Assembly (NCBI RefSeq): GCF_009618275.1
Contig: NZ_WIAD01000010.1
Location: forward strand, 1 to 64,000
DNA from: Roseimaritima sediminicola
GTDB lineage: Bacteria > Planctomycetota > Planctomycetia > Pirellulales > Pirellulaceae
Length of the DNA: 64,000 nucleotides
Reading direction: 5' to 3'
A program made the translations under genes and the position numbers. A model generated the notes under the pieces. It saw only the letters and a program-made list of their open reading frames with translations, did not search any database and had not been told where the DNA came from. Of this stretch, positions 1-64,000 are shown piece by piece. The first letter of the stretch is position 1, and the number at the start of each line of letters is the position of its first letter.

Positions 1-514
1 CTGGTTTAATTGTCATTTTCTCTGTTCCTATCGTGTTAAAATAGGAAGGGAGCGCGAATGTCGTGCCAAGGCCAGCCTGTTTTTGCGTGCAATTTGAAAA
101 ACTATTGGGTAATCCGCAGGGCTCGCGTCCCAGGCTACCACCTGCCGCCGCTCCGCGGCTGGTTGGTTGGCGGGACGACACGCGGTGTCGACGGGTGTGG
201 TGGGGTGCGTTTGTCGGGGCACACGCCGTGGTTGGTTTCCAAAACTCCGCTCCGCGGCTGGTTGTTGGCGGGACGACACGCGGTGTCGAGGGGCAAACTG
301 CCAGCCGTGCGTCTTTCAGCCCGGCGTGGCAACCCGCTGGGAGACGAATGCTGGGTAGAGTCGACAGCGCGTCGACTTCATTTGGAATCAATCATGCGTC
401 CAAGAGGTCGACAGCGAGTTCGTTTCCCCCAGACTAACATCAAAGAGGCCTGCCCCCTTCGATTTGTCCGCACCCTCGATGACTGGCCGGAGGGTCTTGG
501 CGACCAGACGCGGG
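1..514. other. Non-coding stretch with repeats at the window start
   Basis: No convincing gene is seen here. The first 60 bases are AT-rich; the rest is GC-rich and repetitive. A purine-rich block followed by ATG at 58 opens a frame that runs through the repeats and into the antisense of the next gene. It has no recognisable protein character, so I do not call it. Confidence 0.5.
150..289. repeat. Direct repeat pair with a palindromic core
   Basis: Two near-identical copies of about 41 bases lie at 150-191 and 249-289. Both start GCTCCGCGGCTGGTT and end with the perfect palindrome CGACACGCGGTGTCG. The spacer holds a related degenerate copy. It resembles the other intergenic palindromic repeats in this window; function unknown. 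Confidence 0.6.
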
Positions 515-1402
515 TTACTCTGGCTGCTTGGGGGCGGCGTACAATTCGCCGACTCCGTGCTCCAGGCGGTAGAGCTGATCTACCTCGGCCGCGCTGAGCG
601 CACGATTGAAGACGCTCAGGTCGTCCATGTGGCCAACATAAGCAGCGCCGAGGACCAGTTGCACCGCGGCGGGATCCCAACCGAAGGTCAGATCCCAGCC
701 TTCGATTGCTCCCATCGATTTGCCATTCAGATACAGCCGTCCCGATGGCTTGTGGTCTTTGCTGTTGAGGTGCTCGACGGTAAACACGGCATGCGTCCAC
801 TCGTCTCGAGAGAAGGGTGGCTTCTCCACCTGGACCATCGGCCGCTGGTCGAACGGGATGTCGGCCCAGGAAACGTTGTTGGGATTCCAAATGTGCTTCA
901 GCGGCCGAATGGCATAGCGAAAGTAGCGTGGCGTTTCGTCCTTGGAGAACTCCAGGAAAATAAATCCCTTGGCGCTACTGTCGCCGACGATCTGAACCGG
1001 GTCGCAGTACCCCGGTTCCAGATCTTCATCCGGGTTCAGCCGTAGCCAAACCGATACCGTCGAGCTCCAGTCTTCCGCGTTGTAATCCAGCACGCCAGCG
1101 TTCTTAAAGATCGGCCGGAAACCAGCTTTCCTCGTGAAATGCAGGGCTCCGCCGTAACGCCCGGCCTCGGCTTCCAGTTTGCCGTCCTCGGTCGGCTGGG
1201 CACGCTCGAGCTGTTTTCCAACTCGCAGATAACAGGTCCGATCACCGCGAGAGAAATCGGCGTCCAGGCCCTCGTCGAAGGAGGCGTGCAGCGTCAGTGC
1301 ACTGGACAGTTTGGAACGCGCATCGTCCTGCTCCGCGTGGGCACTGGCAGGCAGTCCCATCATCACGACGACTAACATTAATCTTGCCAAACGACGACTC
1401 AT
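515..1402 (-). CDS. Secreted LamG/concanavalin A-like domain protein
   Basis: A 295-aa protein. Residues 1-23 are a typical signal peptide (basic start, hydrophobic core, ending ASAHA), so export is expected. The rest looks like one LamG/concanavalin A-like jelly-roll: an opening LHASFDEG strand, a central SVWLRLNPDE strand, WTHAVFTVEHL, GRLYLNGK, and the closing HMDDLSVFNRALSAAEV that is characteristic of the family. Such domains usually bind carbohydrate or serve as adhesive modules; no catalytic residues can be assigned. The ATG at 1402 gives a complete signal peptide. It is the last gene of a minus-strand group after the amidohydrolase-like genes, separated from them by a dispersed repeat. 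The ligand is unknown. Confidence 0.8.
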   Translation of the reverse strand: MSRRLARLMLVVVMMGLPASAHAEQDDARSKLSSALTLHASFDEGLDADFSRGDRTCYLRVGKQLERAQPTEDGKLEAEAGRYGGALHFTRKAGFRPIFKNAGVLDYNAEDWSSTVSVWLRLNPDEDLEPGYCDPVQIVGDSSAKGFIFLEFSKDETPRYFRYAIRPLKHIWNPNNVSWADIPFDQRPMVQVEKPPFSRDEWTHAVFTVEHLNSKDHKPSGRLYLNGKSMGAIEGWDLTFGWDPAAVQLVLGAAYVGHMDDLSVFNRALSAAEVDQLYRLEHGVGELYAAPKQPE

Positions 1403-1452
1403 GCTGGCTTTCCTCTCAAGGGTGCGAAAAAGTGTCTAGTGGTGCGTCAAAG

Positions 1453-1538
1453 CCCATTTTAGGATAGCGGATCTCGCCAGAGATTGGATTGAAGCGGCGA
1501 AAAGGTCCAAAGTCTGGCGACTTCAGCTACGGCCAGAC
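1453..1538 (-). repeat. Dispersed 86-bp repeat, copy A
   Basis: About 86 bases match the reverse complement of 20822-20909 with roughly seven mismatches by eye. It lies 25 bp beyond the stop codon of the minus-strand amidohydrolase-like gene. Copy B lies 5 bp beyond the pyruvate kinase stop in the same orientation relative to that gene. It contains short inverted repeats such as CTGGC...GCCAG. Confidence 0.7.
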
Positions 1539-1563
1539 CCTAAAATCTAACGCTGACGCAGCA

Positions 1564-2346
1564 CTAGCGTTTACCCAACGACCGCTGCCACAGCTCGGCG
1601 GCGTTGGTGGACTGGATGGCGGCCGTGGCATAACCGCCCAGCTGCGATTCCTGAAATTTCAGCAGAGCCGCTTCCAAATTGAAGAATGGAAAATACGAAC
1701 CGAACAGCAGCCGCTCGGGCGGCAGCTCTTTGACCCACTTCTCCAGCGCTCCCACGCCTTCGAAATGCGATAGCTCGAAGTAAACGTTGCCAAGCTTCGC
1801 CAGTTCGCTGGCGGCCGGGGGCCGGACGGCGGCGGAGTTGTTCATGACGATCAAGGCCAGGTCCGGGAAATCTCCAAGCAAACCACTCAAAGGCTCCGTA
1901 TCGACGACGGGAACCTGCAACAGTGGATGCTGGACGCGAACGTCCTCCATCGTGCAGACCAACTGGACGATCAGACCACGCTCACGCGCCGCGGCGAACA
2001 GCTCGCGGCAGGCGTCGGAATCCAGCGTGTACCCATGGTAGTTGGGATGGATACGGATGGCTCGCATCCGATGCTCTTCATGACACCGCCGCACGTCGTC
2101 TTGCCAATCGGGCAGCATCGGATTGACCGTCCCCACGGGCAGCAATAAACCGTCGCCATGCTGCCGGCAATCGGCGACCAAGCGTGAATTCACACCCGCA
2201 ATATCCTTGTGCAGCAGCCCATCAAAGCTGCCGGCCCAGGCTCGTTGGATTCCACGCTGCCGTAATTTGGCGACCAGCTCGGGCGGCGAATCATGCGGTA
2301 GTCGCCGAAAGGGCCAGCGAGACAAATACACATTGACATCGATCAT
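1564..2346 (-). CDS. Amidohydrolase-like TIM-barrel protein without the usual HxH motif
   Basis: A 260-aa cytoplasmic protein resembling the amidohydrolase_2 (metal-dependent TIM-barrel) family: an N-terminal DVNVYLSRWPFR strand, GSFDGLLHKD, RIHPNYHGY in the middle, and a C-terminal PPERLLFGSYFPFFN. True hydrolases of this family open with a DxHxH metal site; here the motif reads DVNVYL, so both histidines are absent, and the late Asp (YGSD in its neighbour) is Ser here. Activity may be altered or lost. The ATG overlaps the end of the upstream amidohydrolase gene by four bases (ATGA), indicating translational coupling and probably a joint role. Substrate unknown. Confidence 0.75.
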   Translation of the reverse strand: MIDVNVYLSRWPFRRLPHDSPPELVAKLRQRGIQRAWAGSFDGLLHKDIAGVNSRLVADCRQHGDGLLLPVGTVNPMLPDWQDDVRRCHEEHRMRAIRIHPNYHGYTLDSDACRELFAAARERGLIVQLVCTMEDVRVQHPLLQVPVVDTEPLSGLLGDFPDLALIVMNNSAAVRPPAASELAKLGNVYFELSHFEGVGALEKWVKELPPERLLFGSYFPFFNLEAALLKFQESQLGGYATAAIQSTNAAELWQRSLGKR

Positions 2347-3299
2347 GACTGTGACATCCCCTTACGGTCCATAATCGGTCGGAGCATGCGACGCAGGTTG
2401 CCACCCAGAATGGCAACCCGCTGCGAATCATCGAGCTCCGCGCCGTAGACCTTGGCCAGCTGGGAAGCAAAGCTACGCCCGCCACAATCGCTGCCATAGA
2501 TAACGCGTTCAGGGCCCAGCTCCCGCACGGCCATGTCCACGAAGCCGGCCGCCGGATCGCTGCCACTGATGCCGACCGAGATGTTAGGGAAGGGACGGAC
2601 CGCACGAATCCCGCGAGTCCAGTCGGCACCGGTGTGTCCGCAAATCAAAGGCACTTGCGGATGCCGCGCCGCCAACTGTGCCAAGTCCTGGGGCGTCGAC
2701 TCGCCAGGCAGATTGCCGGCGACTTTCAGGTAGGTGTGCTGGAAGACCAACGCATCGAGCTGGCCGCAGCGGCGAATCAGCGGATCGATGTCTTCGGTAC
2801 TGCATCTTCGGCCCACCCACAGCTTCACGCCCACCATCGGGCCGTCATGAATACAGCGTTCGATCTCCGCCAGCGATTCTTCGGGATAGGCTGCGTTCAA
2901 GTATGCAAACCCCAACATACGCTCCGGCCACCGATCGAGGGCGCGCAACACCTGGTCATTCTGACGGCGAAACTCGGCCGGTTCTGGAGTGTGCGACCAG
3001 GGCCAGCCCATGAAGAAAATCAGCCGCTGGACATGCATCCGGTCGGCGTACTCGAGCAGTTGCCCTCCGCGCTGCTCTACGCTGTCCCCCGGCACTCCCG
3101 AAAAATGGCAGTGCAAGTCCCAAATCCGGTCGCTGGGCTGCGTCTGAAACGGAACAACGGACTCCGCGGCCGAGGTTGACTCCGCGGCCGCATCTGACTG
3201 CGCGGCCGCATCTGACTGCGCGGCCGAGGCGCCGCGAGCCGCACACGCTACGCCTCCGGCGGACAGCGACAGGAAAGATCGTCGATCCAAAGGTGCCAT
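2343..3299 (-). CDS. Tat-exported amidohydrolase family protein
   Basis: A 318-aa protein. The N-terminus has a twin-arginine signal (DRRSFLSLSAGG, then Ala-rich), predicting export of a folded, metal-loaded enzyme. A low-complexity linker of repeated AAQSD/AAES units (about residues 25-45) precedes the catalytic domain. The domain has the DLHCHF metal site, a central KLWVG strand, ICGHTGADW, and the late YGSDCGG aspartate expected of amidohydrolase_2 enzymes. I prefer the ATG at 3299; a TTG sits directly before it. It overlaps the next amidohydrolase-like gene by four bases. The pair combines one enzyme with an intact metal site and one without. Substrate unknown. Confidence 0.8.
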   Translation of the reverse strand: MAPLDRRSFLSLSAGGVACAARGASAAQSDAAAQSDAAAESTSAAESVVPFQTQPSDRIWDLHCHFSGVPGDSVEQRGGQLLEYADRMHVQRLIFFMGWPWSHTPEPAEFRRQNDQVLRALDRWPERMLGFAYLNAAYPEESLAEIERCIHDGPMVGVKLWVGRRCSTEDIDPLIRRCGQLDALVFQHTYLKVAGNLPGESTPQDLAQLAARHPQVPLICGHTGADWTRGIRAVRPFPNISVGISGSDPAAGFVDMAVRELGPERVIYGSDCGGRSFASQLAKVYGAELDDSQRVAILGGNLRRMLRPIMDRKGMSQS

Positions 3300-3499
3300 C
3301 AAAGGTTCCTGTATAAAAAGGTGGGTCAGTCGTCTTTCGAGCCTGCGTCACCGGGGGGTCGCGGCCTGTCGACTGATTGAGCCGTTTAGCCGCGCTGGCC
3401 TGGGTTTCGTCACCGCAAACCGGGGCTATCGCCCAAACGGCTCACATCCGCAATGCGTTTTCGAATGCATCGACAGGCCGGTCGGTAACCGGCGGTGCA

Positions 3500-6400
3500 T
3501 CACGATTTCCCCAGCGACAACAGATACGCGATCAAGTCCGCCATCTGCGCCGGCGAGATCTCCGTTTCCAAGCCCTCGGGCATGAGCGACTTTCCGGTCG
3601 CGCGCAGCTCTTCGATTTCGCTGCGTTCAAAGGTTGTCTCCACGCCTTCCGATTGTTTCAGGGTAATACTATTGGTGTTTTCGGCAGCGATCATCCCACT
3701 GACCACCCGGCCATCGGTCGACAGCACGACATACTCCAGAAACTCCGGACTGACCTCTCGGCTGGGATCGAGGATATTCACCAGCAGTTGCCCGGCGCCG
3801 CGATTCTGCACCGTTGCCAGATTGGGTCCCACCTCGAATCCGCTGCCATCATAGCGGTGACAGCTTTGGCAGTTTTTGCGAAAGACCTCCACGCCGGCCC
3901 GCGCATCGCCGCTCTGTTCGAGGACGCTCTGGTATCGGGCGAGGACTTCGCTGCGAGAGCTGGAGACATCGTCCCCAAACAACTCGACGGCCCGTTGTTG
4001 GATCGCCTGAGAGCGGCTTTTCAGATAAGCCGCACGTCGGTTCGGTGCGATCAATCGAGCCGGAACCACTCCCGCTGCCACCGCGTCGAGCACGTCGGGA
4101 ATCCAAACGGTGCGCTGCAGCAGTTGATCGACGATCACTTTTTGCACGCTCGGGGTCAGCTCCGGAAACTTTTCGAGCAACCGCGGCGCGACGTCGGGCC
4201 GAGCGGTGCCGACCAACGCCGTGACCGCAGCCGACTGGATCTCCAGTGGATGCTGGATGCTCAGCAAGTCGACCAGCAGCGTCTGCTTTTCCCCCTCGCC
4301 TGCAAAGCCCAGCAGCGTGATGGCCTGCTGTCGCCGCTGCAGGCTGGCCGCCGTGTCGGTCGCGATGCGGGCCGCATCATCGAGCGTCGAAGCGACCAGT
4401 GCAGCACTCTGAAAACTCGGTTTCGCAGCCGCCGAAACGAGGTCTTGTTTGGCCCGCCGCAAGCCGGCCGCCAGGTTGCGGACCATCGTTTCCTGGACCG
4501 GACCAGCGTGATCGGCCGACGCCTGCAGCAACGCATCGACAACCGTCAGATCGCCCGCAGCACCGACCATTGCCGCCAACTGGCCGAGCAGCCCCCGGCC
4601 CGGAGCCGAGTCTGCAAAGGCGTCATTCTCCAACAGACTCTTCAACAAAGTCGCTTCCGTGCCTGCGGCCGAGCTGAGGATAGCCGTGCACATCCGCGGA
4701 TCGTCAGCGTCGCGGCGAGCCACTTCGGCCAGCGCCGCGGTCGCCGGTTCGTCCTTGATCTGGCCGAGCGTGAACGCGGTTTGAAAACGAACGCGAGGAT
4801 CCGGGTCGGTCGCCGAGTCGATGACCAATTGACGAAGGGTCGGCGAGTTCGGCAGGCGCGGCTCGGCGATACGAATCGCCTGTTCCCGCACCCGGGCATC
4901 GGCATCCCGCAGGGCGGCGGCGAGTGTCTGGTCGGTGAGCGACCGCAGGCCCTCGAGCGTCCACAGGGCATGGACGCGCGCGACCGGCATTTGATGCTCG
5001 CCCAGCATCGTCTCTAACGCCTCATTTTCGCTGGTATCTTGGCGCTCGAACAGCAAGCGATGTGCGGTCTCGCGCCACCACGAATTGGGATTGGCAAGTT
5101 CTGCGACCAGACGCTGTGTTGTCGCGGATCCCAACCGCGGCACGGGCGGCGGAACAAACCCGTCGCGATAGTGCTCCGGCACCAAACGATAGATGCGTCC
5201 GCGATCCCGCCCACTGGTCAGATCGACTTGGGCTTTCAGATCATCCGGCATCGACCAGGGATGCTCGATGGTTTCGCGATACATGTCCAGGACGTGCAAC
5301 GTACCATCGGGTGCGTTGATGAAGTTGACAGGGCGGAACCAATTGTCCGTGGACGCCATGAACTCACGGTTCTCGTGTGCCCGCTGGCCGGTAAACGTCA
5401 CTCCGTCGGGCCGCAGCGCGTAGCGCATCACCAGGTTACCGGCGACTTCGCCGATGAACGCGTTGCCGTAATAGGCCTCGGGATAAGCGGCTCCGCGATA
5501 AATCGTCACGCCGCTGGAAGAGGTCACGTAGCCTTTGGCCACGGTCGAGTCAAAGGGCGAATCCTTGGTGGAGTCCGCCGCCAAGCGGGCGGCATTTACC
5601 GCCCGCCAAGGCTCGGCGGGACTGATCGGAAACACCGCGATGCTGTCGCCCGAGGGAACCACGTCATGGATGGGACGCGGCGCGCGGAGCCGCGGATTGC
5701 GGCGTAGATACCGAGTGGGAAACAGGACATGCTGGACGGGGTTGCGAATGTCGGTCAGAAAACGGTTCCCCCAGTCGTCACGGGCGTGTCCAAAGCGAGC
5801 CCCGCCGGAGATGGCTTCGAACTTCTCGTCGCGCGGATCGAAACGAAAATCACTGCGGCGAATCACCGTTGGGGACGCGGTGTCTTGATCGAAGCGGGAG
5901 TCCGCCGATTCGATCTTGCCTCCGTTGCTCGAGCCGGCGGCATAGATTCGGTGATCCAATCCCCACTTCGGATTGTTCATCACGGCTTGGACATTGTATT
6001 TCCGGAATCCGGTAAACACCTTTCGGCGAATGTCCGCTCGTCCATCCCCATCGGTGTCCTTCAAATAGAACACATCGGGCGTGGCCATGACGTAGACCCC
6101 GCCTTTCCAAACGGCGACCCCGGTCGGCCAGGAGAGCCTGTCCGCGAAGATCGTCGACTTGTCGAACGTTCCATCGCCGTCGGTATCCTGCAGCAGCCGC
6201 ACCCGGCCGATGGGTTCCGAAGTCTGCTCCTGCCAAGCCTGGTCGTGCGACTTATCGCTGTAGGGATAGTCGTTCATCTCGACCACATACGCCGCTCCGT
6301 TCTCGTCGTACTGCATCGCGATCGGGTCGGTGACCATCGGCTCCGCAGCCACCAACTCCGCACGAAAGCCGTCCTCGAGCACGATCGTTGCCAACGCCTC

Positions 6401-6601
6401 TTCGGGGCTTTTGGGAGCGATGCGAGGTAGATCCTCGCCGCGCGACACGTGACCGCAAAGGCACCAGCAAACCAGTCCGACGAAACATGAGCGTGAAACA
6501 ATCTTCCGCGCGTTCCACCGCGCTGCCGGTAACCGAGCCCACTGCCAAACGATCATGGATAAAACCCAAACAATTGCCTGCTGATTCAAACGGTCCGCCA
6601 T
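3500..6601 (-). CDS. PVC-type heme-binding dehydrogenase with HEAT repeats and cytochrome c domain
   Basis: A 1033-aa protein of the large planctomycete membrane-bound dehydrogenase family. A signal or anchor segment covers about the first 55 residues (SRSCFVGLVCWCLCG before SRGED). A beta-propeller like sorbosone dehydrogenase follows (about 60-470; DTDGDGTFDKSTIF, DTDGDGRADIRRKVF, HVLDMYRETIEHPW). Then come HEAT-like repeats (about 500-850; ADARVREQAIRIAEP, ATDPDPRVRFQTAFTLG) and a C-terminal heme domain with the CXXCH site CQSCH near residue 912, GPNL, and SLMPEGLE supplying the distal Met. It probably oxidises a sugar or other substrate in the periplasm and passes electrons to the c-type heme. 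The exact substrate cannot be read from sequence. Confidence 0.88.
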   Translation of the reverse strand: MADRLNQQAIVWVLSMIVWQWARLPAARWNARKIVSRSCFVGLVCWCLCGHVSRGEDLPRIAPKSPEEALATIVLEDGFRAELVAAEPMVTDPIAMQYDENGAAYVVEMNDYPYSDKSHDQAWQEQTSEPIGRVRLLQDTDGDGTFDKSTIFADRLSWPTGVAVWKGGVYVMATPDVFYLKDTDGDGRADIRRKVFTGFRKYNVQAVMNNPKWGLDHRIYAAGSSNGGKIESADSRFDQDTASPTVIRRSDFRFDPRDEKFEAISGGARFGHARDDWGNRFLTDIRNPVQHVLFPTRYLRRNPRLRAPRPIHDVVPSGDSIAVFPISPAEPWRAVNAARLAADSTKDSPFDSTVAKGYVTSSSGVTIYRGAAYPEAYYGNAFIGEVAGNLVMRYALRPDGVTFTGQRAHENREFMASTDNWFRPVNFINAPDGTLHVLDMYRETIEHPWSMPDDLKAQVDLTSGRDRGRIYRLVPEHYRDGFVPPPVPRLGSATTQRLVAELANPNSWWRETAHRLLFERQDTSENEALETMLGEHQMPVARVHALWTLEGLRSLTDQTLAAALRDADARVREQAIRIAEPRLPNSPTLRQLVIDSATDPDPRVRFQTAFTLGQIKDEPATAALAEVARRDADDPRMCTAILSSAAGTEATLLKSLLENDAFADSAPGRGLLGQLAAMVGAAGDLTVVDALLQASADHAGPVQETMVRNLAAGLRRAKQDLVSAAAKPSFQSAALVASTLDDAARIATDTAASLQRRQQAITLLGFAGEGEKQTLLVDLLSIQHPLEIQSAAVTALVGTARPDVAPRLLEKFPELTPSVQKVIVDQLLQRTVWIPDVLDAVAAGVVPARLIAPNRRAAYLKSRSQAIQQRAVELFGDDVSSSRSEVLARYQSVLEQSGDARAGVEVFRKNCQSCHRYDGSGFEVGPNLATVQNRGAGQLLVNILDPSREVSPEFLEYVVLSTDGRVVSGMIAAENTNSITLKQSEGVETTFERSEIEELRATGKSLMPEGLETEISPAQMADLIAYLLSLGKS

Positions 6602-6629
6602 GATAACTGAGTCGTCGCAGGCGTGTTGC

Positions 6630-6743
6630 TTTCACAGGCTGGAAGCCTATACCACTGAGTAGCTCGGCTGTCTCAGCCGAGAGGGTGTTTGGTCACGGCT
6701 GGGACAGCCGTGCTACTCTTCACAGGCTGGAAGCCTATGCCAC
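6630..6743. repeat. Mixed palindromic repeats at the NUDIX stop codon
   Basis: Two copies of CACAGGCTGGAAGCCTAT (palindrome AGGCT-GGA-AGCCT) flank two hairpin units, one of the GCTCGGCTG...CAGCCGAG type and one of the CACGGCTG...CAGCCGTG type. The same units recur at 12.7, 16.7, 36.5 and 39.9 kb. The right copy overlaps the last codons and TAG stop of the NUDIX gene. Confidence 0.75.
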
Positions 6744-7166
6744 GCCCAAGTACTGCTGGACGGCGGCCAACAGCGGATCGATGGCTTGGGCTTGCACTTG
6801 GTGCGGTGGGTCCCAGGCGAACCAGCGGCAATCGCCGTGTTCGCTGCACTGGACCTCGTGGACTTGCTCCACCCATCCCAGAAAGATCGTCAGCCGCTTT
6901 TCGAATTCCCTGTCCGGCTGATCGGGGTAGCGGACCGAGTAGACCGAGCGGAAGCGGAATTCGGTATCCAGCGTAACGTGCCTCGGATGGATGCCGGTTT
7001 CCTCGTGCATCTCGCGGAGGGCGGTCTCCGCGGCCGACTCGCCCGCCTCGGCGTGCCCTTTGGGCAGATCCCAGCGGTCGGTATGTTTCATCAGCAGAAA
7101 CCGGTGTGGTTCGGGTCGCGTCATCAACAGCACGCCGGCGGCGTACACAATCGGTGGCTGGGTCAA
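6735..7166 (-). CDS. NUDIX hydrolase, Ap4A pyrophosphatase-like
   Basis: About 143 aa, the usual size for bis(5'-nucleosyl)-tetraphosphatase-type NUDIX enzymes. The complete NUDIX box is present: GHAEAGESAAETALREM followed by HEETGI. LMKHTDRWDLPKG precedes it and RFRSVYSV follows. It likely cleaves a nucleoside diphosphate linked to another moiety. The frame is open far upstream, but I choose TTG at 7166: a GAGGA stands about 8 nt before it and the product then begins directly at the family fold. It is divergent from the adenosyltransferase gene, 57 bp away. The last codons and the TAG stop fall inside a dispersed palindromic repeat. The C-terminal KRLTIFLGW strand is intact. Confidence 0.8.
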   Translation of the reverse strand: MTQPPIVYAAGVLLMTRPEPHRFLLMKHTDRWDLPKGHAEAGESAAETALREMHEETGIHPRHVTLDTEFRFRSVYSVRYPDQPDREFEKRLTIFLGWVEQVHEVQCSEHGDCRWFAWDPPHQVQAQAIDPLLAAVQQYLGVA

Positions 7167-7223
7167 AACGAGTTCCTCAACGCAATTCAGGGGTCGGCTG
7201 CGGCCGCCGCAAAAACACTTTCC

Positions 7224-7859
7224 ATGAAAATCTACACACGAACCGGCGACGCCGGCAGCACTGGGCTTTTCGGTGGCCCGCGGGTCAGCAAGGATGACGT
7301 ACGAATCGAAGCCTACGGTACGGTGGACGAGTTGAACGCGGCCCTCGGCTTGGTTCGCGCCGCCGGCGTGGAATCGGAAGTCGACGCGGCGTTGGAACGA
7401 ATTCAGAGCGAGTTGTTTTCGGTCGGAGCCGAGCTGGCTTCGCCCGATCCCGACCGGCATAGCCTGCGGTTGATCGGCGCAACGCACATCGCGCAGCTGG
7501 AAACATGGATCGATCGCTTCGAAGCCGACCTGGCCCCGCTGAAGCAGTTTATCTTGCCCGGCGGACACCCCACCGCGGCGCATCTGCACCTCGCTCGCGG
7601 CGTCTGCCGGCGAGCCGAACGGCGGGTGGTCACCCTGAGCGGCGTACCCGGCCAGGCCGGTCCTCCCAGCGGCAAAGCCAGCGACGCGGGAAACGAGACC
7701 GGTGAGGGCGGAGAATCCCACCCAAACGCGGGCGCATCGGCGGAATGCGTGATGTACCTGAACCGGTTGGGCGACCTGCTGTTCGTCCTGGCGCGGTGGT
7801 GCAATCACACCGCTGGAGTCACCGAGACCAAGTGGCAAAAGCCTTCGAGCGACGCCTAG
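7224..7859 (+). CDS. Cob(I)alamin adenosyltransferase, PduO/MMAB type
   Basis: A 211-aa PduO-type ATP:cob(I)alamin adenosyltransferase, which makes adenosylcobalamin from cob(I)alamin and ATP in the cytoplasm. Diagnostic sequences are YTRTGDAGSTGLFGG (ATP-binding N-terminus), EAYGTVDELNAALG, FILPGGHPTAAHLHLAR, CRRAERRV and YLNRLGDLLFVLAR. The ATG at 7224 gives the canonical MKIYTRTGD start. A Gly/Ala/Ser-rich stretch of about 35 residues (roughly 145-180) is inserted between the RRAERRV helix and the YLNRL helix, where family members are normally continuous; it is probably a surface loop. The gene diverges from the NUDIX gene and has glnB 90 bp downstream. Confidence 0.9.
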   Translation: MKIYTRTGDAGSTGLFGGPRVSKDDVRIEAYGTVDELNAALGLVRAAGVESEVDAALERIQSELFSVGAELASPDPDRHSLRLIGATHIAQLETWIDRFEADLAPLKQFILPGGHPTAAHLHLARGVCRRAERRVVTLSGVPGQAGPPSGKASDAGNETGEGGESHPNAGASAECVMYLNRLGDLLFVLARWCNHTAGVTETKWQKPSSDA

Positions 7860-8288
<429 letters not shown>

Positions 8289-8393
8289 CGAGCCCGACAA
8301 CGTCCCGCGTTTTGACCGCCCCGCGTGTCGACCGGCCGGCGCGGTTTCGACCGGCCGCCCCGCGTTATCGTCCGATCCGGCTCCGCGAGTTCC

Positions 8394-11030
8394 ATGTCTC
8401 CTTTTACCGGCCCCTCCCTGCGACCAGCGGTCATCGAAGCCCGCGAGCGACTGCGGGCGGGTCGCGAACGGATTCGCCAACAACACCAAAGCGGCTTGGC
8501 CGGGGTGCTGGTCTCGACCGCTCTGACGGATCTGTTCGACAGCGTCATCCTATCGCTGTGGGAGGACACGATCGCGACGGTGGGCGAAGACGAATCGGTA
8601 TCCCAAGCCGTGTTGGTCGCCCACGGCGGTTTCGGTCGCCGCGACCTGGCTCCCTACAGCGACGTCGACCTGATGGTGGTCCCCAAGTCGGGCAATGCCG
8701 AAGCCCTGCAGCCGGTGGCCAGCCAGTTCACCCGCGACATCGTCGATGCGGGGCTGCAATTGGGCTTTACCGTCCGAACCCGCGCCGAAGCCTGCCACTG
8801 GGCGTGGAAGGATGCCACCGTGTTCAGCTCGCTGGCCGAGAGCCGGTTGTTGGCGGGCAGCGTGCGCACGTACCAGCGTTACTTTGGCGCCCTGCGCAAA
8901 GGTGCCCAGCGTCGGCAGCAACGCGTGATCGATGCCGTGGAAACGGCTCGCCGCGAGGAACGCCACAAGTGGGGCGAAACCAACTATCTGTTGCGCCCCA
9001 ACGTGAAACGCTCCCGCGGCGCCCTCCGTGACATCCAACTGATCCGCTGGGTCGGCTTTGCCGCCTATGGCGAAACCGAACTCTCGCGGCTGGTGCGGCT
9101 GGGCGACCTGCCGGAGGACGATTATCACCGCGTCCACGCCGCTTACTCGTTCCTGCTGCGGCTGCGCAACGAGCTGCATTTCTCGTCGGGCAAGAACCTG
9201 GACCTGCTGGACCGCGCCGCCCAGGTGGAAATCGCGACCCACTGGGGCTACACCGAACACGATGGCAGCCTGCCGGTCGAGTGGTTCATGAAGGACTACT
9301 TCGAACACACCCGCAACGTGCGCTATGCGGTCGCCCACTTTCTGGCCGCCACCCGCGGCCACCCGCTGCTGACGCGCAGTCTCGACCGCGTGTTCTCCAA
9401 AGCCCTCGATGAAGACATCCGCCTGGGCCCCTATCACATCTGGGTACGCGACCGAAACCTCTCGCGGTTTGCCAAAGACCTGCCCAGCGTGCTCCGCTTG
9501 ATGGATTACGCCAACCGTTACAAGCGGCGGATAGCGCATCGCACCTGGCAAGAGATCCGCGATGCGATGATGGAACAGGCGGTCGAGCCGCTGGACCTGC
9601 AGACGGGCCAACAGTTCATGTCCCTGCTCAGCCGGCCCGGCCAACTGCCCAGTTTGCTGCGCCGCCTGCACGAGCTGCGGATTCTGGAAAAGCTGATTCC
9701 GGCGATGAACCGAGCTCGGGGGATGCTGGAATTCAACCAGTATCACAAGTACACCGTCGACGCGCACTCGATCCGAGCGGTCGAAGCGGCTACGCGTTTC
9801 GCCGATGAGGAGGGCCTGGCCGGCGACGTCTATCGCGGCATCAAGGACAAACGCCTGCTGCATCTGGCGCTGCTGATGCACGACTTGGGCAAGGGTTACG
9901 AAGAGGACCACTGCGAGGTCGGCTACCGGATCGCCATGGAAACCTGCCCGCGGCTGGGCCTGGACGCCGACGCCACCGAGACCGTGGCGAAATTAATTCA
10001 GCTGCATCTGGAAATGAACAACACCTCCTCGCAGCATGACCTGAGCGATCCGGAGATCGTCTCGCAGTTCGCCGCCACGGTGGGTTCGATGCGGATGCTG
10101 GACATGTTGCTGATCCACTCCCTGGCCGACATGACGGCCGTGGGCCCCGAAGTGCTGACCGACTGGAAGCGACGCCTGCTGGTGGAGCTGTACGTCCGCA
10201 CGTGGCGGTTCTTTGATTCGGGCCACTTGCCCGGCGAGATGGATGACGCCACCGAGAGCAAACGAGAGACGATTCGTCAGCGGATCCAGGCCGCCGGGTT
10301 GCCGGCCGAGGTGGCCGCCCGCGGCGAAACCGTGCTCCGCAGCCTCAGCGCCCTGATGCTGCAGCGCCGCGACGTCGAACCGCTCAGCAAACAGGTGATC
10401 CAGGTCGCCGGTTTGGCGCCCTCGAGCAGCGTCAGTTGGTGCCGGCACCTGCCCGAAGAGGACGCCGCCGAGTACACCTTGGTGCGCGTGAACCAGTCGG
10501 CGGTCAGAGGCTTGTTCGCCCGCGCCGCCGGCACCCTGACCGCCCAGGGCCTGGGAATCATGCGAGCCGAAATCGCCACGCTGCAGCCCGACATCGCCTG
10601 GGACACGTTCGTCGTTCGAGATCCGGAACCGGCCGAGTCTCGGTCGCTGCGGCAAGCGGCCGTGTGCCGCGCGCTGTGCGAAGCGATCGATGCAGATAGC
10701 CCACCGAAACTGAACTTCCCCCGCGTCTGGAAACCCTCGACCGCCGGTGGCGAAGCCGTGATGTTGCTGCCCACACGCGTCGCCTTCGACAACGAAACCT
10801 TCGACCGCTACACCGTCCTGTCGCTGTTCGCCTACGACCGTCCAGGCCTGTTGTACTCGGTCGCTCAAGTCCTTTCCGATCATTCCACCCTGGTCCACTT
10901 TGCCAAGATTTCGACCCATCTGGACCAGGTGATGGACATCTTCTACGTAACGGATCTGGCGGGAAACCAATTGACCGATCCCGCCCAGCATGAACGGCTG
11001 CGCGAAGCCTTGATCGCGGCGGCAGCCTAA
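8394..11030 (+). CDS. glnD: [Protein-PII] uridylyltransferase/uridylyl-removing enzyme
   Basis: An 878-aa GlnD, close to the usual 850-900. Domains in order: a nucleotidyltransferase with GGFGRRDLAPYSDVDLMV (about 78-95), a GlnD linker/PII-uridylyltransferase region, an HD phosphohydrolase domain with LLMHDLGKGYEEDH (about 494-507) for deuridylylation, and two C-terminal ACT domains (RVNQSAVRGLFARAAGTL and LFAYDRPGLLYSVAQVL) that sense glutamine. The enzyme adds or removes UMP on the P-II T-loop tyrosine according to nitrogen status. I choose the ATG at 8394; an upstream GTG at 8325 would add 23 residues of repeat-like, Arg/Gly-rich sequence. It lies directly after glnB. Confidence 0.93.
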   Translation: MSPFTGPSLRPAVIEARERLRAGRERIRQQHQSGLAGVLVSTALTDLFDSVILSLWEDTIATVGEDESVSQAVLVAHGGFGRRDLAPYSDVDLMVVPKSGNAEALQPVASQFTRDIVDAGLQLGFTVRTRAEACHWAWKDATVFSSLAESRLLAGSVRTYQRYFGALRKGAQRRQQRVIDAVETARREERHKWGETNYLLRPNVKRSRGALRDIQLIRWVGFAAYGETELSRLVRLGDLPEDDYHRVHAAYSFLLRLRNELHFSSGKNLDLLDRAAQVEIATHWGYTEHDGSLPVEWFMKDYFEHTRNVRYAVAHFLAATRGHPLLTRSLDRVFSKALDEDIRLGPYHIWVRDRNLSRFAKDLPSVLRLMDYANRYKRRIAHRTWQEIRDAMMEQAVEPLDLQTGQQFMSLLSRPGQLPSLLRRLHELRILEKLIPAMNRARGMLEFNQYHKYTVDAHSIRAVEAATRFADEEGLAGDVYRGIKDKRLLHLALLMHDLGKGYEEDHCEVGYRIAMETCPRLGLDADATETVAKLIQLHLEMNNTSSQHDLSDPEIVSQFAATVGSMRMLDMLLIHSLADMTAVGPEVLTDWKRRLLVELYVRTWRFFDSGHLPGEMDDATESKRETIRQRIQAAGLPAEVAARGETVLRSLSALMLQRRDVEPLSKQVIQVAGLAPSSSVSWCRHLPEEDAAEYTLVRVNQSAVRGLFARAAGTLTAQGLGIMRAEIATLQPDIAWDTFVVRDPEPAESRSLRQAAVCRALCEAIDADSPPKLNFPRVWKPSTAGGEAVMLLPTRVAFDNETFDRYTVLSLFAYDRPGLLYSVAQVLSDHSTLVHFAKISTHLDQVMDIFYVTDLAGNQLTDPAQHERLREALIAAAA

Positions 11031-11036
11031 ACAGAC

Positions 11037-11091
11037 GCCCCCGGGGGAAACTCTCCGGGGGGGAAACTCTCCGGGGGGAAACTCTCCGGAT
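11037..11091. repeat. Tandem GC-rich repeat behind glnD
   Basis: Three imperfect tandem copies of GGGGGAAACTCTCCG (about 16-18 bp period) start just after the glnD stop. They do not form a clear terminator hairpin. Their role is unknown. Confidence 0.6.
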
Positions 11092-11311
11092 CGGGCAAAG
11101 TCGGGGGATCGAAACGGCCACACGGCCGCCCGGGCGGCAAAGCAACACAATGTGGCCCAGCGGTTGTGGCACGAGCCCGGAAGCGCGGCAATAGTTGTTC
11201 GGTGGCAACACCAACGAAGTTCCTTCGGTTCACCCGCCGCGACACCAGCCCCGCGGTTAATGTGGTTCAGGTTACCACGAATACAGGGCGACGGACCGAC
11301 GCAGACCGATT

Positions 11312-11401
11312 GCCAGCGGACCCTTTGTTCCGGTGCGTGACTCCTGCACCGCCGCACCGGGTCCGCTGGCGACGGTCGTTCTGCCGTCTGTTTTGTCTTT
11401 C
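11312..11401 (+). terminator. Nested hairpins and possible terminator before the secreted protein gene
   Basis: A perfect 12-bp inverted repeat, GCCAGCGGACCC (11312-11323) with GGGTCCGCTGGC (11359-11370), encloses a second stem CGGTGC...GCACCG. It is followed by GACGG...CCGTC and a T-rich run (TGTTTTGTCTTT). It could terminate glnD transcription or act as a structured leader 25 bp upstream of the next gene. Confidence 0.45.
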
Positions 11402-11425
11402 CGTACTGAACCAGGAGGGTGTCCC

Positions 11426-12421
11426 ATGTTGTGGCCCAAACGCTTCTTCGCGTATTCCGCCGCCGGTTGTCTGTTGTTTTCCACGGCCGCTCGAGCCGAG
11501 GTGGACCTGAACCTGTTGCTGGCCCAGTTGAACGAGGCCGAGGAAACCAACACCGAACTCGCTTCGCCTGCCGAACAGCCCCCTGCGGATGAGGACGCTC
11601 TGTTGCTGCCAGCGGCCCCACCGCCTTCCGACGCGGCCCCACCGCCTTCTGACGCGGCCCCATCACCTTCTGACGCGGCCCCACTGCCTTCTGACGCGGT
11701 CCCGCCGCCTGAGCAGTTTTCGCCACCGCTGTCCGACGAACTGCCTGCAGCCGGCGAAGGCATGATCGCCGAAGAGGAGCTGCGAGCGCCCGTCCCGGCC
11801 CCTGCTCCAGTCGCGGCCCCTGCTCCGGTCGCGGCCCCTCCTCCGGTCGCGGCCCCTGCTCAGCCCTACACGCTCCAGCCCTCTTCGCCGGCTCCCTCCG
11901 CAACGGCCCCGGGCAGGCGGCCCGGCGACGGCACGCTGCCGCAGCACGCGGCGGCTCCTTCGCAACCTGCAACCGCCGAATCACGCATCGACTTCGAGCG
12001 GCTGTTTCAGCATCAGGCTCGACATCCGGGCGACATCGCGCGCCGACCCCATCCCGCCGCCCGCCCCGCCTGCGGCTGCGCCGGTCCCCGGCATACTTGC
12101 CAGCCCCACCGGCGTCCCTCCCTGCCGCCACCGGCGACGCTGGAATCGATGTATCACTGCAAACCGTGTTATCGCGACGTCTGGGCGGGCTACGAAGCCG
12201 AGCGGCAGCACGCATGCGACAAGTACCACAAACACCTTCACGGTCGCTGCGATTGCTTCCAGCCGGAGCCCGAGTACAGCGGGCCGCCGCTGTACGCCCA
12301 GCCGCTTTGCCAACCCGAGCCCTGCGATAAATCCAGCGGTCTGCTGCACCGCCTGTTTCATCGCCCAAAGTCCCCCACCTGCGGCTGTGAGTCAGCGACG
12401 ACGTGCGACTGCGATGGCTAA
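11426..12421 (+). CDS. Secreted Pro/Ala-repeat, Cys-rich hypothetical protein
   Basis: I do not recognise the family of this 331-aa protein. The ATG at 11426 follows a strong AGGAGGG Shine-Dalgarno and starts a signal peptide ending TAARA (about residue 24). Then come four tandem units of the form PPSDAAP (about 65-95), later APVAAP repeats (about 118-145), and a His/Cys-rich C-terminal half with at least 14 cysteines, many as CGC, CKPC, CDCF and CDCDG. The tail suggests a disulfide-linked or metal-binding surface protein attached through a flexible Pro/Ala spacer, perhaps a cell-wall component; this is inference. A strong terminator follows. The synonymous DNA of the repeats is itself nearly identical, showing recent repeat expansion. 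Confidence 0.7.
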   Translation: MLWPKRFFAYSAAGCLLFSTAARAEVDLNLLLAQLNEAEETNTELASPAEQPPADEDALLLPAAPPPSDAAPPPSDAAPSPSDAAPLPSDAVPPPEQFSPPLSDELPAAGEGMIAEEELRAPVPAPAPVAAPAPVAAPPPVAAPAQPYTLQPSSPAPSATAPGRRPGDGTLPQHAAAPSQPATAESRIDFERLFQHQARHPGDIARRPHPAARPACGCAGPRHTCQPHRRPSLPPPATLESMYHCKPCYRDVWAGYEAERQHACDKYHKHLHGRCDCFQPEPEYSGPPLYAQPLCQPEPCDKSSGLLHRLFHRPKSPTCGCESATTCDCDG

Positions 12422-12592
12422 AACCGCTCGGCAACCGGTACCGCGGGCGTGGACGCCTCCGGCAAGCTGACCGCTGCAGTTTTTTCTGCGAGCCGGAATT
12501 TTCGGTTCAGGTTTGGAATCACCCTTCCGATACTACTTGTACCATGGATTGGGAGGGTGGAACGAAAAGGTACCATCGTTCCGACAGATGAC

Positions 12593-12638
12593 GGGTCATG
12601 GTGAGGCAGGGAGGGCTTCACCATGACCCTTCTCTTTT
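12593..12638 (+). terminator. Rho-independent terminator
   Basis: A perfect 12-bp stem (GGGTCATGGTGA at 12593-12604, TCACCATGACCC at 12618-12629) with a 13-nt loop is followed by TTCTCTTTT. Two weaker hairpins precede it (CACCCTTCC...GGGAGGGTG and GGAACG...CGTTCC). It ends the plus-strand transcript of the Cys-rich protein gene. Confidence 0.75.
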
Positions 12639-12665
12639 GCGCTGACCGCAACTCCCCCGTCCCAA

Positions 12666-12823
12666 AGTAGCTCGGCTGTCCTCAGCCGAGAAAGTATTCA
12701 AAGTAGCTCGGCTGTCCTCAGCCGAGAGAGTTCTCAAAGTAGCTCGGCTGTCCTCAGCCGAGAAAGTATTTGGTCACAGCTGGGCCAGCCGCACCACGGT
12801 TCACAGGCTGGAAGCCTACGCCA
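12666..12823. repeat. Palindromic repeat cluster
   Basis: Three tandem copies of AGTAGCTCGGCTGTCCTCAG followed by CCGAGA (about 38-bp spacing; stem CTCGGCTG/CAGCCGAG) are followed by a CAGCTGGGCCAGCCG unit and one CACAGGCTGGAAGCCTACGC unit. It ends about 3 bp before the stop codon of the minus-strand DUF1501 gene. Confidence 0.75.
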
Positions 12824-12826
12824 CAG

Positions 12827-14134
12827 TTATGCTGTGAACAGGTCCGACAGCACCTTGCCGTCGCGCACCAGGGTGATCGGACGGCCGGTTTCGGTTTGGA
12901 ATTCCAGCTGCGGATCGATGCCCAGGTTGTGGTAGAAACTGGCCGCCACGTCATCGGGCCGAATCGCTTCGTTGGCCGGTCCCGAGGCCGTCGCATCGCT
13001 GGCCCCGATCACCTGTCCGCCGCGGACGTTGCCACCGGCCATCAACATAAACATGCATCGCGGGTAGTGATCGCGGCCGCCCTCGGCACTGCGGCTGTTG
13101 ATCTTGGGCGTGCGGCCGAACTCGCCGGTGGCCAAGACCGCGGTGGAAGCCAGCAAGCCGCGTTGCTCCAGTCCCCGAAACAACCCGCTCAACCCAGCGT
13201 CCAGCTTCGGCAACAGATTGGTCTTCAGCCGCGTGAAGTTGTCTTGATGCGTATCCCAACCGCCCAGCTGGACGGTCACAAACCGCACACCGGATTCCAC
13301 CAAGCGCAGGGCCAACAAACAACTTTGCCCGAAGGAATCCTCGCCGAACTGGGCGGCGAAACTGGCCGGTTCCCGACTGATATCGAAGGCCTCTCTGGCC
13401 CGCGGAGACGTGATCAGAGCATGGGCTTGCTGGCCAAACTGATCGAGTCCCTCGATCAATTGGTCCGCCTGATCCAGGGCCGCGAACCGTCGGTCCAAAC
13501 CCTGCAGCAAGGTTTGTCGGCGCTGCACCTGGTCGACCGATACGCCCGGCGCAAGCGAAACGCCGCGGACGCGATAGGGCTGGCCAGCGGTGGGCGTGCT
13601 GTTGGTATCCAGGGCCGAGTAGCGGATGCCCAGAAAGCCCGCTCCTTGGCTGGCACGGGGGATCGCCACGTTCGTCGGCAATTCGGGTTCCGCCGGCGAC
13701 TGCATCGAGACGACGCTGCCGTAACCGGGATACTCCAGCGACGCCAGCGGACGCGAGCCCGTACACACGTACTCGCGTCCCAAGGCGTGGGCGGCCAAGG
13801 TGTGGCTGACGCCGCGGAGGATCGCGTACTTGTCGGCACAGGCGGCCAACTTTGGCAGGTGCTCGCTGATCTGGATCCCAGGAACATTCGTCGCGGCCGG
13901 ACGAAATGTTCCACGCACCTCTTCGGGGGCGTCGGGTTTTAGGTCGAAGGTATCCAGGTGCGACGGGCCACCGGGCAACTCGATAAAGATCGCCGAGGTG
14001 GCCCCACCGGCCCGCACCTGGCCGGCCTCGGCCAGGCGGAGGTAGCCGCCCAGGGTCAACCCGCCGAATCCCAATGCCCCGGCCCGCAGAAGATCGCGTC
14101 GTCGCACTGCGTCGCATGTTTGATGAACTGCCAT
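12827..14134 (-). CDS. DUF1501 domain-containing protein
   Basis: A 435-aa DUF1501 protein (sulfatase-like alkaline-phosphatase fold family abundant in planctomycetes). The start MAVHQTCDAVRRRDLLRAG is canonical and includes a Tat-like RRDLLRAGALGFGGLTLGGY signal. Conserved landmarks: IFIELPGGPSHLDTFDLKP, LRGVSHTLAAHALGREY, VTVQLGGWDTHQDNF, TAVLATGEFGRTPKIN, and GRDHYPRCMFMLMAGG. Members normally sit beside DUF1549/DUF1553 cytochrome-like proteins, as here; the biochemical role is not established, with suggestions of polysaccharide degradation. The frame is open 84 codons further upstream, but that stretch is antisense-like. The start lies inside the 3' end of the upstream gene (78-bp overlap), explained by the truncation of that gene. 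Confidence 0.9.
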   Translation of the reverse strand: MAVHQTCDAVRRRDLLRAGALGFGGLTLGGYLRLAEAGQVRAGGATSAIFIELPGGPSHLDTFDLKPDAPEEVRGTFRPAATNVPGIQISEHLPKLAACADKYAILRGVSHTLAAHALGREYVCTGSRPLASLEYPGYGSVVSMQSPAEPELPTNVAIPRASQGAGFLGIRYSALDTNSTPTAGQPYRVRGVSLAPGVSVDQVQRRQTLLQGLDRRFAALDQADQLIEGLDQFGQQAHALITSPRAREAFDISREPASFAAQFGEDSFGQSCLLALRLVESGVRFVTVQLGGWDTHQDNFTRLKTNLLPKLDAGLSGLFRGLEQRGLLASTAVLATGEFGRTPKINSRSAEGGRDHYPRCMFMLMAGGNVRGGQVIGASDATASGPANEAIRPDDVAASFYHNLGIDPQLEFQTETGRPITLVRDGKVLSDLFTA

Positions 14135-15261
14135 GGAAACGAAACCTTCGAGGCCACGCCACGAATGGGCAGCACATTGTTCAGCTGCGCCTCGCTGTTG
14201 CCGGTCCAGTCCGAGAAACGCGTCGCCCACCAGGCGGCGTACTCCGGCGTTCCCAGCAGCCGTTCGACGACCGCCTCGCGTTTGTCCTCGGTGGGATCGT
14301 CCAAGAACCGCTGGACTTCGTCGGGGGAGGGCAGGGTACCGGTCAGATCCAGGCGGACGCGCCGCAGGAAGTCGGCATCGCTGCACACGGCCGAAGGCTG
14401 GATACCCAGTTTGCGAAGTTTCTGGACGACCAATGCGTCGACCGTGGTCGTGGTGGCGACCTCCGGATAGCGGGGTCCGACCAGATCACTAACCGGCTGA
14501 ATCACCGGCACCGGTACAACGGCTTTGTCGTAAGCGACCACGACATGAGTATCGCCCGGATCGGCGGCCCGGACGGTCCCCTCTTCGCTGATCTCGGCAA
14601 CCGCATCGTCGTTGCTGGTGAACCGGCACAGGGTCGTCACGTCTTCGCTGGTGCCGCCTTCCCAGTGGGCGATGACCCGCAGCGTCTGCTGCTGGCCCTT
14701 GCCACCGAACACGATCTCTTCGGGCAGGACTTCCAGCCGCGTCAGCTGTGCCGGTTGCTCGTCCTCGTACTCGGCTCCGGCGGCGATCCAGGCGCGAATC
14801 AGGTTGTATTGCCAGCTGCCCTTGTCGTATCGCTTGCCGCCCTCGTGCAGATCGGCATCGGTGGGTTTTGCGATGATCAGGCTCTCATCGACATCCTCCT
14901 GGTCGACGCGTCCACTGTTCGCTTCCCACAGCGCCGCGTGGTCGGCGGCAAAGTCATAACCGAACAAGGACAATTGAAACCCGCCGCGTCCCTGGAACGA
15001 TCCGTGGCAGGCGCGACCGTTGCAGCCCAGCCGACCCAGCAGCGGCGTGACGTGTCGCTGGAAATCGGGCACCTCATCCGCTTGAGCGTCGGCGAATCGG
15101 ACTTCCGGACCCGGCAAGACTTTTTCAAGCTCCGAAGCCTCCGCAACCTTTTCGGGTTGCCGGCCATCGGCAGCCTGCACACCGATAGTCACCAATCCGG
15201 TCGCGGCCAGGGCGAGCAACCAGCACGAGCAGGCGATCCTCACGTCAAAAAGCGTTCTCAC
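14056..15261 (-). CDS. Truncated DUF1549 (planctomycete cytochrome-like) protein with Ig-like domain
   Basis: 401 aa, about half the length normally seen for DUF1549-DUF1553 proteins. It has a signal peptide (WLLALAATGLVTIGVQAA), an N-terminal cytochrome-like segment with LGCNGRACHGSFQGRGGF, a BIG2-like Ig domain (about 180-260; LTRLEVLPEEIVFGG), and the start of DUF1549 (VDALVVQKLRKLGI, LDLTGTLPSPDEVQRFLDD, YAAWWATRFSDWTGNSEA). At about residue 373 (14145) family-like sequence stops, and the frame runs out of register through the first 78 bp of the DUF1501 gene to a stop at 14056. The rest of DUF1549 and all of DUF1553 are missing, so an internal deletion is likely. GTG start at 15261. Probably non-functional, or an assembly collapse. 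Confidence 0.75.
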   Translation of the reverse strand: MRTLFDVRIACSCWLLALAATGLVTIGVQAADGRQPEKVAEASELEKVLPGPEVRFADAQADEVPDFQRHVTPLLGRLGCNGRACHGSFQGRGGFQLSLFGYDFAADHAALWEANSGRVDQEDVDESLIIAKPTDADLHEGGKRYDKGSWQYNLIRAWIAAGAEYEDEQPAQLTRLEVLPEEIVFGGKGQQQTLRVIAHWEGGTSEDVTTLCRFTSNDDAVAEISEEGTVRAADPGDTHVVVAYDKAVVPVPVIQPVSDLVGPRYPEVATTTTVDALVVQKLRKLGIQPSAVCSDADFLRRVRLDLTGTLPSPDEVQRFLDDPTEDKREAVVERLLGTPEYAAWWATRFSDWTGNSEAQLNNVLPIRGVASKVSFPWQFIKHATQCDDAIFCGPGHWDSAG

Positions 15262-15641
15262 GGTTGCGGACTCCGAGGGTTGGAACGATCGGCGGCTTTG
15301 CGCTGTTCGATCGCGGGCGACGAGGGGGCAGGCGATTGCTGCCGGGAATTGGTGCGTTGGTTTGGGGTGCGAGCATCGCCAGGCGTCGCAGCGGTCTGGG
15401 AACGAGGAGAGGACACGAAAAGTCAGTTGCGCGAGCGGCGAGATTTATTGTCGAGAATCGACTTTTTTTTCGAAATGAATTGTACCCGCTGCTCCCCTGG
15501 CCTCCGGACTTGGCGGCATTTATCCTGCAATCTGTCGCCGACGCGGCCCGGCCGGGCGGCCCGCGACACACGGCTTTGATGTTTTGATGTTTCCATGTTT
15601 TGATGTTTTCATTCGCAGCTCGGATCCCCACGGCCCCCTGC
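15262..15641. other. Intergenic region between DUF1549 and ROK genes
   Basis: No gene is supported here. It holds an orphan terminator-like hairpin (15450-15470) and a run of TTTTGATGTTT-type repeats at 15574-15610 just before the ROK gene. The plus strand from about 15264 to 15470 could be a small RNA. Confidence 0.4.
15450..15470 (+). terminator. Terminator-like hairpin without upstream gene
   Basis: GTCGA-GAA-TCGAC followed directly by eight T residues. No plus-strand gene lies upstream (the nearest gene is on the minus strand and starts at 15261), so it may end a small RNA or antisense transcript. Confidence 0.4.
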
Positions 15642-16643
15642 ATGAGCAAAGCAAACCCACCCGAGGACTCGGTCTGGATCGGTTTCGATCTGGGCGGCAC
15701 CAAGATGATGGCGGTCGTCTATGACCACCAACTGCAGCCGCTCGGTCGCCGCCGCCGCAAGACCAAGGGCGCCGAAGGTGCCCAGGCAGGCCTCCAGCGA
15801 ATCGGCTCGACCATCGAGCAGGCTTTGAAGGAAGCCGACGTCCCGGCCGACCGCGTGGCCGGCATCGGCATCGGCTGTCCCGGGCCGGTGGACCCGACTC
15901 GGGGCAGGATCCTGACGGCCGTGAATTTGGGCTGGGACGATGTCCCGGTCGCCGAGCAGCTGGGCAAACGATTTCAATGCCCGGCCTGGGTTTTAAACGA
16001 CGTCGATGCGGGCGTTTACGGCGAGTATCGTTTCGGAGCCGCCAAGAGTGCCCGCTGTGCCGTGGGCATCTTTCCCGGCACCGGCATCGGGGGCGGGTGC
16101 GTGTACGAAGACATGGTGCTGCACGGCAAACACATCACCTGTATGGAGATCGGCCACACGCGAATCTGCAGCAGCTCGCGGACCAGCGGTTTCCCGCTGA
16201 CCGGGACTCTGGAAGCCGAAGCCAGCCGGATGACGATCGCGGCCGAAGCGGCCAAGTCGGCCTTCCGCGGCGACGCCCCACACCTGCTGAAGTACGCCGG
16301 CACCGACCTCCGCGAAATTCGCAGCGGTGCCTTGGCCCACGCCGTAGAAAAAGGCGACAAGGCGATCAAGCAGCTGATCGTCTCGACCTGCGAAACCATC
16401 GGCATCGGCGTGGTGAACATCGTCCACCTGCTGGCCCCCGACACCATCGTGCTGGGCGGCGGCCTGGTCGAAGCGATGGAAGAGTTGGTCGTTTCCACCG
16501 TCAAAAAGACCGCCAAGCAGAACTGTCTGGAACCCTATCGCGACAGCTTCGACGTCGTCCCCGCCAAACTCGGCGACGACGCTGCGGTCCTGGGCGCAGC
16601 CGCCTGGGCCGCCAAAAAAACCACCGAACAGGTAGCAGGATAG
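15642..16643 (+). CDS. ROK family sugar kinase
   Basis: A 333-aa ROK-family (repressor, ORF, kinase) glucokinase-like enzyme that would phosphorylate a hexose with ATP in the cytoplasm. Seen: phosphate-binding FDLGGTKMMAVVYD (about 14-27), GIGCPGPVDPTRGRI, LNDVDAGVYGEYRFGAA with the catalytic Asp, FPGTGIGGGCVYE, EIGHTRI, and IVLGGGLVEA. The usual ROK zinc motif (CxCGxxGCxE after EIGH) is replaced by SSSRTSGFPLTGTLEAEA with no cysteine cluster, so the zinc site is absent. No helix-turn-helix N-terminus is present, so this is a kinase rather than a repressor. I use the ATG at 15642; the earlier frame start lies in repeats. Its TAG stop is the first triplet of a palindromic repeat. Confidence 0.85.
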   Translation: MSKANPPEDSVWIGFDLGGTKMMAVVYDHQLQPLGRRRRKTKGAEGAQAGLQRIGSTIEQALKEADVPADRVAGIGIGCPGPVDPTRGRILTAVNLGWDDVPVAEQLGKRFQCPAWVLNDVDAGVYGEYRFGAAKSARCAVGIFPGTGIGGGCVYEDMVLHGKHITCMEIGHTRICSSSRTSGFPLTGTLEAEASRMTIAAEAAKSAFRGDAPHLLKYAGTDLREIRSGALAHAVEKGDKAIKQLIVSTCETIGIGVVNIVHLLAPDTIVLGGGLVEAMEELVVSTVKKTAKQNCLEPYRDSFDVVPAKLGDDAAVLGAAAWAAKKTTEQVAG

Positions 16644-16752
16644 TAGCACGGCTGCCAAAGTAGCACGGCTGTCCCAGCCGTGAACCGTGCCGCTCTCGGC
16701 TGGGACAGCCGAGCTACTATGCCGCTCTCGGCTGGGACAGCCGAGCTACTAT
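16641..16752. repeat. Palindromic repeats between ROK and xylA stops
   Basis: Units TAGTAGCACGGCTG...CAGCCGTG and CTCGGCTGGGACAGCCGAG (twice, with TACTATGCCG between) fill the whole gap between the two convergent genes. The left edge provides the ROK TAG stop; the right edge ends about 4 bp from the xylA stop. As paired hairpins they could also serve as a bidirectional terminator. Confidence 0.75.
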
Positions 16753-16755
16753 TGG

Positions 16756-18075
16756 CTACACGCGGTCGATGTAGCGATTGAAGACGGCTTCGAGCATCTC
16801 CTGGCGGCCGCTGGTGTTGGGGTCGCTGTTGCCTTTGTCCAGCATGTACTGCTGCAGCTCCTCCAAGCCCACTTTCCCGGCTTCGATCTTGGCCCCGATG
16901 CCGCTATCCCAGCTGGCGTAGCGTTCGCTGACGAACTGTTCCAGTTTCTTGTCGGCCCGGACCGCCGCGGCGATCTTCAGCCCCTTGGCAAACGCGTCCA
17001 TCCCGCCGATGTGGGCGTAGAACAGATCCACCGGTTCGAAACTTTCCCGCCGAACTTTGGCGTCGAAGTTCACACCGCCCGAACCCAAACCACCGTGCTT
17101 GAGGATCATCAGCATGGTCTGAGCGGTCAGGTAGTAGTCGGTCGGGAACTGGTCGGTATCCCAGCCCAACAGCAGGTCGCCGGTGTTGGCATCGATGCTG
17201 CCCAGGGCTCCCTGGCCGCCGGCATAGTCCAGCTCGTGCATCATCGTGTGCCCGGCCAGCGTGGCGTGGTTGGTTTCGATGTTCAGTTTGAAGTGATCCT
17301 CCAAGTCGTAGGCCCGGAGGAAATTCATGCAGGCCGCCGCATCGCTGTCGTACTGGTGCTTGGTCGGCTCTTTGGGCTTGGGTTCGATCAGGAACTGGCC
17401 TTCGAAGCCGATCTTTTTGGCGTAGTCGACGGCCATGTGCAGGAACCGGCCCAGGTTGTCCAGTTCGCGTTTCATGTCCGTGTTGTACAGGTTCTGGTAG
17501 CCTTCGCGGCCGCCCCAGAACACGTAATTCTCGCCGCCCAGTTCGTTGGTGATCTCCAGGCACTTTTTGACTTCCGACGCGGCGTACGCAAACACGTCGG
17601 CGTTGCAGCTGGTCGCCGCCCCGTGCATGTAGCGGGGATGGCTGAACAGATTGCACGTGCCCCACAACAGTTTGACGCCGGAGCGTTGCTGTTCCTCTTT
17701 GAGCACTTCGGCCACGGCGTCGAAGTTCTTGTGCGACTCGGCCAGGTCGCTGCCTTCGGGTGAGACGTCGCGATCGTGAAACGCGTAGTACGGCGCCTGC
17801 AGCTTTTCAAACAACTCGAACGCCACCCGCACGCGATTGCGAGCGTTGTCCACCGAATCGCTGCCGTCGTCCCAGGGACGCACCGCCGTACCGGGGCCGA
17901 AGGGGTCGCTGCCGGTGCCCCGGAAGGTGTGCCAGTACACGATCGAGAACCGCAGATGGTCCTTCATCGTTTTGCCCTCGACGATCTCGTCGGGGTTGTA
18001 CCACCGAAAGGCCAACGGGTTGTCGCTGTCGGGACCTTCGTACTGGATCGTATCGATATCCGGAAAAGCACTCAT
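16756..18075 (-). CDS. xylA: Xylose isomerase
   Basis: A 439-aa class II xylose isomerase, the normal length, interconverting D-xylose and D-xylulose (and glucose/fructose) with two divalent metals. Family signatures: [16 protein letters not shown], the catalytic [11 protein letters not shown] (His and Asp), [31 protein letters not shown] (metal Glu and the KP loop), [21 protein letters not shown], and [12 protein letters not shown] choose ATG at 18075; extending upstream would add 67 residues not found in the family. No xylulokinase is adjacent; the ROK kinase is the convergent neighbour. Expression is presumably monocistronic. Confidence 0.95.
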
Positions 18076-18202
18076 GAGGATCGTTCTTCGCGCTAAGGGT
18101 TCAGGGGGAAGACAACGGCGGGATGGCGGCGGGGCCACGTATGTGGATAACGTACCAGCGGCGAAACGGTGATTAAAGAGCCGGTTAGGGCTGCGCAGCT
18201 GT

Positions 18203-19072
18203 CTAGGACTCCGCGGGCGGCGGCGGCGGCGTGCGCGACGGGGCGGAACTGGTGAACCGCAGCAGCAACCAATCACCCAGAGCCGGCCAGCAATGCCCGA
18301 TCGCCACCAAGGGGCGCAGGTGCCAGGGCAGGATCACATCGGCACTGCGGCGGCGGATCATCCGCACCACGGCCTGGGCCACGCGTTCGGGCGGCAAACC
18401 TTTGACGCGCGTGCCGCCGCCCGGCTGGGCGGCTTGGGCCGGCAGACCGCTGCCCTGCTGGACCTGTTGCTCGTAGCGCCGACCGGCATCGGCACGGCGG
18501 ATCGGCCCGGGACTGATCAACCCCACGTGCACGCCCCGCGGCCGCCACTCCAGCCGCATCTGCTGGGTCAATCCCGCCAGGGCGTGCTTGGCCAGCGGGT
18601 AACCGCCCAGGAACCTCGCGCCCACCTTCGACGCCAGCGAACCGATGTTGACCACACACCCGCCGGAGCGTTCCAGCAGCGGCAAACACGCTTGCGAGCA
18701 GAGCAGGGCAGTGACCACGTTGGCCGTGATCAACTGCGCGACGCGCTCCGGCCCCAGATCCACAACCATGCCGCGGTCGCTGGTGCCTACGACGTTGACC
18801 AACACGTCCAGTCGTCCGTAACGCTCGTCGACCTGCTGGCACAGTCGCCCGACCTGCTCGGGATCGCTCACGTCGCAGGGCAGCGAAACCGGCACCACTG
18901 CGCCCTCGGCCGACAATGTTTGCACCACGTCATTCAAACGCTGCGGATCGCGAGCGACCAGGATCAACTGGTAACCCTCGCGCAGCAGAGCCCGGCCGAT
19001 GGCCAGCCCCAGCCCCGCGGTCGCCCCGGTGACCAGGGCTACGGGTGGAGAGAAAGAGGCGTTTGAGTTCAC
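18203..19072 (-). CDS. SDR family oxidoreductase
   Basis: A 289-aa short-chain dehydrogenase/reductase using NAD(P)H. Rossmann motif [32 protein letters not shown], active-site Ser in [10 protein letters not shown], and the catalytic YPLAK (Y and K four apart), then [13 protein letters not shown] hydrophobic C-terminus ([23 protein letters not shown]) may associate it with the membrane, as in SDRs acting on lipids. I choose GTG at 19072, just before the first strand; upstream codons lie in an AT-rich dispersed repeat. Substrate unknown. It is divergent from pyruvate kinase. Confidence 0.85.
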
Positions 19073-19075
19073 GGC

Positions 19076-19227
19076 GATTTGAGATTTGTGATTTGAGATT
19101 TGCTGACTCCGGCGGACTCTATGCAGGGCTCGGAGCGGTAAAATGCAACGTTTTCTCATACATGGATTTCGCCGGCGTCCGGAGATTTGAGATTTGACAT
19201 TTGCGATTTGCTGACTTTAGCGGAATC
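19076..19227. repeat. AT-rich dispersed repeat, two copies
   Basis: Copies at about 19076-19136 and 19181-19227 share GAGATTTGAGATTTG followed by GCTGACT and CGGA. A third copy lies at 32462-32512. They stand in the divergent SDR/pyk promoter region and behind dtd and contrast with the GC-rich background. Confidence 0.6.
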
Positions 19228-19358
19228 GACCTGCGACCGCGACTCTCGACAGCCGGCAGCCGACAGCCGGCAGCCACCGGGATCACAGAAGCCGAAAAAT
19301 AACCTACATTCTCTGCAGCCGAACTATTTGGCCCCGAAACAAGAAAAAAGGATTGCCC

Positions 19359-20816
19359 ATGGCCCGCCCGACGCTTCGCGAAGCCTCCACCAAGATCATT
19401 GCCACCGTTGGTCCGGCCTGCGATTCGGTGGCCATGCTGACCCAGATGATCGAAGCAGGCGTGGACGTCTTTCGCATCAATACCGCACACGGCGACCGCG
19501 AGAGCCATTCGCAGACTCTGGAAAACATCCGCCAAGCCTCCCAGGACACAGGTTTTCCCGCCGCGGTGCTGCTGGACCTGTCCGGCCCCAAGATCCGCCT
19601 GGGCCACCTGGTCGAGGACCCGTTGGTCTGTGAACTGGGCATGGAGCTGGTCTTTATTCGCGACGAAACGGCCAGCGAGCCCCATGAACTGCCCAGCAGC
19701 TACCCGCGGCTGCTGGACGAACTAGAGGTGGGCGACACGGTAATGTTGGCCGACGGGATCGTCTCGCTGCGCGTCGTTTCCAACGATGGCCACCGCGCCG
19801 TCTGCACGGTGACCGCTCCGGGGACGCTGCGCAGCCGCCAGGGCATCAATCTGCCGGGCGTCAAACTGAGTGTCGCGTCGATGCGCCGCGAGGACGTCGA
19901 CAACGCGATCTGGGGCGCCCAGGAAGGGATCGATTTCATCAGCCTCAGTTTCGTACGCTCCGCTTCGGACGTTCGCAGTCTGAAAGACCTGTTGACCAGT
20001 TATGAATCGACCGCCCTGGTGATCGCCAAGATCGAGAAACGCGAAGCGCTGGAGGATCTGGACAAGATTATCGCAGCGGCCGATGGCGTGATGGTCGCTC
20101 GCGGAGACCTGGGCGTGGAGATCGATGTGGCCGAGACGCCGGTCGCACAGAAACGCATCATCGATGCCTGCACCAAACAGCTGAAGCCGGTCATCGTGGC
20201 CACGCAAATGCTGGATTCGATGCATCACTGTCCCCGGCCGACGCGGGCCGAAGCCAGCGACGTGGCCAATGCCATCCTCGACGGAGCCGATTGCTGCATG
20301 CTCAGCGGCGAAACGGCGATCGGCGACTATCCGCTGAAGACCGTCGAGACGATGTCCCGGATCATGCAGCACACCGAACGCGCACTGCTGCCCGCCAACC
20401 AGTCGGTCTGGGGAACGCTGAACAATGATCACCCCATCACTTCGGCCGTCGCCCAGAGCGCGATCATGTTGGCCGAAAGCATCGAGGCCCGCGCCCTGGT
20501 GATCGCCACCCGCAGCGGCGGGACGGCCTGGGTGGAGAGCAAACTGCGGAGCCTGGTGCCGACGTTGGGCGTCAGCGACAACGAACAGGCCCTGCGGCGG
20601 ATGAACCTGTTCTGGGGCGTCAAACCGGTACGCGTCTCACAACTGGACGACCCCGCGCAATTGTTCGACGAAATCACCGCCTGGGGTTGCCGAGCACAGA
20701 TGCTCAGCGGCAGCGAGCGAGTCGTCATGGTCACCGGCGGCGGGGTCATGGACCGGGCCCACAACCTGGTCGTCGTCCACACCGTCGACCCCGACAAGTG
20801 CTGCGTCAGCATTTAA
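19359..20816 (+). CDS. pyk: Pyruvate kinase
   Basis: A 485-aa pyruvate kinase, converting phosphoenolpyruvate and ADP to pyruvate and ATP at the end of glycolysis. Landmarks: TKIIATVGPACDSVAML, FRINTAHGDRESH (the family consensus has a SH here; this one has AH), LDLSGPKIRLG, active-site IAKIEKREALEDLDKII, DGVMVARGDLGVEI, VATQMLDSM, RAEASDVANAILDGADCCML and SGETAIGDYP. The C-terminal allosteric domain is present. ATG at 19359 follows an AAAGGA Shine-Dalgarno. It is followed within 6 bp by dispersed repeat copy B and then the flagellar operon, which I regard as a separate unit. Confidence 0.95.
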   Translation: MARPTLREASTKIIATVGPACDSVAMLTQMIEAGVDVFRINTAHGDRESHSQTLENIRQASQDTGFPAAVLLDLSGPKIRLGHLVEDPLVCELGMELVFIRDETASEPHELPSSYPRLLDELEVGDTVMLADGIVSLRVVSNDGHRAVCTVTAPGTLRSRQGINLPGVKLSVASMRREDVDNAIWGAQEGIDFISLSFVRSASDVRSLKDLLTSYESTALVIAKIEKREALEDLDKIIAAADGVMVARGDLGVEIDVAETPVAQKRIIDACTKQLKPVIVATQMLDSMHHCPRPTRAEASDVANAILDGADCCMLSGETAIGDYPLKTVETMSRIMQHTERALLPANQSVWGTLNNDHPITSAVAQSAIMLAESIEARALVIATRSGGTAWVESKLRSLVPTLGVSDNEQALRRMNLFWGVKPVRVSQLDDPAQLFDEITAWGCRAQMLSGSERVVMVTGGGVMDRAHNLVVVHTVDPDKCCVSI

Positions 20817-20821
20817 TCTTG

Positions 20822-20909
20822 GGCTCTGGCCGTAGCTGAAGTCGCCGGACTCTGGACCTTCTCGCCGCTTCAGTCCAATCTCTGGCGAGATCAGCTACCC
20901 TAAAATGAG
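20822..20909 (+). repeat. Dispersed 86-bp repeat, copy B
   Basis: Reverse complement of 1453-1538 with about seven mismatches by eye. It begins 5 bp after the pyruvate kinase stop, so both copies occupy the same position and orientation relative to an upstream gene end. A degenerate CACAGGCTAGAAGCCGATGC unit follows at about 20920. Confidence 0.7.
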
Positions 20910-21059
20910 ACCTAGACGCACAGGCTAGAAGCCGATGCCACGGGGCCCACTTTCTGCCTAGACCTCGCCGCGGCCAATCGATTAACCTCGCCGGCACCGA
21001 CAAGGACGTCGGCGAGGACCGTCGATTGCTGTGAGTTGCTGCTGCAGGGCCCGCGAGGA

Positions 21060-23126
21060 ATGGATTTCACAAGACGTTACCGGGATTTAATCCTGCCGGT
21101 TGGCATTATTGCCTGCTTGCTGGTGATCCTCGTGCCGTTACCGCCCTTCCTGATGGACGTCCTGCTCGCGGCCAATATCACGGTCGGCTTGATCGTGTTG
21201 CTGACGACGGTGTACGTCGCGACGCCTCTGGAATTCAGTATTTTCCCGTCCCTACTGCTGGCCACCACGCTGGCCCGGTTGGTCTTGAACGTCGCCACCA
21301 CGCGGTTGATCCTGACCCGCGCCGACACCGGCGAAATGGATGCGGCCGGCGGAGTGATCCAGGGTTTCGGCGAATTCGTCGCCGGCGACCGCATCGAAGT
21401 CGGCTTGATCATCTTTGGGATCATCATGCTGATTCAGTTCATCGTGATCACCAAAGGGGCCACGCGAATCAGCGAAGTCGCCGCTCGGTTTGCTTTGGAC
21501 GGGATGCCGGGCCGCCAAATGGCCATCGATGCGGACATGAACGCGGGGCTGATCGACGAGAAGGAAGCCCAGCGGCGGCGTGAAGAAGTCGGCGCCCAAG
21601 CGGATTTTTACGGGGCCATGGACGGTGCCAGCAAGTTCGTTCGCGGAGATGCGATCGCGGGCTTGGTGATCATGGCGATCAACGTCGCCGGAGGGCTGTA
21701 CATCGGGATTTTCCAGGCCGGCATGACCGCCGGCGAAGCCGGATCGCTGTATACCAAACTGACGATCGGCGACGGCCTGGTCAGCCAGGTTCCGGCACTA
21801 TTAATTTCGCTGGCCGCCGGCTTGCTGGTTACGCGGAGTGCGCAAAAGACCAACCTTCCCGAGCAGTTCCTCAGCCAATTGTTCGGCAACCCGCGGGCGT
21901 TGATGGTTGCCGGAGCGTTTCTGGCCTTGATGATCCTGACCCGCTTGCCGCGTCTGCCCATGGCTTCGCTGGCGGTCGGCTGCATCGGTTTGGCCGTGGT
22001 CATGAACCGCCAGACCGCTCGCGAAGAAGACGAGAACCAACGCCGCGAGGATGAAGAACAAGCCGCCGCCAACTCGCCGCCCGAGAAACGCGTCGAGGAC
22101 TACCTGGCCGTGGATCCGATGGAGCTGTCCATCGGGCTGGGCCTGTTACCGCTGGCCGATCCGGCTCGCGGGGGCGATCTGATGGAACGCATTGGCGGGG
22201 TCCGCAACGCGGTGGCCGCCGACATCGGAATCGTGCTGCCGAAGGTGCGCGTCCGCGACGACATGCAACTGGGCGACCTGGAATACGAGATCCGCATCGC
22301 CGGCAATCCGGTGGCCCGGGCGGCCGTCTATCCCGACCGCTTCCTGGCCATCGATTCGGGCGCGACGACCGGGGTCATCGACGGCGAACCGACGCGGGAT
22401 CCGACCTTCGGCGAACCGGCCGTGTGGATCGATCCGGCTCGCCGCGAACAGGCCGCCATCTACGGCTACACCACCGTTCCCCCGGGTTCGGTCCTGGCCA
22501 CGCACCTGCAGGAAATCTCCCGCCGCCACGCCGACGAGCTGCTCTCGCGCGACGCGACCAAACATCTGTTGGACGAGCTGAAGGAAGCCGCCCCGGCGGT
22601 AGTCGACGAACTGATCCCGGGCCAGATGAAGCTGGCCGAGGTGCAACAGGTCCTGCACATGTTGCTCCGCGAGGACGTCCCGATTCGCCAGCTGGGCATC
22701 ATCCTGGAAACGCTGGGCGATTCGGCCGGCCGGACCAAGGACCCGATCCTGTTGACCGAATTCGTGCGTCACCGCCTGGCCCGAACCATCAGCACCCGCT
22801 ACCGCGATCAACAGGGCCGGTTGCATGTGGTGGCGCTTGACCCGGCCGTCGAAGACCGCATCGCGGCCGGCGTGGAACACACCGAACGAGGGCTGTTCGT
22901 GCGGATGAGTCCGCAGGCGATCGAGACCACCTGCGGGCGCATCGACGCGGCGCTGAAGAAACTGGTCACCGCCGGACACCCTCCGATCGTCCTGGTCAGC
23001 CCCCGGATCCGGCCCGCGCTGCGCCAGATTACCAGCTCCGCGCTGCCTCGCCTGCGCGTGCTTTCCTATAACGAAATCACCCAGGACACCACCATCGAAT
23101 CGGTTGGTATTGTCACCGACGTTTAG
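21060..23126 (+). CDS. flhA: Flagellar biosynthesis protein FlhA
   Basis: A 688-aa FlhA, the major export-gate protein of the flagellar type III secretion apparatus. Eight N-terminal membrane helices occupy about residues 10-325 (DLILPVGIIACLLVILVPL and onward), including the FHIPEP-type signature region (TKGATRISEVAARFALDGMPG, QMAIDADMNAGLID). The cytoplasmic domain follows (about 345-688), with PLADPARGGDLMERI, LPGQMK-like IPGQMKLAEVQQVL and LLREDVPIR. I start at the ATG of MDFTRRYRDL; a TTG at 21036 would add eight residues. A GAGGA lies directly before the ATG, too close for normal spacing, so the true start is uncertain. First gene of a flagellar operon with flhF and a sigma-28-like gene. 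Confidence 0.93.
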   Translation: MDFTRRYRDLILPVGIIACLLVILVPLPPFLMDVLLAANITVGLIVLLTTVYVATPLEFSIFPSLLLATTLARLVLNVATTRLILTRADTGEMDAAGGVIQGFGEFVAGDRIEVGLIIFGIIMLIQFIVITKGATRISEVAARFALDGMPGRQMAIDADMNAGLIDEKEAQRRREEVGAQADFYGAMDGASKFVRGDAIAGLVIMAINVAGGLYIGIFQAGMTAGEAGSLYTKLTIGDGLVSQVPALLISLAAGLLVTRSAQKTNLPEQFLSQLFGNPRALMVAGAFLALMILTRLPRLPMASLAVGCIGLAVVMNRQTAREEDENQRREDEEQAAANSPPEKRVEDYLAVDPMELSIGLGLLPLADPARGGDLMERIGGVRNAVAADIGIVLPKVRVRDDMQLGDLEYEIRIAGNPVARAAVYPDRFLAIDSGATTGVIDGEPTRDPTFGEPAVWIDPARREQAAIYGYTTVPPGSVLATHLQEISRRHADELLSRDATKHLLDELKEAAPAVVDELIPGQMKLAEVQQVLHMLLREDVPIRQLGIILETLGDSAGRTKDPILLTEFVRHRLARTISTRYRDQQGRLHVVALDPAVEDRIAAGVEHTERGLFVRMSPQAIETTCGRIDAALKKLVTAGHPPIVLVSPRIRPALRQITSSALPRLRVLSYNEITQDTTIESVGIVTDV

Positions 23127-23181
23127 CATTGGTTAGGAACACACCCACACCCGACCAGAATCGTTCACCGCCCCCAAGTCC

Positions 23182-24222
23182 ATGCATATCCGAACCTTCC
23201 GAGCCGCGAATCTTCAAGCCGCCCTGGCTGAGATCCGTTCCCAGATGGGGGCGCAGGCCACCGTGCTGCATACGCGGCAGGTGCGCGACGGCTGGATGGG
23301 TTGGTTGGGTCGAACCCAGGTCGAAGTCACCGCGGGATTGCGTGAACACAGCGACCGGCCACATCACCAGCGAATGCCCCTCGGCGACAACGCGTTGCAT
23401 CGCGAGACCGAGGTTCTGCGGGAGCGGTTGATGCGGGTGGGTGTCGACGACGCCCTGGCCCGGCGCTGGAGCCAGCGTGCCGAACAGACGCTGCGGGCCG
23501 ACCACGGCGGACAGACGGTGGCCTTCTCGCAGCCCGCCCTGGAATCCACCTTGCGGCGCGTGGTCGTGGCCGATCTCCGCTGCGGACCGCCGATCCATAC
23601 CGCGGCGGGCGGGCGTCGCGTCGTGGCCTTGGTCGGTCCCACCGGCGTGGGCAAAACCACCACGATCGCCAAACTGGCCGCCGGCTTCCGCCTGCAACAA
23701 CAACGTCGCGTCGGTCTGTTGACGATCGACACCTACCGGATCGCCGCGGTCCAGCAGCTGCGCGCCTACGCCGAGATCATGGACCTGCCGATGCAGGTCG
23801 TCGAACGTCCCGAGCAGATGCAAGACAGCCTGCGGCAGCTGGGCGACGTCGACCTGGTGCTGATCGACACGGCCGGCCGGAGCCCGAACTTTGGGGCCCG
23901 CATCGAACAGCTACGCGTCCTGCTCGCTGCAGCGAACGTCGACGAAACCCACCTGGTCCTCAGCGCCACGTCCAGCGCCGCGGCGACCACGCGAGTGCTC
24001 CAGGGCTTCGCTCCGGTCCAGCCCACCGCGACGATCCTGACCAAGTTGGACGAAACCGAACAAACCGCCGACGTGCTGGCCGCCCTGATCGGCAATTCGG
24101 CCGCACCGCTCAGCTACCTGACGACCGGACAACAGGTCCCCGACGACATCGAAACCGGTCATCCCGAACGGCTTGTCGGCACCTTGTTGGCCGCCTCTGC
24201 AACTCTTCCTGCCGCAGCCTAA
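23182..24222 (+). CDS. flhF: Flagellar biosynthesis GTPase FlhF
   Basis: A 346-aa SRP-family GTPase that controls where and how many flagella are assembled. The N-terminal B domain (MHIRTFRAANLQAALAEI) and an N/linker region (about 70-130) lead into the G domain: P-loop VGPTGVGKTTTIAKLAA (about 151-167), TIDTYRIAAVQQLRAYAEI, IDTAGRSP, and ILTKLDETEQ (NKxD-type guanine site). Length is on the short side for FlhF. It lies 55 bp downstream of flhA. The partner ATPase FlhG, which usually follows flhF, is not present; a small membrane protein takes its place. Confidence 0.92.
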   Translation: MHIRTFRAANLQAALAEIRSQMGAQATVLHTRQVRDGWMGWLGRTQVEVTAGLREHSDRPHHQRMPLGDNALHRETEVLRERLMRVGVDDALARRWSQRAEQTLRADHGGQTVAFSQPALESTLRRVVVADLRCGPPIHTAAGGRRVVALVGPTGVGKTTTIAKLAAGFRLQQQRRVGLLTIDTYRIAAVQQLRAYAEIMDLPMQVVERPEQMQDSLRQLGDVDLVLIDTAGRSPNFGARIEQLRVLLAAANVDETHLVLSATSSAAATTRVLQGFAPVQPTATILTKLDETEQTADVLAALIGNSAAPLSYLTTGQQVPDDIETGHPERLVGTLLAASATLPAAA

Positions 24223-24384
24223 CGGCTTGCCCAGGCAGGGCTGGCAGAAAAAAAGACACAAAGCTCACGAAAGGATTGATTTTCACCGGGCGAGACAACC
24301 GATAACTCAAATGCTTACGGCTTGCAGGTCACGATAATCGCGACCGGCAAGCGGTTTGATTTTGAAGCCGGAAGGTTCACCTTT

Positions 24385-24654
24385 ATGCATCGCAGTTTTG
24401 CCGTTGTGCTGGGCGCTTTGGCGTTGGCATTGGTCGCCCTTCGGGGTGGACTGCGAGGCGAAGTGGCAGCCGACGTTCTACGCGAAGGTTTGGCGGCCAT
24501 GATGATCTTCACAGCGATCGGTGCGGTCGCCGGGAAGATCGCCGAACACCTGCTTCAACACACAGTAGAGACGCAGTTCCGCGATCGGGTTCAGTGGTTC
24601 CAGCAGGAACGACAAAAGCTCGAAACGCAGAACCAGACCCCCGACGAATCTTGA
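24385..24654 (+). CDS. Small two-helix membrane protein in the flagellar operon
   Basis: An 89-aa protein of unrecognised family. It has a hydrophobic helix near the start (FAVVLGALALALVAL), a second one around residues 33-50 (AAMMIFTAIGAVAGKIAEHLL), and a charged, helical C-terminus (RDRVQWFQQERQKLETQ) that is probably cytoplasmic coiled coil. ATG at 24385 has GGAAGG about 9 nt upstream; an alternative TTG at 24322 would add 21 residues. Its position between flhF and the sigma-28-like gene suggests a flagellar function, perhaps as an anchor or regulator in the absence of FlhG; this is inference from position only. Confidence 0.65.
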   Translation: MHRSFAVVLGALALALVALRGGLRGEVAADVLREGLAAMMIFTAIGAVAGKIAEHLLQHTVETQFRDRVQWFQQERQKLETQNQTPDES

Positions 24655-24770
24655 AGGCACGGATGCCCTACAGAGACGTCGGTTAAATGGAACCTTTCCG
24701 ATTCGACACGGATGTTGCATCGGTGGGGTTCCGCAAGCACACGGTGCCGATTAGGCCACGGAGAATATGG

Positions 24771-25565
24771 ATGGCGACGACCACGGCTGATGAAGAAATC
24801 AAACAGGTTTGGACCGAGTTCAAGACGACGGAGAAGAACGGTCCCGGCTATGAAGACCTTCGCAACCGGTTGGTGGAACGCTATATGCCGCTGGTTCGCT
24901 ATAACGGCGAACGCATCTGGCAGCGTCTCCCCGACGGTGTGGAACTGGACGATTTGATCAGCGCCGGAATCTTCGGGCTGATGGACGCCATCGACGCCTT
25001 CGACCTGGAGCGCGGTGTCAAGTTCGAAACCTACTGTGTGCCGCGAATCCGCGGAGCCATGCTGGACGAACTGCGAACCATGGACTGGGTCCCGCGGCTG
25101 GTCCGCAGCAAGGCCAGCAAGCTGAACGAAGCTCGCAAGCAACTGGAAACCAAACACGGCCGTCCGCCGACCGTCCAGGAATTGGCCGAACATATGGGCA
25201 TCAGCGTCGCCGAGTGCGAGAAGATGCAGACCGAAGCCAACGCCGTGGGCCTGGTCTCGCTGAACAAAAAGTGGTACGAGACGGACAGCTACAAAGACGT
25301 CCGCGAAATCGACATCCTGGAAGACCAGAAGGGTGAAGACCCGACGATCCGCATCCAGAAAAACGACCTGATGCGGTTGGTCACCAAGGGCCTGAACCGC
25401 AACGAACGCTTGATCATCATTCTTTACTACTACGAAGAATTGACGATGAAGGAAATCGGGGCCACACTGGATCTGTCGGAAAGCCGCGTCAGCCAGATGC
25501 ACAGCTCGATCGTCAATCGATTGCAGAGCCAACTGGGCACGCGGCGAATCGAATTCGGGACCTAG
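24771..25565 (+). CDS. fliA: RNA polymerase sigma factor, FliA/sigma-28 family
   Basis: A 264-aa sigma-70 family factor of the FliA/WhiG type, which would transcribe late flagellar genes. Region 2: RNRLVERYMPLVRYNGERIW, ELDDLISAGIFGLMDAIDAF and KFETYCVPRIRGAMLDELR, the FliA-type signature. Region 3: VPRLVRSKASKLNEA, RPPTVQELAEHMGIS. Region 4: LNRNERLIIILYYYEELTMKEIGATLDLSESRVSQMHS with its helix-turn-helix. ATG at 24771 has GGAG 8 nt upstream. Last gene of the flagellar cluster; no anti-sigma FlgM is seen nearby. Confidence 0.92.
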   Translation: MATTTADEEIKQVWTEFKTTEKNGPGYEDLRNRLVERYMPLVRYNGERIWQRLPDGVELDDLISAGIFGLMDAIDAFDLERGVKFETYCVPRIRGAMLDELRTMDWVPRLVRSKASKLNEARKQLETKHGRPPTVQELAEHMGISVAECEKMQTEANAVGLVSLNKKWYETDSYKDVREIDILEDQKGEDPTIRIQKNDLMRLVTKGLNRNERLIIILYYYEELTMKEIGATLDLSESRVSQMHSSIVNRLQSQLGTRRIEFGT

Positions 25566-25632
25566 TGGTCGGCCCACGCGATAGCGGCCGCATCGACGGG
25601 GCCCGCGTCTGTTGCCCGCGGGTGCTCCAGCA

Positions 25633-26484
25633 ATGCTGCTGCTGATCGACGGCTACAATCTTCTGCATCAATCCGATCTGCTCCCGCGCGGTCGCGGCCA
25701 ACACTGGCTGCGCCGCGCCCGCCAACGTCTGCTGCGGCGATTGGCGACGGCTCTCGACGCGCCGCTGCGCAGCGAAACCTGCATCGTCTTCGATGCCTCG
25801 GACCCGCCGCCAGGGCGTCCCGCCCGACTGCTCCACCAAGGCATCGACGTCCGCTTTGCCGTCGACGCCCCCGAAGCCGACGACGTGCTCGAACGGTTGA
25901 TCGCCCGCCACCCCACGCCGCGACGGCTGTTCGTCGTCTCCTCGGACCATCGCATCCAACGCGCCGCCCGCCGCCGCCGCTGTGGCTTCGACGACGCCGA
26001 CCGCTGGTACGAACAACTGCTCGATGGCCAGCTTCGCTTGGCGATCTCCTGGCCACCGCCAAACGACAGCGACGCGCCGGCCAAACCCACTGCGGCGGTC
26101 GATCCGGAACTGGTCGGCGATACCGCCGGGTGGATGGAAGCGTTTGGATTCCCGGTCCCCGGACAAACCGATGCCCCGGAGCAGACCCCCAAATCCGAAC
26201 AGGGCAGGACACCCGAGCAGGGCACGGCATCCGAGCAGGGCGCTTCGAGCGCACCGCTCACCAATTCGATCCAGCCGCCGCGAAACAAACCAACGCAGAG
26301 GAACAGCAAACGCTCGAAAGCGGCCCCCCGACGAAAGAAGCCATCCGGTTCAAAGCGGACCCCCAAAATCCAACGCCCCAAACGCCCCAAACGCCCGCCG
26401 TCCCACGATCCCAACCGCCCGCTGGACGGCTCGGCAAACAATCCGTTTCCCGAAGGCTATGGCGAGGATTTGTTGGAGCCGTGA
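25633..26484 (+). CDS. NYN-domain (YacP-like) protein with low-complexity tail
   Basis: 283 aa. The N-terminal half (about 1-150) is a NYN/PIN-like ribonuclease domain: LLLIDGYNLLHQ with the first Asp, IVFDASDPPP, the acidic DAPEADDVLERLIA, and LFVVSSDHRIQRAA. These supply the acidic residues expected at a PIN-like metal site, so RNA cleavage or binding is plausible. The C-terminal half is disordered: repeated TPEQG/ASEQG units (about 178-200), then a basic KRSKAAPRRKKPSG and PKRPKRPP segment likely to bind RNA. ATG at 25633 sits 68 bp after the sigma-factor gene, but the product is not obviously flagellar. Convergent with nrnA. Confidence 0.75.
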   Translation: MLLLIDGYNLLHQSDLLPRGRGQHWLRRARQRLLRRLATALDAPLRSETCIVFDASDPPPGRPARLLHQGIDVRFAVDAPEADDVLERLIARHPTPRRLFVVSSDHRIQRAARRRRCGFDDADRWYEQLLDGQLRLAISWPPPNDSDAPAKPTAAVDPELVGDTAGWMEAFGFPVPGQTDAPEQTPKSEQGRTPEQGTASEQGASSAPLTNSIQPPRNKPTQRNSKRSKAAPRRKKPSGSKRTPKIQRPKRPKRPPSHDPNRPLDGSANNPFPEGYGEDLLEP

Positions 26485-26531
26485 GTACGAGTCCAGCCTG
26501 CGTACGATGGTTGCCCCCGCAGCCTCAACGC

Positions 26532-27524
26532 TTACGCCAGGGCTGCTTGCAGCCGTTCGCGGACCACGGTCAGGACGCGCTGTTGAACGTCTTTCAGGCT
26601 GCCTTCCAAAAAGGCCCCCGCGGCGGCTTTGTGACCGCCGCCGTTGAACTGCTGGGCGATCTCGTTGCAGTCCATCGCACAGCGGCTGCGGAAACTGAGT
26701 TTGAATCCGCCGCCTTTCTGTTCGATCATGATCACGGCCGCTTCGGTCCCGCCGATCGCCAGAGTCAGATTGATCGCGTCTTCGGTGTCGCTGGGCAGGG
26801 CACCCGTCTTTTCGAAGTCCTGATTGGTCACGTAGGTGTGCACCAGTTTACCGTCCAGCTCGGCTTCGGTGCGCGACAGGATCACGCCGCGCAGCCGCAT
26901 CCGTCCCAGGGTGTCGCGTTCGTACAGATCGCCGTACACCTCGGCCGGCACGACGCCGACGTCGATCAAACGGGCGATCACGCGAAACGTGTCGCTGGTC
27001 ACGCTGCCGAAGCGGAACCAACCGGTATCGGTCGCGATTGCGGCGAAGGCGGGAGCGGCGATCGCGCGGGTCAGCGGCACGCCCAGGGCATCGGCCGCTT
27101 GGATGACCAGGTGGCCGGTGGCTTCGGCGTGGTAGTCCTTGTACATCGTCGCCCCCAGATCGTCCTCACCCACGTGATGGTCGACGACGATCTTGTCGGC
27201 TCGCGTGGTCCGCACCACATCGGCCATGTCGCCCAGCTGCTGCCAGGCACTGGTGTCGAGCACCATCAAGCAATCCGCTCGCACCTCTTCCGGTTCGATC
27301 GTGTCGCCCAGGACATCGATGCGGCCGGCCGGGTCCAGGAACTGCAGGGCAGGGGGGGTGCGATGGGCGTTGACGATCCGCACCTCTTTGCCGACCGCTC
27401 GCAGCACTTCGGCCATCGCCAACTCGCTGCCCAGGGCATCGCAGTCCGGACGGATGTGGCTGGTCAGCACGAACGAGTCGTAGTGACTGATTTGGTCGAC
27501 AAACGCTTTCCAGTTGACACTCAT
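26532..27524 (-). CDS. nrnA: DHH-family oligoribonuclease/pAp-phosphatase NrnA-like
   Basis: A 330-aa DHH-DHHA1 phosphoesterase. DHH part: TSHIRPDCDALGSELAMAE (motif I), VLDTSAW (II), IVVDHHVGED (DHH, III), FAAIATDTGWFRFGS (IV). DHHA1 part: FRSRCAMDCNEIAQQFNGGGHKAAAGA with the GGGH substrate loop. Such enzymes degrade short oligoribonucleotides and pAp to complete RNA turnover and recycle sulfate-assimilation by-products. ATG at 27524. It lies 25 bp downstream of ribF on the same strand, so the two are probably cotranscribed. Confidence 0.92.
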   Translation of the reverse strand: MSVNWKAFVDQISHYDSFVLTSHIRPDCDALGSELAMAEVLRAVGKEVRIVNAHRTPPALQFLDPAGRIDVLGDTIEPEEVRADCLMVLDTSAWQQLGDMADVVRTTRADKIVVDHHVGEDDLGATMYKDYHAEATGHLVIQAADALGVPLTRAIAAPAFAAIATDTGWFRFGSVTSDTFRVIARLIDVGVVPAEVYGDLYERDTLGRMRLRGVILSRTEAELDGKLVHTYVTNQDFEKTGALPSDTEDAINLTLAIGGTEAAVIMIEQKGGGFKLSFRSRCAMDCNEIAQQFNGGGHKAAAGAFLEGSLKDVQQRVLTVVRERLQAALA

Positions 27525-27549
27525 GCTTCTGCTTTTCTCGTTTTCGGTT

Positions 27550-28488
27550 TTAAGGAGCGACTTCGGCTACGATTGCTTGAACCTGTGCGACATCGCGCCG
27601 AAGTTGTTCGCGAAGCTGCTGCACCGAGTCGAAGGCAGCAATGTCACGGACCCTCGCCAGGAAGTCAACCGACAGCCATTGGCCGTAGAGGTCACCGGCG
27701 AAATCCAACACATGGACTTCGATCTTCTCGGTGTCGCCACCAAAGGTAGGATTGGGACCGATGTGCGTCGCCGCGGCATACACCCGGTCGCCCAGCCGCA
27801 CCGTGGTGGCATACACACCATGCCCCGGCACCATCGTAGTCGGTTGTTGGACGTTGGCGGTGGGAAACCCGATGTGACGACCGCGTTGGTCGCCACGGCC
27901 GACCTGACCGCTCAGGCGATACACCGCGGTCAGTCGCGAGTTGGCCTCGGCGATCTGTCCGGCGGCCAACAAGCGGCGGATCTGCGAACTGCTGATCATC
28001 GCCTCGTCACGCGCGATGGGGTCGACCACGGTCAACTCGATGCCCGCCTCGCGGCTGAACTGCTCCAGCACCGTCACATCCCCTTCGCGCTCCCGACCAA
28101 AGAAAAAGTTGGGACCTTCGACCAGGGCGCGGGCTCGCAGGTTCTGGACGATCACACGGTTGAAAAACCGTTCGGCCGACAGCTGCAAAAAGTCGCGATC
28201 GACCGGGCAGACAACCACGTGCGTGGCCCCCAGCTGCATCAACAACTCCGCCCGCCGCTCGATCGTCGTCAACCGCGGCGGCTGCCGTTCGGGTCGCAGA
28301 ATCGCCGCCGGATGCGGGTCGAAGGTCACCGCCACGGCCGGACCGCCCAGCCGAGCGGCTGCCTCGCACAAGCGGTCCACCAAACGGGCGTGACCGCGAT
28401 GCACGCCGTCGAAGTTGCCGATGCTGACGGCGCCGCCCCGGGCCGCATCGCTCAACTGATCAAAACTGCGATACAGGTTGGGGATCAC
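27550..28488 (-). CDS. ribF: Bifunctional riboflavin kinase/FAD synthetase
   Basis: 312 aa, normal RibF length. The N-terminal FAD synthetase (adenylyltransferase) domain has SIGNFDGVHRGHARLVD (HxGH-like nucleotidyl motif), AVTFDPHPAAI, and the ISSSQIRRLLAAGQI loop. The C-terminal flavokinase domain has GRHIGFPTANV, GHGVYATTVRL, and THIGPNPTFGGDTEKIEVHVLDF. Together they make FMN and FAD from riboflavin. GTG start at 28488. It is followed by nrnA and preceded by larB on the same strand. Confidence 0.95.
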   Translation of the reverse strand: MIPNLYRSFDQLSDAARGGAVSIGNFDGVHRGHARLVDRLCEAAARLGGPAVAVTFDPHPAAILRPERQPPRLTTIERRAELLMQLGATHVVVCPVDRDFLQLSAERFFNRVIVQNLRARALVEGPNFFFGREREGDVTVLEQFSREAGIELTVVDPIARDEAMISSSQIRRLLAAGQIAEANSRLTAVYRLSGQVGRGDQRGRHIGFPTANVQQPTTMVPGHGVYATTVRLGDRVYAAATHIGPNPTFGGDTEKIEVHVLDFAGDLYGQWLSVDFLARVRDIAAFDSVQQLREQLRRDVAQVQAIVAEVAP

Positions 28489-28558
28489 GTCAGGACAGAG
28501 CAGGGCAGAGGACGGGACGGAGCGGAGGGCAGGGCGGTCGATTTCATCTGCGTCCAGT

Positions 28559-28592
28559 ATGACCGCCTGCTGCCGAGCGACAAGGCGGTCAT
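28559..28592. terminator. Hairpin at the larB stop codon
   Basis: Perfect 10-bp stem ATGACCGCCT/AGGCGGTCAT with a 14-nt loop, starting in the larB stop codon. There is no T-run on the minus strand, so factor-independent termination is doubtful; it may protect the mRNA end or lower expression of ribF. Confidence 0.4.
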
Positions 28593-29524
28593 GCCTCCAC
28601 CCCCTCGGCTCGGTGGCTCTGGTGGGCGATCATCCCGGCCACGTAACCGCCCTTGAAACCCGCGTCGATATTCACCACCGCCACGTTCGATGCACAACTG
28701 GTCAACATCCCCAGCAGGGCGGTCCACCCCGACAGAGCCGCCCCGTAGCCGACGCTGGTCGGCACCGCCACGACGGGAACGGCCACGTGACCGGCCACCA
28801 CGCTGGGCAGCGCCCCCTCCATGCCGGCCACCACGACCAGGGCGTGAGCCCGGCGCAGACGGTCGACCACGGCCAACAACCGCTGCGGTCCGGCCACGCC
28901 GATGTCGTCCAAGATGTCCACCGCCACGCCCATCCAGGCCAGCGTCTCGGCGGCTTCGCGGGCCACCGGCAGGTCCGTGCTGCCCGCACACACCACGGCC
29001 ACCCGGGGCAGGGCGGGGCGGGCGGCCTGTTCGGCGGTGCTGGCAGCGGCCCGTTCCCCGGCCCGTTCCCCGGTCCGTTCCCCGGCCCGCTGCGCGGCCT
29101 GCTCGCCGGCCTGCGTGAGCGGTTGCCGGCTCAGCCGCAGGGTTCGGGCGCTGCGGGCATAGCGGTGATGGGCGAAGCGGCGGCCGACCTGCTCGGCGAC
29201 GGCCGGCTCGCAGCGCGTGACCAAGACTTCCCGCTGTTGGTCGATCAGGCGACCCGCGATGTCGATAATCAATTCGGCCGATTTGCCTTCACCGTAAATC
29301 ACTTCGCCAAAACCGCAGCGGGCCGCGCGGCCCAGGTCCACGGTCGCACCGTCGATAAATGCCACGGCCGACGGATCGAGCCCCTGCTCGCTTGCGCGGG
29401 CGGCTGCCGCGGCGGCGTCCAAGCGGCCGGCGGCGACCTGCTGGAAAAGCTCCAGCAGAGCAGGGGAGGGGGCGTTTTGTGGCGGGCCGGAGGCGTTGTC
29501 GTCGGGAGGCTGGGGAGCGGTCAT
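28589..29524 (-). CDS. larB: Nickel pincer cofactor biosynthesis protein LarB
   Basis: A 311-aa LarB-family protein (AIR carboxylase-like). LarB carboxylates nicotinic acid adenine dinucleotide at the start of nickel-pincer cofactor synthesis for lactate racemase-type enzymes. Seen: an N-terminal FIDGATVDLGRAARCGFGEV with IYGEGKSAE, then the PurE-like domain VAVVCAGSTDLPVAREAAET, DDIGVAGPQRLL, VVAGMEGALPSVVAGH, VPVVAVPTSVGYGA, and GMLTSCASNVAVVNID. A low-complexity linker of GERAGER-type repeats (about residues 140-165) separates the halves. larC and larE are not in the window. ATG start at 29524. Confidence 0.9.
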   Translation of the reverse strand: MTAPQPPDDNASGPPQNAPSPALLELFQQVAAGRLDAAAAAARASEQGLDPSAVAFIDGATVDLGRAARCGFGEVIYGEGKSAELIIDIAGRLIDQQREVLVTRCEPAVAEQVGRRFAHHRYARSARTLRLSRQPLTQAGEQAAQRAGERTGERAGERAAASTAEQAARPALPRVAVVCAGSTDLPVAREAAETLAWMGVAVDILDDIGVAGPQRLLAVVDRLRRAHALVVVAGMEGALPSVVAGHVAVPVVAVPTSVGYGAALSGWTALLGMLTSCASNVAVVNIDAGFKGGYVAGMIAHQSHRAEGVEA

Positions 29525-29680
29525 GGTGATCTGGGGGCGACGGTTCGGAACGAGGCAGCCGCTTCATATTCTGGTCCGCTTGTCAGTTTGGCCAGTGGGC
29601 AACCACAATAGGCCCAACCCTACCGACCCCACGACAACCTGAAGGCCGCGCCCTCAAGCGGCTGGGAGACTGAGAGAACG

Positions 29681-30898
29681 ATGAGTAAAAGCTGCGTCCT
29701 GGCATATTCCGGCGGATTGGACACCTCGGTCATTCTGGGCTGGTTGCAAGACCAGGGCTATGACGTGCACGCGGTGTATGTGGACCTGGGCCAGCCCTGC
29801 GAGGACCGCGAAGCGACGCTGCAGAAAGCCCGCGACTGCGGCGCGGTCAGCTCGCGGATCGTCGACGTCCGCGAAGAACTGTGCCGCGACTTTGCCTTCC
29901 CCGTGCTGGCTTGGCAGGCCAAGTACGAATCGATCTACCTGCTGGGCACCTCGATCGCTCGTCCTTTGATCAGCAAAGTCTGCTTGGACGTCGCTCGCGA
30001 AGTCGGCGCAAGCGCCTACGCCCACGGGGCCACCGGCAAAGGCAACGACCAGTGCCGTTTTCAGTTGGCCGCCGAAGCCCTCGATCCCAAAGTGGAAATG
30101 ATCGCCCCCTGGCGCATCAAAGCCTTCCGCGATGCGTTCCCCGGCCGCACCGAATTGATCGCCTACTGCGAAGAGCGCAACATCCCGGTGAAGGCCTCGA
30201 CGGCCAAACCCTACAGCAGCGACGAGAACGTCCTGCACATCAGCTACGAAGCCGGTCGGCTGGAAGAGCTGGACGTCAACGGTGTAGAGGCGGTCGACTT
30301 CGGCATGGGTGTCAGCCCCCAGGAAGCCCCGGACAAGGTCGAGGAAGTCACGATCGGATTCGAATCCGGCGTCCCGGTCTCGCTGAACGGCAACACGGTC
30401 TCGGCCCTGGAGATGGTCGAAGGCCTGAACACGATCGGCGGCCGCAACGGCGTCGGCCGCATCGACATGATCGAGAACCGGTTCGTGGGCATGAAGAGCC
30501 GCGGCGTGTACGAGTCGCCCGGGATGACGATCCTGTACGACGCCCTGATGTACATCGAACAACTGACGCTCGATCGCGACCTGCTGCACCTCCGCGATCG
30601 CCTGGCGCCGGAAGTTGCCGAACTGGTGTATTACGGTTTCTGGTACACGCCCAAACTGGATGCCTTGATGGCGTTCATCCGCGAAGCCCAACAGCCGGTC
30701 ACCGGCGAAGTCACGCTGCAGCTGTACAAGGGCAACATCATGGTCTCGCGGCGCAGCAGTCCGAACAGCCTGTACGACGCCGAGATCGCCACGATGGAAG
30801 GTGGCGGTTCCTACAACCAGGACGACGCCGAAGGTTTCCTTCGCATCCAGGGGCTGCCCTCGCGAGTGCAGGGCAGCGTCCGCCCGCGAACGTACTAG
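29681..30898 (+). CDS. argG: Argininosuccinate synthase
   Basis: A 405-aa ArgG, normal length, which joins citrulline and aspartate with ATP in arginine biosynthesis. N-type ATP pyrophosphatase loop AYSGGLDTSVILGWL (about 8-22), YAHGATGKGNDQCRFQL, PYSSDENVLHISYEAG, FVGMKSRGVYESPG and the C-terminal dimerisation helix region are intact. ATG at 29681 has GAGAG upstream. It is convergent with the DUF1559-like gene: the two stop codons overlap in a single CTAG palindrome at 30895-30898. Confidence 0.95.
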   Translation: MSKSCVLAYSGGLDTSVILGWLQDQGYDVHAVYVDLGQPCEDREATLQKARDCGAVSSRIVDVREELCRDFAFPVLAWQAKYESIYLLGTSIARPLISKVCLDVAREVGASAYAHGATGKGNDQCRFQLAAEALDPKVEMIAPWRIKAFRDAFPGRTELIAYCEERNIPVKASTAKPYSSDENVLHISYEAGRLEELDVNGVEAVDFGMGVSPQEAPDKVEEVTIGFESGVPVSLNGNTVSALEMVEGLNTIGGRNGVGRIDMIENRFVGMKSRGVYESPGMTILYDALMYIEQLTLDRDLLHLRDRLAPEVAELVYYGFWYTPKLDALMAFIREAQQPVTGEVTLQLYKGNIMVSRRSSPNSLYDAEIATMEGGGSYNQDDAEGFLRIQGLPSRVQGSVRPRTY

Positions 30899-31803
30899 TC
30901 CAAGATATCGTCGGCCAGTGGTTCGCCGCCGGCCGGACTGAGCAGGGCTTGGACCTCGCCCGGGGCGAGGCTGTCGCGCAAAAAATGCGTGCGTTCGGCG
31001 ACCGTGGCGATCATCGCCCCGCCCGCATAATGCCCGCCGATCTCCACCCCGTCGTTGGCCGAGATGGCGAACTGCATGCCGCGGACGTCCAGGTCCACCG
31101 GCTCCATCCAGTTCAATCCACTGACCGTCGGTGGTTTGCCCTCGACCACCAAAATGGTCTTGGTGGGGTCGTCGACGATGTCCTCCGGCCCCAGAGCGGT
31201 GGTCGCCGTGGGAAACAACGTGCCCGGACCGGTCACCAGGAAGTAAGCCGTCTCGAACCCAAGGTTCTGCGAGTCGCTGGTGCGATACTCCTTGGGCATG
31301 ACGTACATCGTGTTCATATTCTCGTCCCAGGGTACGCTCATGTTGTACTGGGCATATAAATCGTCGTATCCCAAATAGGGCAGAATCAAAACGCGCCACG
31401 AGTGCATCGGCCGGCCCGACGAATCATTGGTCACCGGCGGCGGATAGGAACCGTAGTCGGCGGCATAGGCGTTCAGGGCCTGAGCGATCGCAGTCAGATT
31501 CGAACCATCGCGTTGTTTTTGACGCGTCTCCTGCATGCGGGCCAGCGTCGTGCCGCCAAAGCGAAACAGTACGAACAGGACGCACGCGGCCAGGGCCAAG
31601 GTCATCGTGCCGGCGATCGCCAAACGCACCGAACGGTTCTGCACCCAAGACGAGGCCTGCTCCGCGTCGACCGGCCCGAGGTCGGCAAAGTCCGGCACGT
31701 CGATCGGCTCGCGACAGATCGCACAGTCGCCCGACAGCCCGCTGTACTCGTCGCCCAACAACGTCTGTGTCTTGCAATGCGGACAGGTAAATAGGTATGA
31801 CAT
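30895..31803 (-). CDS. DUF1559-like protein with N-terminal zinc ribbon
   Basis: 302 aa. It starts with a zinc-ribbon-like segment (YLFTCPHCKTQTLLGDE ... CAICREP, residues about 3-35), then one membrane helix (AGTMTLALAACVLFVLFRF, about 64-83), then a pilin/G-protein-like domain of the DUF1559 type: NLTAIAQALNAYAADYGSYP, SWRVLILPYLGYDDLYAQYN, VPWDENMN, ILVVEGK, and a C-terminal GMQFAISANDG...LRDSLAPGEVQALLSPAGGE matching the usual H-X-DG tail region. DUF1559 proteins are numerous in planctomycetes and poorly characterised. ATG at 31803 is the natural start; the much longer open frame upstream is antisense to dtd. Confidence 0.8.
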   Translation of the reverse strand: MSYLFTCPHCKTQTLLGDEYSGLSGDCAICREPIDVPDFADLGPVDAEQASSWVQNRSVRLAIAGTMTLALAACVLFVLFRFGGTTLARMQETRQKQRDGSNLTAIAQALNAYAADYGSYPPPVTNDSSGRPMHSWRVLILPYLGYDDLYAQYNMSVPWDENMNTMYVMPKEYRTSDSQNLGFETAYFLVTGPGTLFPTATTALGPEDIVDDPTKTILVVEGKPPTVSGLNWMEPVDLDVRGMQFAISANDGVEIGGHYAGGAMIATVAERTHFLRDSLAPGEVQALLSPAGGEPLADDILD

Positions 31804-31986
31804 CACGCTTCCGCTGGAGGAAAAGTCGAAGCTCCATGATAATACCCTCTCGCGCAGCGGGAGGGTCGGGCTCTCAGGCCCGGGGAGGGCCTTCTCCAAA
31901 ACAGTCTGCCGGCCGACTTGCCGGCGCATTGTAGCGGACTTTTTACGGCCCCGAGAGCCAAACCACCACACCAGGAAAACCAACCG

Positions 31987-32439
31987 ATGCGCTGCGTCCT
32001 TCAACGTGTCCGTCATGCCCATGTCGACGTCGACGGAGAGACCGTCGGAAAAATCGACGGGGGATTGTTGGTGTTGGTCGGAGTAGGGCAGGGCGATACG
32101 GAAAAAGACTGCCTGGCGGTCGCCGACAAGACGGCCGGCCTGCGGATCTTTGCCGATGCAGACGACAAGATGAACCTGTCCCTCTTGGACACCGGCGGGC
32201 AGGCCTTGGTGGTCAGCCAGTTCACGCTGCTCGCCGACTGCCGCAAGGGCCGACGACCGGCTTTCACCGCCGCCGCGCCACCCGACCTCGCGCGGCAGCT
32301 GTACCAGCGATTCTGCGAGCGGCTCCGCGAACAGGGCATCGAAGTCCAAACCGGCGTCTTCGCTGCCGACATGCAGGTCCACCTCCAAAACGACGGCCCG
32401 GTCACGATCTGCCTCGATAGCGACGCGCTGGCAAAGTAG
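31987..32439 (+). CDS. dtd: D-aminoacyl-tRNA deacylase
   Basis: 150 aa, the normal size. It hydrolyses D-aminoacyl-tRNAs (such as D-Tyr-tRNA), protecting translation from D-amino acids. Conserved pieces: [48 protein letters not shown], the active-site [20 protein letters not shown], and the cross-subunit GPVTICLDS (the Gly-cisPro type motif). ATG at 31987. Divergent from the DUF1559-like gene; an inverted-repeat element follows. Confidence 0.94.
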
Positions 32440-32461
32440 CTGAAAGCGCCAGAGTTTGGAT

Positions 32462-32512
32462 GGGAGATCTGAGATTTGAGATTTACTGAATCTAACGGAT
32501 TCTATGTATGGC
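32462..32512. repeat. AT-rich dispersed repeat, third copy
   Basis: Shares GAGATTTGAGATTT-CTGA and a CGGATTCTATG end with the copies at 19.1-19.2 kb. It starts about 22 bp after the dtd stop. Confidence 0.55.
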
Positions 32513-32548
32513 GTGCGAAGCTCGGTCGCAGCAGCCACGGAGTGGCGA

Positions 32549-32741
32549 CATGTGGTAGCCCCAGGCGCGAGCCTGGGGTGCCCCCCCCACACCCACGTGC
32601 CAGTCCCGGAGGGACGACACACCCGCGCGCCATTCCCGGAGGGACGACACGAATTCCGGTGCTAACCTTCATGTCGCCCTTCCAGGGCTTTCGTTCGTGT
32701 TGTTTACGTTTCCCCAGGCTCGCGCCTGGGGCTACCACATG
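32549..32741. repeat. MITE-like element with perfect 30-bp terminal inverted repeats
   Basis: Arms at 32549-32578 and 32712-32741 are exact reverse complements beginning CATGTGGTAGCCCCAGGCGC. Each arm is itself a hairpin (CCCCAGGC-GCGA-GCCTGGGG). The 133-bp interior has two CCCGGAGGGACGACAC direct repeats and no gene. It lies between dtd and the convergent DUF457 gene. Confidence 0.75.
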
Positions 32742-32774
32742 TCATCGCGCTGCGATTACGGGGCTGCCCCAAGC

Positions 32775-33524
32775 CTAGCGGCGGCTCAGCGGGGCACGCA
32801 GCTTGTCCAGCCACTGCTCGGCGGGCTGGGCCAGATGCGGCACCTGCGACTCGTGCAGGTGCGGCTCGTGCAGGTGCGGGGCGTGCTTCTGCAAGAAGCC
32901 GTGGTCGTTCCAGGCCAGATACGCCAACAGAAACAACTTGGCGTACGTCGACAGATTCGCCCAGGCGTTGTTGCTGGAAAACTTCAGCGCCGTGCCGAAT
33001 GATCGCTTCAGCCGGGTGCGCCCCAAACGCACCTGAACCGACCAGATCTCATCCATGACCAGGTGCGTCATGAACCCCAGGGCCACCGCCAGACTCTTGT
33101 AGACGCGGATCGCTTCGCTGGGACAGGGAATCACCAGGTAGGCCAACAAGCCGGCCGAGGCGGCGGCGGGAAGGCTGTGCCACATCCCGCGATGAACGGT
33201 GTACTTTTTAAAAATCCCGACCAACACGAAACGCATGAACAAATAGATCAGCATCGCCGCCAAGGCCATCTCTTCGGCCGTCATCTGCAGGGCGCGAAAA
33301 CGGTCGATCATCAACATCGGCACCAGAGCCGAGGCGGCGTTGCTGGTCTCGCGCAGCGGCACGCCCGAGTCGCTGTCCAGATCCGGCAGCATGCCGCTGA
33401 TCGCGCACAGGCCCGCGGCCAACATCCCGCTTTCGATCGGCATGCCCTGGTGAACCGTTCCCCAGTAGCCGTAGGCCACTCCGACCAACGTGCTACCGGT
33501 GATGTGCGCTTTGAAACCCGCCAC
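32775..33524 (-). CDS. DUF457 membrane-bound metal-dependent hydrolase-like protein
   Basis: 249 aa, resembling YdjM/DUF457 inner-membrane proteins. An early MAGFKAHITGSTLVG with the first His, then ISGMLPDLDSDSG (the PDxDxD motif), KKYTVHRGMWHSLPAA (the HRxxxHS motif), several hydrophobic helices, and GFMTHLVMDEIW with H and D residues of a metal site. Hydrolase activity is inferred only from the conserved residues; the cellular role is unknown. The C-terminus is a His-rich run of HLHEPHLHES type produced by a tandem repeat in the DNA (about 32850-32890). ATG at 33524. Confidence 0.8.
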   Translation of the reverse strand: MAGFKAHITGSTLVGVAYGYWGTVHQGMPIESGMLAAGLCAISGMLPDLDSDSGVPLRETSNAASALVPMLMIDRFRALQMTAEEMALAAMLIYLFMRFVLVGIFKKYTVHRGMWHSLPAAASAGLLAYLVIPCPSEAIRVYKSLAVALGFMTHLVMDEIWSVQVRLGRTRLKRSFGTALKFSSNNAWANLSTYAKLFLLAYLAWNDHGFLQKHAPHLHEPHLHESQVPHLAQPAEQWLDKLRAPLSRR

Positions 33525-33750
33525 CGGCGACGCTCATGTTGTGCTAGCAATTATACGAATGCGATGCTTCAGGGTTTCTCATAGCGGTTTTTCCCCACCG
33601 CTGCCAAGAGCGAACCGGCCCAGCAGCGAACCGGCCCAGCAGCATACCGGCCCGTATTGGGCTTCGGCCGCCGCGGCGGCTTTGCTACTTTCTATGATTG
33701 CCCTAAAACCCCGGTCGCGCATGGATGGAGTGAGATTTCGAGGAGTCACA

Positions 33751-34320
33751 TTGTTGGAGACCTACGACATTTTGATGCTGGTCGTGCTGGGCGGCGCGGC
33801 GCTGTTCGGCGCGATCAAGGGCTTTGCCTGGCAAGTCGCCTCGATCGGATCGATCGTGGCCAGCTACTTCGTGGCCTATCGCTACCGCGAACCGTTCAGC
33901 CAGTCGATCAGTGCGGATCCGCCTTGGGACCGGGTCCTGGCGATGGTGATCCTGTACGTGGGCACGGCACTGTTGATCTGGGTGGCGTTTCGGATGCTCA
34001 GCCGCACGATCGACCGCATGAAACTGCGCGAGTTCGACAGGCACATCGGAGCGGTCTTCGGACTGGGCAAAGGCATTTTGTATTGCACGCTGATCACGCT
34101 GGCCGCAGCGACGATGCTGGGGCCCGAGAAACGCGACGTCATCGCTCGCTCGCGCAGCGGTTTCTACATCTCGAAACTGCTCGCTCACAGCCGGGGCGTG
34201 ATGCCGGGCGAAGTCCAGCAGGCGTTGCAGCCGTACATCGATCAACTGGGTCCGCCGCCGGTCGCCGGCGAAGCGCCAGGACCGCCACCGACGGACGCAC
34301 CATCCGCCGCCGGGCGCTAG
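33751..34320 (+). CDS. CvpA family membrane protein
   Basis: About 189 aa with four membrane helices, typical of CvpA: ETYDILMLVVLGGAALFGAIKG (helix 1), FAWQVASIGSIVASYF, LAMVILYVGTALLIWVAFRML, and the family motif FDRHIGAVFGLGKGILYCTLITL. CvpA is linked to colicin V production and cell-envelope stress; its molecular role is unclear. I start at TTG 33751 (or 33754) because a GAGGAG lies just upstream; ATG at 33721 would add 10 residues. The last codons (PPPTDAPSAAGR) and the TAG stop are made of sequence duplicated about 135 bp downstream and belong to a dispersed repeat. Confidence 0.8.
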   Translation: MLETYDILMLVVLGGAALFGAIKGFAWQVASIGSIVASYFVAYRYREPFSQSISADPPWDRVLAMVILYVGTALLIWVAFRMLSRTIDRMKLREFDRHIGAVFGLGKGILYCTLITLAAATMLGPEKRDVIARSRSGFYISKLLAHSRGVMPGEVQQALQPYIDQLGPPPVAGEAPGPPPTDAPSAAGR

Positions 34321-34454
34321 TGCAATGCCACTTCCTTTGTAGCGGAACGGCGCGAGCCGTCCGGTTTTGCGGTGCGAACCTTCACACACCGGGCGGCTTG
34401 CGCCGCTCCGCAGGACCGCCACCAACGGACGCACCATCAGCCGCCGGGCGCTAG
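34280..34454. repeat. Direct repeat flanking a palindrome at the cvpA 3' end
   Basis: About 41 bases at 34280-34320 recur at 34415-34455 with two or so differences, so the cvpA end is duplicated. Between them lies an imperfect inverted repeat, GCGGAACGGCGCGAGCCGTC (34341 on) against GGCTTGCGCCGCTCCGC (to 34411). The arrangement looks like an element with a duplicated target. Confidence 0.6.
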
Positions 34455-34529
34455 CCCACGGTTCCGCCAGGGGCGCGACGCGGTGAATCGCCCGAGCAAG
34501 GAACCGTACGCTAGCGCGTTGCGGCTGAT
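34438..34529. repeat. REP-like element, copy 1
   Basis: Starts ATCAGCCGCCGGGCGCTAGC and ends with a near-inverse GCTAGCGCGTTGCGGCTGAT; the middle carries CCCACGGTTCCGC and GCGGTGAATCG. A second copy is at 40018-40100. Imperfect terminal inverted repeats of about 20 bp. The rest of the 34321-34746 gap holds no gene that I can support. Confidence 0.7.
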
Positions 34530-34746
34530 GCATGCCCCGGCCCCGCCCAGCGGCCGGTTTTCCTAGGAAAAATCGACCTCCAGTACAACATAAGAGGCAT
34601 TATCGGACGTTGCTCCTGGGGCAAAACGGAGGCAAATCCCCGGGAAACCGGCCCGGCACCGGGTTCTAAAGCTGGCCGATTCGGGCATCATAGGCGGTGG
34701 CCGATCCGAACCGCTTCGCTCCCTGCACCTCGCCGGCGACTTCTTC

Positions 34747-36066
34747 ATGACACGATTGCAGTGGCCTCGCTTGCTGTCCGATTACCGTTGCCCTCGCCCG
34801 GGCAACGAGCCGCGTCCTTCGCGCGACGATCCCTTCCGCTCGGCCTTCGAAGCCGACTACGACCGGATCGTGTACTCGGCCGCCTTCCGCCGCCTGGCCC
34901 GCAAGACCCAGGTCTATCCCACGGCTTCGCACGAACACATTCACAACCGCCTGACGCATTCGATCGAAGTGGCCAGCGTGGGCCGGTCGTTCGGCAAACG
35001 GATGGCCGACCTGCTGTGCCGCCGCGGTGAATTGCCCGAGAACCGCACGCCCGAAGATGTGTGCCAGATCCTGCAGGCCGCCTGCTTGGCCCACGACATC
35101 GGCAATCCGCCCTTCGGCCACGGCGGCGAGTACGCGATCCGCCAGTGGGTCCGCGACCATGCCGAACAGGTCTTCGGCACCCACGGCGAGACGTTCGAGG
35201 ACGGGTTGCGACGCGACTGGTTGATCTTCGAAGGCAACGCCCAGGGATTCCGCCTAGCCGCCCGTGCCGACAACCCGCAAGCCGGCTACATGCGGCTGAC
35301 CTATGCGACGCTGGGCGCGATGGTCAAATACCCCTGGGATTCCTGCGATACGCGCGCGCTGAAACAACAAAAGTTCAACGTCTTTTCCAGCGAACGCAAA
35401 CTATTTGAGCAGACCTGGTCGCACATGGACCTGGGTACCGGAGCGCGCGCGTGCCGGCACCCGCTGTCCTTTCTTTCCGAAGCCGCCGACGACATCTGTT
35501 ACCGCATCCTGGACCTGGAGGACGCCGTCGATATGAACGTCCTGGACGAAACCCAGGTCCGCCCGGTTCTGCTGCAGATCCTGGGCAGCGACGCGTCGCA
35601 CCTGCCGCTGTCGGTACTGCGTGGGCAGGCGATCCAGACGCTGGTCAACGCGACCTGGGAGATTTTCGAAGACCAGTACGAAGCGATCATGCACGGCCAG
35701 CGGACCGACGACCTGAAGACCAGCCTCGCCGACTCGCTGGCCGACGCCCTGGAACAGGTGGCCGTTCACTACACGACGATTTTTGCCCACCGCCTGAAAG
35801 TCTCGACCGAGATCGGCGCCTACCAGGCGCTCGGCCGGATCGTCGGAACGCTCAGCGGAGCGACGCGGCAATTAAGCGAGCGGGGCGGTTACGACCATAC
35901 CGATTTCCTGGCCAAACGCTGCATGATGCTGGCCTGGGGGGAACGCTATGTTCGCCAGCACCAGCACCGCCCTTATGCCTGGTGGTTGCACCAGGTGATG
36001 GATTATTTTGCTGGCTTAACCGACAACCATGCCATGCAATTATCCCAGCAGATCGCCGGAACCTAA
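34747..36066 (+). CDS. dgt: Deoxyguanosinetriphosphate triphosphohydrolase-like protein
   Basis: A 439-aa HD-domain dNTPase that would cleave dGTP (or other dNTPs) to nucleoside and triphosphate. Signature pieces: FRSAFEADYDRIVYSAAFRRLARKTQV split over 34831-34911, HIHNRLTHSIEVASVGRS with the first metal His, CLAHDIGNPPFGHGGE with the HD pair, then LRLTYATLGAMVKYPW-type and SEAADDICYRILDLEDAVD with the last metal Asp. Length matches the type 2 Dgt family. ATG at 34747. The DUF3127 gene is convergent, 3 bp away. Confidence 0.92.
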   Translation: MTRLQWPRLLSDYRCPRPGNEPRPSRDDPFRSAFEADYDRIVYSAAFRRLARKTQVYPTASHEHIHNRLTHSIEVASVGRSFGKRMADLLCRRGELPENRTPEDVCQILQAACLAHDIGNPPFGHGGEYAIRQWVRDHAEQVFGTHGETFEDGLRRDWLIFEGNAQGFRLAARADNPQAGYMRLTYATLGAMVKYPWDSCDTRALKQQKFNVFSSERKLFEQTWSHMDLGTGARACRHPLSFLSEAADDICYRILDLEDAVDMNVLDETQVRPVLLQILGSDASHLPLSVLRGQAIQTLVNATWEIFEDQYEAIMHGQRTDDLKTSLADSLADALEQVAVHYTTIFAHRLKVSTEIGAYQALGRIVGTLSGATRQLSERGGYDHTDFLAKRCMMLAWGERYVRQHQHRPYAWWLHQVMDYFAGLTDNHAMQLSQQIAGT

Positions 36067-36069
36067 TCC

Positions 36070-36441
36070 TTAAAACGGCACGTCGTCCTCATCGAAGGCC
36101 GCTTCGGAAAGGCTATCGTTTACGCCCTGCCCTGCTCCGCTGCCGCCGTCAAGTTTCTGAAAGGACATTCCTTCCACATTGACAAAGTAGCGTACTTCGC
36201 TGTTGGCATCCCGCTGCCATTTCCGGCCGCTCAAACGATACGTCACTTCGACCTGATCACCAACACTTAGATCGTCGACCATATCGCAGCTGTCACGAAT
36301 AAATTCCACGGGAACATAATTCGTGAAACTACCCAACTCCTGTTCCAGCACGACCAAGCGTTTGCGGAAACCTTTTTGACCATAGGTCTTGGTTTCTTCG
36401 ATCAAATGGACCACGCCGGTGACTTTGGCATCATTACTCAT
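36070..36441 (-). CDS. DUF3127 protein with SSB-like acidic tail
   Basis: 123 aa. An OB-fold-like DUF3127 domain covers most of the length: VTGVVHLIEETKTYGQKGF, RKRLVVLEQELGSFTNYVPVE, SVGDQVEVTYRLSGRKW, and YFVNVEGMSFQKL. A glycine linker follows and the last residues are EDDVPF, very like the DDDIPF tip by which single-stranded DNA-binding proteins recruit partners. A role in DNA metabolism is therefore suggested but unproven. ATG at 36441 has a GAAGGA 9 nt upstream; an earlier start would add five residues. Convergent with dgt. Confidence 0.82.
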   Translation of the reverse strand: MSNDAKVTGVVHLIEETKTYGQKGFRKRLVVLEQELGSFTNYVPVEFIRDSCDMVDDLSVGDQVEVTYRLSGRKWQRDANSEVRYFVNVEGMSFQKLDGGSGAGQGVNDSLSEAAFDEDDVPF

Positions 36442-36483
36442 TTTACTATCCTTCAAAACAATTTATTTAATCTTATCAGGTGG

Positions 36484-36616
36484 TTGCGGCTGGAAGCCTA
36501 TGCCACATTTCACAGGCTGGAAGCCTATGCCACATCTTACAGGCTGGAAGCCTATGCCACATTTCACAGGCTGGAAGCCTATGCCACATTTCACAGGCTG
36601 GAAGCCTATGCCACAT
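36484..36616. repeat. Array of five 27-bp palindromic repeats
   Basis: Five units with exact 27-bp spacing, consensus CACAGGCTGGAAGCCTATGC followed by CACATTT. The array fills the space upstream of DUF3127 and ends 3 bp before the accA stop. The unit core AGGCT-GGA-AGCCT is palindromic. There are no unique spacers, so it is not a CRISPR array. Confidence 0.85.
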
Positions 36617-36619
36617 GCG

Positions 36620-37606
36620 TCATACCTCACTGCCCTGCTCGGCTACGGCCTGTTCTAAAAACACACCCATGCGGCGGAACTTGTCATAACGATTTTCCAG
36701 CAGTTCGTCGATCGGCGTCGCTTCGAGCTCACCGAGGGTACGAGACAAATACGTCTTTAAACGGCTGGCCATTTGATGATGGTCGCGGTGGGCGCCGCCC
36801 AGCGGTTCTTCGATCACGTCGTCGACGACCCCCAGTCCTTGCAGGTCCTTGGAGGTAAACCGCAGGGACTCCGCGGCGTTGGGCGCGTACTGGTGGCTCT
36901 TCCACAGAATGCCGGCGCAGCCTTCGGGGCTGATCACCGAGTAGTAGGCATTTTTCAGTACGGCCACGCGGTCGCCGACGCCGATCCCCAGGGCTCCGCC
37001 GGACCCGCCTTCGCCGATCACCACACAGATCACCGGCACCCTCAAGCGGCTCATCTTGAACATGCTTTCGGCGATGACCTGAGCCTGGCCACGTTCTTCG
37101 GCCCCGACGCCCGGATAGGCGCCCGGCGTATCGATAAAGCAGACCAGCGGCAGGTGGTACTTTTCCGCCAGGCTCATCTTCCGCATCGCTTTGCGATAGC
37201 CCTCGGGATGGGCGCAGCCAAAGTGACACGCGGCCCGCTCTTTATAGGTCCGGCCCTTCTGGTGGCCGATCACCATCACCTTAAAGCGATCCAGTTTGGC
37301 GAACCCGGTCAGCATGGCGCGGTCGTCGCCGAAGTGGCGGTCGCCGTGCAGTTCGACGAAATCATCGAAGGCCAGTTTCAGGTAGTCGCGAGTGTAGGGC
37401 CGGCTTTGATGGCGAGCGACTTGGACCGTTTGCCAAGGCGTCAAATTGGCGTACACCTCGCGCAGGGTTTCGTTCAGCTGTTGCCGCAGCGTGCGGATTT
37501 CGGCTTCCTGTTCGGCCGTGCGATCGGCCAGGCGTTCCCGTTCGGCCAACTGGTTTTCCAGCTGGACGATCTCGCGTTCGAATTCCAACCCGGGACCTGC
37601 ATCCAT
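36620..37606 (-). CDS. accA: Acetyl-CoA carboxylase carboxyltransferase subunit alpha
   Basis: 328 aa, the usual AccA length. With AccD it transfers carboxyl from biotin to acetyl-CoA, the first step of fatty-acid synthesis. N-terminal coiled coil (FEREIVQLENQLAERERL), then DDFVELHGDRHFGDDRA, GHQKGRTYKERAACHFG, GYRKAMRKMSLAEKY, FIDTPGAYPGVGAEERGQ, VIGEGGSGGALGIGVGD and YYSVISPEGCAGILWK. ATG at 37606; upstream codons are not family-like. The stop codon abuts the 27-bp repeat array. The Ser/Thr kinase gene is 56 bp upstream on the same strand and likely cotranscribed. accD is not in this window. Confidence 0.94.
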   Translation of the reverse strand: MDAGPGLEFEREIVQLENQLAERERLADRTAEQEAEIRTLRQQLNETLREVYANLTPWQTVQVARHQSRPYTRDYLKLAFDDFVELHGDRHFGDDRAMLTGFAKLDRFKVMVIGHQKGRTYKERAACHFGCAHPEGYRKAMRKMSLAEKYHLPLVCFIDTPGAYPGVGAEERGQAQVIAESMFKMSRLRVPVICVVIGEGGSGGALGIGVGDRVAVLKNAYYSVISPEGCAGILWKSHQYAPNAAESLRFTSKDLQGLGVVDDVIEEPLGGAHRDHHQMASRLKTYLSRTLGELEATPIDELLENRYDKFRRMGVFLEQAVAEQGSEV

Positions 37607-37662
37607 GGTGGTGCTCTCAATACAGATACAAAAACAAAAACAAAAATTTTGAAACGAAAGGA

Positions 37663-38574
37663 TTAGCTGCGGAACAGATCGTCGGGATTCTTGAAGCTGG
37701 GTAGATCGTCGAAGACGCTGATCTCCGGCGCGCGAGGCGTGCGTTTGAAGATGTTCATCGCCCGGACCTCTTTCAGGAATTCCCACATCGAATCGGGCCG
37801 GTTCTCCGGGGACTTGGCCATCATCTTGCGAATCAGGTTGGCAAAATCGGCGCTGACGTTGTCGTTGTGCACGATGGGCGTGGGGATGTTGGCCTTGAGA
37901 TGCTTGTTCAGCAGCTCGTTGGGGGTGCTGCCGGTATAGGGCGGCTTGGCCGTGACCAGTTCGAACAGCACGCAGCCGAAACTGTAGATGTCCGAACGCT
38001 CGTCGACGTTTTTGCCGCGGATCTGTTCGGGCGACATGTAGCTGCGGGTGCCTTCGATCGCGGATTTGCCAAAGAATTTGCTCAGTCCGGTGCGTTTCTT
38101 TTCGGCGATCTGAAAGTCGATCAGTTTGGTTTCGCCTTCGCGGCTGACCAAAAAGTTATCGGGCTTGATATCGCGATGGATCCAGCCCTTGGTGTGCGTG
38201 AAGTACAGGCCTTCGGCCGCCTGTTCGACGATTTTATCGAGCATGAAGGCCAGCGATTCGGGCCCCCTCCGCAGAGCCTGCTTCATGTTCAATTCGCTGA
38301 ACAGTTCCATGACCAACAGCGGCGTGTCGTTTTCGATCCGAAAATCGTAGATCTTGATGACCCGGTTGCTGGTCGCCAGGGTGGAGGCCACGGCGTATTC
38401 GTGTTTCAGCGAGGCCAGCTCGCCTTTGTCGTGCCGATTCTTGGGCCGCAGGATCTTGAGGGCGTAATGCTCGTCGGTTTCGGCTTCGATCGCCTCCCAG
38501 ACCTCACAGGAGCGACCGGCCCGGATCAACCGGGTCAGGCGGTAAGGTCCCAAAAAATCGCGAATTTTCGTCAT
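37663..38574 (-). CDS. Serine/threonine protein kinase with DFQ motif
   Basis: A 303-aa single-domain cytoplasmic kinase. The ATP Lys (YALKILRPK, Lys40), the catalytic loop IHRDIKPDNFLV (HRD 133-135), the activation segment end GTRSYMSPEQIRG, and ERSDIYSFGCVLFELVT are present. Two deviations: the glycine loop reads LIRAGRSCEVW instead of GxGxxG, and the metal motif DFG is DFQ (LIDFQIAEKK, about 152-161). The metal-binding Asp is kept, so activity may remain but with an unusual activation loop. There is no membrane helix or sensor domain. It precedes accA by 56 bp, suggesting cotranscription. ATG at 38574. Confidence 0.85.
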   Translation of the reverse strand: MTKIRDFLGPYRLTRLIRAGRSCEVWEAIEAETDEHYALKILRPKNRHDKGELASLKHEYAVASTLATSNRVIKIYDFRIENDTPLLVMELFSELNMKQALRRGPESLAFMLDKIVEQAAEGLYFTHTKGWIHRDIKPDNFLVSREGETKLIDFQIAEKKRTGLSKFFGKSAIEGTRSYMSPEQIRGKNVDERSDIYSFGCVLFELVTAKPPYTGSTPNELLNKHLKANIPTPIVHNDNVSADFANLIRKMMAKSPENRPDSMWEFLKEVRAMNIFKRTPRAPEISVFDDLPSFKNPDDLFRS

Positions 38575-38652
38575 CAGTCGTCACTGGGTTGAGCGGCATA
38601 ATCGGCAGTCCCCATCTTAGCACCGCTGGGACGGGCGAAAAGCGGCGGCAGT

Positions 38653-39870
38653 TCAGCCGCCCTGCCCTGCTTCGCCCAAACGCGCCCCGCCCGCCAGCGG
38701 CCCGCCCGCGAGAGGCTCGTTGAGCAGTTGTGTGTAGAGTTCCCGCAGCCGGCGAGTCATCGTCTGATGCCGAAAGCGATCGGTGAACCGCTCCCGGCCC
38801 TGCTGGCCCAGCCGCCGCCTGAGCGGTTGGTCGGCAGCCAACTGAGTAAGCCTTCGGGCCAAGCCCTCGCGGTCCCCCGGCGGCACCAAAAACCCGCTCT
38901 CGTCGTCGATGACCACCTCGCGGGCTCCGTCGATGTCGTAGCTGACGACCGGCTTGCCGGCGATCAGACCCTGAGGCAGGGCCCGAGCCAAACCTTCGCG
39001 AAACGAAGCGTGGACCAGGACATCCATCGCGCCGAGCAGCTCCGGGATCCGCTCCGGATCGACCAGCCCGGTAAACACAAAGCGATCGCTCAGTCCCGCC
39101 CGGGCGATCTGTCGCTCGAGCGATTCGCGGAGGATGCCATCGCCGACCAACAGAAAGCGGGCCCCGGGCACCGCCGCGACCACTTCGCTCGCGGCCGCGA
39201 TCAAGTCGGCGTGTCCTTTCAGGTGGTACAGCCTGGCGATCTTGCCGATGACCACGTCGCCGGGAGCGAAGCCCAGTTGTTGCCGCATCGCCACGCGGTG
39301 GTGGTCGGCGGCGAGAAACGGTTCGACGTCCATACCACTGTAGACGGTCGTAAACTTGTCACGCGGGGCAACGCCGCCTTGGACCATCAGGTCGGTCATC
39401 GCATCGGCGACCGAAACCAGGCGGTGGCACTGAGCGGCCGCGCGGCGCTCGCAGTGCCGGTAGAACCAGCGCACCGCCGGATGCTGGTAAGCGTGAAACG
39501 GTGCCCCGTGAACGGTGTGAACGATCGCCGGCACGCCCAGCGACCAGGCGGCCTGCCGGCCCAGAATGCCGCCTTTGGCGCTGTGGGTGTGAACCACATC
39601 GGGCCGGAACTGCCGCAGCGTGCGGCGGATCGCTCGCAGCGCGGCCGCGTCTCGACCCGGATGGATGGCCCGCCGCAGACTGGCCAGTTCCGTAACCGGC
39701 AACTCCCCTGCCCTGCCCTGCTCCAGCAGCCCGCCTTCGGGCCCCAGCGACGGTCCGGTGACCAGCAAGACCTCGTCGCCATAGTCCCGCATCAGGCCGT
39801 GGCAGGACAGCAGCGTGTTCTCCTGCGCGCCGCCGACAATCATTCGTGTGATAACGTGTGCAATGCGCAT
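38653..39870 (-). CDS. Glycosyltransferase family 4 protein
   Basis: A 405-aa GT-B glycosyltransferase. N-terminal MRIAHVITRMIVGGAQENTL, VVHTHSAKGGILGRQAAW, IVHTVHGAPFHAYQH; C-terminal sugar-nucleotide domain VIGKIARLYHLKGHADLI, LVGDGILRESLERQI, FTGLVDPERIPELLGAMDVLVHASF and REGLARALPQGLIAGKPVVS with the E-x7-E-like motif. It would transfer a sugar to a glycan or lipid acceptor. I start at ATG 39870; the frame extends nine more codons into the repeat array. The C-terminus (LAGGPLAGGARLGEAGQGG) is low complexity. Acceptor unknown. Confidence 0.85.
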   Translation of the reverse strand: MRIAHVITRMIVGGAQENTLLSCHGLMRDYGDEVLLVTGPSLGPEGGLLEQGRAGELPVTELASLRRAIHPGRDAAALRAIRRTLRQFRPDVVHTHSAKGGILGRQAAWSLGVPAIVHTVHGAPFHAYQHPAVRWFYRHCERRAAAQCHRLVSVADAMTDLMVQGGVAPRDKFTTVYSGMDVEPFLAADHHRVAMRQQLGFAPGDVVIGKIARLYHLKGHADLIAAASEVVAAVPGARFLLVGDGILRESLERQIARAGLSDRFVFTGLVDPERIPELLGAMDVLVHASFREGLARALPQGLIAGKPVVSYDIDGAREVVIDDESGFLVPPGDREGLARRLTQLAADQPLRRRLGQQGRERFTDRFRHQTMTRRLRELYTQLLNEPLAGGPLAGGARLGEAGQGG

Positions 39871-39890
39871 ACAGAGGCGGCGTTCGTTTT

Positions 39891-39972
39891 GTGGCATAGG
39901 CTTCCAGCCTGTGAAAGCGTGGCATAGGCTTCCAGCCTGTGAAAGCGTGGCATAGGCTTCCAGCCTGTGAAA
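39891..39972. repeat. Three 28-bp palindromic repeats
   Basis: Three units with 28-bp spacing, GTGGCATAGGCTTCCAGCCT followed by GTGAAAGC, the reverse-orientation relatives of the array at 36484-36616. They lie just upstream of the minus-strand glycosyltransferase start. Confidence 0.8.
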
Positions 39973-40017
39973 TTAGCACGATCGCCCCGAGCCGTGCACC
40001 GCGGGCCCACGGTTCCT

Positions 40018-40100
40018 CAGCCGCCGGACGCTAGCCCACGGTTCCGCGGCGCGGTGAATCGGCCAAGTACCAAACCGGACGCTAGCGCGTTGCGGCTGAT
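40018..40100. repeat. REP-like element, copy 2
   Basis: Matches 34438-34529 with small deletions: CAGCCGCCGGACGCTAGCCC at the left, GCTAGCGCGTTGCGGCTGAT at the right. A partial third copy (ATCAGCCGCCGGGCGCGAGC, 40111-40140) abuts the truA stop codon. Confidence 0.7.
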
Positions 40101-40139
40101 AACTCCGCCCATCAGCCGCCGGGCGCGAGCCCACGGTTG

Positions 40140-40949
40140 CTACACCACCCCCTCTCGGCCCAGCGGCTCGATCTCGTAATCGACGCGGGCCAGAAACAGG
40201 CCTTGGGGCGGGGCCGTGGGTCCAGCGGCATCCCGGTCGCGAACCTCCAACAGGTCCTGGATCCATTCGGGCGACTGCTTGCCGCGTCCCACCTCCAGCA
40301 GCGTCCCCACGATGTTGCGGACCATGTTGTACAGAAACCCGTTGGCTTCGATCTCGATATCTACCGGGCGACCGCCCTGCCCTGCCGGTCTCTGTCCCCC
40401 CTCGCATTGCCGCTCGAAGATATCCAGGGCGCGCACATCGCGGACGGTTGTCTTGCGATCGGCACCGGTGGCCTGGAAACTTGCGAAGTCGTGCACGCCG
40501 ATCAGATACTTGGCTGCCTCGCGCATCGCCGCCACGTCGACGGCGTAGGGGATGTGCCAGCGGTAGCGGTACTCGAAGGCATCGCGGATGCCGCCCAGCT
40601 GCAACTGGTAGCGGTAGCGTTTGCCGACCGCGTCCCGGATGGCGTGGAAATTCACCGGCATCTCCACCGCGTCGATCACCGAGATATCGGCGGGCAGTTT
40701 GGTGTTCATCGCCCGCATCAGACTACTCGGCGAAGCTCGCCACTGGTCGGTCGTCAGGCTGGCGGCTTGGGCCAGGGCATGCACGCCGGAATCGGTACGA
40801 CCGCTGCCCGTGACGGCGATCCGCACGCCGGTCAGCTTGGCCAGCGCCCGTTCCAGCATCCCCTGGATGGTCAACTGCCGCGGCTGGATCTGCCACCCGG
40901 CGTACTCAGTGCCATCGTAGGCAACGACCAGTTTAAACGTTCGCAGCAC
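40140..40949 (-). CDS. truA: tRNA pseudouridine synthase A
   Basis: A 269-aa TruA, which converts U38-U40 of tRNA anticodon arms to pseudouridine. FKLVVAYDGTEYAGWQIQP, the catalytic GSGRTDSGVHALAQ (Asp53), YRYQLQLGG-type strand, VGVHDFASFQATGAD, and NGFLYNMVRNIVGTLLEVGRG are intact. An insertion of about 12 residues (GGQRPAGQGGRP, around residue 185) containing the recurrent CAGGGCAGGGC DNA motif lies between two strands. GTG start at 40949. The stop codon falls at the edge of a REP-like element. Confidence 0.93.
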   Translation of the reverse strand: MLRTFKLVVAYDGTEYAGWQIQPRQLTIQGMLERALAKLTGVRIAVTGSGRTDSGVHALAQAASLTTDQWRASPSSLMRAMNTKLPADISVIDAVEMPVNFHAIRDAVGKRYRYQLQLGGIRDAFEYRYRWHIPYAVDVAAMREAAKYLIGVHDFASFQATGADRKTTVRDVRALDIFERQCEGGQRPAGQGGRPVDIEIEANGFLYNMVRNIVGTLLEVGRGKQSPEWIQDLLEVRDRDAAGPTAPPQGLFLARVDYEIEPLGREGVV

Positions 40950-41454
40950 GGGGTTTCTCGATCAATAGGAAAGCCTTTCGCATCCGGATTTCGGACCAAG
41001 CCTAGCCGGGCGGCCCCACGAGACCAACCTACCGCGAGCGAAAAAAAATCCCGCGGCCGTGCGGTTATGAGGGCGGGTTGTCCATTTACATCACAGCATC
41101 CCAAAGCGGGGGGGCACCGCGAGCGATTGAACTGCTGTTGACCCTGTTTGAGGTTTCACCGGACAATCCGGGTGTGGCTTTTGAGCATCACCGGGGCGGC
41201 TTTTGAGAACCGGTCAGTCGCGAACGTGCGGTCCGGCTCTGGCGACGACACAGGACGGCCCCCGGACCCCCCGAGACACTGATTCTTTTCTCCGATGCAT
41301 GTCCTAGACTTCGGTGGCGAATCGCCTCTGGGCGAGCTCCCTAGTCATATCATCACTGCTGCTATTCCGGTCTCCCAGGCGGGTGCGACGTCGGTTTTAC
41401 CAGAACGCGCGTGCTCTAGCGGTTGCCGGTTCGCTTCCTCATCACTGCTCGACT
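40950..41454. other. Long intergenic region before the CAP gene
   Basis: No gene is supported. It holds an A-tract (eight A, about 41041) and two GGCTTTTGAG direct repeats near 41175-41205. It presumably contains the promoter of the CAP protein gene, but I see no clear -35/-10 pair. Confidence 0.4.
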
Positions 41455-43164
41455 ATGTATCGTCCATCCAACGCCGCCGGTCCCACCCGCGCTTCCAAAC
41501 GCCGCCGTCTTCAACTGGAGACTTTGGAAACCCGCCAGTTGTTAGCCGGTGATAACGGCGCGTTAGACATCACACCGCATTCGCAGCTGTTGATCGAATT
41601 GATCAATCGGGCTCGCGAGAATCCGGTCGCCGAAGCGGGTCGCTACGGGATCGGCTTGAACGACGACGTGCCGCCGGAGAGCACGATCAGCAGCGACGCG
41701 AAACAGCCGCTGGCCCCGCACCAGGCGCTGGTCGACGCCGCGATGGCGCATTCGCTGGACATGCTGGAGCGGGATTATTTCGCCCACAATTCGCCCGAGC
41801 CCAACAGCACGACGCCTTCGGACCGCGCGATCGCGGCGGGTTATCCGGTGGGTGCTGGTGAGAACATCGGCTGGGGCGGCACGACGGGCACGGTCGACCA
41901 GATCGCTCACGTGTACGTTCGCCACGAGCGGTTGTTCCGCAGCGTCGGTCACCGGATCAACATGCTGTACAGCCCCTACCGCGAGGTCGGCACGGGCGTG
42001 CAGTACGGCGTATTCACAGCGTACAACCAGCAGGCCGGCCGGGACATCGACTACAACGCCAGCATGGCGACCGAGATGTTTGGCAGCCGCGGCGGCAATT
42101 ATTTCATTACCGGCGTGGCCTTCGACGACAGCGTCACCGACGACGCCTTCTACGACATCGGCGAAGCTCTGGGCGGATTGGCGGTCCAGGCGGAAAGCAA
42201 CACCGGAAATGTGTATCAAACCACCACGGCAGACGCCGGCGGCTATGCCTTGGAAGTTCCCGAGGGTACGTACACGATAACGTTTACCGATCCCGCCACT
42301 TCCAATTTCGTATCGTTCGAATCGATCATCGTCAGCGGTGAAAACGAGAAAGTGGATCTGGACACTTCGGCATCCGCGTGGATGGCCGCCGCCCCCACGA
42401 TCACCACCGAAGTCCAACTGGACCGGGACCTGGAACTGCGATTCCGCAGTAGCGACAGCCTGAACTGGGGCGGTTGGCAAGAGAAATGGATCTTCAGCAA
42501 CACCAACGACTGGTACTTCATCACGCCCAACGGCAATTTCTACCAGTGGGATTCGAGCGATTTCGAGGCCAGCCCACTGGTGGCCACGTTATCGGCTTCG
42601 GTCTATGCCGACACCAGCCTGCTGCACAGTGCCTACGATCGCCTAGCGGCGCAGTACGCCAACGCCGAAACACTGGTCCCGCAAAGTAATGCGATCGAAT
42701 TGGACTCGACGTACAGCCTGAGCATTTCGCCTGCCGGCGACTACTTCAACCATTCGGGCTTGCAAGAAAAATGGGTGCGTGCGGCGAACGGAACCTGGTA
42801 CACGATCCGTCCAAGCGGCGATTTCCACAAATGGAACGGCGGTAGCCGGTTCACATGGTTAGGTCGAGTGGAGACTTCTGCTTACGACAATCTGTACAAA
42901 TTGGCTTCAGCGTCGCTGCTAACCGAAGAGATCGCCGCGCTGGATGAAAGCCGAAACCTCAATCTGCCCAACAACATTTGGTTGAACTGGGGTGGACTGA
43001 ATGAGAAATGGATCGCAAGTGGTTCAAACACAAACCATTACATCACACCTGATGGCAAACTATATCACTGGCATGGCGGTGGGGTCACCAATGCTACGCA
43101 GGTTGCGACCATTGACACAGTATTCTACCAACACCTGGACTTGCTAACGACCGCATTCGGTTAA
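41455..43164 (+). CDS. Secreted CAP-domain protein with triplicated C-terminal module
   Basis: 569 aa. The N-terminus has KRRRLQLETLETRQLLAGD, resembling the LEPR-XLL export/anchoring motif of planctomycete surface proteins. A CAP/SCP domain follows (about 43-226): LLIELINRARENPVAEAGRYG, AHSLDMLERDYFAHNSPEP, GYPVGAGENIGWG, and RSVGHRINMLYSPYREVGTG. Then a small Ig/CarboxypepD-like fold (about 240-295). The rest contains three similar modules (about 325-400, 413-490, 497-568), each with GGLQEKW-type, W(Y)-ITPxGxFYxW and a C-terminal hydrophobic helix. I do not recognise these modules. Likely extracellular, perhaps binding glycans or the wall. I use ATG at 41455 rather than the earlier in-frame start at 41314. 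Confidence 0.85.
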   Translation: MYRPSNAAGPTRASKRRRLQLETLETRQLLAGDNGALDITPHSQLLIELINRARENPVAEAGRYGIGLNDDVPPESTISSDAKQPLAPHQALVDAAMAHSLDMLERDYFAHNSPEPNSTTPSDRAIAAGYPVGAGENIGWGGTTGTVDQIAHVYVRHERLFRSVGHRINMLYSPYREVGTGVQYGVFTAYNQQAGRDIDYNASMATEMFGSRGGNYFITGVAFDDSVTDDAFYDIGEALGGLAVQAESNTGNVYQTTTADAGGYALEVPEGTYTITFTDPATSNFVSFESIIVSGENEKVDLDTSASAWMAAAPTITTEVQLDRDLELRFRSSDSLNWGGWQEKWIFSNTNDWYFITPNGNFYQWDSSDFEASPLVATLSASVYADTSLLHSAYDRLAAQYANAETLVPQSNAIELDSTYSLSISPAGDYFNHSGLQEKWVRAANGTWYTIRPSGDFHKWNGGSRFTWLGRVETSAYDNLYKLASASLLTEEIAALDESRNLNLPNNIWLNWGGLNEKWIASGSNTNHYITPDGKLYHWHGGGVTNATQVATIDTVFYQHLDLLTTAFG

Positions 43165-43257
43165 ATGCGGCTACCAGAAGAGGCAAGCAGACATGCGGCA
43201 AGACTTGCAATTGCGGTGAACGGCGAGCGTTCAAGAACTTCTATGCGCGAGAAGACA

Positions 43258-44622
43258 TCAGCAGTTCGCCGCACTCTGGGGGCTCGACTGTGCCGCAGGC
43301 AGTACGATGGCAACCAGAAAGACCAAGCCTAAACCGTGGGTCAATAGCGTTGTAAACACACCAGAATCACTAAGCATCAAGGCGGGCAAAAACAACACCG
43401 TAGCCGCCAGACGAAAGTCAGACTTGGCGGCCAACGAGTCATACGCGTGCAACACTGCCCCCAGCAGCAACGAGACACCGATAACCCCAATGTAGCCAAA
43501 GTTCGCATAGCCATCCGCGAACAAATTGCCACATGCGTTCATCCCTACGACGCCATACATTTCTTCGCCAACCAGACGGCCTGGGGATAAATCGTATGGA
43601 TAATCGACGACCGACCCCATGAAACTATGCCCCAGCATCGCTTTGGGACTTTGATAGAAAAAGTCGAACCAATTTGCCAACATAATACCGGGATTCATGA
43701 ACTGCCGACGAAGGAAGAGTATTGTTAGCGTAGATCCGTCTCGAACAGCATCGACCGCGAGAAACAAACCGGTGGCGACCGCCGGGGCGGCGAGCCCCCA
43801 AAACACACTTCGTTTCAGCATGGGGGTTACGCAGTAGAGTACCAGAACCAGCGGGAGGTAAAAAAGCGTTCCTTTCAATGCTGTCACACTATAGAGATAG
43901 CACTGCAGAAACACGGCAATCCCTAAAACCCACCACCGTCTGTTGTGCAAGGCCAATATAAAGGAGCACGGGATCAGCACGTTCTTCAACCAGTTCAGGA
44001 GATACCTAGCCAAAGTACTTTTGGAGGTCACCTCCTCACGCATGTCCAGTCTCGTGTCATAAACATTCTCAAATGAGTGGATTTTAAACACGAAACCGAA
44101 CTCGGCCACAATTACAGCGCAGGAGACTAGCGTAACCCCCAGCAGAAGCGCCCCTGCATTATACGAGCTTAACTGCGGCTTCGGAATCTTCCATAACGGC
44201 AAGCGGTAAACGCTCGAAATAACAAAGAAACCGGCGAGCAGCCAGACATCGAGCATCAAGTACTTGGCGGGCGGTTCTGCCCCGGCCAACATTGGAAACA
44301 AGCAACACGGCACATACACGCTCATATACAAAAGGATGAACACTATCTGGGTCGGTCGCCGCACAGTTAGGTCCAGCCAAAGCAGCGGCCCCAAGCTAAA
44401 CATGATGGCCGCGGCACGCATCAGCAACGAGACGTCGTTGAACCGATATCCTTGCGACCTCAACACAACCGTGATCGTGTCTCGATAGGCGGAAACCAAT
44501 AGACAACCGAAGATCAAGACAACAACCGCGAGCTTGACGCGAGTAAAGACACCATACGACGGGCCTGCCAGCACCGTCGCTGTTGAGGCTGTCCCGACTC
44601 CATCGCGCTCTGTTGCATTCAT
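43258..44622 (-). CDS. Wzy-like O-antigen/oligosaccharide repeat-unit polymerase
   Basis: A 454-aa integral membrane protein with about 11-12 hydrophobic segments (for example TRVKLAVVVLIFGCLLVSAYRD, IVFILLYMSVYVPCCLFPMLAG, FGYIGVIGVSLLLGAVLHAYD) and a large hydrophilic loop near residues 295-375 (RRQFMNPGIMLANWFDFF, MNACGNLFADGYANFG). Such topology and the loop pattern are typical of Wzy polymerases that join repeat units at the periplasmic face. Position beside a Wzx-like flippase supports this. The primary sequence of Wzy is poorly conserved, so the call rests on topology and context. Base composition is less GC-rich than the left half. ATG at 44622. Confidence 0.7.
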   Translation of the reverse strand: MNATERDGVGTASTATVLAGPSYGVFTRVKLAVVVLIFGCLLVSAYRDTITVVLRSQGYRFNDVSLLMRAAAIMFSLGPLLWLDLTVRRPTQIVFILLYMSVYVPCCLFPMLAGAEPPAKYLMLDVWLLAGFFVISSVYRLPLWKIPKPQLSSYNAGALLLGVTLVSCAVIVAEFGFVFKIHSFENVYDTRLDMREEVTSKSTLARYLLNWLKNVLIPCSFILALHNRRWWVLGIAVFLQCYLYSVTALKGTLFYLPLVLVLYCVTPMLKRSVFWGLAAPAVATGLFLAVDAVRDGSTLTILFLRRQFMNPGIMLANWFDFFYQSPKAMLGHSFMGSVVDYPYDLSPGRLVGEEMYGVVGMNACGNLFADGYANFGYIGVIGVSLLLGAVLHAYDSLAAKSDFRLAATVLFLPALMLSDSGVFTTLLTHGLGLVFLVAIVLPAAQSSPQSAANC

Positions 44623-45011
44623 TGGTTTCAAACCGGGACATCTTGCCCGTTGCGGTCGATCAACACCCGGCTTCCGCAGGCCGTGCATAACAGGCTGCTT
44701 CTAAAGGAACTCAGGGGGACAGAGCAAGTGCAGTCTGGCACACCCAACTGCCCTCCCCCCGGCGTTCGAGATTGATCTTCCGTCATTCGGGAAGCTCTCG
44801 CTAGACTCACTCAAGACTTTTAATTGCGAACGCTCGAGCGCTCCATACCCGAGCAGCCAGTGCCCCCGAACGTCCTTCCAGGCCGATCTCCCAGCAACGA
44901 CCGCCTCTAGACGACGCGGCTACACGACGGAGCCAATTGCGCTGAGGAGGGGTAACATCGGAGCACCACTCAGCCGATGGACTGGCGTCTACCAGAACCA
45001 AGGACGGACGG
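44623..45011. other. Divergent promoter region of the wzy-like and wzx-like genes
   Basis: 389 bp between divergent genes. No confident gene; a possible 60-codon minus-strand frame (44628-44810) is listed separately at low confidence. No clear promoter pair stands out. Confidence 0.4.
44628..44810 (-). CDS. Possible small Cys-containing protein upstream of the wzy-like gene
   Basis: A 60-codon frame ending 6 bp before the wzy-like ATG, which would allow coupling. It has two cysteine pairs (CTC and CTAC) and ends SRVLIDRNGQDVPV, faintly like half a zinc ribbon. There is no Shine-Dalgarno and no recognisable family. It could be chance. Confidence 0.2.
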   Translation of the reverse strand: MSLARASRMTEDQSRTPGGGQLGVPDCTCSVPLSSFRSSLLCTACGSRVLIDRNGQDVPV

Positions 45012-46502
45012 ATGAAAACACGAAACGAAGCGGCGACAGAGAGCCCAACCAGCAGCAACAGCTCACGTCGCCACCTGAACAACTTCGTCGCCTCCGGAGC
45101 GTTGCAACTGATCGCTGTCCTGGCACCGCTCACAACCCTCCTCCTCATGGCGAGATGCTACGACATGGCCGCATTTGGCCAATACAGCGTCGCACTCGCG
45201 TTCGTGAACGTGTTGACGGTGTTCTTCGGCCTTGGGGCGAGCGCTGCCACCTGCTTCCAGATCGCCCGGATCGAGCGTCAGCACTTGCGACGACAGGACG
45301 GCGTCATTGGCGCCGGATTGCTATCTGTCTTATGTTTCACCCTGTTTTTCTCACCGTTTGCCTGGGTGATACCCTGGTTGCTGGGCTACAGCAACGAGAC
45401 TCGCCAACTTGTGCTGTTGCTGACCGCCGGAGGCTGGTGCTCTGTTATTTCGGATCTCTTGAACGGAGTGTATCGCGGCCGCCGTGAGATGAGCTGGCAA
45501 CTAATCCCCGTCGCCTCTGTCGCGGTGGCAACCCTTGTCTGCGTTACGCCCCTGTTGATAGCTGGCAAACCACTGAAACAAGTCGCCGTCACGTGGAGTG
45601 CTTGCCAACTACTAGGCCCCTGCATTCTGTTCCTTTGCTTGCGACGAAGCGGCCTGCTAAGAAGCTTCAAGCGGACGCCACGCCAGCTTCCAACCGTCTT
45701 TCGTCGAGCCTTCACGATCGGACTCGACGGAGTCATATTCCGTGTTGGCATACAAACCGTAACATTACTGCTGCCCGTATTGCTATCCGTTCGAGCGGCC
45801 GGCATATTCAACGCCGCATCGAAACCGCTCGCAATGCTAGTAATCGGAAATTCCTTTATAATGCGTTTCTTTGGTCCTTACATTGCCTCTGCAGGCGACA
45901 AGGACCCGACATGCATGACGCTGCGGATCCAAATGTGCCATAAGCTGGCTTTTTTCTTCACAGGCAGCGTCTTAGTCGGCGCACTGACATTCCCCCATGT
46001 TATCTGCAACATCCTGTTTGGCGCAAAGGCCGAAGAAATTGCCGAGTACATGCAAGTCCTTGCGATCGCGTTCATTATCTACTACGCGCCACCCTACTCC
46101 GCCAACCTCAAAGCGATCGGACTAGAGAGGCAGGTGGTATGGTGCGGGATTATCCAATGGGCAACGATGGTAGTTGCCCTTTTCGTCCTCGCGCCCCGTT
46201 ACGGCGTGTGGGGCGCCGTTACTGCCACGCTGCTGGCCTACAGCGCCTACTGGCTCACCGAAGTATTTCTTTACAGCTTCAATCGCCTGAAGGGCGTTGC
46301 AAACGCAGAAAGATACCTAGCTTACCTCTTTGGCTCGACAGCCCTGGGATTTACGTACAACCAGTTCCCAGGCGGCACGCTGTCGATCATATCTTTTGCG
46401 TTGACGGTCCTGACACTTTCTCTGCTTGTCTACTGGACCCCCGGCGAAAGAGAGCAAGCTCGCTGGCTGCTTCGCAATTCCCTCGCTCCCAGACGGGCTT
46501 AA
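45012..46502 (+). CDS. Wzx-like polysaccharide flippase
   Basis: A 496-aa protein of the MATE/MOP (PST) type with about 12-14 membrane helices. The start NNFVASGALQLIAVLAPLTT and MAAFGQYSVALAFVNVLTVF are typical of lipid-linked oligosaccharide flippases, as are VYRGRREMSWQLIP and YAPPYSANLKAIGLERQVVW later. It would move undecaprenyl-linked repeat units across the inner membrane. ATG at 45012. First gene of a plus-strand group with the methyltransferase and ATP-grasp genes, in the less GC-rich segment. Confidence 0.85.
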   Translation: MKTRNEAATESPTSSNSSRRHLNNFVASGALQLIAVLAPLTTLLLMARCYDMAAFGQYSVALAFVNVLTVFFGLGASAATCFQIARIERQHLRRQDGVIGAGLLSVLCFTLFFSPFAWVIPWLLGYSNETRQLVLLLTAGGWCSVISDLLNGVYRGRREMSWQLIPVASVAVATLVCVTPLLIAGKPLKQVAVTWSACQLLGPCILFLCLRRSGLLRSFKRTPRQLPTVFRRAFTIGLDGVIFRVGIQTVTLLLPVLLSVRAAGIFNAASKPLAMLVIGNSFIMRFFGPYIASAGDKDPTCMTLRIQMCHKLAFFFTGSVLVGALTFPHVICNILFGAKAEEIAEYMQVLAIAFIIYYAPPYSANLKAIGLERQVVWCGIIQWATMVVALFVLAPRYGVWGAVTATLLAYSAYWLTEVFLYSFNRLKGVANAERYLAYLFGSTALGFTYNQFPGGTLSIISFALTVLTLSLLVYWTPGEREQARWLLRNSLAPRRA

Positions 46503-46653
46503 ACATGAGCCCTGACGCGTCACCAACTCGGCAATGCTAGCAAGTAGCATAAGACACTGTGTTGATCTTGTGTCAGTTAAACCCTCACCCTAAACTTTTG
46601 CCCCAGGAGCTACGCGGCCCCACGAACCAATCCGTTTCTTCGCTAGGTAAAGC

Positions 46654-47403
46654 ATGAGCACGGCAAGCGCAGACCCTCAATTGCAGGACGAGGAATTTTG
46701 GTCCGAAAAGTGGATCAAACATATCGAAACCTACCTGACGGCTGACCCACGAACTGGCAGGTGGCTACAGAGTCGCTTCAACCTCTGCGGGCAGACGGTT
46801 CTGGAAGTCGCCGGTGGATCCTGCCGGGACTCGCGCTTTCTTCACGAACAGGGCGTCGACGCGACGGGCAGCGATTTTGACGCCAGAACCCTGCAGTACT
46901 TAAGAGACCGGGACAAAGCTTCCGAGTTCAGACTTCGTCGAGAAGACGCATTCGCGTTAGACTGCGAATCAAAATCATTCGACGTGGTATTCCATAACGG
47001 GTTCTGGGTATTATTTGACGACGATGAAAAGCTGGTAGACTCCCTGCGCGAGCACGTTCGTGTGGCCAGACGCTACGTGGTAATCCTAGTCCACAACAAG
47101 CGAAACCGGAAACTGGTTGACACGTTCTCCCGGAAAGGAAAAACCGACGCGCTCTACAATATTCGGTTCTTCACACCCGAAGAAGTCAGACGCCTCTGCA
47201 ATGCTCCCGGACTCGGCATCAAGCGGGTCCACATTGAAAAGTTCGGGGGCCCGCTCGACGGCTACTATGGAAACAACCGTCGAATACCATTGCCGCTGAG
47301 ACTGCGTCATTACTTGATTCCCAAACTGTATCGCGCCCAACCCTGGCCTCTGGTAGAACGAGTCGCTGCGATCATCGAACTGGAACAGCCTGCCACGCGA
47401 TAG
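46654..47403 (+). CDS. Class I SAM-dependent methyltransferase
   Basis: A 249-aa methyltransferase. Motif I is unusual but recognisable: VLEVAGGSCRDSRFL (family E/DxGxGxG; here GGSCRD), then TGSDFDARTL with the acidic residue at the end of strand 2, EDAFALDCESKSFDVVFHNG (motif II/post I) and a lid with FFTPEEVRRLC. A sugar or lipid carrier intermediate is a plausible acceptor given the polysaccharide locus, but nothing in the sequence fixes the substrate. ATG at 46654. It lies 151 bp after the flippase and 35 bp before the ATP-grasp gene. Confidence 0.8.
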   Translation: MSTASADPQLQDEEFWSEKWIKHIETYLTADPRTGRWLQSRFNLCGQTVLEVAGGSCRDSRFLHEQGVDATGSDFDARTLQYLRDRDKASEFRLRREDAFALDCESKSFDVVFHNGFWVLFDDDEKLVDSLREHVRVARRYVVILVHNKRNRKLVDTFSRKGKTDALYNIRFFTPEEVRRLCNAPGLGIKRVHIEKFGGPLDGYYGNNRRIPLPLRLRHYLIPKLYRAQPWPLVERVAAIIELEQPATR

Positions 47404-47438
47404 ACGTTACACGGCTCCTAAAAGCACGATTTCTAACA

Positions 47439-48776
47439 ATGCAGAAAGCTACCGCGTTCATCCTAGGATCGGGCTACAATGCGCACGGACTTGCCCGAAG
47501 CTTGGCCCGCGTTGCCACCGACTGCCATGGGTTTGATGACGACTCGACGGGATTCCTGCATCACTCACGACTGTTCTGCGAACGGTATTCGGCGCCGCAC
47601 GACTGGAGCCTTAGCCAGAAACGAGAGGCAATTCTGGAACGCATTCGCGACATCGGTGGCCCGGTTGTGTTGTTTGCAACCGACGAACAGTGGCTGGTGG
47701 ACCTGCTATCAAACCTCGCGATGTACCAAGAAGCGGGCGCCGTCATCCCTTGCTTGAACCCTTCGGCCGCTTTGCTATGCGCCCACAAACAGCACTTCAA
47801 GTTATGGTGTCACTCCGAAGAGATCATCACGGCCCAGTCAGCTTTTTACAATGCTGCACAGCCGACCAACTGGAATACGTTTATCCAACAAGCCAGTGAA
47901 CTGCCCTACCCTGTAGTTGTGAAACCCAGCACCAAGGGTTCCGGACAGGAGGAGCTTGGGTTCACATTTTACAAAAAGTTTGATTCGGAAGAATCCTTCC
48001 GAGAGTGGGCAATTAGTCGTAATGTCGACGATCTTTCCTGCGACATTCTTGTCGAGGAATTCATCTCAGGCCCCGTCACGTCGCTAGTTTCCCTGCAGGG
48101 CTATGTTGACAGGGAAGGACAGGTACACGCCGGCCAGTATCGCAAGCTGTCGCAGACCCAAGGCATGCTGGGATGTGGTAACGTGGTACAAATCGAGCCC
48201 TGCGATAGAGAACTCTTCGATACCATTTCAGTTGTCTTGTCAAAACTGGCCTTTCACGGCTTCTTCGACGCGGAGTTCAAAATCTGTGAAAAGACCGGCA
48301 AACCGTACCTGATCGAGATCAATGCTCGACCGTGCATGCTTAATTACGCGGCAACTGTAATGGGCCTGAACCTCCCCGCGTTGGCAATGACGGACATGGT
48401 TCCATCCTACAATGCCTGGAGACCTTGCTCGAAACCACGAACGCGAAAATGGGTGTGGTGTCGGCATTTGCCGCATTTGATAGACAGTTGCACCGAGGCT
48501 TATAGTGCGAACAGCCTACTGTTTCCTCTGTCGGCGTTGAAAGCGTGGATAACACCGTTTCGGTTCCTTCCCACCTACGATCCCTTGGTTTCGCTGGCGG
48601 ACCCACTGCCGATCCTTCACCTATCGCGCAAGCTCATCCAACAGGCTGCATCACGCATCCGAGCAAAGTTCGCTACCCGTGCTCTCCGAACAGATGCGAA
48701 TGCGTCCACCAGCACCGAGCAGTCTGTCGCACCAAGTGCGACCAGACGGACTTCAAGGAAGCGGCGGGCAGCTTAG
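47439..48776 (+). CDS. ATP-grasp enzyme of the polysaccharide locus
   Basis: A 445-aa ATP-grasp protein (carbamoyl-phosphate synthase-like/D-Ala-D-Ala ligase fold). N-terminal FILGSGYNAHGLARSLA pre-ATP-grasp strand; ATP-binding YPVVVKPSTKGSGQEELGF; IEEF-like VEEFISGPVTSLVSL; metal-ligand region GFFDAEFKICEKTGKPYLIEINARP. It should form an amide or ester bond through an acyl phosphate. In glycan loci such enzymes can attach amino acids or related groups to sugars; that link is inference. The C-terminal 120 residues are not recognised and end in a Ser/Thr/Arg-rich tail. ATG at 47439. Confidence 0.8.
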   Translation: MQKATAFILGSGYNAHGLARSLARVATDCHGFDDDSTGFLHHSRLFCERYSAPHDWSLSQKREAILERIRDIGGPVVLFATDEQWLVDLLSNLAMYQEAGAVIPCLNPSAALLCAHKQHFKLWCHSEEIITAQSAFYNAAQPTNWNTFIQQASELPYPVVVKPSTKGSGQEELGFTFYKKFDSEESFREWAISRNVDDLSCDILVEEFISGPVTSLVSLQGYVDREGQVHAGQYRKLSQTQGMLGCGNVVQIEPCDRELFDTISVVLSKLAFHGFFDAEFKICEKTGKPYLIEINARPCMLNYAATVMGLNLPALAMTDMVPSYNAWRPCSKPRTRKWVWCRHLPHLIDSCTEAYSANSLLFPLSALKAWITPFRFLPTYDPLVSLADPLPILHLSRKLIQQAASRIRAKFATRALRTDANASTSTEQSVAPSATRRTSRKRRAA

Positions 48777-48796
48777 CCCGAACGGGTCAAGCTGCC
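48767..48796. terminator. Bidirectional hairpin over two stop codons
   Basis: Stem GGCAGCTT/AAGCTGCC (48767-48774, 48789-48796) enclosing CCCG-AA-CGGG, placed exactly over the convergent stops of the ATP-grasp and GT4 genes. No T-run. Confidence 0.5.
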
Positions 48797-49962
48797 GAGG
48801 TTTCGAGAACGTCCAGTTCGTAACTGCCTTCTGCTGCGAGCGGCGTTTGCAGAATGGATGCATACAGGGCGACCAATTTCGCTTCCTCGCATTCCCAGTT
48901 GAAGGTTCGTCTCACAGAGGCTTCGCCTCGCTTCCCCATAGCTTTAGCTTGCAGAGGATGGTCAATCATGTGCTGCATCGCCTCCGCGATGGCGTGCGGA
49001 TCCAACGGATCGACCATCAACCCGGCTCCGCAACCTTCGACGTACTCTTTCCACATGGGAAAATCTGACGCGATCACGGGCAACCCCGCTGCCATGTACT
49101 CAAACATCTTAATCGGCAAAGAATCCAGATAAGCCGGCGTTGGATGCAGTGTCACCAAGCCGGCTGTCGCCGACGCGAGCAGTTGTTCAATTTGCTGATT
49201 GGGAAGCCATCCCAGCAGCTTGACTCTTTGCAGCTTGTCCACCCGTGCAATTTGCTCCGCCAGAGCACCGGGAACATCCCCAGCGATCAATAGCTTCGGA
49301 ACATGCTTGGGGGACAGCAAGTTCACTGCAGCCGCCATTTCGATCATCCCGCGAGTCTGCGAGATACTTCCTGCATAGACAAAGCAAGCAGGCGAAGCAG
49401 GCTCGCCTTCAGCAACGAGTTGTGGGAGTCGTTGGCGAGGAAAATTCTTGACGGTAATGGTGGGCACCTTGTCAAACTTTCCCGCGATTGAGTCGGTCGC
49501 GGCTACGACTGCGGTCAGCCGGCGTGAAATCATCGACTCCATCGCATCCACCAGCCAAGCAACCGGACGACGACTCCACCGAGGCAACCAGGTTCGGTGA
49601 AGAGTCTGTTTCGCGAGATCTTCATGTACGTCGTAGATGACTTTCTTCCCGAGCAACCGCAGCAGGAGACCGGCCGGCAACAGTTCGGAATCATGAATAT
49701 GATAAACTTCGGCATCGTAAGCCAACGCTCTACGCACCACTTCGGCAACAGTGACCGTGAAACGCAGGAGTCTTGAGCGACGTTTTTTCAACAAATCCAG
49801 GCGAACGCCGTGGGTATTGGCGACCGGCTCGTTTGACGGCGCAATGAGCACGACATCCAACCCATGCTGTCGCAACGACACGCATTCCTTTTGGAAGACA
49901 CGAACATCGTCTGGGCGGTGGACGGACGTTAGATGCGCAATCATTGCTTTTACCGAAGTCAT
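48787..49962 (-). CDS. Glycosyltransferase family 4 protein
   Basis: A 391-aa GT-B enzyme: MIAHLTSVHRPDDVRVFQKE, YHIHDSELLPAGLLLRLLG, KVIYDVHEDLAKQTL, then the C-terminal domain FVYAGSISQTRGMIEMAAA, LLIAGDVPGALAEQI, LLGWLPNQQIEQLLASATAG, and YLDSLPIKMFEYMAAGLPVIAS with the acceptor/donor Glu region. Resembles glycosyltransferases that add sugars in capsule or O-antigen synthesis. ATG at 49962 is preferred; the frame is open to 49998. It follows the deacetylase gene by 54 bp on the same strand. Confidence 0.87.
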   Translation of the reverse strand: MTSVKAMIAHLTSVHRPDDVRVFQKECVSLRQHGLDVVLIAPSNEPVANTHGVRLDLLKKRRSRLLRFTVTVAEVVRRALAYDAEVYHIHDSELLPAGLLLRLLGKKVIYDVHEDLAKQTLHRTWLPRWSRRPVAWLVDAMESMISRRLTAVVAATDSIAGKFDKVPTITVKNFPRQRLPQLVAEGEPASPACFVYAGSISQTRGMIEMAAAVNLLSPKHVPKLLIAGDVPGALAEQIARVDKLQRVKLLGWLPNQQIEQLLASATAGLVTLHPTPAYLDSLPIKMFEYMAAGLPVIASDFPMWKEYVEGCGAGLMVDPLDPHAIAEAMQHMIDHPLQAKAMGKRGEASVRRTFNWECEEAKLVALYASILQTPLAAEGSYELDVLETSAA

Positions 49963-50016
49963 TTGATTTCCAAACCCATTTTCTCTTAAAAAGTCCACCG
50001 ACCGTCTTCACGAAGC

Positions 50017-51414
50017 CTACGCGGCGGCGTGCAAAACGGCCCGGTACAACTGCCGTTCGGTTTCTTCAGAAAGGTTATTATTGTGCCACAGCAAGGTAAA
50101 CGTACCGTTTTGCTTTTTGCAGTTTTGGGCCAGGTCTTTGACCCGCTGAACCACACCATCATGCTTCAACCCTTCGTAGATGAGCAGCGAACACTCCATA
50201 GCAATCAATGGTTTTTCGACCAGATTGAGCGGCCTTCGCGACTGGACGTCGTAGGCATTAAAGGGATGACAGGTTCCGCAACGGAATCCTGCACGGTCAG
50301 CGAAACCGACGCTGCTATCGTAGTCTAGGCCGCAGTCATTCCAAGCATTCCATGTTGTTGGATTGCGCCACCGCAGATAATGCTGACGACCACCCCAAGA
50401 TGCCTGTTTGATATCCAGTTTTTCGCAGCTTCGCCGCAAAATTTGAAACTCGCTTGAAACGATCTCGGGATTTTGAAACGAGCTATAGCTGGGATGTAGC
50501 CCCACTTCATGACCGCGAGTTGCGACTTGCCGCACCACGTTCTGCACGGCTTTACTACCAAAGTTGTGCGTCCCGTCGATTCGACCCAACTTCCGATCGG
50601 TAATAAAGTAAAAGGCGCTGCGACAACCATGGGCTTCGCTGGCGTCCATGATGAAATTAAACGAGTTGTACGCGTCTTCATCGGCGTTGCCACGAAATGC
50701 CCGCGCCGCGCGAAGCGTTTCGCCGACCCACCGGAACGATCGGCGGCGGAGCCATGCCTCCTTGGCAAGGCGTCGCACCCCTTCCCTTGCAGATCGACCA
50801 TGATAGGCGAACGGGGAATCGACGTCGTGACTCAGCTGGATGCTGTAGGTGCCCTGTTTCCGGACCAAACCTGGCCAATGCCGCTTCAGCAGTTCCCACA
50901 GAATCTCCACATACTCATCGGCCAAGGGGCGATGCAGGAAGTCGCACCTTGACGCTATGGAATGCTCTGCGGGGAATCGACCGTGCTGATCCGTGGGGTG
51001 AACAACGACTTCTTCATAGCGACTGAGCAGGAAGAAGATGCTACCCAACAGATCGACTGAACAATTTCCCTCTGGGTCCAACAAGTTCACCCATCCTGCC
51101 TCCTCCGGTGGTCCGGCAAATAGGGCCGGTGTTTGGCTCTCGCACAGTACCGACTGGTCGAAACCTACGGGCAACCGAATATCGGCCAAAGGCAGTTCTG
51201 GAAGCGAATTTTCCGCCAGCCAGTCTTTTGACGCTTTGGCAAAAAAGTCGTCCCGCAAATGAAGCGTCGCCCCCTCCGCAGATAAGCATGTTCCCTGGTT
51301 AGACGGATCGTAGGCAACGGATACGTCGAGCCCCAACCGCTGCCTGAATACCCAATCAATGACATACTCGCGTTCGGCAAAGCAGTTCGCGGGACAAGAA
51401 ACATGCATTGTCAT
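50017..51414 (-). CDS. Polysaccharide deacetylase family protein
   Basis: A 465-aa protein whose C-terminal half is a NodB-type deacetylase: SIQLSHDVDSPFAYHGRSA (the first D motif), FYFITDRKLG, GHEVGLHPSYSSF (the HxxxH-like metal motif), the YDSSVGFADRAGFRCG with the catalytic-region Arg, and TLLWHNNNLS at the end. The N-terminal 180 residues form an extra domain often found in such proteins (VNLLDPEGNCSVDLLGSIFF). Likely removes N-acetyl groups from a glycan outside or at the membrane; no signal peptide is evident. ATG at 51414. Probably coexpressed with the downstream GT4. Confidence 0.85.
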   Translation of the reverse strand: MTMHVSCPANCFAEREYVIDWVFRQRLGLDVSVAYDPSNQGTCLSAEGATLHLRDDFFAKASKDWLAENSLPELPLADIRLPVGFDQSVLCESQTPALFAGPPEEAGWVNLLDPEGNCSVDLLGSIFFLLSRYEEVVVHPTDQHGRFPAEHSIASRCDFLHRPLADEYVEILWELLKRHWPGLVRKQGTYSIQLSHDVDSPFAYHGRSAREGVRRLAKEAWLRRRSFRWVGETLRAARAFRGNADEDAYNSFNFIMDASEAHGCRSAFYFITDRKLGRIDGTHNFGSKAVQNVVRQVATRGHEVGLHPSYSSFQNPEIVSSEFQILRRSCEKLDIKQASWGGRQHYLRWRNPTTWNAWNDCGLDYDSSVGFADRAGFRCGTCHPFNAYDVQSRRPLNLVEKPLIAMECSLLIYEGLKHDGVVQRVKDLAQNCKKQNGTFTLLWHNNNLSEETERQLYRAVLHAAA

Positions 51415-51531
51415 TTTGAACAGCAGAGCCTTGAGAACAGGTGGAAGAAACGTCGGTCTCGAGTACCACGCAGTAACAAATCTGCCGGTCGGGACGCAAG
51501 CCCATCTGGACGCCCCCCGACGGAGTCTGGC

Positions 51532-51561
51532 TTGACACGGCGCCCTGCTTTCCTCTAGTTA
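51532..51561 (+). promoter_or_regulatory. Weak promoter candidate before the sugar transferase operon
   Basis: A perfect TTGACA at 51532-51537 has an 18-nt spacer before a poor TAGTTA. It is positioned 56 bp upstream of the GTG of the sugar transferase gene in an otherwise empty 200-bp gap. The weak -10 makes this tentative. Confidence 0.25.
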
Positions 51562-51616
51562 GTTCGGCACCGAAATTTGCTGTGATTCACCAATCACTTA
51601 TTCAAAGGATTGAAGA

Positions 51617-52315
51617 GTGGTCAAACGAAGTTTTGATATCGTTTTGTCGTTGACCGCGTTGTCGGTCGCTTGGTTACCGATGGCGATTATCGCCGCCACG
51701 ATCAAGCTGACGTCGCCAGGTCCGGTGCTGTACTGCGGTTCGCGTGTGGGACGGTTCGGAAAGGATTTTCGAATCTTCAAATTCCGCTCGATGGTCGTGG
51801 ATGCCGAAGCCCTGGGCGGAAGCTCGACCTCCAATGGCGATTGCCGGATCACACCGGTCGGAAGGTTTCTTCGCAAATACAAACTTGATGAACTTCCCCA
51901 ACTGTTCAACGTCCTGTTCGGGCAGATGAGTTTCGTGGGTCCTCGTCCCGAAGTCCGCGAATACGTGGACCTGTACTCCGCTGAAGAGCAAGCGATCTTG
52001 AACCTGCGCCCGGGTATCACGGACTGGGCATCGATCTGGAACAGTGACGAAGGTTCGATCCTGGCCGCATTTGCGGACCCCGACCAGGCCTACCTGGACG
52101 TCATTCGTCCCACCAAGTTGAAACTTCAGTTGCTGTACGGCCGCAACGCCGGCGTGTGGGAGGACGTGAAGGTCATTGTCTCCACGGCCCGTCGTCTGGT
52201 CGATGACAGCTGGCAACCGACGACGGTTCTTAAGCACTCGGAACCCTTGCCGGCGATCCAAGCGCGTCATCTCGAGCGTCTGGCCGCAGCCGAACAACCA
52301 AAGGCCGCGGCGTAA
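51617..52315 (+). CDS. Undecaprenyl-phosphate sugar phosphotransferase (priming transferase)
   Basis: A 232-aa bacterial sugar transferase (C-terminal catalytic domain of the WcaJ/PglC type). One N-terminal helix anchor (SFDIVLSLTALSVAWLPMAII), the substrate region TSPGPVLYCGSRVGRFGKDFRIFKFRSMV, RKYKLDELPQLFNVLFGQMSFVGPRPE (catalytic DE pair), and LRPGITDWASIW. It would transfer a sugar-1-phosphate to undecaprenyl phosphate, the first step of repeat-unit assembly. GTG start at 51617 preceded by AAGGA. It begins a tight operon: the next gene overlaps by one base (TAATG). Confidence 0.92.
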   Translation: MVKRSFDIVLSLTALSVAWLPMAIIAATIKLTSPGPVLYCGSRVGRFGKDFRIFKFRSMVVDAEALGGSSTSNGDCRITPVGRFLRKYKLDELPQLFNVLFGQMSFVGPRPEVREYVDLYSAEEQAILNLRPGITDWASIWNSDEGSILAAFADPDQAYLDVIRPTKLKLQLLYGRNAGVWEDVKVIVSTARRLVDDSWQPTTVLKHSEPLPAIQARHLERLAAAEQPKAAA

Positions 52316-53439
52316 TGATACGGATGCCCCCTCCCACAGCCCCCGAGCGATTGACCGTCGTCGTGCTGTGTCGCAACGAAGCTGATCATATCGAAGCGTG
52401 TTTGCAGTCCTTGGTTGACAGCGACTTTGACTTTGCGGATCGAGGCGAAATCGTTGTCGTCGATGGCAGGAGCGAGGATGGCACGCGAGCCAAAGTCGCG
52501 GCATTTGCGAATCGCTTTCCCTACGTCCGGCTGGTCGACAACCCGGCGAAAGTGACTCCCGCGGCATTCAACCTGGGAATCCAACACAGCCGTTCTGATG
52601 CGATTCTATTTGTGGGAGCGCATGCGACGTACGCCTCCGATTACGTTCGCCGCTGTTTCGAGGGTTTGCAGGCCAATCCCGAGGCGGATGTGATGGGTGG
52701 GCTGTTGGGCGTGAAAACCGACGGCACAGCCTGGAGCGAGGCGATTTCAGTCGCCACGACCCATCGCGTGGTCACCGGAAACGCCTCGCACCGGACCTCC
52801 GTGGCCGACTCGAAGATCCGGCGTGTGGATGCGGTGTTCGGTGGCTGCTTTCGGATCCGTGTCTTTGAAAAGCACGGAATGTTCCATCCCCGTTTAACGC
52901 GAGCTCAAGACCGCGAATACTTCCGCCGGCTCAAACGCGCAGACGCCACGGTGCTGCTGGACCCTACCATCCGCTGCAATTACAAACCTCGAGGCACCTT
53001 TGCCAGTTATGTCCAGTGGTCGTTTCGAGGTGCGTATTGGCTCGAGATTGCGCATCGATTCGTCGATACGCCCTTGCGCTCGCTGCGCAACTTTCTGCCG
53101 GCCGGCTTGTTAGCGAATGTCGTCTTATTGTTGCTGGTCAGCGCCGCGTCCGGCCTGGGCTCCGCCACCGCGGTCCTGACAATGCCACTGTTGCTGTACG
53201 CCCTGCTGATCTGCGGTTTTGCTGTTCAACAAGCCTGGCGAACCGGCAATCCGAATGTTGGCTTGATCCTTGCGGCGCTTGTCCCGGCGATCCATTTGAG
53301 CTACGGCGGGGGGACGATCGTCGGTTTTTGCCATCGCTTGATCCGTGGAGACGACGTGTCGGCGCCGCCCGCTTTGGTTCGCGCCAACGCCTCCACAGAA
53401 CCATCCTCTATACATTCCGCCCCCCAGCGGGTCGCGTAG
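52315..53439 (+). CDS. Glycosyltransferase family 2 protein with C-terminal membrane helices
   Basis: A 374-aa GT-A enzyme. LTVVVLCRNEADHIEACLQSL, EIVVVDGRSEDGTRA, NPAKVTPAAFNLGIQHS, AILFVGAHATYASDYVR, VFGGCFRIRVFEKHG, and RAQDREYFRRLKR make a standard nucleotide-sugar-dependent glycosyltransferase of the exopolysaccharide type. Helices at about residues 260-330 (AGLLANVVLLLLVSAASG, LTMPLLLYALLICGFAVQ) tie it to the membrane. The ATG overlaps the stop of the sugar transferase, so the two are translationally coupled. Donor unknown. Confidence 0.9.
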   Translation: MIRMPPPTAPERLTVVVLCRNEADHIEACLQSLVDSDFDFADRGEIVVVDGRSEDGTRAKVAAFANRFPYVRLVDNPAKVTPAAFNLGIQHSRSDAILFVGAHATYASDYVRRCFEGLQANPEADVMGGLLGVKTDGTAWSEAISVATTHRVVTGNASHRTSVADSKIRRVDAVFGGCFRIRVFEKHGMFHPRLTRAQDREYFRRLKRADATVLLDPTIRCNYKPRGTFASYVQWSFRGAYWLEIAHRFVDTPLRSLRNFLPAGLLANVVLLLLVSAASGLGSATAVLTMPLLLYALLICGFAVQQAWRTGNPNVGLILAALVPAIHLSYGGGTIVGFCHRLIRGDDVSAPPALVRANASTEPSSIHSAPQRVA

Positions 53440-53461
53440 TCTTTTCGAATTAACAACGCCC

Positions 53462-54580
53462 ATGTCTCTCACTACAAACACCGCTGCGATCAGTGACCTT
53501 GCGTTCTTCCGGGGGCGTTGTGCATTAACCGCTCTGCTACGGAGCCTGGGGATTGGCCGTGGTGATCAGGTGGCCACCCAGGCGTTTACTTGTGTGGCGG
53601 TTCCCGAAGCGATCAAGGTCAGCGGAGCGAGCCCCCTATTTGTCGACATTCAGTCCGCCGGCCTCAACCTCGACGTCGAGGACTTGCGGGCCAAATGGAA
53701 TCCGATGGTCCGCGCGATCATCGTGCAACACACCTTCGGTATCCCTGCCGACATGACTGCGATCATGGAGTTTGCTCAGTCGCAGGGCGTGCCGGTCATC
53801 GAGGATTGTTGTCACACGCTACACTCCACCTATCAAGGTCGCCCGGTCGGATCCTTTGGCTGTGGAGCGTTTTACTCGTTTGAATGGGGCAAACCGCTAG
53901 TTGCCGGAATCGGCGGAGCAGCGATCGTTAATTCGCCGGAACTACACGCGAGGATGCGTGCGTACCACGCGCGGCTTGTGCCGCCTCCGGTCGCCCAGCG
54001 GCTGAAGTTATCCGCCCAGTACCAAGCCTTTCGCATGCTGTATCGCCCGGCGTTCTACTGGGCACTGCGTAGCGCATTTCATCAACTTAGTCGGCTTGGG
54101 TTGGCGGCGGGGAACTACCAAGCCGACTACGACACGGACTTGGAATCGGCCGAGTACCGCTGGCAGATGGCGCCGCAGTTCCAACGCCGACTGGTTAAGA
54201 AACTGCGACACCTGGAGGAGCGAACCCGCCAGCAGCAAACGATCGCGACGGCCTATGCAAGCACCCTAGGCGGTCGCCAGGTCGCCCTCCCGCAGGCGCC
54301 TCTGGTGTCGGAGCCGGTCCTGGTTCGTTTTCCTCTGATGGTCGAACAAAAAGAACGGCTGCTCGCCAACGCGCAGCAAGAAAAGGTCGAAGTCGCCGGC
54401 TGGTACCAGCACGCGATTCACCCCCTGCCCGATGAACACGCCGCCTCGCTGTGCTACGAGCATCAAAGCTGTCCCCAAGCCGAACAGCGGGCAGAGGAAA
54501 TCATCTCGTTACCGATCAACGGCGGCGTCACCGAACGTTACCGTGAGCGGGTCGCCACGCTACTGGAGAAGTCTGCCTGA
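53462..54580 (+). CDS. DegT/DnrJ/EryC1/StrS family aminotransferase (atypical)
   Basis: A 372-aa PLP enzyme of the DegT family, which usually aminates keto-sugars linked to nucleotides. Seen: RGRCALTALLRSLGIGRGDQV, TCVAVPEAIKVSGASPLFVDI, VQHTFGIPADM, IEDCCHTLHSTYQG, and FYSFEWGKPLVAGIGGAAIV. The Lys in GKPLVAG takes the place of the usual SFHPxKN Lys, a recognised but less common version. The C-terminal half is less typical than in the two other DegT proteins of the locus, so the substrate may differ. ATG at 53462. It overlaps the following GNAT gene by one base (TGATG). Confidence 0.82.
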   Translation: MSLTTNTAAISDLAFFRGRCALTALLRSLGIGRGDQVATQAFTCVAVPEAIKVSGASPLFVDIQSAGLNLDVEDLRAKWNPMVRAIIVQHTFGIPADMTAIMEFAQSQGVPVIEDCCHTLHSTYQGRPVGSFGCGAFYSFEWGKPLVAGIGGAAIVNSPELHARMRAYHARLVPPPVAQRLKLSAQYQAFRMLYRPAFYWALRSAFHQLSRLGLAAGNYQADYDTDLESAEYRWQMAPQFQRRLVKKLRHLEERTRQQQTIATAYASTLGGRQVALPQAPLVSEPVLVRFPLMVEQKERLLANAQQEKVEVAGWYQHAIHPLPDEHAASLCYEHQSCPQAEQRAEEIISLPINGGVTERYRERVATLLEKSA

Positions 54581-55218
54581 TGTCCATTCGCTTCGCCCCG
54601 CTTGACCAACACGCCTCGCCCGCGATCTTCCGGGACATCGCCGAGATCCACCAAGCGGAGATCCCCAACGGCTTTCTGGCCTCGCTGGGCACTCCAACGC
54701 TGCAAAAGCTTTACAAGCAGATGGCGGGCTGCCCCGCGGCCTTCTGCGTCGCCGCCCTGGAGGCCGAGCGCTGCGTGGGCTTTATCTGGGGATCGAGCGA
54801 TACCTCGGCGGTTTACCGCTACTGCTTGCCCCGATGTGCGGGCTCACTGGCGCTGCCCTTGGCCGCCCGAGTCCTCCGCCCCACGATGCTCTTTCGCGTT
54901 TGGGAGACTTTACGCTATCCTTCGACGCAATCGGAGTCCCATGAGCTTCCGCGAGCGGAAATTCTGAATTTCTGCGTGCGGGGTGACCAACAAGGTCGCG
55001 GCGTGGGGCAGCGATTGTTTCAAGCCTTGTGCGAGGGTTTCCAGCGTCGCAACGTACCGAGTTTTCGGATCGTGACCGGCGAGGAACAGACCACCGCGCA
55101 CCGCTTTTACGAAGCAGCCGGTGCGGTGAAGCACTCGCAGATCCAAGTGCACAAAGGAGTTGCCTCCCGAGTGTATCTGTACCAACCTTCAACCCTGCAA
55201 ACGGTCTCAGCGGCCTAG
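54580..55218 (+). CDS. GNAT family N-acetyltransferase
   Basis: 212 aa. The acetyl-CoA loop is present as ILNFCVRGDQQGRGVGQRLFQAL (Q/RxxGxG), followed by RIVTGEEQTTAHRFYEAAGA, the usual last strand/helix of GNATs. The N-terminal half (DIAEIHQAEIPNGFLASLGT) fits sugar N-acyltransferases. It immediately follows an aminotransferase (TGATG overlap), suggesting acylation of the amino sugar that enzyme makes; that is inference from order. A possible membrane-associated segment around residues 85-115 is moderately hydrophobic. Confidence 0.82.
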   Translation: MSIRFAPLDQHASPAIFRDIAEIHQAEIPNGFLASLGTPTLQKLYKQMAGCPAAFCVAALEAERCVGFIWGSSDTSAVYRYCLPRCAGSLALPLAARVLRPTMLFRVWETLRYPSTQSESHELPRAEILNFCVRGDQQGRGVGQRLFQALCEGFQRRNVPSFRIVTGEEQTTAHRFYEAAGAVKHSQIQVHKGVASRVYLYQPSTLQTVSAA

Positions 55219-55238
55219 CGTCACGAAAAGGAATTCCG

Positions 55239-56369
55239 ATGGCACAAGCGACGATTCGTAAAGTCCCGTTTTTTGTTTACCCGGACATCTATCAGAGCGA
55301 CGCCGCCGAGATTGACGAAACCATCCGTGCGGTTTGCTCGCGCGGTGCCTTCATCATGCAGCGCGAGCTGGAGGAGTTCGAAAGCAATGTCGCCGAACTG
55401 GTCGGCGTTAAGCATGTGATCGGCATGGCCAACGCCACCGACGCACTGCACTTGGCCGTGCGAGCGGCTGGGATCGGCCCCGGCGACGAAGTCATCTTCT
55501 CGTCGCATACGATGGTGGCCACACCGGCCGCGGTTCACTATGCGGGCGCGACACCAATTCCGGTGGAATGTGGCGAAGACCACTTGATCGATGCAGATGC
55601 GGTCCGAGCGGCAATTACCGAGAACACCAAAGCGATCATGCCGACCCAGTTGAACGGTCGCACCGCGGCAATGGACCCGATCGTGGCACTTGCCGAGCAG
55701 CACGGGTTAATGATTCTCGAGGATGCGGCGCAAGCCCTGGGATCGCGATACAAAGGGCAAGCCGCCGGTTCCTTTGGGCTTGGGGGTTGCATCAGCTTCT
55801 ATCCGGCCAAGACCCTGGGCTGCCTGGGCGATGGCGGCTGTTGGCTGACCAATGACGACCACATGAACGACCAACTTCGCCTGCTTCGCGATCACGGTCG
55901 TGATTCGTCGGGGGATGTCTCCGTCTGGGGTTTAAATTCGCGTCTGGACAATGTTCAAGCGGCCATTTTGAACATCAAACTGAAACGCTATCCCGAAGCG
56001 ATTACGCGACGTCGGGAAATCGCCTCGCTCTACGACTCGATGCTTCGCGATGTCCCGGGCCTGAAACTCCCCCCGGCCCCGACCTCCGATGGTGAGCACT
56101 TCGACATCTTCCAAAACTACGAAATTGAAGCCGAAGATCGAACGGAGCTGCGAGCCTACCTGTCCGAACGTGGGATCGGTTCGCTGATCCCTTGGGGCGG
56201 AAAGGCAACCCACCAGTTCGATAAACTGGGCTTTCATCAGAGCCTACCTTTCACAGAACGTTTGTTCGAACGCGTACTGATGATCCCTCTGAACACCTCG
56301 ATGACCGACGAGGATGTGGTTCATGTTGCTCAAACGATCACGCAATTCTATCAGGACAAAGATTTCTGA
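55239..56369 (+). CDS. DegT/DnrJ/EryC1/StrS family aminotransferase
   Basis: A 376-aa canonical DegT aminotransferase. Landmarks: MANATDALHLAVRAAGIGPGD, EVIFSSHTMVATPAAVHYAG, IMPTQLNGRTAAMDPIVALA, LEDAAQALGSRYKGQAAG, and SFYPAKTLGCLGDGGCWLTN with the PLP Lys, then LNSRLDNVQAAILNIKL. It should transfer an amino group to a keto-sugar, in the way of PLP enzymes that act on UDP- or dTDP-keto sugars. ATG at 55239 follows AAAAGGA. It is 20 bp after the GNAT gene and leads into the split transketolase genes. Confidence 0.9.
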   Translation: MAQATIRKVPFFVYPDIYQSDAAEIDETIRAVCSRGAFIMQRELEEFESNVAELVGVKHVIGMANATDALHLAVRAAGIGPGDEVIFSSHTMVATPAAVHYAGATPIPVECGEDHLIDADAVRAAITENTKAIMPTQLNGRTAAMDPIVALAEQHGLMILEDAAQALGSRYKGQAAGSFGLGGCISFYPAKTLGCLGDGGCWLTNDDHMNDQLRLLRDHGRDSSGDVSVWGLNSRLDNVQAAILNIKLKRYPEAITRRREIASLYDSMLRDVPGLKLPPAPTSDGEHFDIFQNYEIEAEDRTELRAYLSERGIGSLIPWGGKATHQFDKLGFHQSLPFTERLFERVLMIPLNTSMTDEDVVHVAQTITQFYQDKDF

Positions 56370-56434
56370 GCCGTGTGACGCAGCGCCCTGCGACGCCAGG
56401 CCCTGAGCCCTCCAATACCAAGAAACGGATTTCT

Positions 56435-57238
56435 ATGGACACGCGAGAGTTAGCAAAACGTATCCGCATCCACGCGGTCAACATGACCAGCCGCGGAGGA
56501 AGCTCCCATATCGGCTCGGCCTTGTCGATGGCTGACATCCTGGCGGTGCTCTACGGGCAATGCCTGAATGTCGATCCGGCTCGTCCCCAATGGCCCGCAC
56601 GAGACCGGTTCATCCTCAGCAAGGGACATGGCGGCGCAGCGGTCTACGCGGCTTTGGCTGAGACCGGCTTCTTTTCTCCCGAGGTCCTCAAAACCCATTA
56701 TCAAGATGGCGGGAAACTCAGCGGCCATGTTTCGCACAAAGGCATTCCCGGAGTCGAGTTTTCGACCGGAAGCCTGGGGCACGGTCTGCCGGTCGGAGTC
56801 GGGATGGCCAAAGCCGCCCGACTGCGCGAGCAGGCACACCGGGTTGTGGTGTTGTTGAGCGACGGCGAATGCGACGAAGGCTCCAACTGGGAGGCAATTC
56901 TGTTCGCCGCGCACCACGGCTTGGACAACCTGATAGCGATTGTCGATTACAACAAGATCCAAAGTCTGGCACCGGTTGCCGAAACCTTGGGCCTGGAACC
57001 CTTTACCGACAAATGGCAGAGTTTCGGCTGGGACGTGAAGGAAGTCGACGGCCACGACCACGACCAGATGGCGACGATGCTGGACAATCCTGAGCCGGGA
57101 AAACCGCGTGTCGTCATCGCCCACACCACCAAGGGCAAAGGTGTCTCTTTCATGGAGAACTCGGTGCTGTGGCACTACCGCACGGCGCGAGGTCAAGAAT
57201 TCGAAGCGGCCATTTCTGAACTTGAACGATCTGCGTAA
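56435..57238 (+). CDS. Transketolase-like subunit, N-terminal (thiamine diphosphate-binding) half
   Basis: 267 aa, corresponding to the N-terminal third of transketolase. AVNMTSRGGSSHIGSALSMADI, DRFILSKGHGGAAVYAALAE, FSTGSLGHGLPVGVGMAKA, and the thiamine-diphosphate/metal motif LLSDGECDEGSNWEAILFA (GDGE..N type) and IVDYNKIQS are intact. Alone it lacks the pyrimidine-binding domain, which is in the next gene. Together the two would move a two-carbon (glycolaldehyde) unit between sugars. ATG at 56435, 65 bp after the aminotransferase. Its place among aminotransferase and glycosyltransferase genes points to unusual sugar synthesis rather than the pentose phosphate pathway. Confidence 0.9.
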   Translation: MDTRELAKRIRIHAVNMTSRGGSSHIGSALSMADILAVLYGQCLNVDPARPQWPARDRFILSKGHGGAAVYAALAETGFFSPEVLKTHYQDGGKLSGHVSHKGIPGVEFSTGSLGHGLPVGVGMAKAARLREQAHRVVVLLSDGECDEGSNWEAILFAAHHGLDNLIAIVDYNKIQSLAPVAETLGLEPFTDKWQSFGWDVKEVDGHDHDQMATMLDNPEPGKPRVVIAHTTKGKGVSFMENSVLWHYRTARGQEFEAAISELERSA

Positions 57239-57279
57239 GCCTTCCCTGCACGCCCCCTCCCTGCCCCCGAGTTGATCCC

Positions 57280-58218
57280 ATGCGAGATGAGTTTATTCGC
57301 ACCCTGACGACCATGGCCCAAGCCGACGATTCGATCGTTTTGATCACCGGCGACCTCGGATTCGGTGTTCTCACCGAATTCGCCGAACGCTTTCCCAAGC
57401 AATTCATCAATGCGGGCGTCGCGGAGCAGAACATGACGGGGATCGCTGCCGGCATGGCTCTGGAAGGCTACAAAGTCTACACCTATTCGATTGCGAATTT
57501 TGTGTTCATGCGTTGCCTGGAACAAATCCGCAACGACGCCGCCTACCATGACGCCAACGTCAACGTAGTCTCGGTCGGTGGCGGTTTCAGCTATGGTGCA
57601 CTGGGTATCTCCCACCATGCTACGGAGGATCTGGCAATCATGCGGTCGCAGCCCAATGTCAGCGTGTTCTGTCCTTCGGATCTCGATGAGACTCGGTGGG
57701 TTACCGAAGTCTCGGCAAAGACCAAGGGCGTTTCCTACCTGCGGCTGGACAAAAGCAAGGCGGATGACGCCGCACCGCTGGGTCCGTTGGCTGTCGGCCA
57801 AGCCCGTCCACGTTCGAGCGGACGCGATATCACCTTCGTGACCGCCGGCGGGATCTTGCAAGATGTCTGCATCGCTGCGGACCGATTACGGTCCGATGGC
57901 TACGACGTTGGCGTGATCTCGATGCCTACCATCAAACCCTTTGATCACTCCACGATTCAGAAACTTGCTGGAGAATGCCGGGCCGTCATCACCGTCGAAG
58001 AACACAACGTGGTCGGCGGCCTAGGATCTGCTGTCGCGGAGAGCTTGATGGCTTCGCCTCGACGCCCCGAAATATTTCGATCCATCGGCCTGCAAGACCA
58101 GTTCTCCTCGGTCGTTGGTAGCCAAGCCTACCTGCGAACCCACTACGGAATCGATGCCCAGGGCATCTACGAGAAGACGCGGCAAGCCGTTGTGAAGTCA
58201 CCTGCCATCGCGGCCTAG
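57280..58218 (+). CDS. Transketolase-like subunit, C-terminal half
   Basis: 312 aa, matching the pyrimidine-binding and C-terminal domains of transketolase/DXP-synthase-like enzymes. TGDLGFGVLTEFAERFPKQF, INAGVAEQNMTGIAAGMAL with the catalytic-cofactor Glu, VNVVSVGGGFSYGALGISHH, ATEDLAIMRSQPNVSVFCP, and the C-terminal domain IKPFDHSTIQKLAGECRAVI with TVEEHNVVGGLGSAVAE. It lies 41 bp after the N-terminal subunit gene and must pair with it. ATG at 57280. Last gene of the plus-strand operon starting at the priming sugar transferase. Confidence 0.9.
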   Translation: MRDEFIRTLTTMAQADDSIVLITGDLGFGVLTEFAERFPKQFINAGVAEQNMTGIAAGMALEGYKVYTYSIANFVFMRCLEQIRNDAAYHDANVNVVSVGGGFSYGALGISHHATEDLAIMRSQPNVSVFCPSDLDETRWVTEVSAKTKGVSYLRLDKSKADDAAPLGPLAVGQARPRSSGRDITFVTAGGILQDVCIAADRLRSDGYDVGVISMPTIKPFDHSTIQKLAGECRAVITVEEHNVVGGLGSAVAESLMASPRRPEIFRSIGLQDQFSSVVGSQAYLRTHYGIDAQGIYEKTRQAVVKSPAIAA

Positions 58219-58250
58219 AGGCTCTTCCGGGCGAGGTCCGCGGAACCCCC

Positions 58251-58300
58251 GATGGCCTAGGTAAGGGCGCCGAGCGATGGCCTCGGTAAGGGCGCCGAGC
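58251..58300. repeat. Two tandem 25-bp repeats
   Basis: GATGGCCTAGGTAAGGGCGC followed by CGAGC, then the same with one difference. The CTCGG...CCGAG ends of a unit can pair. They lie between the convergent transketolase and wbpE-like operons and may act as a terminator. Confidence 0.65.
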
Positions 58301-58428
58301 GAAAGGAAACGTCGCGTCCCGGTTCCCCGGGACAGCTGCCCCATTATTGCCGAAGGCGCGGCCCACGCTGTACCGGCGGCAACCGAGGCGGGCCACTGCC
58401 TGGCGTCATTCGCTCGCGAGACGACTCG

Positions 58429-59547
58429 CTAGCCCTGCGTGCCCACAGGCTCCAGGTTGGCGATCATCGTGTGGCACACGACCTCCTGTTGCTCGGGCGT
58501 CAGGTGCGGGCTCATCGGCAGACTCAAGCAGCGATCGGCCACCCGTTCACTGACCGGGAAATCTCCCGGCTGGTAGTTCAGCGACCGGTTGACCTCCTGC
58601 AGATGCAGAGGAATCGGATAGTAGACGGCCGTTCCCACGCCTTGCTCCCCGAGCACTTTCAGCAGTCGGTCGCGGCCATCGACCAAAACGGTGTACTGAT
58701 GGAACACCGACAAGGCGTCAGAATTGCCTGCCGTTGGCAGGCTGATCGGCTGGTCCGCCAAGCCTTCGGCGTACTTCGCAGCGGCGGCTTGTCGGCGTTG
58801 ATTCCACTGTTCCAGGTGGGACAGTTTGACTCGTAGCACGGCCGCTTGGATATCGTCCAGGCGGCTGTTGACACCGTTCTCCGTGTGGTGATATTTGACT
58901 TTGCCGCCATGACGGCGCAACATTTCGGCACGCTCGTACATCTCGTCGTCGTTGGTCAGGATCATTCCGCCATCGCCCATGCAGCCCAGATTCTTGCTGG
59001 GAAAAAAGCTGAGACAGCCTGCCAGTCCCATCGTACCGGTTTGCTTGCCCTTGTAACTGGCACCGACGGACTGGGCGCAATCCTCGATAACTTTTAAGTG
59101 GTGTTGCTCGGCGATCGCGAGGATTCGATCCATCTCACAGGGCAGACCGTACAGATGGACCGGGAGGATCAGCTTGGTTCTCGGCGTGATCGCCTCCTCA
59201 ATCTTGTCCGGGTCGATGTTGAAAGTCACAGGATCGATATCGACGAATACCGGCGTGGCGCCCACCAAGTTGATCGCTTCACAGGTTGCGATAAAGGTAA
59301 AGGGAGTCGTGATGACTTCGTCACCCGGCCCAATCCCCGCGGCTAATAGGCTGATGTGCAAGGCATCCGTACCATTGCCGACGCCGATTGCGTACTTGCA
59401 ATCCGCGTACGCCGCAAACTCCTGCTCGAAGCCCCGCACGTTGGGGCCCATGATGTATTGCCCCGCCGCGGCCGAGGACAGCAAGGCCGCTTCGAGCTCG
59501 GCCTGCAATTCGGTGTACTGCTGTTTCAGATCACACAAAGGAATCAT
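58429..59547 (-). CDS. wbpE: WbpE-like UDP-3-keto-sugar aminotransferase (DegT family)
   Basis: A 372-aa canonical DegT enzyme: MIPLCDLKQQYTELQAELE, GNGTDALHISLLAAGIGPGD, EVITTPFTFIATCEAINLVG, LPVHLYGLPCEMDRILAIAE, IEDCAQSVGASYKGKQTG, SFFPSKNLGCMGDGGMILTN (PLP Lys), VNSRLDDIQAAVLRVKL, YYPIPLHLQEV. Best fit is WbpE/WlbC, which aminates UDP-2-acetamido-3-keto-glucuronic acid, because the neighbouring genes on the same strand look like the dehydrogenase-type WbpB and the acetyltransferase WbpD of the same path. ATG at 59547. Last gene of the minus-strand operon. Confidence 0.88.
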   Translation of the reverse strand: MIPLCDLKQQYTELQAELEAALLSSAAAGQYIMGPNVRGFEQEFAAYADCKYAIGVGNGTDALHISLLAAGIGPGDEVITTPFTFIATCEAINLVGATPVFVDIDPVTFNIDPDKIEEAITPRTKLILPVHLYGLPCEMDRILAIAEQHHLKVIEDCAQSVGASYKGKQTGTMGLAGCLSFFPSKNLGCMGDGGMILTNDDEMYERAEMLRRHGGKVKYHHTENGVNSRLDDIQAAVLRVKLSHLEQWNQRRQAAAAKYAEGLADQPISLPTAGNSDALSVFHQYTVLVDGRDRLLKVLGEQGVGTAVYYPIPLHLQEVNRSLNYQPGDFPVSERVADRCLSLPMSPHLTPEQQEVVCHTMIANLEPVGTQG

Positions 59548-59602
59548 AGGAACGACCAAATGAGCTCGAGAAAATGGTGAAAACGATCCATCCTGACCGG
59601 GG

Positions 59603-60205
59603 TCAGCGGTTGCTGGGGACCAACGCCGTAGTCTCATCTACCGCGTAGGTTCGTCCACAATCCTGGCAGAGGTAGACGTCTGGCTGATTCGCCGACGCTT
59701 GTAAGCGAGTGCCACACTCGCATGCCCAGCCACGTTGACGAGCAGGATTGCCGTACACCAGAGCATAGGCGGGCACGTCCTTGGTGACTACCGCACCGGC
59801 ACCGATCAGCGCATGCGGACCGATGGTAACGCCGCAGACAATCGTGGCGTTTGCTCCGATGCTGGTGCCGCGCCCGACCCGTGTTTTGGCAAAGTCGGCT
59901 GCGGTGTTCCGGGGAAAAGCGCAGCGCGGCGTGATCACATTGGTGAACACCATCGAAGGGCCACAGAACACGTCGTCTTCCAAGGTGACGCCCTCGTAGA
60001 CCGACACGTTGTTCTGAATCTTCACATTGTTGCCGACCTCAACCCGCGGGCCGATGACGACGTTCTGGCCGATACGACAGTCGCGACCGACGCGGGTCCC
60101 GGTCAACAGATGGCAGAAGTGCCAGACCTGGGTTCCCAACCCAATCTCGACGCCGTCATCAACGTACGCCGATTCATGAATCCTGGGCTTGCTAGCACCG
60201 CTCAC
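59603..60205 (-). CDS. wbpD: WbpD-like N-acetyltransferase with left-handed beta-helix and zinc ribbon
   Basis: A 200-aa hexapeptide acyltransferase. Repeats such as [60 protein letters not shown] and [19 protein letters not shown] form a left-handed beta-helix. The family call WbpD/WlbB (UDP-2-acetamido-3-amino-uronate N-acetyltransferase) rests on [20 protein letters not shown] and on its neighbours. The C-terminus (WACECGTRL ... [10 protein letters not shown]) is a small zinc-ribbon-like extension. GTG start at 60205. It lies between the wbpB- and wbpE-like genes. Confidence 0.88.
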
Positions 60206-60309
60206 GACACAGTTCCCGCATTGAAGTGACCGCTTCTTCGCCGCCCTCCTACGCCATCGGATCCGGCGTAGCGAGCGGTTCGAAAACGCAGGGGATGTAA
60301 GAGCTCCGA

Positions 60310-61287
60310 CTAGGCAGCCACCCGAAATGGCAGCGGCTTGCCGTCAATAAAAGGATGCCGCACACCGGTTGGCGTGCATGCCGGCGTATTGCTGATCTGG
60401 TGCGCTAGGGCGATGGAGGGCTTGGCATCGCCGAGCCCGAACCCGCCTCCATCGAGGATGTCTCTGTAGACCCTGGTGTGCAGGTCCGTAAACCCTTTAG
60501 AGAACTCGATCTCTTGGCCATCGTAAGTCATCGACCGATAGGCATAACCCCCGTTGTCGACGACTTCCTTCGGCAGATCATTGGCATCGGTAGACAGGAA
60601 CCAACGGACGTTGGCGCGTTCCAAGCGCAGCAAGCCGCCCATGCGATTGGCATCGGCCAGGTGGACTTCGTTATCCGTCGCCTCACCGAACAACCACAGC
60701 ATCAAATCAAAGAAATGAATACCGATGTTCATCGCCACGCCACCCGACTTTTCTTTCTTTCCTTTCCAGGAAACTCCGTACCAAGCCCCGCGTCGAGTGA
60801 TGTAGGTCAGGCAGATATCCGCCTTCTCCTTGGTCTCGGTTTGCCGCAGCTTCTCCCTCAACTCGATCAACGAAGGCAGCAAACGCAGCTGCAGCACGTT
60901 GTAGACTCGGCCGGGGCTCTCTTGCTCGATTTCCTGCAAGGCGTCGATATTCCAAGGCGACAGCACCAATGGTTTCTCACAGATCGCGTCGGCGCCTAAG
61001 CGCAGAGCTAGCCGGACGTGAGCGTCGTGCAGGTAGTTTGGCGAGCATACGCTGATGTATTTGACGCGTTGCTCCTCGCCTTGCCGACGCAGCTTTTCCA
61101 AGTGTCGGTCGAAGCGTTCAAACTCGGTGAAGAACCGGGCCTCGGGGAAAAAGCTATCTAAACGGCCAACACAGTCATGCGGATCGAGTGCGGCAACCAG
61201 TTGGTTACCCGTATCATGAATGGCTTGCATGTGTCGCGGGGCGATATATCCAGCCGCACCAATTAAACCAAAGTTCGTTGAAGTCAT
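60310..61287 (-). CDS. wbpB: WbpB-like Gfo/Idh/MocA oxidoreductase
   Basis: 325 aa. NAD-binding [53 protein letters not shown] with the family EKP Lys, then the substrate domain [39 protein letters not shown] with the active-site His. This matches WbpB/WlbA, which oxidises C3 of UDP-GlcNAcA. With the adjacent wbpD- and wbpE-like genes it gives UDP-2,3-diacetamido-2,3-dideoxy-uronic acid. ATG at 61287 has an AAGGACG Shine-Dalgarno. wbpA (UDP-GlcNAc 6-dehydrogenase) is not in the window. Confidence 0.88.
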
Positions 61288-61382
61288 AATACACGTCCTT
61301 GTGTTGGGTCTCCGAGGACATTCTGTCGTCGGTCGAAAGTGAGAATTTAGTAGGAATCAACAATGAACGTCAACAGAGTTTA

Positions 61383-63977
61383 TCAGCGCAACCGGCGCAC
61401 CTTTGCTTGGTCGATCAAGTAAGCCAGCTGGCGAACCTGTTCATCACGCGGCGAGATTTGGCGGCAGGTCTCCAGATCCTTTCTGGCGTTGACAACCTCT
61501 CCGAGCTGCAACAGAAGGTTCGCCCTTGTCAGCAACAGCGGGACACGACGTGGACGGAGGGCGATCCGGCGATTCACCACGTCCAGCATCAGGTCTTGAT
61601 CATCGATCCGCTGGGCGATCCGGAAAGCGGCTGCCAGCAGATGCCCCTGTTCCTCGAGACTCGGAGCTCGCGACGCATCGACAACCAGTTGGTTGCAGTA
61701 ATGACGTCCGACGATCTGCCGCGATTCCTGGGATTGAGCGGGAGTGTCGACAAGAGCGAACAGCAGCGCAGCGGGTTCACGGGTCGGATTCCAGCGGCGC
61801 AGGATCTCCTCGGGGGAATACAGCATGGCCAGCGTCTGGACCACATGCTCCCGGCAGGAAGGGTCCGCCTCCAAAGCGATCTTGAATTGCCGGTCCGCCT
61901 GGACTTGGTCCTGCAGCATGATCGCGTTCAATCCCATCCTTAGGGCTACACGTCCGTCGACCATTCGCAAACGCTGGGACTGAGCCAACATTCGCTGCTG
62001 CAGTTCCACCGCTCCGCCCAGCCGTGCCGAAGCGGTTGCCGCGTATAGGTACGACCTTGATTCCGAAGGGCAGATCGCCGCTAGGGTGGCTGCCTGCGAC
62101 AACACGTGTTCAGCCAACGGCTTGGGATCCTGCATCTGAAATGCCTGCCGCTCCAGTTCCGCCGTTAATCGATGCGTCAATTTAATTCGGGCGAGGATGT
62201 GTCCGGGATCGTACCGCAAAGTTTCCTGCAGCAGCGCGATCTCTGCGCTGCCGTCTGCAGACTCCTCGCCGGCCTCCCGATCACGAACCAGCCGCCGATA
62301 ATCGTCCCAGGCCCAGGCGGCTTGAGACTGCGGCACCGCTTGCACAATCGACCAGGCGTTGCCGGCCAGCAAACCGATTGCCAGCAACAGCGAGCCGGCG
62401 AACAGCGGACGCCGAACCGGCGATGAACAAGCCGAGTCGGAGTGGCCAGCTTGCTCCACCTTCACCAGGACCGGGAGACGTATCGCGATAGCGGCCAACA
62501 CCAACACGACTACAAAGCAAGCGGGGATGTGCCAGGGGAAATCTCCGATCGCATGGGCGCAACTAGCGATCAAACCGGCGAGCACGGCACAGCCCAACAG
62601 GGGACTCCATCTCGCTGTGGGGTTTGAAAACGCCTGTGTCGTGTGAACCAGGGTCGCGACGACGATCAGCAGCGCCAGCGAGACGCCAACCGAACCGGTT
62701 TCCACCAACAACTGCAACCAACTGCTTTCGCCGGTGGAAAACGTCTGTGGAAAGTATTCGTCCAGATACGCCCGGTAGACGTGGCGATGGTTTCCTACAC
62801 CAATGCCCAACAAAGGGAAATCCTGCCAGATGGCATAGTCCACGGACCAGATCTTGGCCCGCCAATAGGACAGACGATGCACTTCCGTAAACAGAGCCGC
62901 CGCGGCCACCACCAGCAGACCGACACATCCTCCGACGCCGATCCGCATCCACAGTTGCAAAGAGAAGTCTCGAAGATAGCGAACGCCGATCCACCGCCAG
63001 AGCGCCAATGCAAACCACAACAGGGCCGAAAACGCGATCACCACTGCCCCGCCCCGTGATGGCGTCGCGAAAACAGTGCAGATGACGATCACACAAGCGA
63101 TCGCTGCGACCAGTCGTTGCCAGTCACCCGCGGCGAGTCCTCGAAACCGGCGAGCTCTGAAGTGCTGGTGATCGGACCTCTGGTGATCGGAGCTCTGGCG
63201 ATCCTCCCGGTTGACGCCAGGCCCGCCGCCGGGTGACGCCGCCTTTGGCACACGGAACAAGAAATACAAGACCGCAGGAAGAATCGAAGCCAATAGGCTG
63301 GACAGGTGATTCTCGTTTTGAAACGGTCCCCGCGGTATCGTCCCGGGCTGGCGACTGGGATGGTCGTACAACCACAGGAAAAGCCCGTTTCCCCAGCTGG
63401 CCTGCAATAACGCTACCGAGGCCAGGGTCAACGCCGTGGCCACCAACCAGAGCAACACCCGCTCGATGTCCTTGATCGACTCCAACCGGCAGACGACGAT
63501 GACCAACAGGCACAGGTAGGTCACCAGGATCGGAAGCGCACGCCGCGTCGTGAGGATGGACAAGCTGAAGCTGTTGTGCAGTTGCGAGGTCGAAACCAAA
63601 GGCACGTCTTCCGCAAACAGTTTTTCGATTCCTGGGGCAGCGTGCTCGACCCATCCTGGTCCGACCGGAACGATTTGCAGCAGGGGAATTGCCAGACAGA
63701 ACAGCATCGCGGCCAGCGTCCAGACCGTCAGCCGGAGCCGGCCGCCGGCGACGACTTTGACCACCACCCCGATGGACCCAAGCAACACCGCTACCATCAG
63801 CACCAGGCGGCCGTGGGGATGACGCCCTCCCAGCACCAGGGGCGCCAGAAATAGAACCGCAAGCAAGGACAGATCCATGCAGCGATGCCCGGTAGTGATC
63901 CAAGGATCCCGGCCAGGACTTGGGGCCAGCGGCCGCATCGGTACCGGTTGGTGCTTGCCGCGCGTCGCTGAGAACAT
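61383..63977 (-). CDS. O-antigen ligase-like membrane protein with repeat-rich C-terminal region
   Basis: 864 aa. About the first 540 residues have 11-12 membrane helices and O-antigen ligase/polymerase (PF04932-like) features: GPFQNENHLSSLLASILPAVL, VFATPSRGGAVVIAFSALLW, FPLLGIGVGNHRHVYRAYLDE, and TGESSWLQLLVETGSVGVSLA. The C-terminal 300 residues are hydrophilic and helical, probably TPR-like (YDPGHILARIKLTHRLTAE, LEADPSCREHVVQTLAML). It likely joins glycan to an acceptor in the periplasm or polymerises it. Residues about 250-280 form a low-complexity insert (SSDHQRSDHQ). ATG at 63977 has GAAGG 5 nt upstream; the frame is open to the window edge, so an earlier start cannot be excluded. Confidence 0.85.
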   Translation of the reverse strand: MFSATRGKHQPVPMRPLAPSPGRDPWITTGHRCMDLSLLAVLFLAPLVLGGRHPHGRLVLMVAVLLGSIGVVVKVVAGGRLRLTVWTLAAMLFCLAIPLLQIVPVGPGWVEHAAPGIEKLFAEDVPLVSTSQLHNSFSLSILTTRRALPILVTYLCLLVIVVCRLESIKDIERVLLWLVATALTLASVALLQASWGNGLFLWLYDHPSRQPGTIPRGPFQNENHLSSLLASILPAVLYFLFRVPKAASPGGGPGVNREDRQSSDHQRSDHQHFRARRFRGLAAGDWQRLVAAIACVIVICTVFATPSRGGAVVIAFSALLWFALALWRWIGVRYLRDFSLQLWMRIGVGGCVGLLVVAAAALFTEVHRLSYWRAKIWSVDYAIWQDFPLLGIGVGNHRHVYRAYLDEYFPQTFSTGESSWLQLLVETGSVGVSLALLIVVATLVHTTQAFSNPTARWSPLLGCAVLAGLIASCAHAIGDFPWHIPACFVVVLVLAAIAIRLPVLVKVEQAGHSDSACSSPVRRPLFAGSLLLAIGLLAGNAWSIVQAVPQSQAAWAWDDYRRLVRDREAGEESADGSAEIALLQETLRYDPGHILARIKLTHRLTAELERQAFQMQDPKPLAEHVLSQAATLAAICPSESRSYLYAATASARLGGAVELQQRMLAQSQRLRMVDGRVALRMGLNAIMLQDQVQADRQFKIALEADPSCREHVVQTLAMLYSPEEILRRWNPTREPAALLFALVDTPAQSQESRQIVGRHYCNQLVVDASRAPSLEEQGHLLAAAFRIAQRIDDQDLMLDVVNRRIALRPRRVPLLLTRANLLLQLGEVVNARKDLETCRQISPRDEQVRQLAYLIDQAKVRRLR

Positions 63978-64000
63978 CAAATACCTTCGCGTCGAAGCGG

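What the first reader, a model, noticed from the sequence alone, without database searches (positions are those of the whole stretch)
53462..58218. Aminotransferase-GNAT-aminotransferase-split transketolase cassette
Two DegT aminotransferases, an acyltransferase and the two halves of a transketolase-like enzyme follow one another in one tight operon with a priming transferase and a GT2. Split transketolases are known in antibiotic amino-sugar paths such as that to AHBA, where they transfer two carbons from an amino sugar. A two-carbon extension or shortening of an amino sugar for a surface polysaccharide would be a less described chemistry. This is my main candidate for a novel pathway, but the order of reactions is not shown by sequence.
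Basis: inference. Interest (0 to 1): 0.58.

Follow-up and report, generated by a model that had tools for sequence, protein, structure and literature searches.

The report
Split transketolase in sugar-branching gene cassette
A planctomycete polysaccharide operon carries a two-piece transketolase whose usual phosphate grip is largely gone, placed beside an aminotransferase; it probably adds a two-carbon arm to a sugar building block and puts nitrogen on it, a reaction proposed for a few antibiotics but, in the papers searched, not described for cell-surface sugars.

Summary
In detail: seven co-directional genes (51617-58218) encode a priming transferase, a GT2, two DegT aminotransferases, a GNAT and both halves of a transketolase (TK). 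The AHBA analogy is not supported: the rifamycin split TK acts late (PMC6002545). The genome also has two ordinary full-length TKs. The split TK belongs to a clade of 11 loci (support 1.00): 9 carry a DegT orthologue beside it, 2 an aldo-keto reductase instead, none both. Relatives sit with rfbF/G/H and no acetolactate-synthase-like (YerE-type) protein; one is fused to a nucleotide-sugar SDR. Of the 47 TKs in the larger clade none has the phosphate-binding His of human TK and at most one the acceptor Asp; catalytic residues are kept in the 11. Best reading: the TK adds a C2 ketol unit to a keto sugar nucleotide, DegT aminates (or the reductase reduces) the new ketone, and the sugar is primed for a polysaccharide. 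Acceptor, donor and order are inferred. Split-gene TKs have been proposed to branch sugars in streptomycete antibiotics, untested (PMC12247030); the same gene set is listed, with no role for the TK in the passages seen, in an Actinoplanes EPS cluster (PMC13390465). New variant of a known kind.

The parts
51617..52315 (+). Priming (undecaprenyl-phosphate) sugar-1-P transferase, short form, 232 aa
   Evidence: PF02397 183 bits; solved relatives Und-P galactose phosphotransferase 8t53 (90 bits), WbaP (85 bits) and N,N'-diacetylbacillosaminyl-1-P transferase (77 bits)
52315..53439 (+). GT2 glycosyltransferase, 374 aa
   Evidence: PF00535 72 bits
53462..54580 (+). DegT-A: short DegT-family aminotransferase lacking the N-terminal stretch, divergent C-terminal half, lysine of the PLP site kept in the alignment
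   Evidence: PF01041 177 bits; alignment; 49% identical homologue in L037's genome; only the own genome of 294 phylum genomes matched at E<=1e-40 (at most 6 candidates scored per genome)
54580..55218 (+). GNAT N-acyltransferase, probably acting on the amine made by DegT-A or DegT-B
   Evidence: PF00583/PF13673; homologue beside DegT-A in L037 (155 bits); a GNAT-priming transferase fusion is described in Actinoplanes wps-2 (PMC13390465)
55239..56369 (+). DegT-B: sugar aminotransferase next to the transketolase
   Evidence: PF01041 311 bits; nearest solved chains 7b0d, 2oga, 7n63, QdtB 3frk, WbpE 3nyu; orthologues (51-65% to the window) in 4 other genomes of 8 searched, none in the three reductase genomes
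56435..57238 (+). Transketolase N-half (ThDP-binding)
   Evidence: PF00456 143 bits; best PDB 6yak split TK, 248 bits; catalytic His equivalents H25, H65, H98, H247 in 11 of 11 of the clade
57280..58218 (+). [quoted passage not shown]
   Evidence: PF02779/PF02780; best PDB 6yaj; E49 kept, S345->G29, H416->G100, D424->L108, R474->K158, R318 kept as R2 (human numbering)
58429..59637 (-). WbpE-type UDP-sugar 3-aminotransferase of a 2,3-diacetamido-uronic acid set
   Evidence: solved relatives 7b0d 355 bits, 2oga 344, WbpE 331, QdtB 329 bits (query 58429-59547)
59603..60205 (-). WbpD/WlbB-type hexapeptide N-acetyltransferase
   Evidence: 3mqg LPS biosynthesis acetyltransferase, 199 bits; the names WbpD/WlbB are recalled
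60310..61287 (-). WbpB-type UDP-sugar 3-dehydrogenase (GFO/IDH/MocA fold)
   Evidence: WbpB 3o9z/3oa2, 338/327 bits

Best explanation
The two TK halves form one ThDP-dependent ketol transferase that no longer handles pentose-phosphate sugars. It adds a two-carbon hydroxyacetyl unit to the ring ketone of a keto sugar nucleotide (most likely a UDP-4-keto-6-deoxy-amino sugar), giving a C-branched octose with a ketone in the arm. DegT-B then transaminates that ketone; in sister loci an aldo-keto reductase takes the same place and would reduce it. DegT-A and GNAT add and acylate an amino group, and the priming transferase loads the finished residue on the lipid carrier for a Wzx/Wzy-type polysaccharide that also contains a 2,3-diacetamido-uronic acid from the neighbouring WbpBDE set. 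Shown by sequence: gene identity and order, clade, residue changes, exchange of DegT-B for the reductase, neighbouring pathways. Inferred: acceptor, donor, position of the branch, order of steps, product.
For: 1) TK tree (83 loci; 90 loci, alignment, supports): the window sits in a clade of 11 (1.00) inside a larger clade (0.96). In loci of at least 10 kb, 23 of 33 of the larger clade (14 of 24 outside the clade of 11) but 2 of 22 of the rest have NDP-sugar, DegT or priming-transferase genes within 6 kb. 2) Residues: phosphate-binding H416 0 of 47 against 28 of 43; R474 4 of 47 against 35 of 43; S345 6 of 47 against 23 of 43; D424 0 of 47 against 27 of 43; R318 kept in 46 of 47; catalytic His and Glu kept in 11 of 11. 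3) Relatives lie with rfbF and rfbG in L041, L042, L070, L073, L115, L116, L142, L143 and with rfbH in L041, L042, L070, L073, L116, L140; no IlvB-like frame in those nine loci, in eight other loci of the clade of 11, in L069, L113 or the window. YerE puts a C2 branch on CDP-3,6-dideoxy-4-keto-D-glucose (PMC12247030, passages). 4) In L115 a nucleotide-sugar SDR (PF01370, residues 19-247) and TK-N (PF00456, residues 383-612) are one protein, encoded beside rfbF and rfbG. 5) Within 6 kb, DegT-B in 9 and the reductase in 2 of the 11 loci, never both; genome searches agree: DegT-B orthologues in G000, G320, G331, G278, G009 (5 of 8), reductase orthologues in G311, G390, G064 (3 of 9 searched), no overlap. 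An aldo-keto reductase reduces the branch ketone in paulomycin (PMC4753412, abstract and passages). 6) L113 has a DegT-B relative (43%) behind a pyruvate-dehydrogenase-E1-like pair instead of the TK, the other ThDP type reported to branch sugars. 7) Split TK then aminotransferase is a reported sequence of steps in azinomycin (PMC9570651, passages). 8) WbpM-type 4,6-dehydratases lie next to the priming transferase in L068 and L069 and about 18 and 22 kb from the TK in G390 and G278.
Against: No dehydratase or other obvious maker of a 4-keto sugar was found in the window; WbpM-type genes lie in the examined region of 4 of 7 genomes, and G320 has a shorter PseB-like one. Residue loss is not peculiar to sugar-nucleotide loci: 13 of 43 TKs of the other clade also lack both H416 and D424, seven of them beside FGGY-type sugar kinases. 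The larger clade is not purely glycan: L137, L138, L139 and L141, which group close to the window's clade, sit beside SDR, aldehyde dehydrogenase, enoyl-CoA hydratase, thiolase or transporter genes, and 10 of 33 long loci show none of the markers. Donor and acceptor normally share the phosphate pocket, so its loss leaves the donor unknown. DegT-B resembles C3 sugar aminotransferases, which could act on the ring and not on the side chain. The azinomycin/vazabitide-type TK held (L125) falls in the other clade. The IlvB screen had only IlvB itself as positive control, and YerE's own sequence was not held.
Confidence: 0.4

Rival explanations
1. DegT-B aminates a ring ketone of a nucleotide sugar in the ordinary way (QdtB/WbpE-like), and the TK acts on another part of the same residue or on another residue; the two are neighbours only because they serve one polysaccharide.
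For: DegT-B is closest to C3 sugar aminotransferases; plasmid homologues at about 40% lie under features that include FdtA/QdtA cupins or Gfo/Idh/MocA genes.
Against: DegT-B and the reductase exclude each other beside the TK in 11 of 11 loci; DegT-B is adjacent to the TK or one gene away in 9 of 9; a DegT-B relative pairs with a second type of ThDP enzyme in L113.
Confidence: 0.25
2. The TK extends an aldehyde by two carbons (linear chain extension, as AziC5/C6 in azinomycin) and DegT-B aminates the new hydroxyketone, giving an amino-polyol substituent or a higher-carbon amino sugar.
For: Same enzyme pair and order of chemistry in azinomycin (PMC9570651, passages); a Streptomyces plasmid has DegT-TKN-TKC-GNAT with LysW/argB/argC genes; aldehydes are the usual TK acceptors.
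Against: That Streptomyces TK lies in the other clade and keeps the His; no aldehyde-making gene was recognised as conserved in the cassette; rfb-associated relatives point to a ketone acceptor.
Confidence: 0.15
3. The acceptor is the 3-keto intermediate of the neighbouring WbpB, giving a C3-branched 2-amino-uronic acid, much as a keto sugar is the proposed TK acceptor in miharamycin.
For: A WbpB-WbpD-WbpE trio lies in the examined region of 5 of 7 genomes and WbpE-type genes in the other 2; WbpB is the closest solved relative of 60310-61287.
Against: The complete trio already gives the 3-keto sugar its usual fate (amination and acetylation; recalled); the trio is up to about 20 kb from the TK in relatives, and WbpB was not found in the examined regions of G009 and G064.
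Confidence: 0.1
4. An AHBA/kanosamine-like path: the TK removes two carbons from an amino sugar phosphate.
For: DegT and TK genes side by side.
Against: Phosphate-binding residues replaced; rifamycin's split TK acts elsewhere; no aminoshikimate-type families among the 30 window proteins scanned.
Confidence: 0.05
5. A housekeeping transketolase of the pentose-phosphate pathway that happens to lie in a polysaccharide locus.
For: TK domains and catalytic residues intact.
Against: Two ordinary TKs elsewhere in the genome score above NCBIfam cut-offs (810 bits, cut-off 682; 850 bits, cut-off 488); altered site; conserved polysaccharide context.
Confidence: 0.05

Closest known systems
YerE and YerE-like enzymes (yersiniose A and related LPS sugars)
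   Same: ThDP enzyme that branches a CDP-3,6-dideoxy-4-keto sugar for a surface polysaccharide (PMC12247030, passages); relatives of the window TK occupy rfbF-G-(H) loci
   Different: YerE belongs to the decarboxylase/acetolactate-synthase side and uses pyruvate; here a split TK with no IlvB-like protein in the loci screened
Split-gene transketolases proposed for miharamycin/amipurimycin and 13 further streptomycete sequences
   Different: Antibiotics of Streptomyces, untested in vitro; here polysaccharide loci of planctomycetes and other phyla, with an aminotransferase or reductase partner
Azinomycin AziC5/C6 and vazabitide-type TK plus aminotransferase
   Same: Split TK followed by amination of the new hydroxyketone (PMC9570651, passages)
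   Different: Acceptor is an N-acetyl-glutamate semialdehyde; the one such TK held (L125, so classed by its neighbours) lies in the other clade
alpha-KADH2 branching enzymes and the paulomycin reductase Pau7
   Same: C2 branch, then reduction of the branch ketone by an aldo-keto reductase
   Different: E1-type ThDP enzyme with pyruvate; an E1-type pair was seen here in L113 and L046, not in the window
Actinoplanes missouriensis wps-2 EPS cluster (AMIS_56690-56780)
   Same: Methyltransferase, TK-N, TK-C, DegT, GT2, DegT, GNAT fused to a priming transferase, Wzx, Wzy (PMC13390465, passages): all seven protein kinds of the window operon
Rifamycin Rif15
   Same: Two-subunit TK that attacks a carbonyl of a non-sugar acceptor
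   Different: Forms an ester on rifamycin S; not AHBA, not a polysaccharide (PMC6002545, passages)

Membership tests
Transketolase superfamily (split form) | PF00456, PF02779 and PF02780 domains on two adjacent genes; catalytic His and Glu and ThDP motif | tested here: met
Housekeeping (pentose-phosphate) transketolase | Phosphate-binding residues R318, S345, H416, R474 and acceptor residue D424 (human numbering; roles recalled) | tested here: not met
   Only R318 kept in the window; S345, H416, D424, R474 replaced
Housekeeping (pentose-phosphate) transketolase | NCBIfam transketolase equivalog cut-off | tested here: inconclusive
   Each half stays below cut-off (264 and 176 bits; cut-off 488), but half proteins cannot be judged against a full-length cut-off
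YerE-type sugar-branching enzyme | Acetolactate-synthase-like protein | tested here: not met
   No IlvB-like frame at E<=1 in the window or 19 loci (positive control IlvB only)
Split-gene TK that branches a keto sugar (miharamycin/amipurimycin type) | Split TK encoded next to keto-sugar-nucleotide genes | tested here: inconclusive
   Met for relatives with rfbF/G/H and for the SDR-TK-N fusion; in the window only the WbpB type makes a keto sugar
Split-gene TK that branches a keto sugar (miharamycin/amipurimycin type) | Hydroxyacetyl transfer to a ring ketone shown in vitro | not testable with these tools
   Not shown for the reference enzymes either
Split-gene TK that branches a keto sugar (miharamycin/amipurimycin type) | Same sequence clade as the miharamycin/amipurimycin TKs | not tested
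   Their sequences were not held
Azinomycin/vazabitide TK-aminotransferase module | Split TK adjacent to an aminotransferase | tested here: met
   DegT-B, TK-N, TK-C adjacent
Azinomycin/vazabitide TK-aminotransferase module | Glutamate kinase/reductase (argB/argC type) or carrier protein genes; same TK clade | tested here: not met
   No ArgB-like gene within 6 kb of the window TK; L125 TK in the other clade
AHBA pathway | AHBA synthase and aminoshikimate genes | tested here: not met
   DegT-B scores 109 bits against AHBA synthase and 246 against its best chain; DegT-A 83 against 103; no aminoshikimate-type families among 30 window proteins; the rest of the genome was not searched for them
UDP-2,3-diacetamido-uronic acid set (WbpB/WbpD/WbpE) | 3-dehydrogenase, acetyltransferase and 3-aminotransferase side by side | tested here: met
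   window 58429-61287

The most novel reading that the evidence does not exclude
Transketolase-type sugar branching is a third ThDP route (beside YerE-like and E1-like enzymes) for making C-branched sugars of bacterial surface polysaccharides, spread over planctomycetes and other phyla; in the window's clade the two-carbon arm is transaminated, giving aminated C-branched octoses, with aminotransferase and reductase as exchangeable finishing enzymes.
Probability: 0.33. Interest if true: 0.75.

Novelty: new variant of a known kind. Interest (0 to 1): 0.58.

Why it matters
If right, it gives a testable enzyme for an open question named in the 2025 review: whether any split-gene transketolase really accepts a keto sugar. 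It moves the idea from a few streptomycete antibiotics to surface polysaccharides of several phyla, supplies tens of candidate enzyme pairs with a shared residue signature, and predicts aminated branched sugars in planctomycete glycans.

Tried and rejected
Considered and rejected: AHBA/kanosamine path; housekeeping TK; a YerE hidden in the loci (none found). That DegT-A and GNAT are a fixed part of the module was rejected: in the phylum sample only the own genome matched DegT-A (1 of 294), and of three further genomes only L037's did. Searches that led nowhere: DegT-A in 394 actinomycete genomes (0 matches at 1e-30, no positive control). Ten paper searches ran; several held more papers than were listed (for example one search listed 10 of 5,802 and one search listed 8 of 371), so absence there is weak. 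An IQ-TREE run failed (thread setting) and its repeat timed out (the tree printed has no support values); supports come from FastTree. Structure prediction and fold searches were not used.

Limits: the genome search scores only part of its first-look candidates in the large sweeps, so genome counts are lower bounds. Of 110 TK-C rows 27 were dropped before the tree: 24 repeats of longer loci, two own-genome full-length ThDP enzymes (L003, L004) and one partial locus (L063). The 43 sequences of the other clade include about 14 very similar Lachnospiraceae-type ones, so such counts are not independent; only 4 of its 22 long loci carry the sugar-catabolism markers that I scored. The count came before seven actinobacterial loci were added (3 with rfb-type genes, 4 without), with which it would be 26 of 40. 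L048 aligned with a D at position 108 but with a gap. L038, L039 and L043 are close relatives of one another.

Full report
Observation. The window is part of contig 11 of a 6.2 Mb genome; nearest relatives of its TK are planctomycetes such as Adhaeretor mobilis. Seven genes on the + strand, 51617-58218, encode a short priming transferase, a GT2, DegT-A, a GNAT, DegT-B, TK-N and TK-C, with gaps of -1 to 65 bases. No promoter-like site and no excess of terminator-like sites was found between them. Around them lie a Wzx, a weakly matched Wzy (below the Pfam cut-off), glycosyltransferases, an O-antigen-ligase-like protein and a WbpE-WbpD-WbpB set on the other strand.

The transketolase. The halves match the solved split TK of Carboxydothermus best (6yak 248 bits, 6yaj 172 bits). 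Alignment with human TK shows the catalytic histidines and glutamate kept, but S345, H416, D424 and R474 replaced by G29, G100, L108 and K158, while R318 stays (the roles of these residues are recalled, not computed here). Over 90 sequences the window's larger clade has H416 in 0 of 47 and D424 in 0 of 47 (L048 is ambiguous: D in the alignment, gap), against 28 and 27 of 43 in the rest; S345 6 of 47 against 23 of 43; R474 4 of 47 against 35 of 43. This loss alone is not diagnostic: 13 of the 43 others also lack both H416 and D424, seven of them beside FGGY-type sugar kinases. The genome carries two ordinary full-length TKs above curated cut-offs, so the split enzyme is not needed for the pentose-phosphate pathway.

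Clade and context. FastTree on joined halves puts the window in a clade of 11 loci (support 1.00), with L069 and L106 (0.97), then in a group that adds the actinobacterial loci L137-L143 and L116 and L070 (0.996), inside a larger clade of 47 (0.96) opposed to the remaining 43 (first tree). In loci of at least 10 kb, NDP-sugar, DegT or priming-transferase genes lie within 6 kb in 23 of 33 of the larger clade and 2 of 22 of the rest (Fisher p = 8e-6, sequences not independent; outside the clade of 11 it is 14 of 24). The TK lies with rfbF and rfbG in L041, L042, L070, L073, L115, L116, L142 and L143, and with rfbH in L041, L042, L070, L073, L116 and L140; together these enzymes make the YerE substrate (recalled; three of the nine loci show no rfbH). 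No IlvB-like frame was found in these nine loci, in eight other loci of the clade of 11 (L038 and L039 were not screened), in L069, L113 or the window. In L115, Paenibacillus cellulosilyticus, a nucleotide-sugar SDR (PF01370) and TK-N (PF00456) form one 635-residue protein beside rfbF and rfbG, a direct link of the TK to sugar-nucleotide chemistry. Against exclusivity: L137, L138, L139 and L141 have SDR, aldehyde dehydrogenase, enoyl-CoA hydratase, thiolase or transporter neighbours, and 10 of the 33 long loci show none of the markers.

The aminotransferase. In the clade of 11, nine loci have DegT-B next to the TK or one gene away (window, L037, L038, L039, L040, L043, L068, L103, L104) and two have an aldo-keto reductase there instead (L036, L105); L069 also has the reductase. 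Genome searches agree: DegT-B orthologues (51-65%) in G320, G331, G278 and G009 besides the window, none in G311, G390 and G064, where the best hits are at 33-42%; reductase orthologues in G311 (the query), G390 (65%) and G064 (51%), with no match above 37% in the other six of nine genomes. A TylF-type methyltransferase of one kind goes with DegT-B (six loci) and of another kind with the reductase (two loci). In L113 a DegT-B relative (43%) sits behind an E1-alpha/E1-beta pair in place of the TK. These exchanges are best explained if the ThDP enzyme makes a ketone that is then aminated or reduced. Published parallels: the aldo-keto reductase Pau7 reduces the C4-acetyl branch in paulomycin (PMC4753412, abstract and passages); azinomycin's AziC5/C6 TK product is aminated (PMC9570651, passages).

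DegT-A, GNAT and priming. DegT-A and GNAT are rare: in the phylum sample only the own genome matched DegT-A (1 of 294), and L037 has both. In Actinoplanes missouriensis wps-2 the listed domains are a methyltransferase, TK-N, TK-C, DegT, GT2, a second DegT whose domain begins at residue 10, and a GNAT fused to a priming transferase, with Wzx and Wzy (PMC13390465, passages). That is the window's set, and the fusion suggests that the GNAT acylates the sugar that the priming transferase loads. Deleting the cluster gave no visible change under the conditions used and, in the passages seen, the TK is given no role.

Acceptor. Two candidates remain. WbpM-type 4,6-dehydratases lie next to the priming transferase in G009 and G064 and about 18 and 22 kb from the TK in G390 and G278; G320 has a shorter PseB-like one about 6 kb from its priming transferase; none was seen in the window or the G311 region. 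This fits a UDP-4-keto-6-deoxy sugar. WbpB-WbpD-WbpE lies in the same region in 5 of 7 genomes examined over 38-64 kb (G000, G320, G311, G390, G278), WbpD and WbpE without a detected WbpB in G009, and WbpE- and WbpD-like frames without WbpB in G064; this may only mean that the polysaccharide also holds a diacetamido-uronic acid. G331 was not counted because its contig is short. The rfb-type relatives favour a 4-keto acceptor.

Comparison with what is known. A 2025 review (PMC12247030; passages and its section on transketolases) says that TKs were proposed to transfer hydroxyacetyl to a keto sugar in miharamycin and amipurimycin, that 13 further split-gene candidates all come from streptomycetes, and that none had been characterised in vitro. 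LPS branching is assigned there to YerE-like enzymes. My paper searches brought up no description of a TK doing this in a polysaccharide pathway; I saw listings, and passages of five papers, and most papers of subscription journals are not in that library. I rate it a new variant of a known kind.

Verdict. Observation confirmed; interpretation partly supported. That the TK is a specialised ketol transferase for a polysaccharide sugar is likely (about 0.75); that it branches a ring ketone about 0.5; that DegT-B aminates the arm about 0.45; the whole path as stated 0.4.

Noticed in passing
L125 (Streptomyces sp. CL7 plasmid pSALBX2), 4631-16897: DegT, TK-N, TK-C and GNAT beside LysW, argB/argC-type, RimK-type and NRPS genes: by its neighbours a vazabitide/azinomycin-type module on a plasmid.
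   Followed up: partly
L137, L138, L139, L141 (actinobacterial genomes): Split TKs without the phosphate-binding His and acceptor Asp, close to the window's clade, beside SDR, aldehyde dehydrogenase, enoyl-CoA hydratase and thiolase genes; substrate unknown.
   Followed up: partly
L115, 10097-12004 (Paenibacillus cellulosilyticus plasmid): Natural fusion of a nucleotide-sugar SDR with the TK N-half in an rfbF-rfbG cluster; the record calls it only an SDR.
   Followed up: partly
L113, 6195-11245 (G277): Priming transferase, E1-alpha, E1-beta, DegT-B relative and a class I/II aminotransferase in a row: possible E1-type branching cassette in a planctomycete polysaccharide locus.
   Followed up: partly
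L046, 9001-17317: Two successive split TK pairs followed by an E1-type pair in a Candidatus Atribacteria contig.
   Followed up: no
L117 (Solidesulfovibrio carbinolicus plasmid pDCAR1): Two split TK pairs from different clades in one polysaccharide cluster with pseB/pseC.
   Followed up: no
window 47439-48776 and 50017-51414: An ATP-grasp protein and a DUF7033 protein inside the polysaccharide locus; DUF7033 homologues recur in the G064 (L069) and G320 regions.
   Followed up: no
loci of the clade of 11: Two different TylF-type methyltransferases track with the finishing enzyme: one kind in six DegT-B loci, another in the two reductase loci; window and L037 have a GNAT and no TylF hit.
   Followed up: partly
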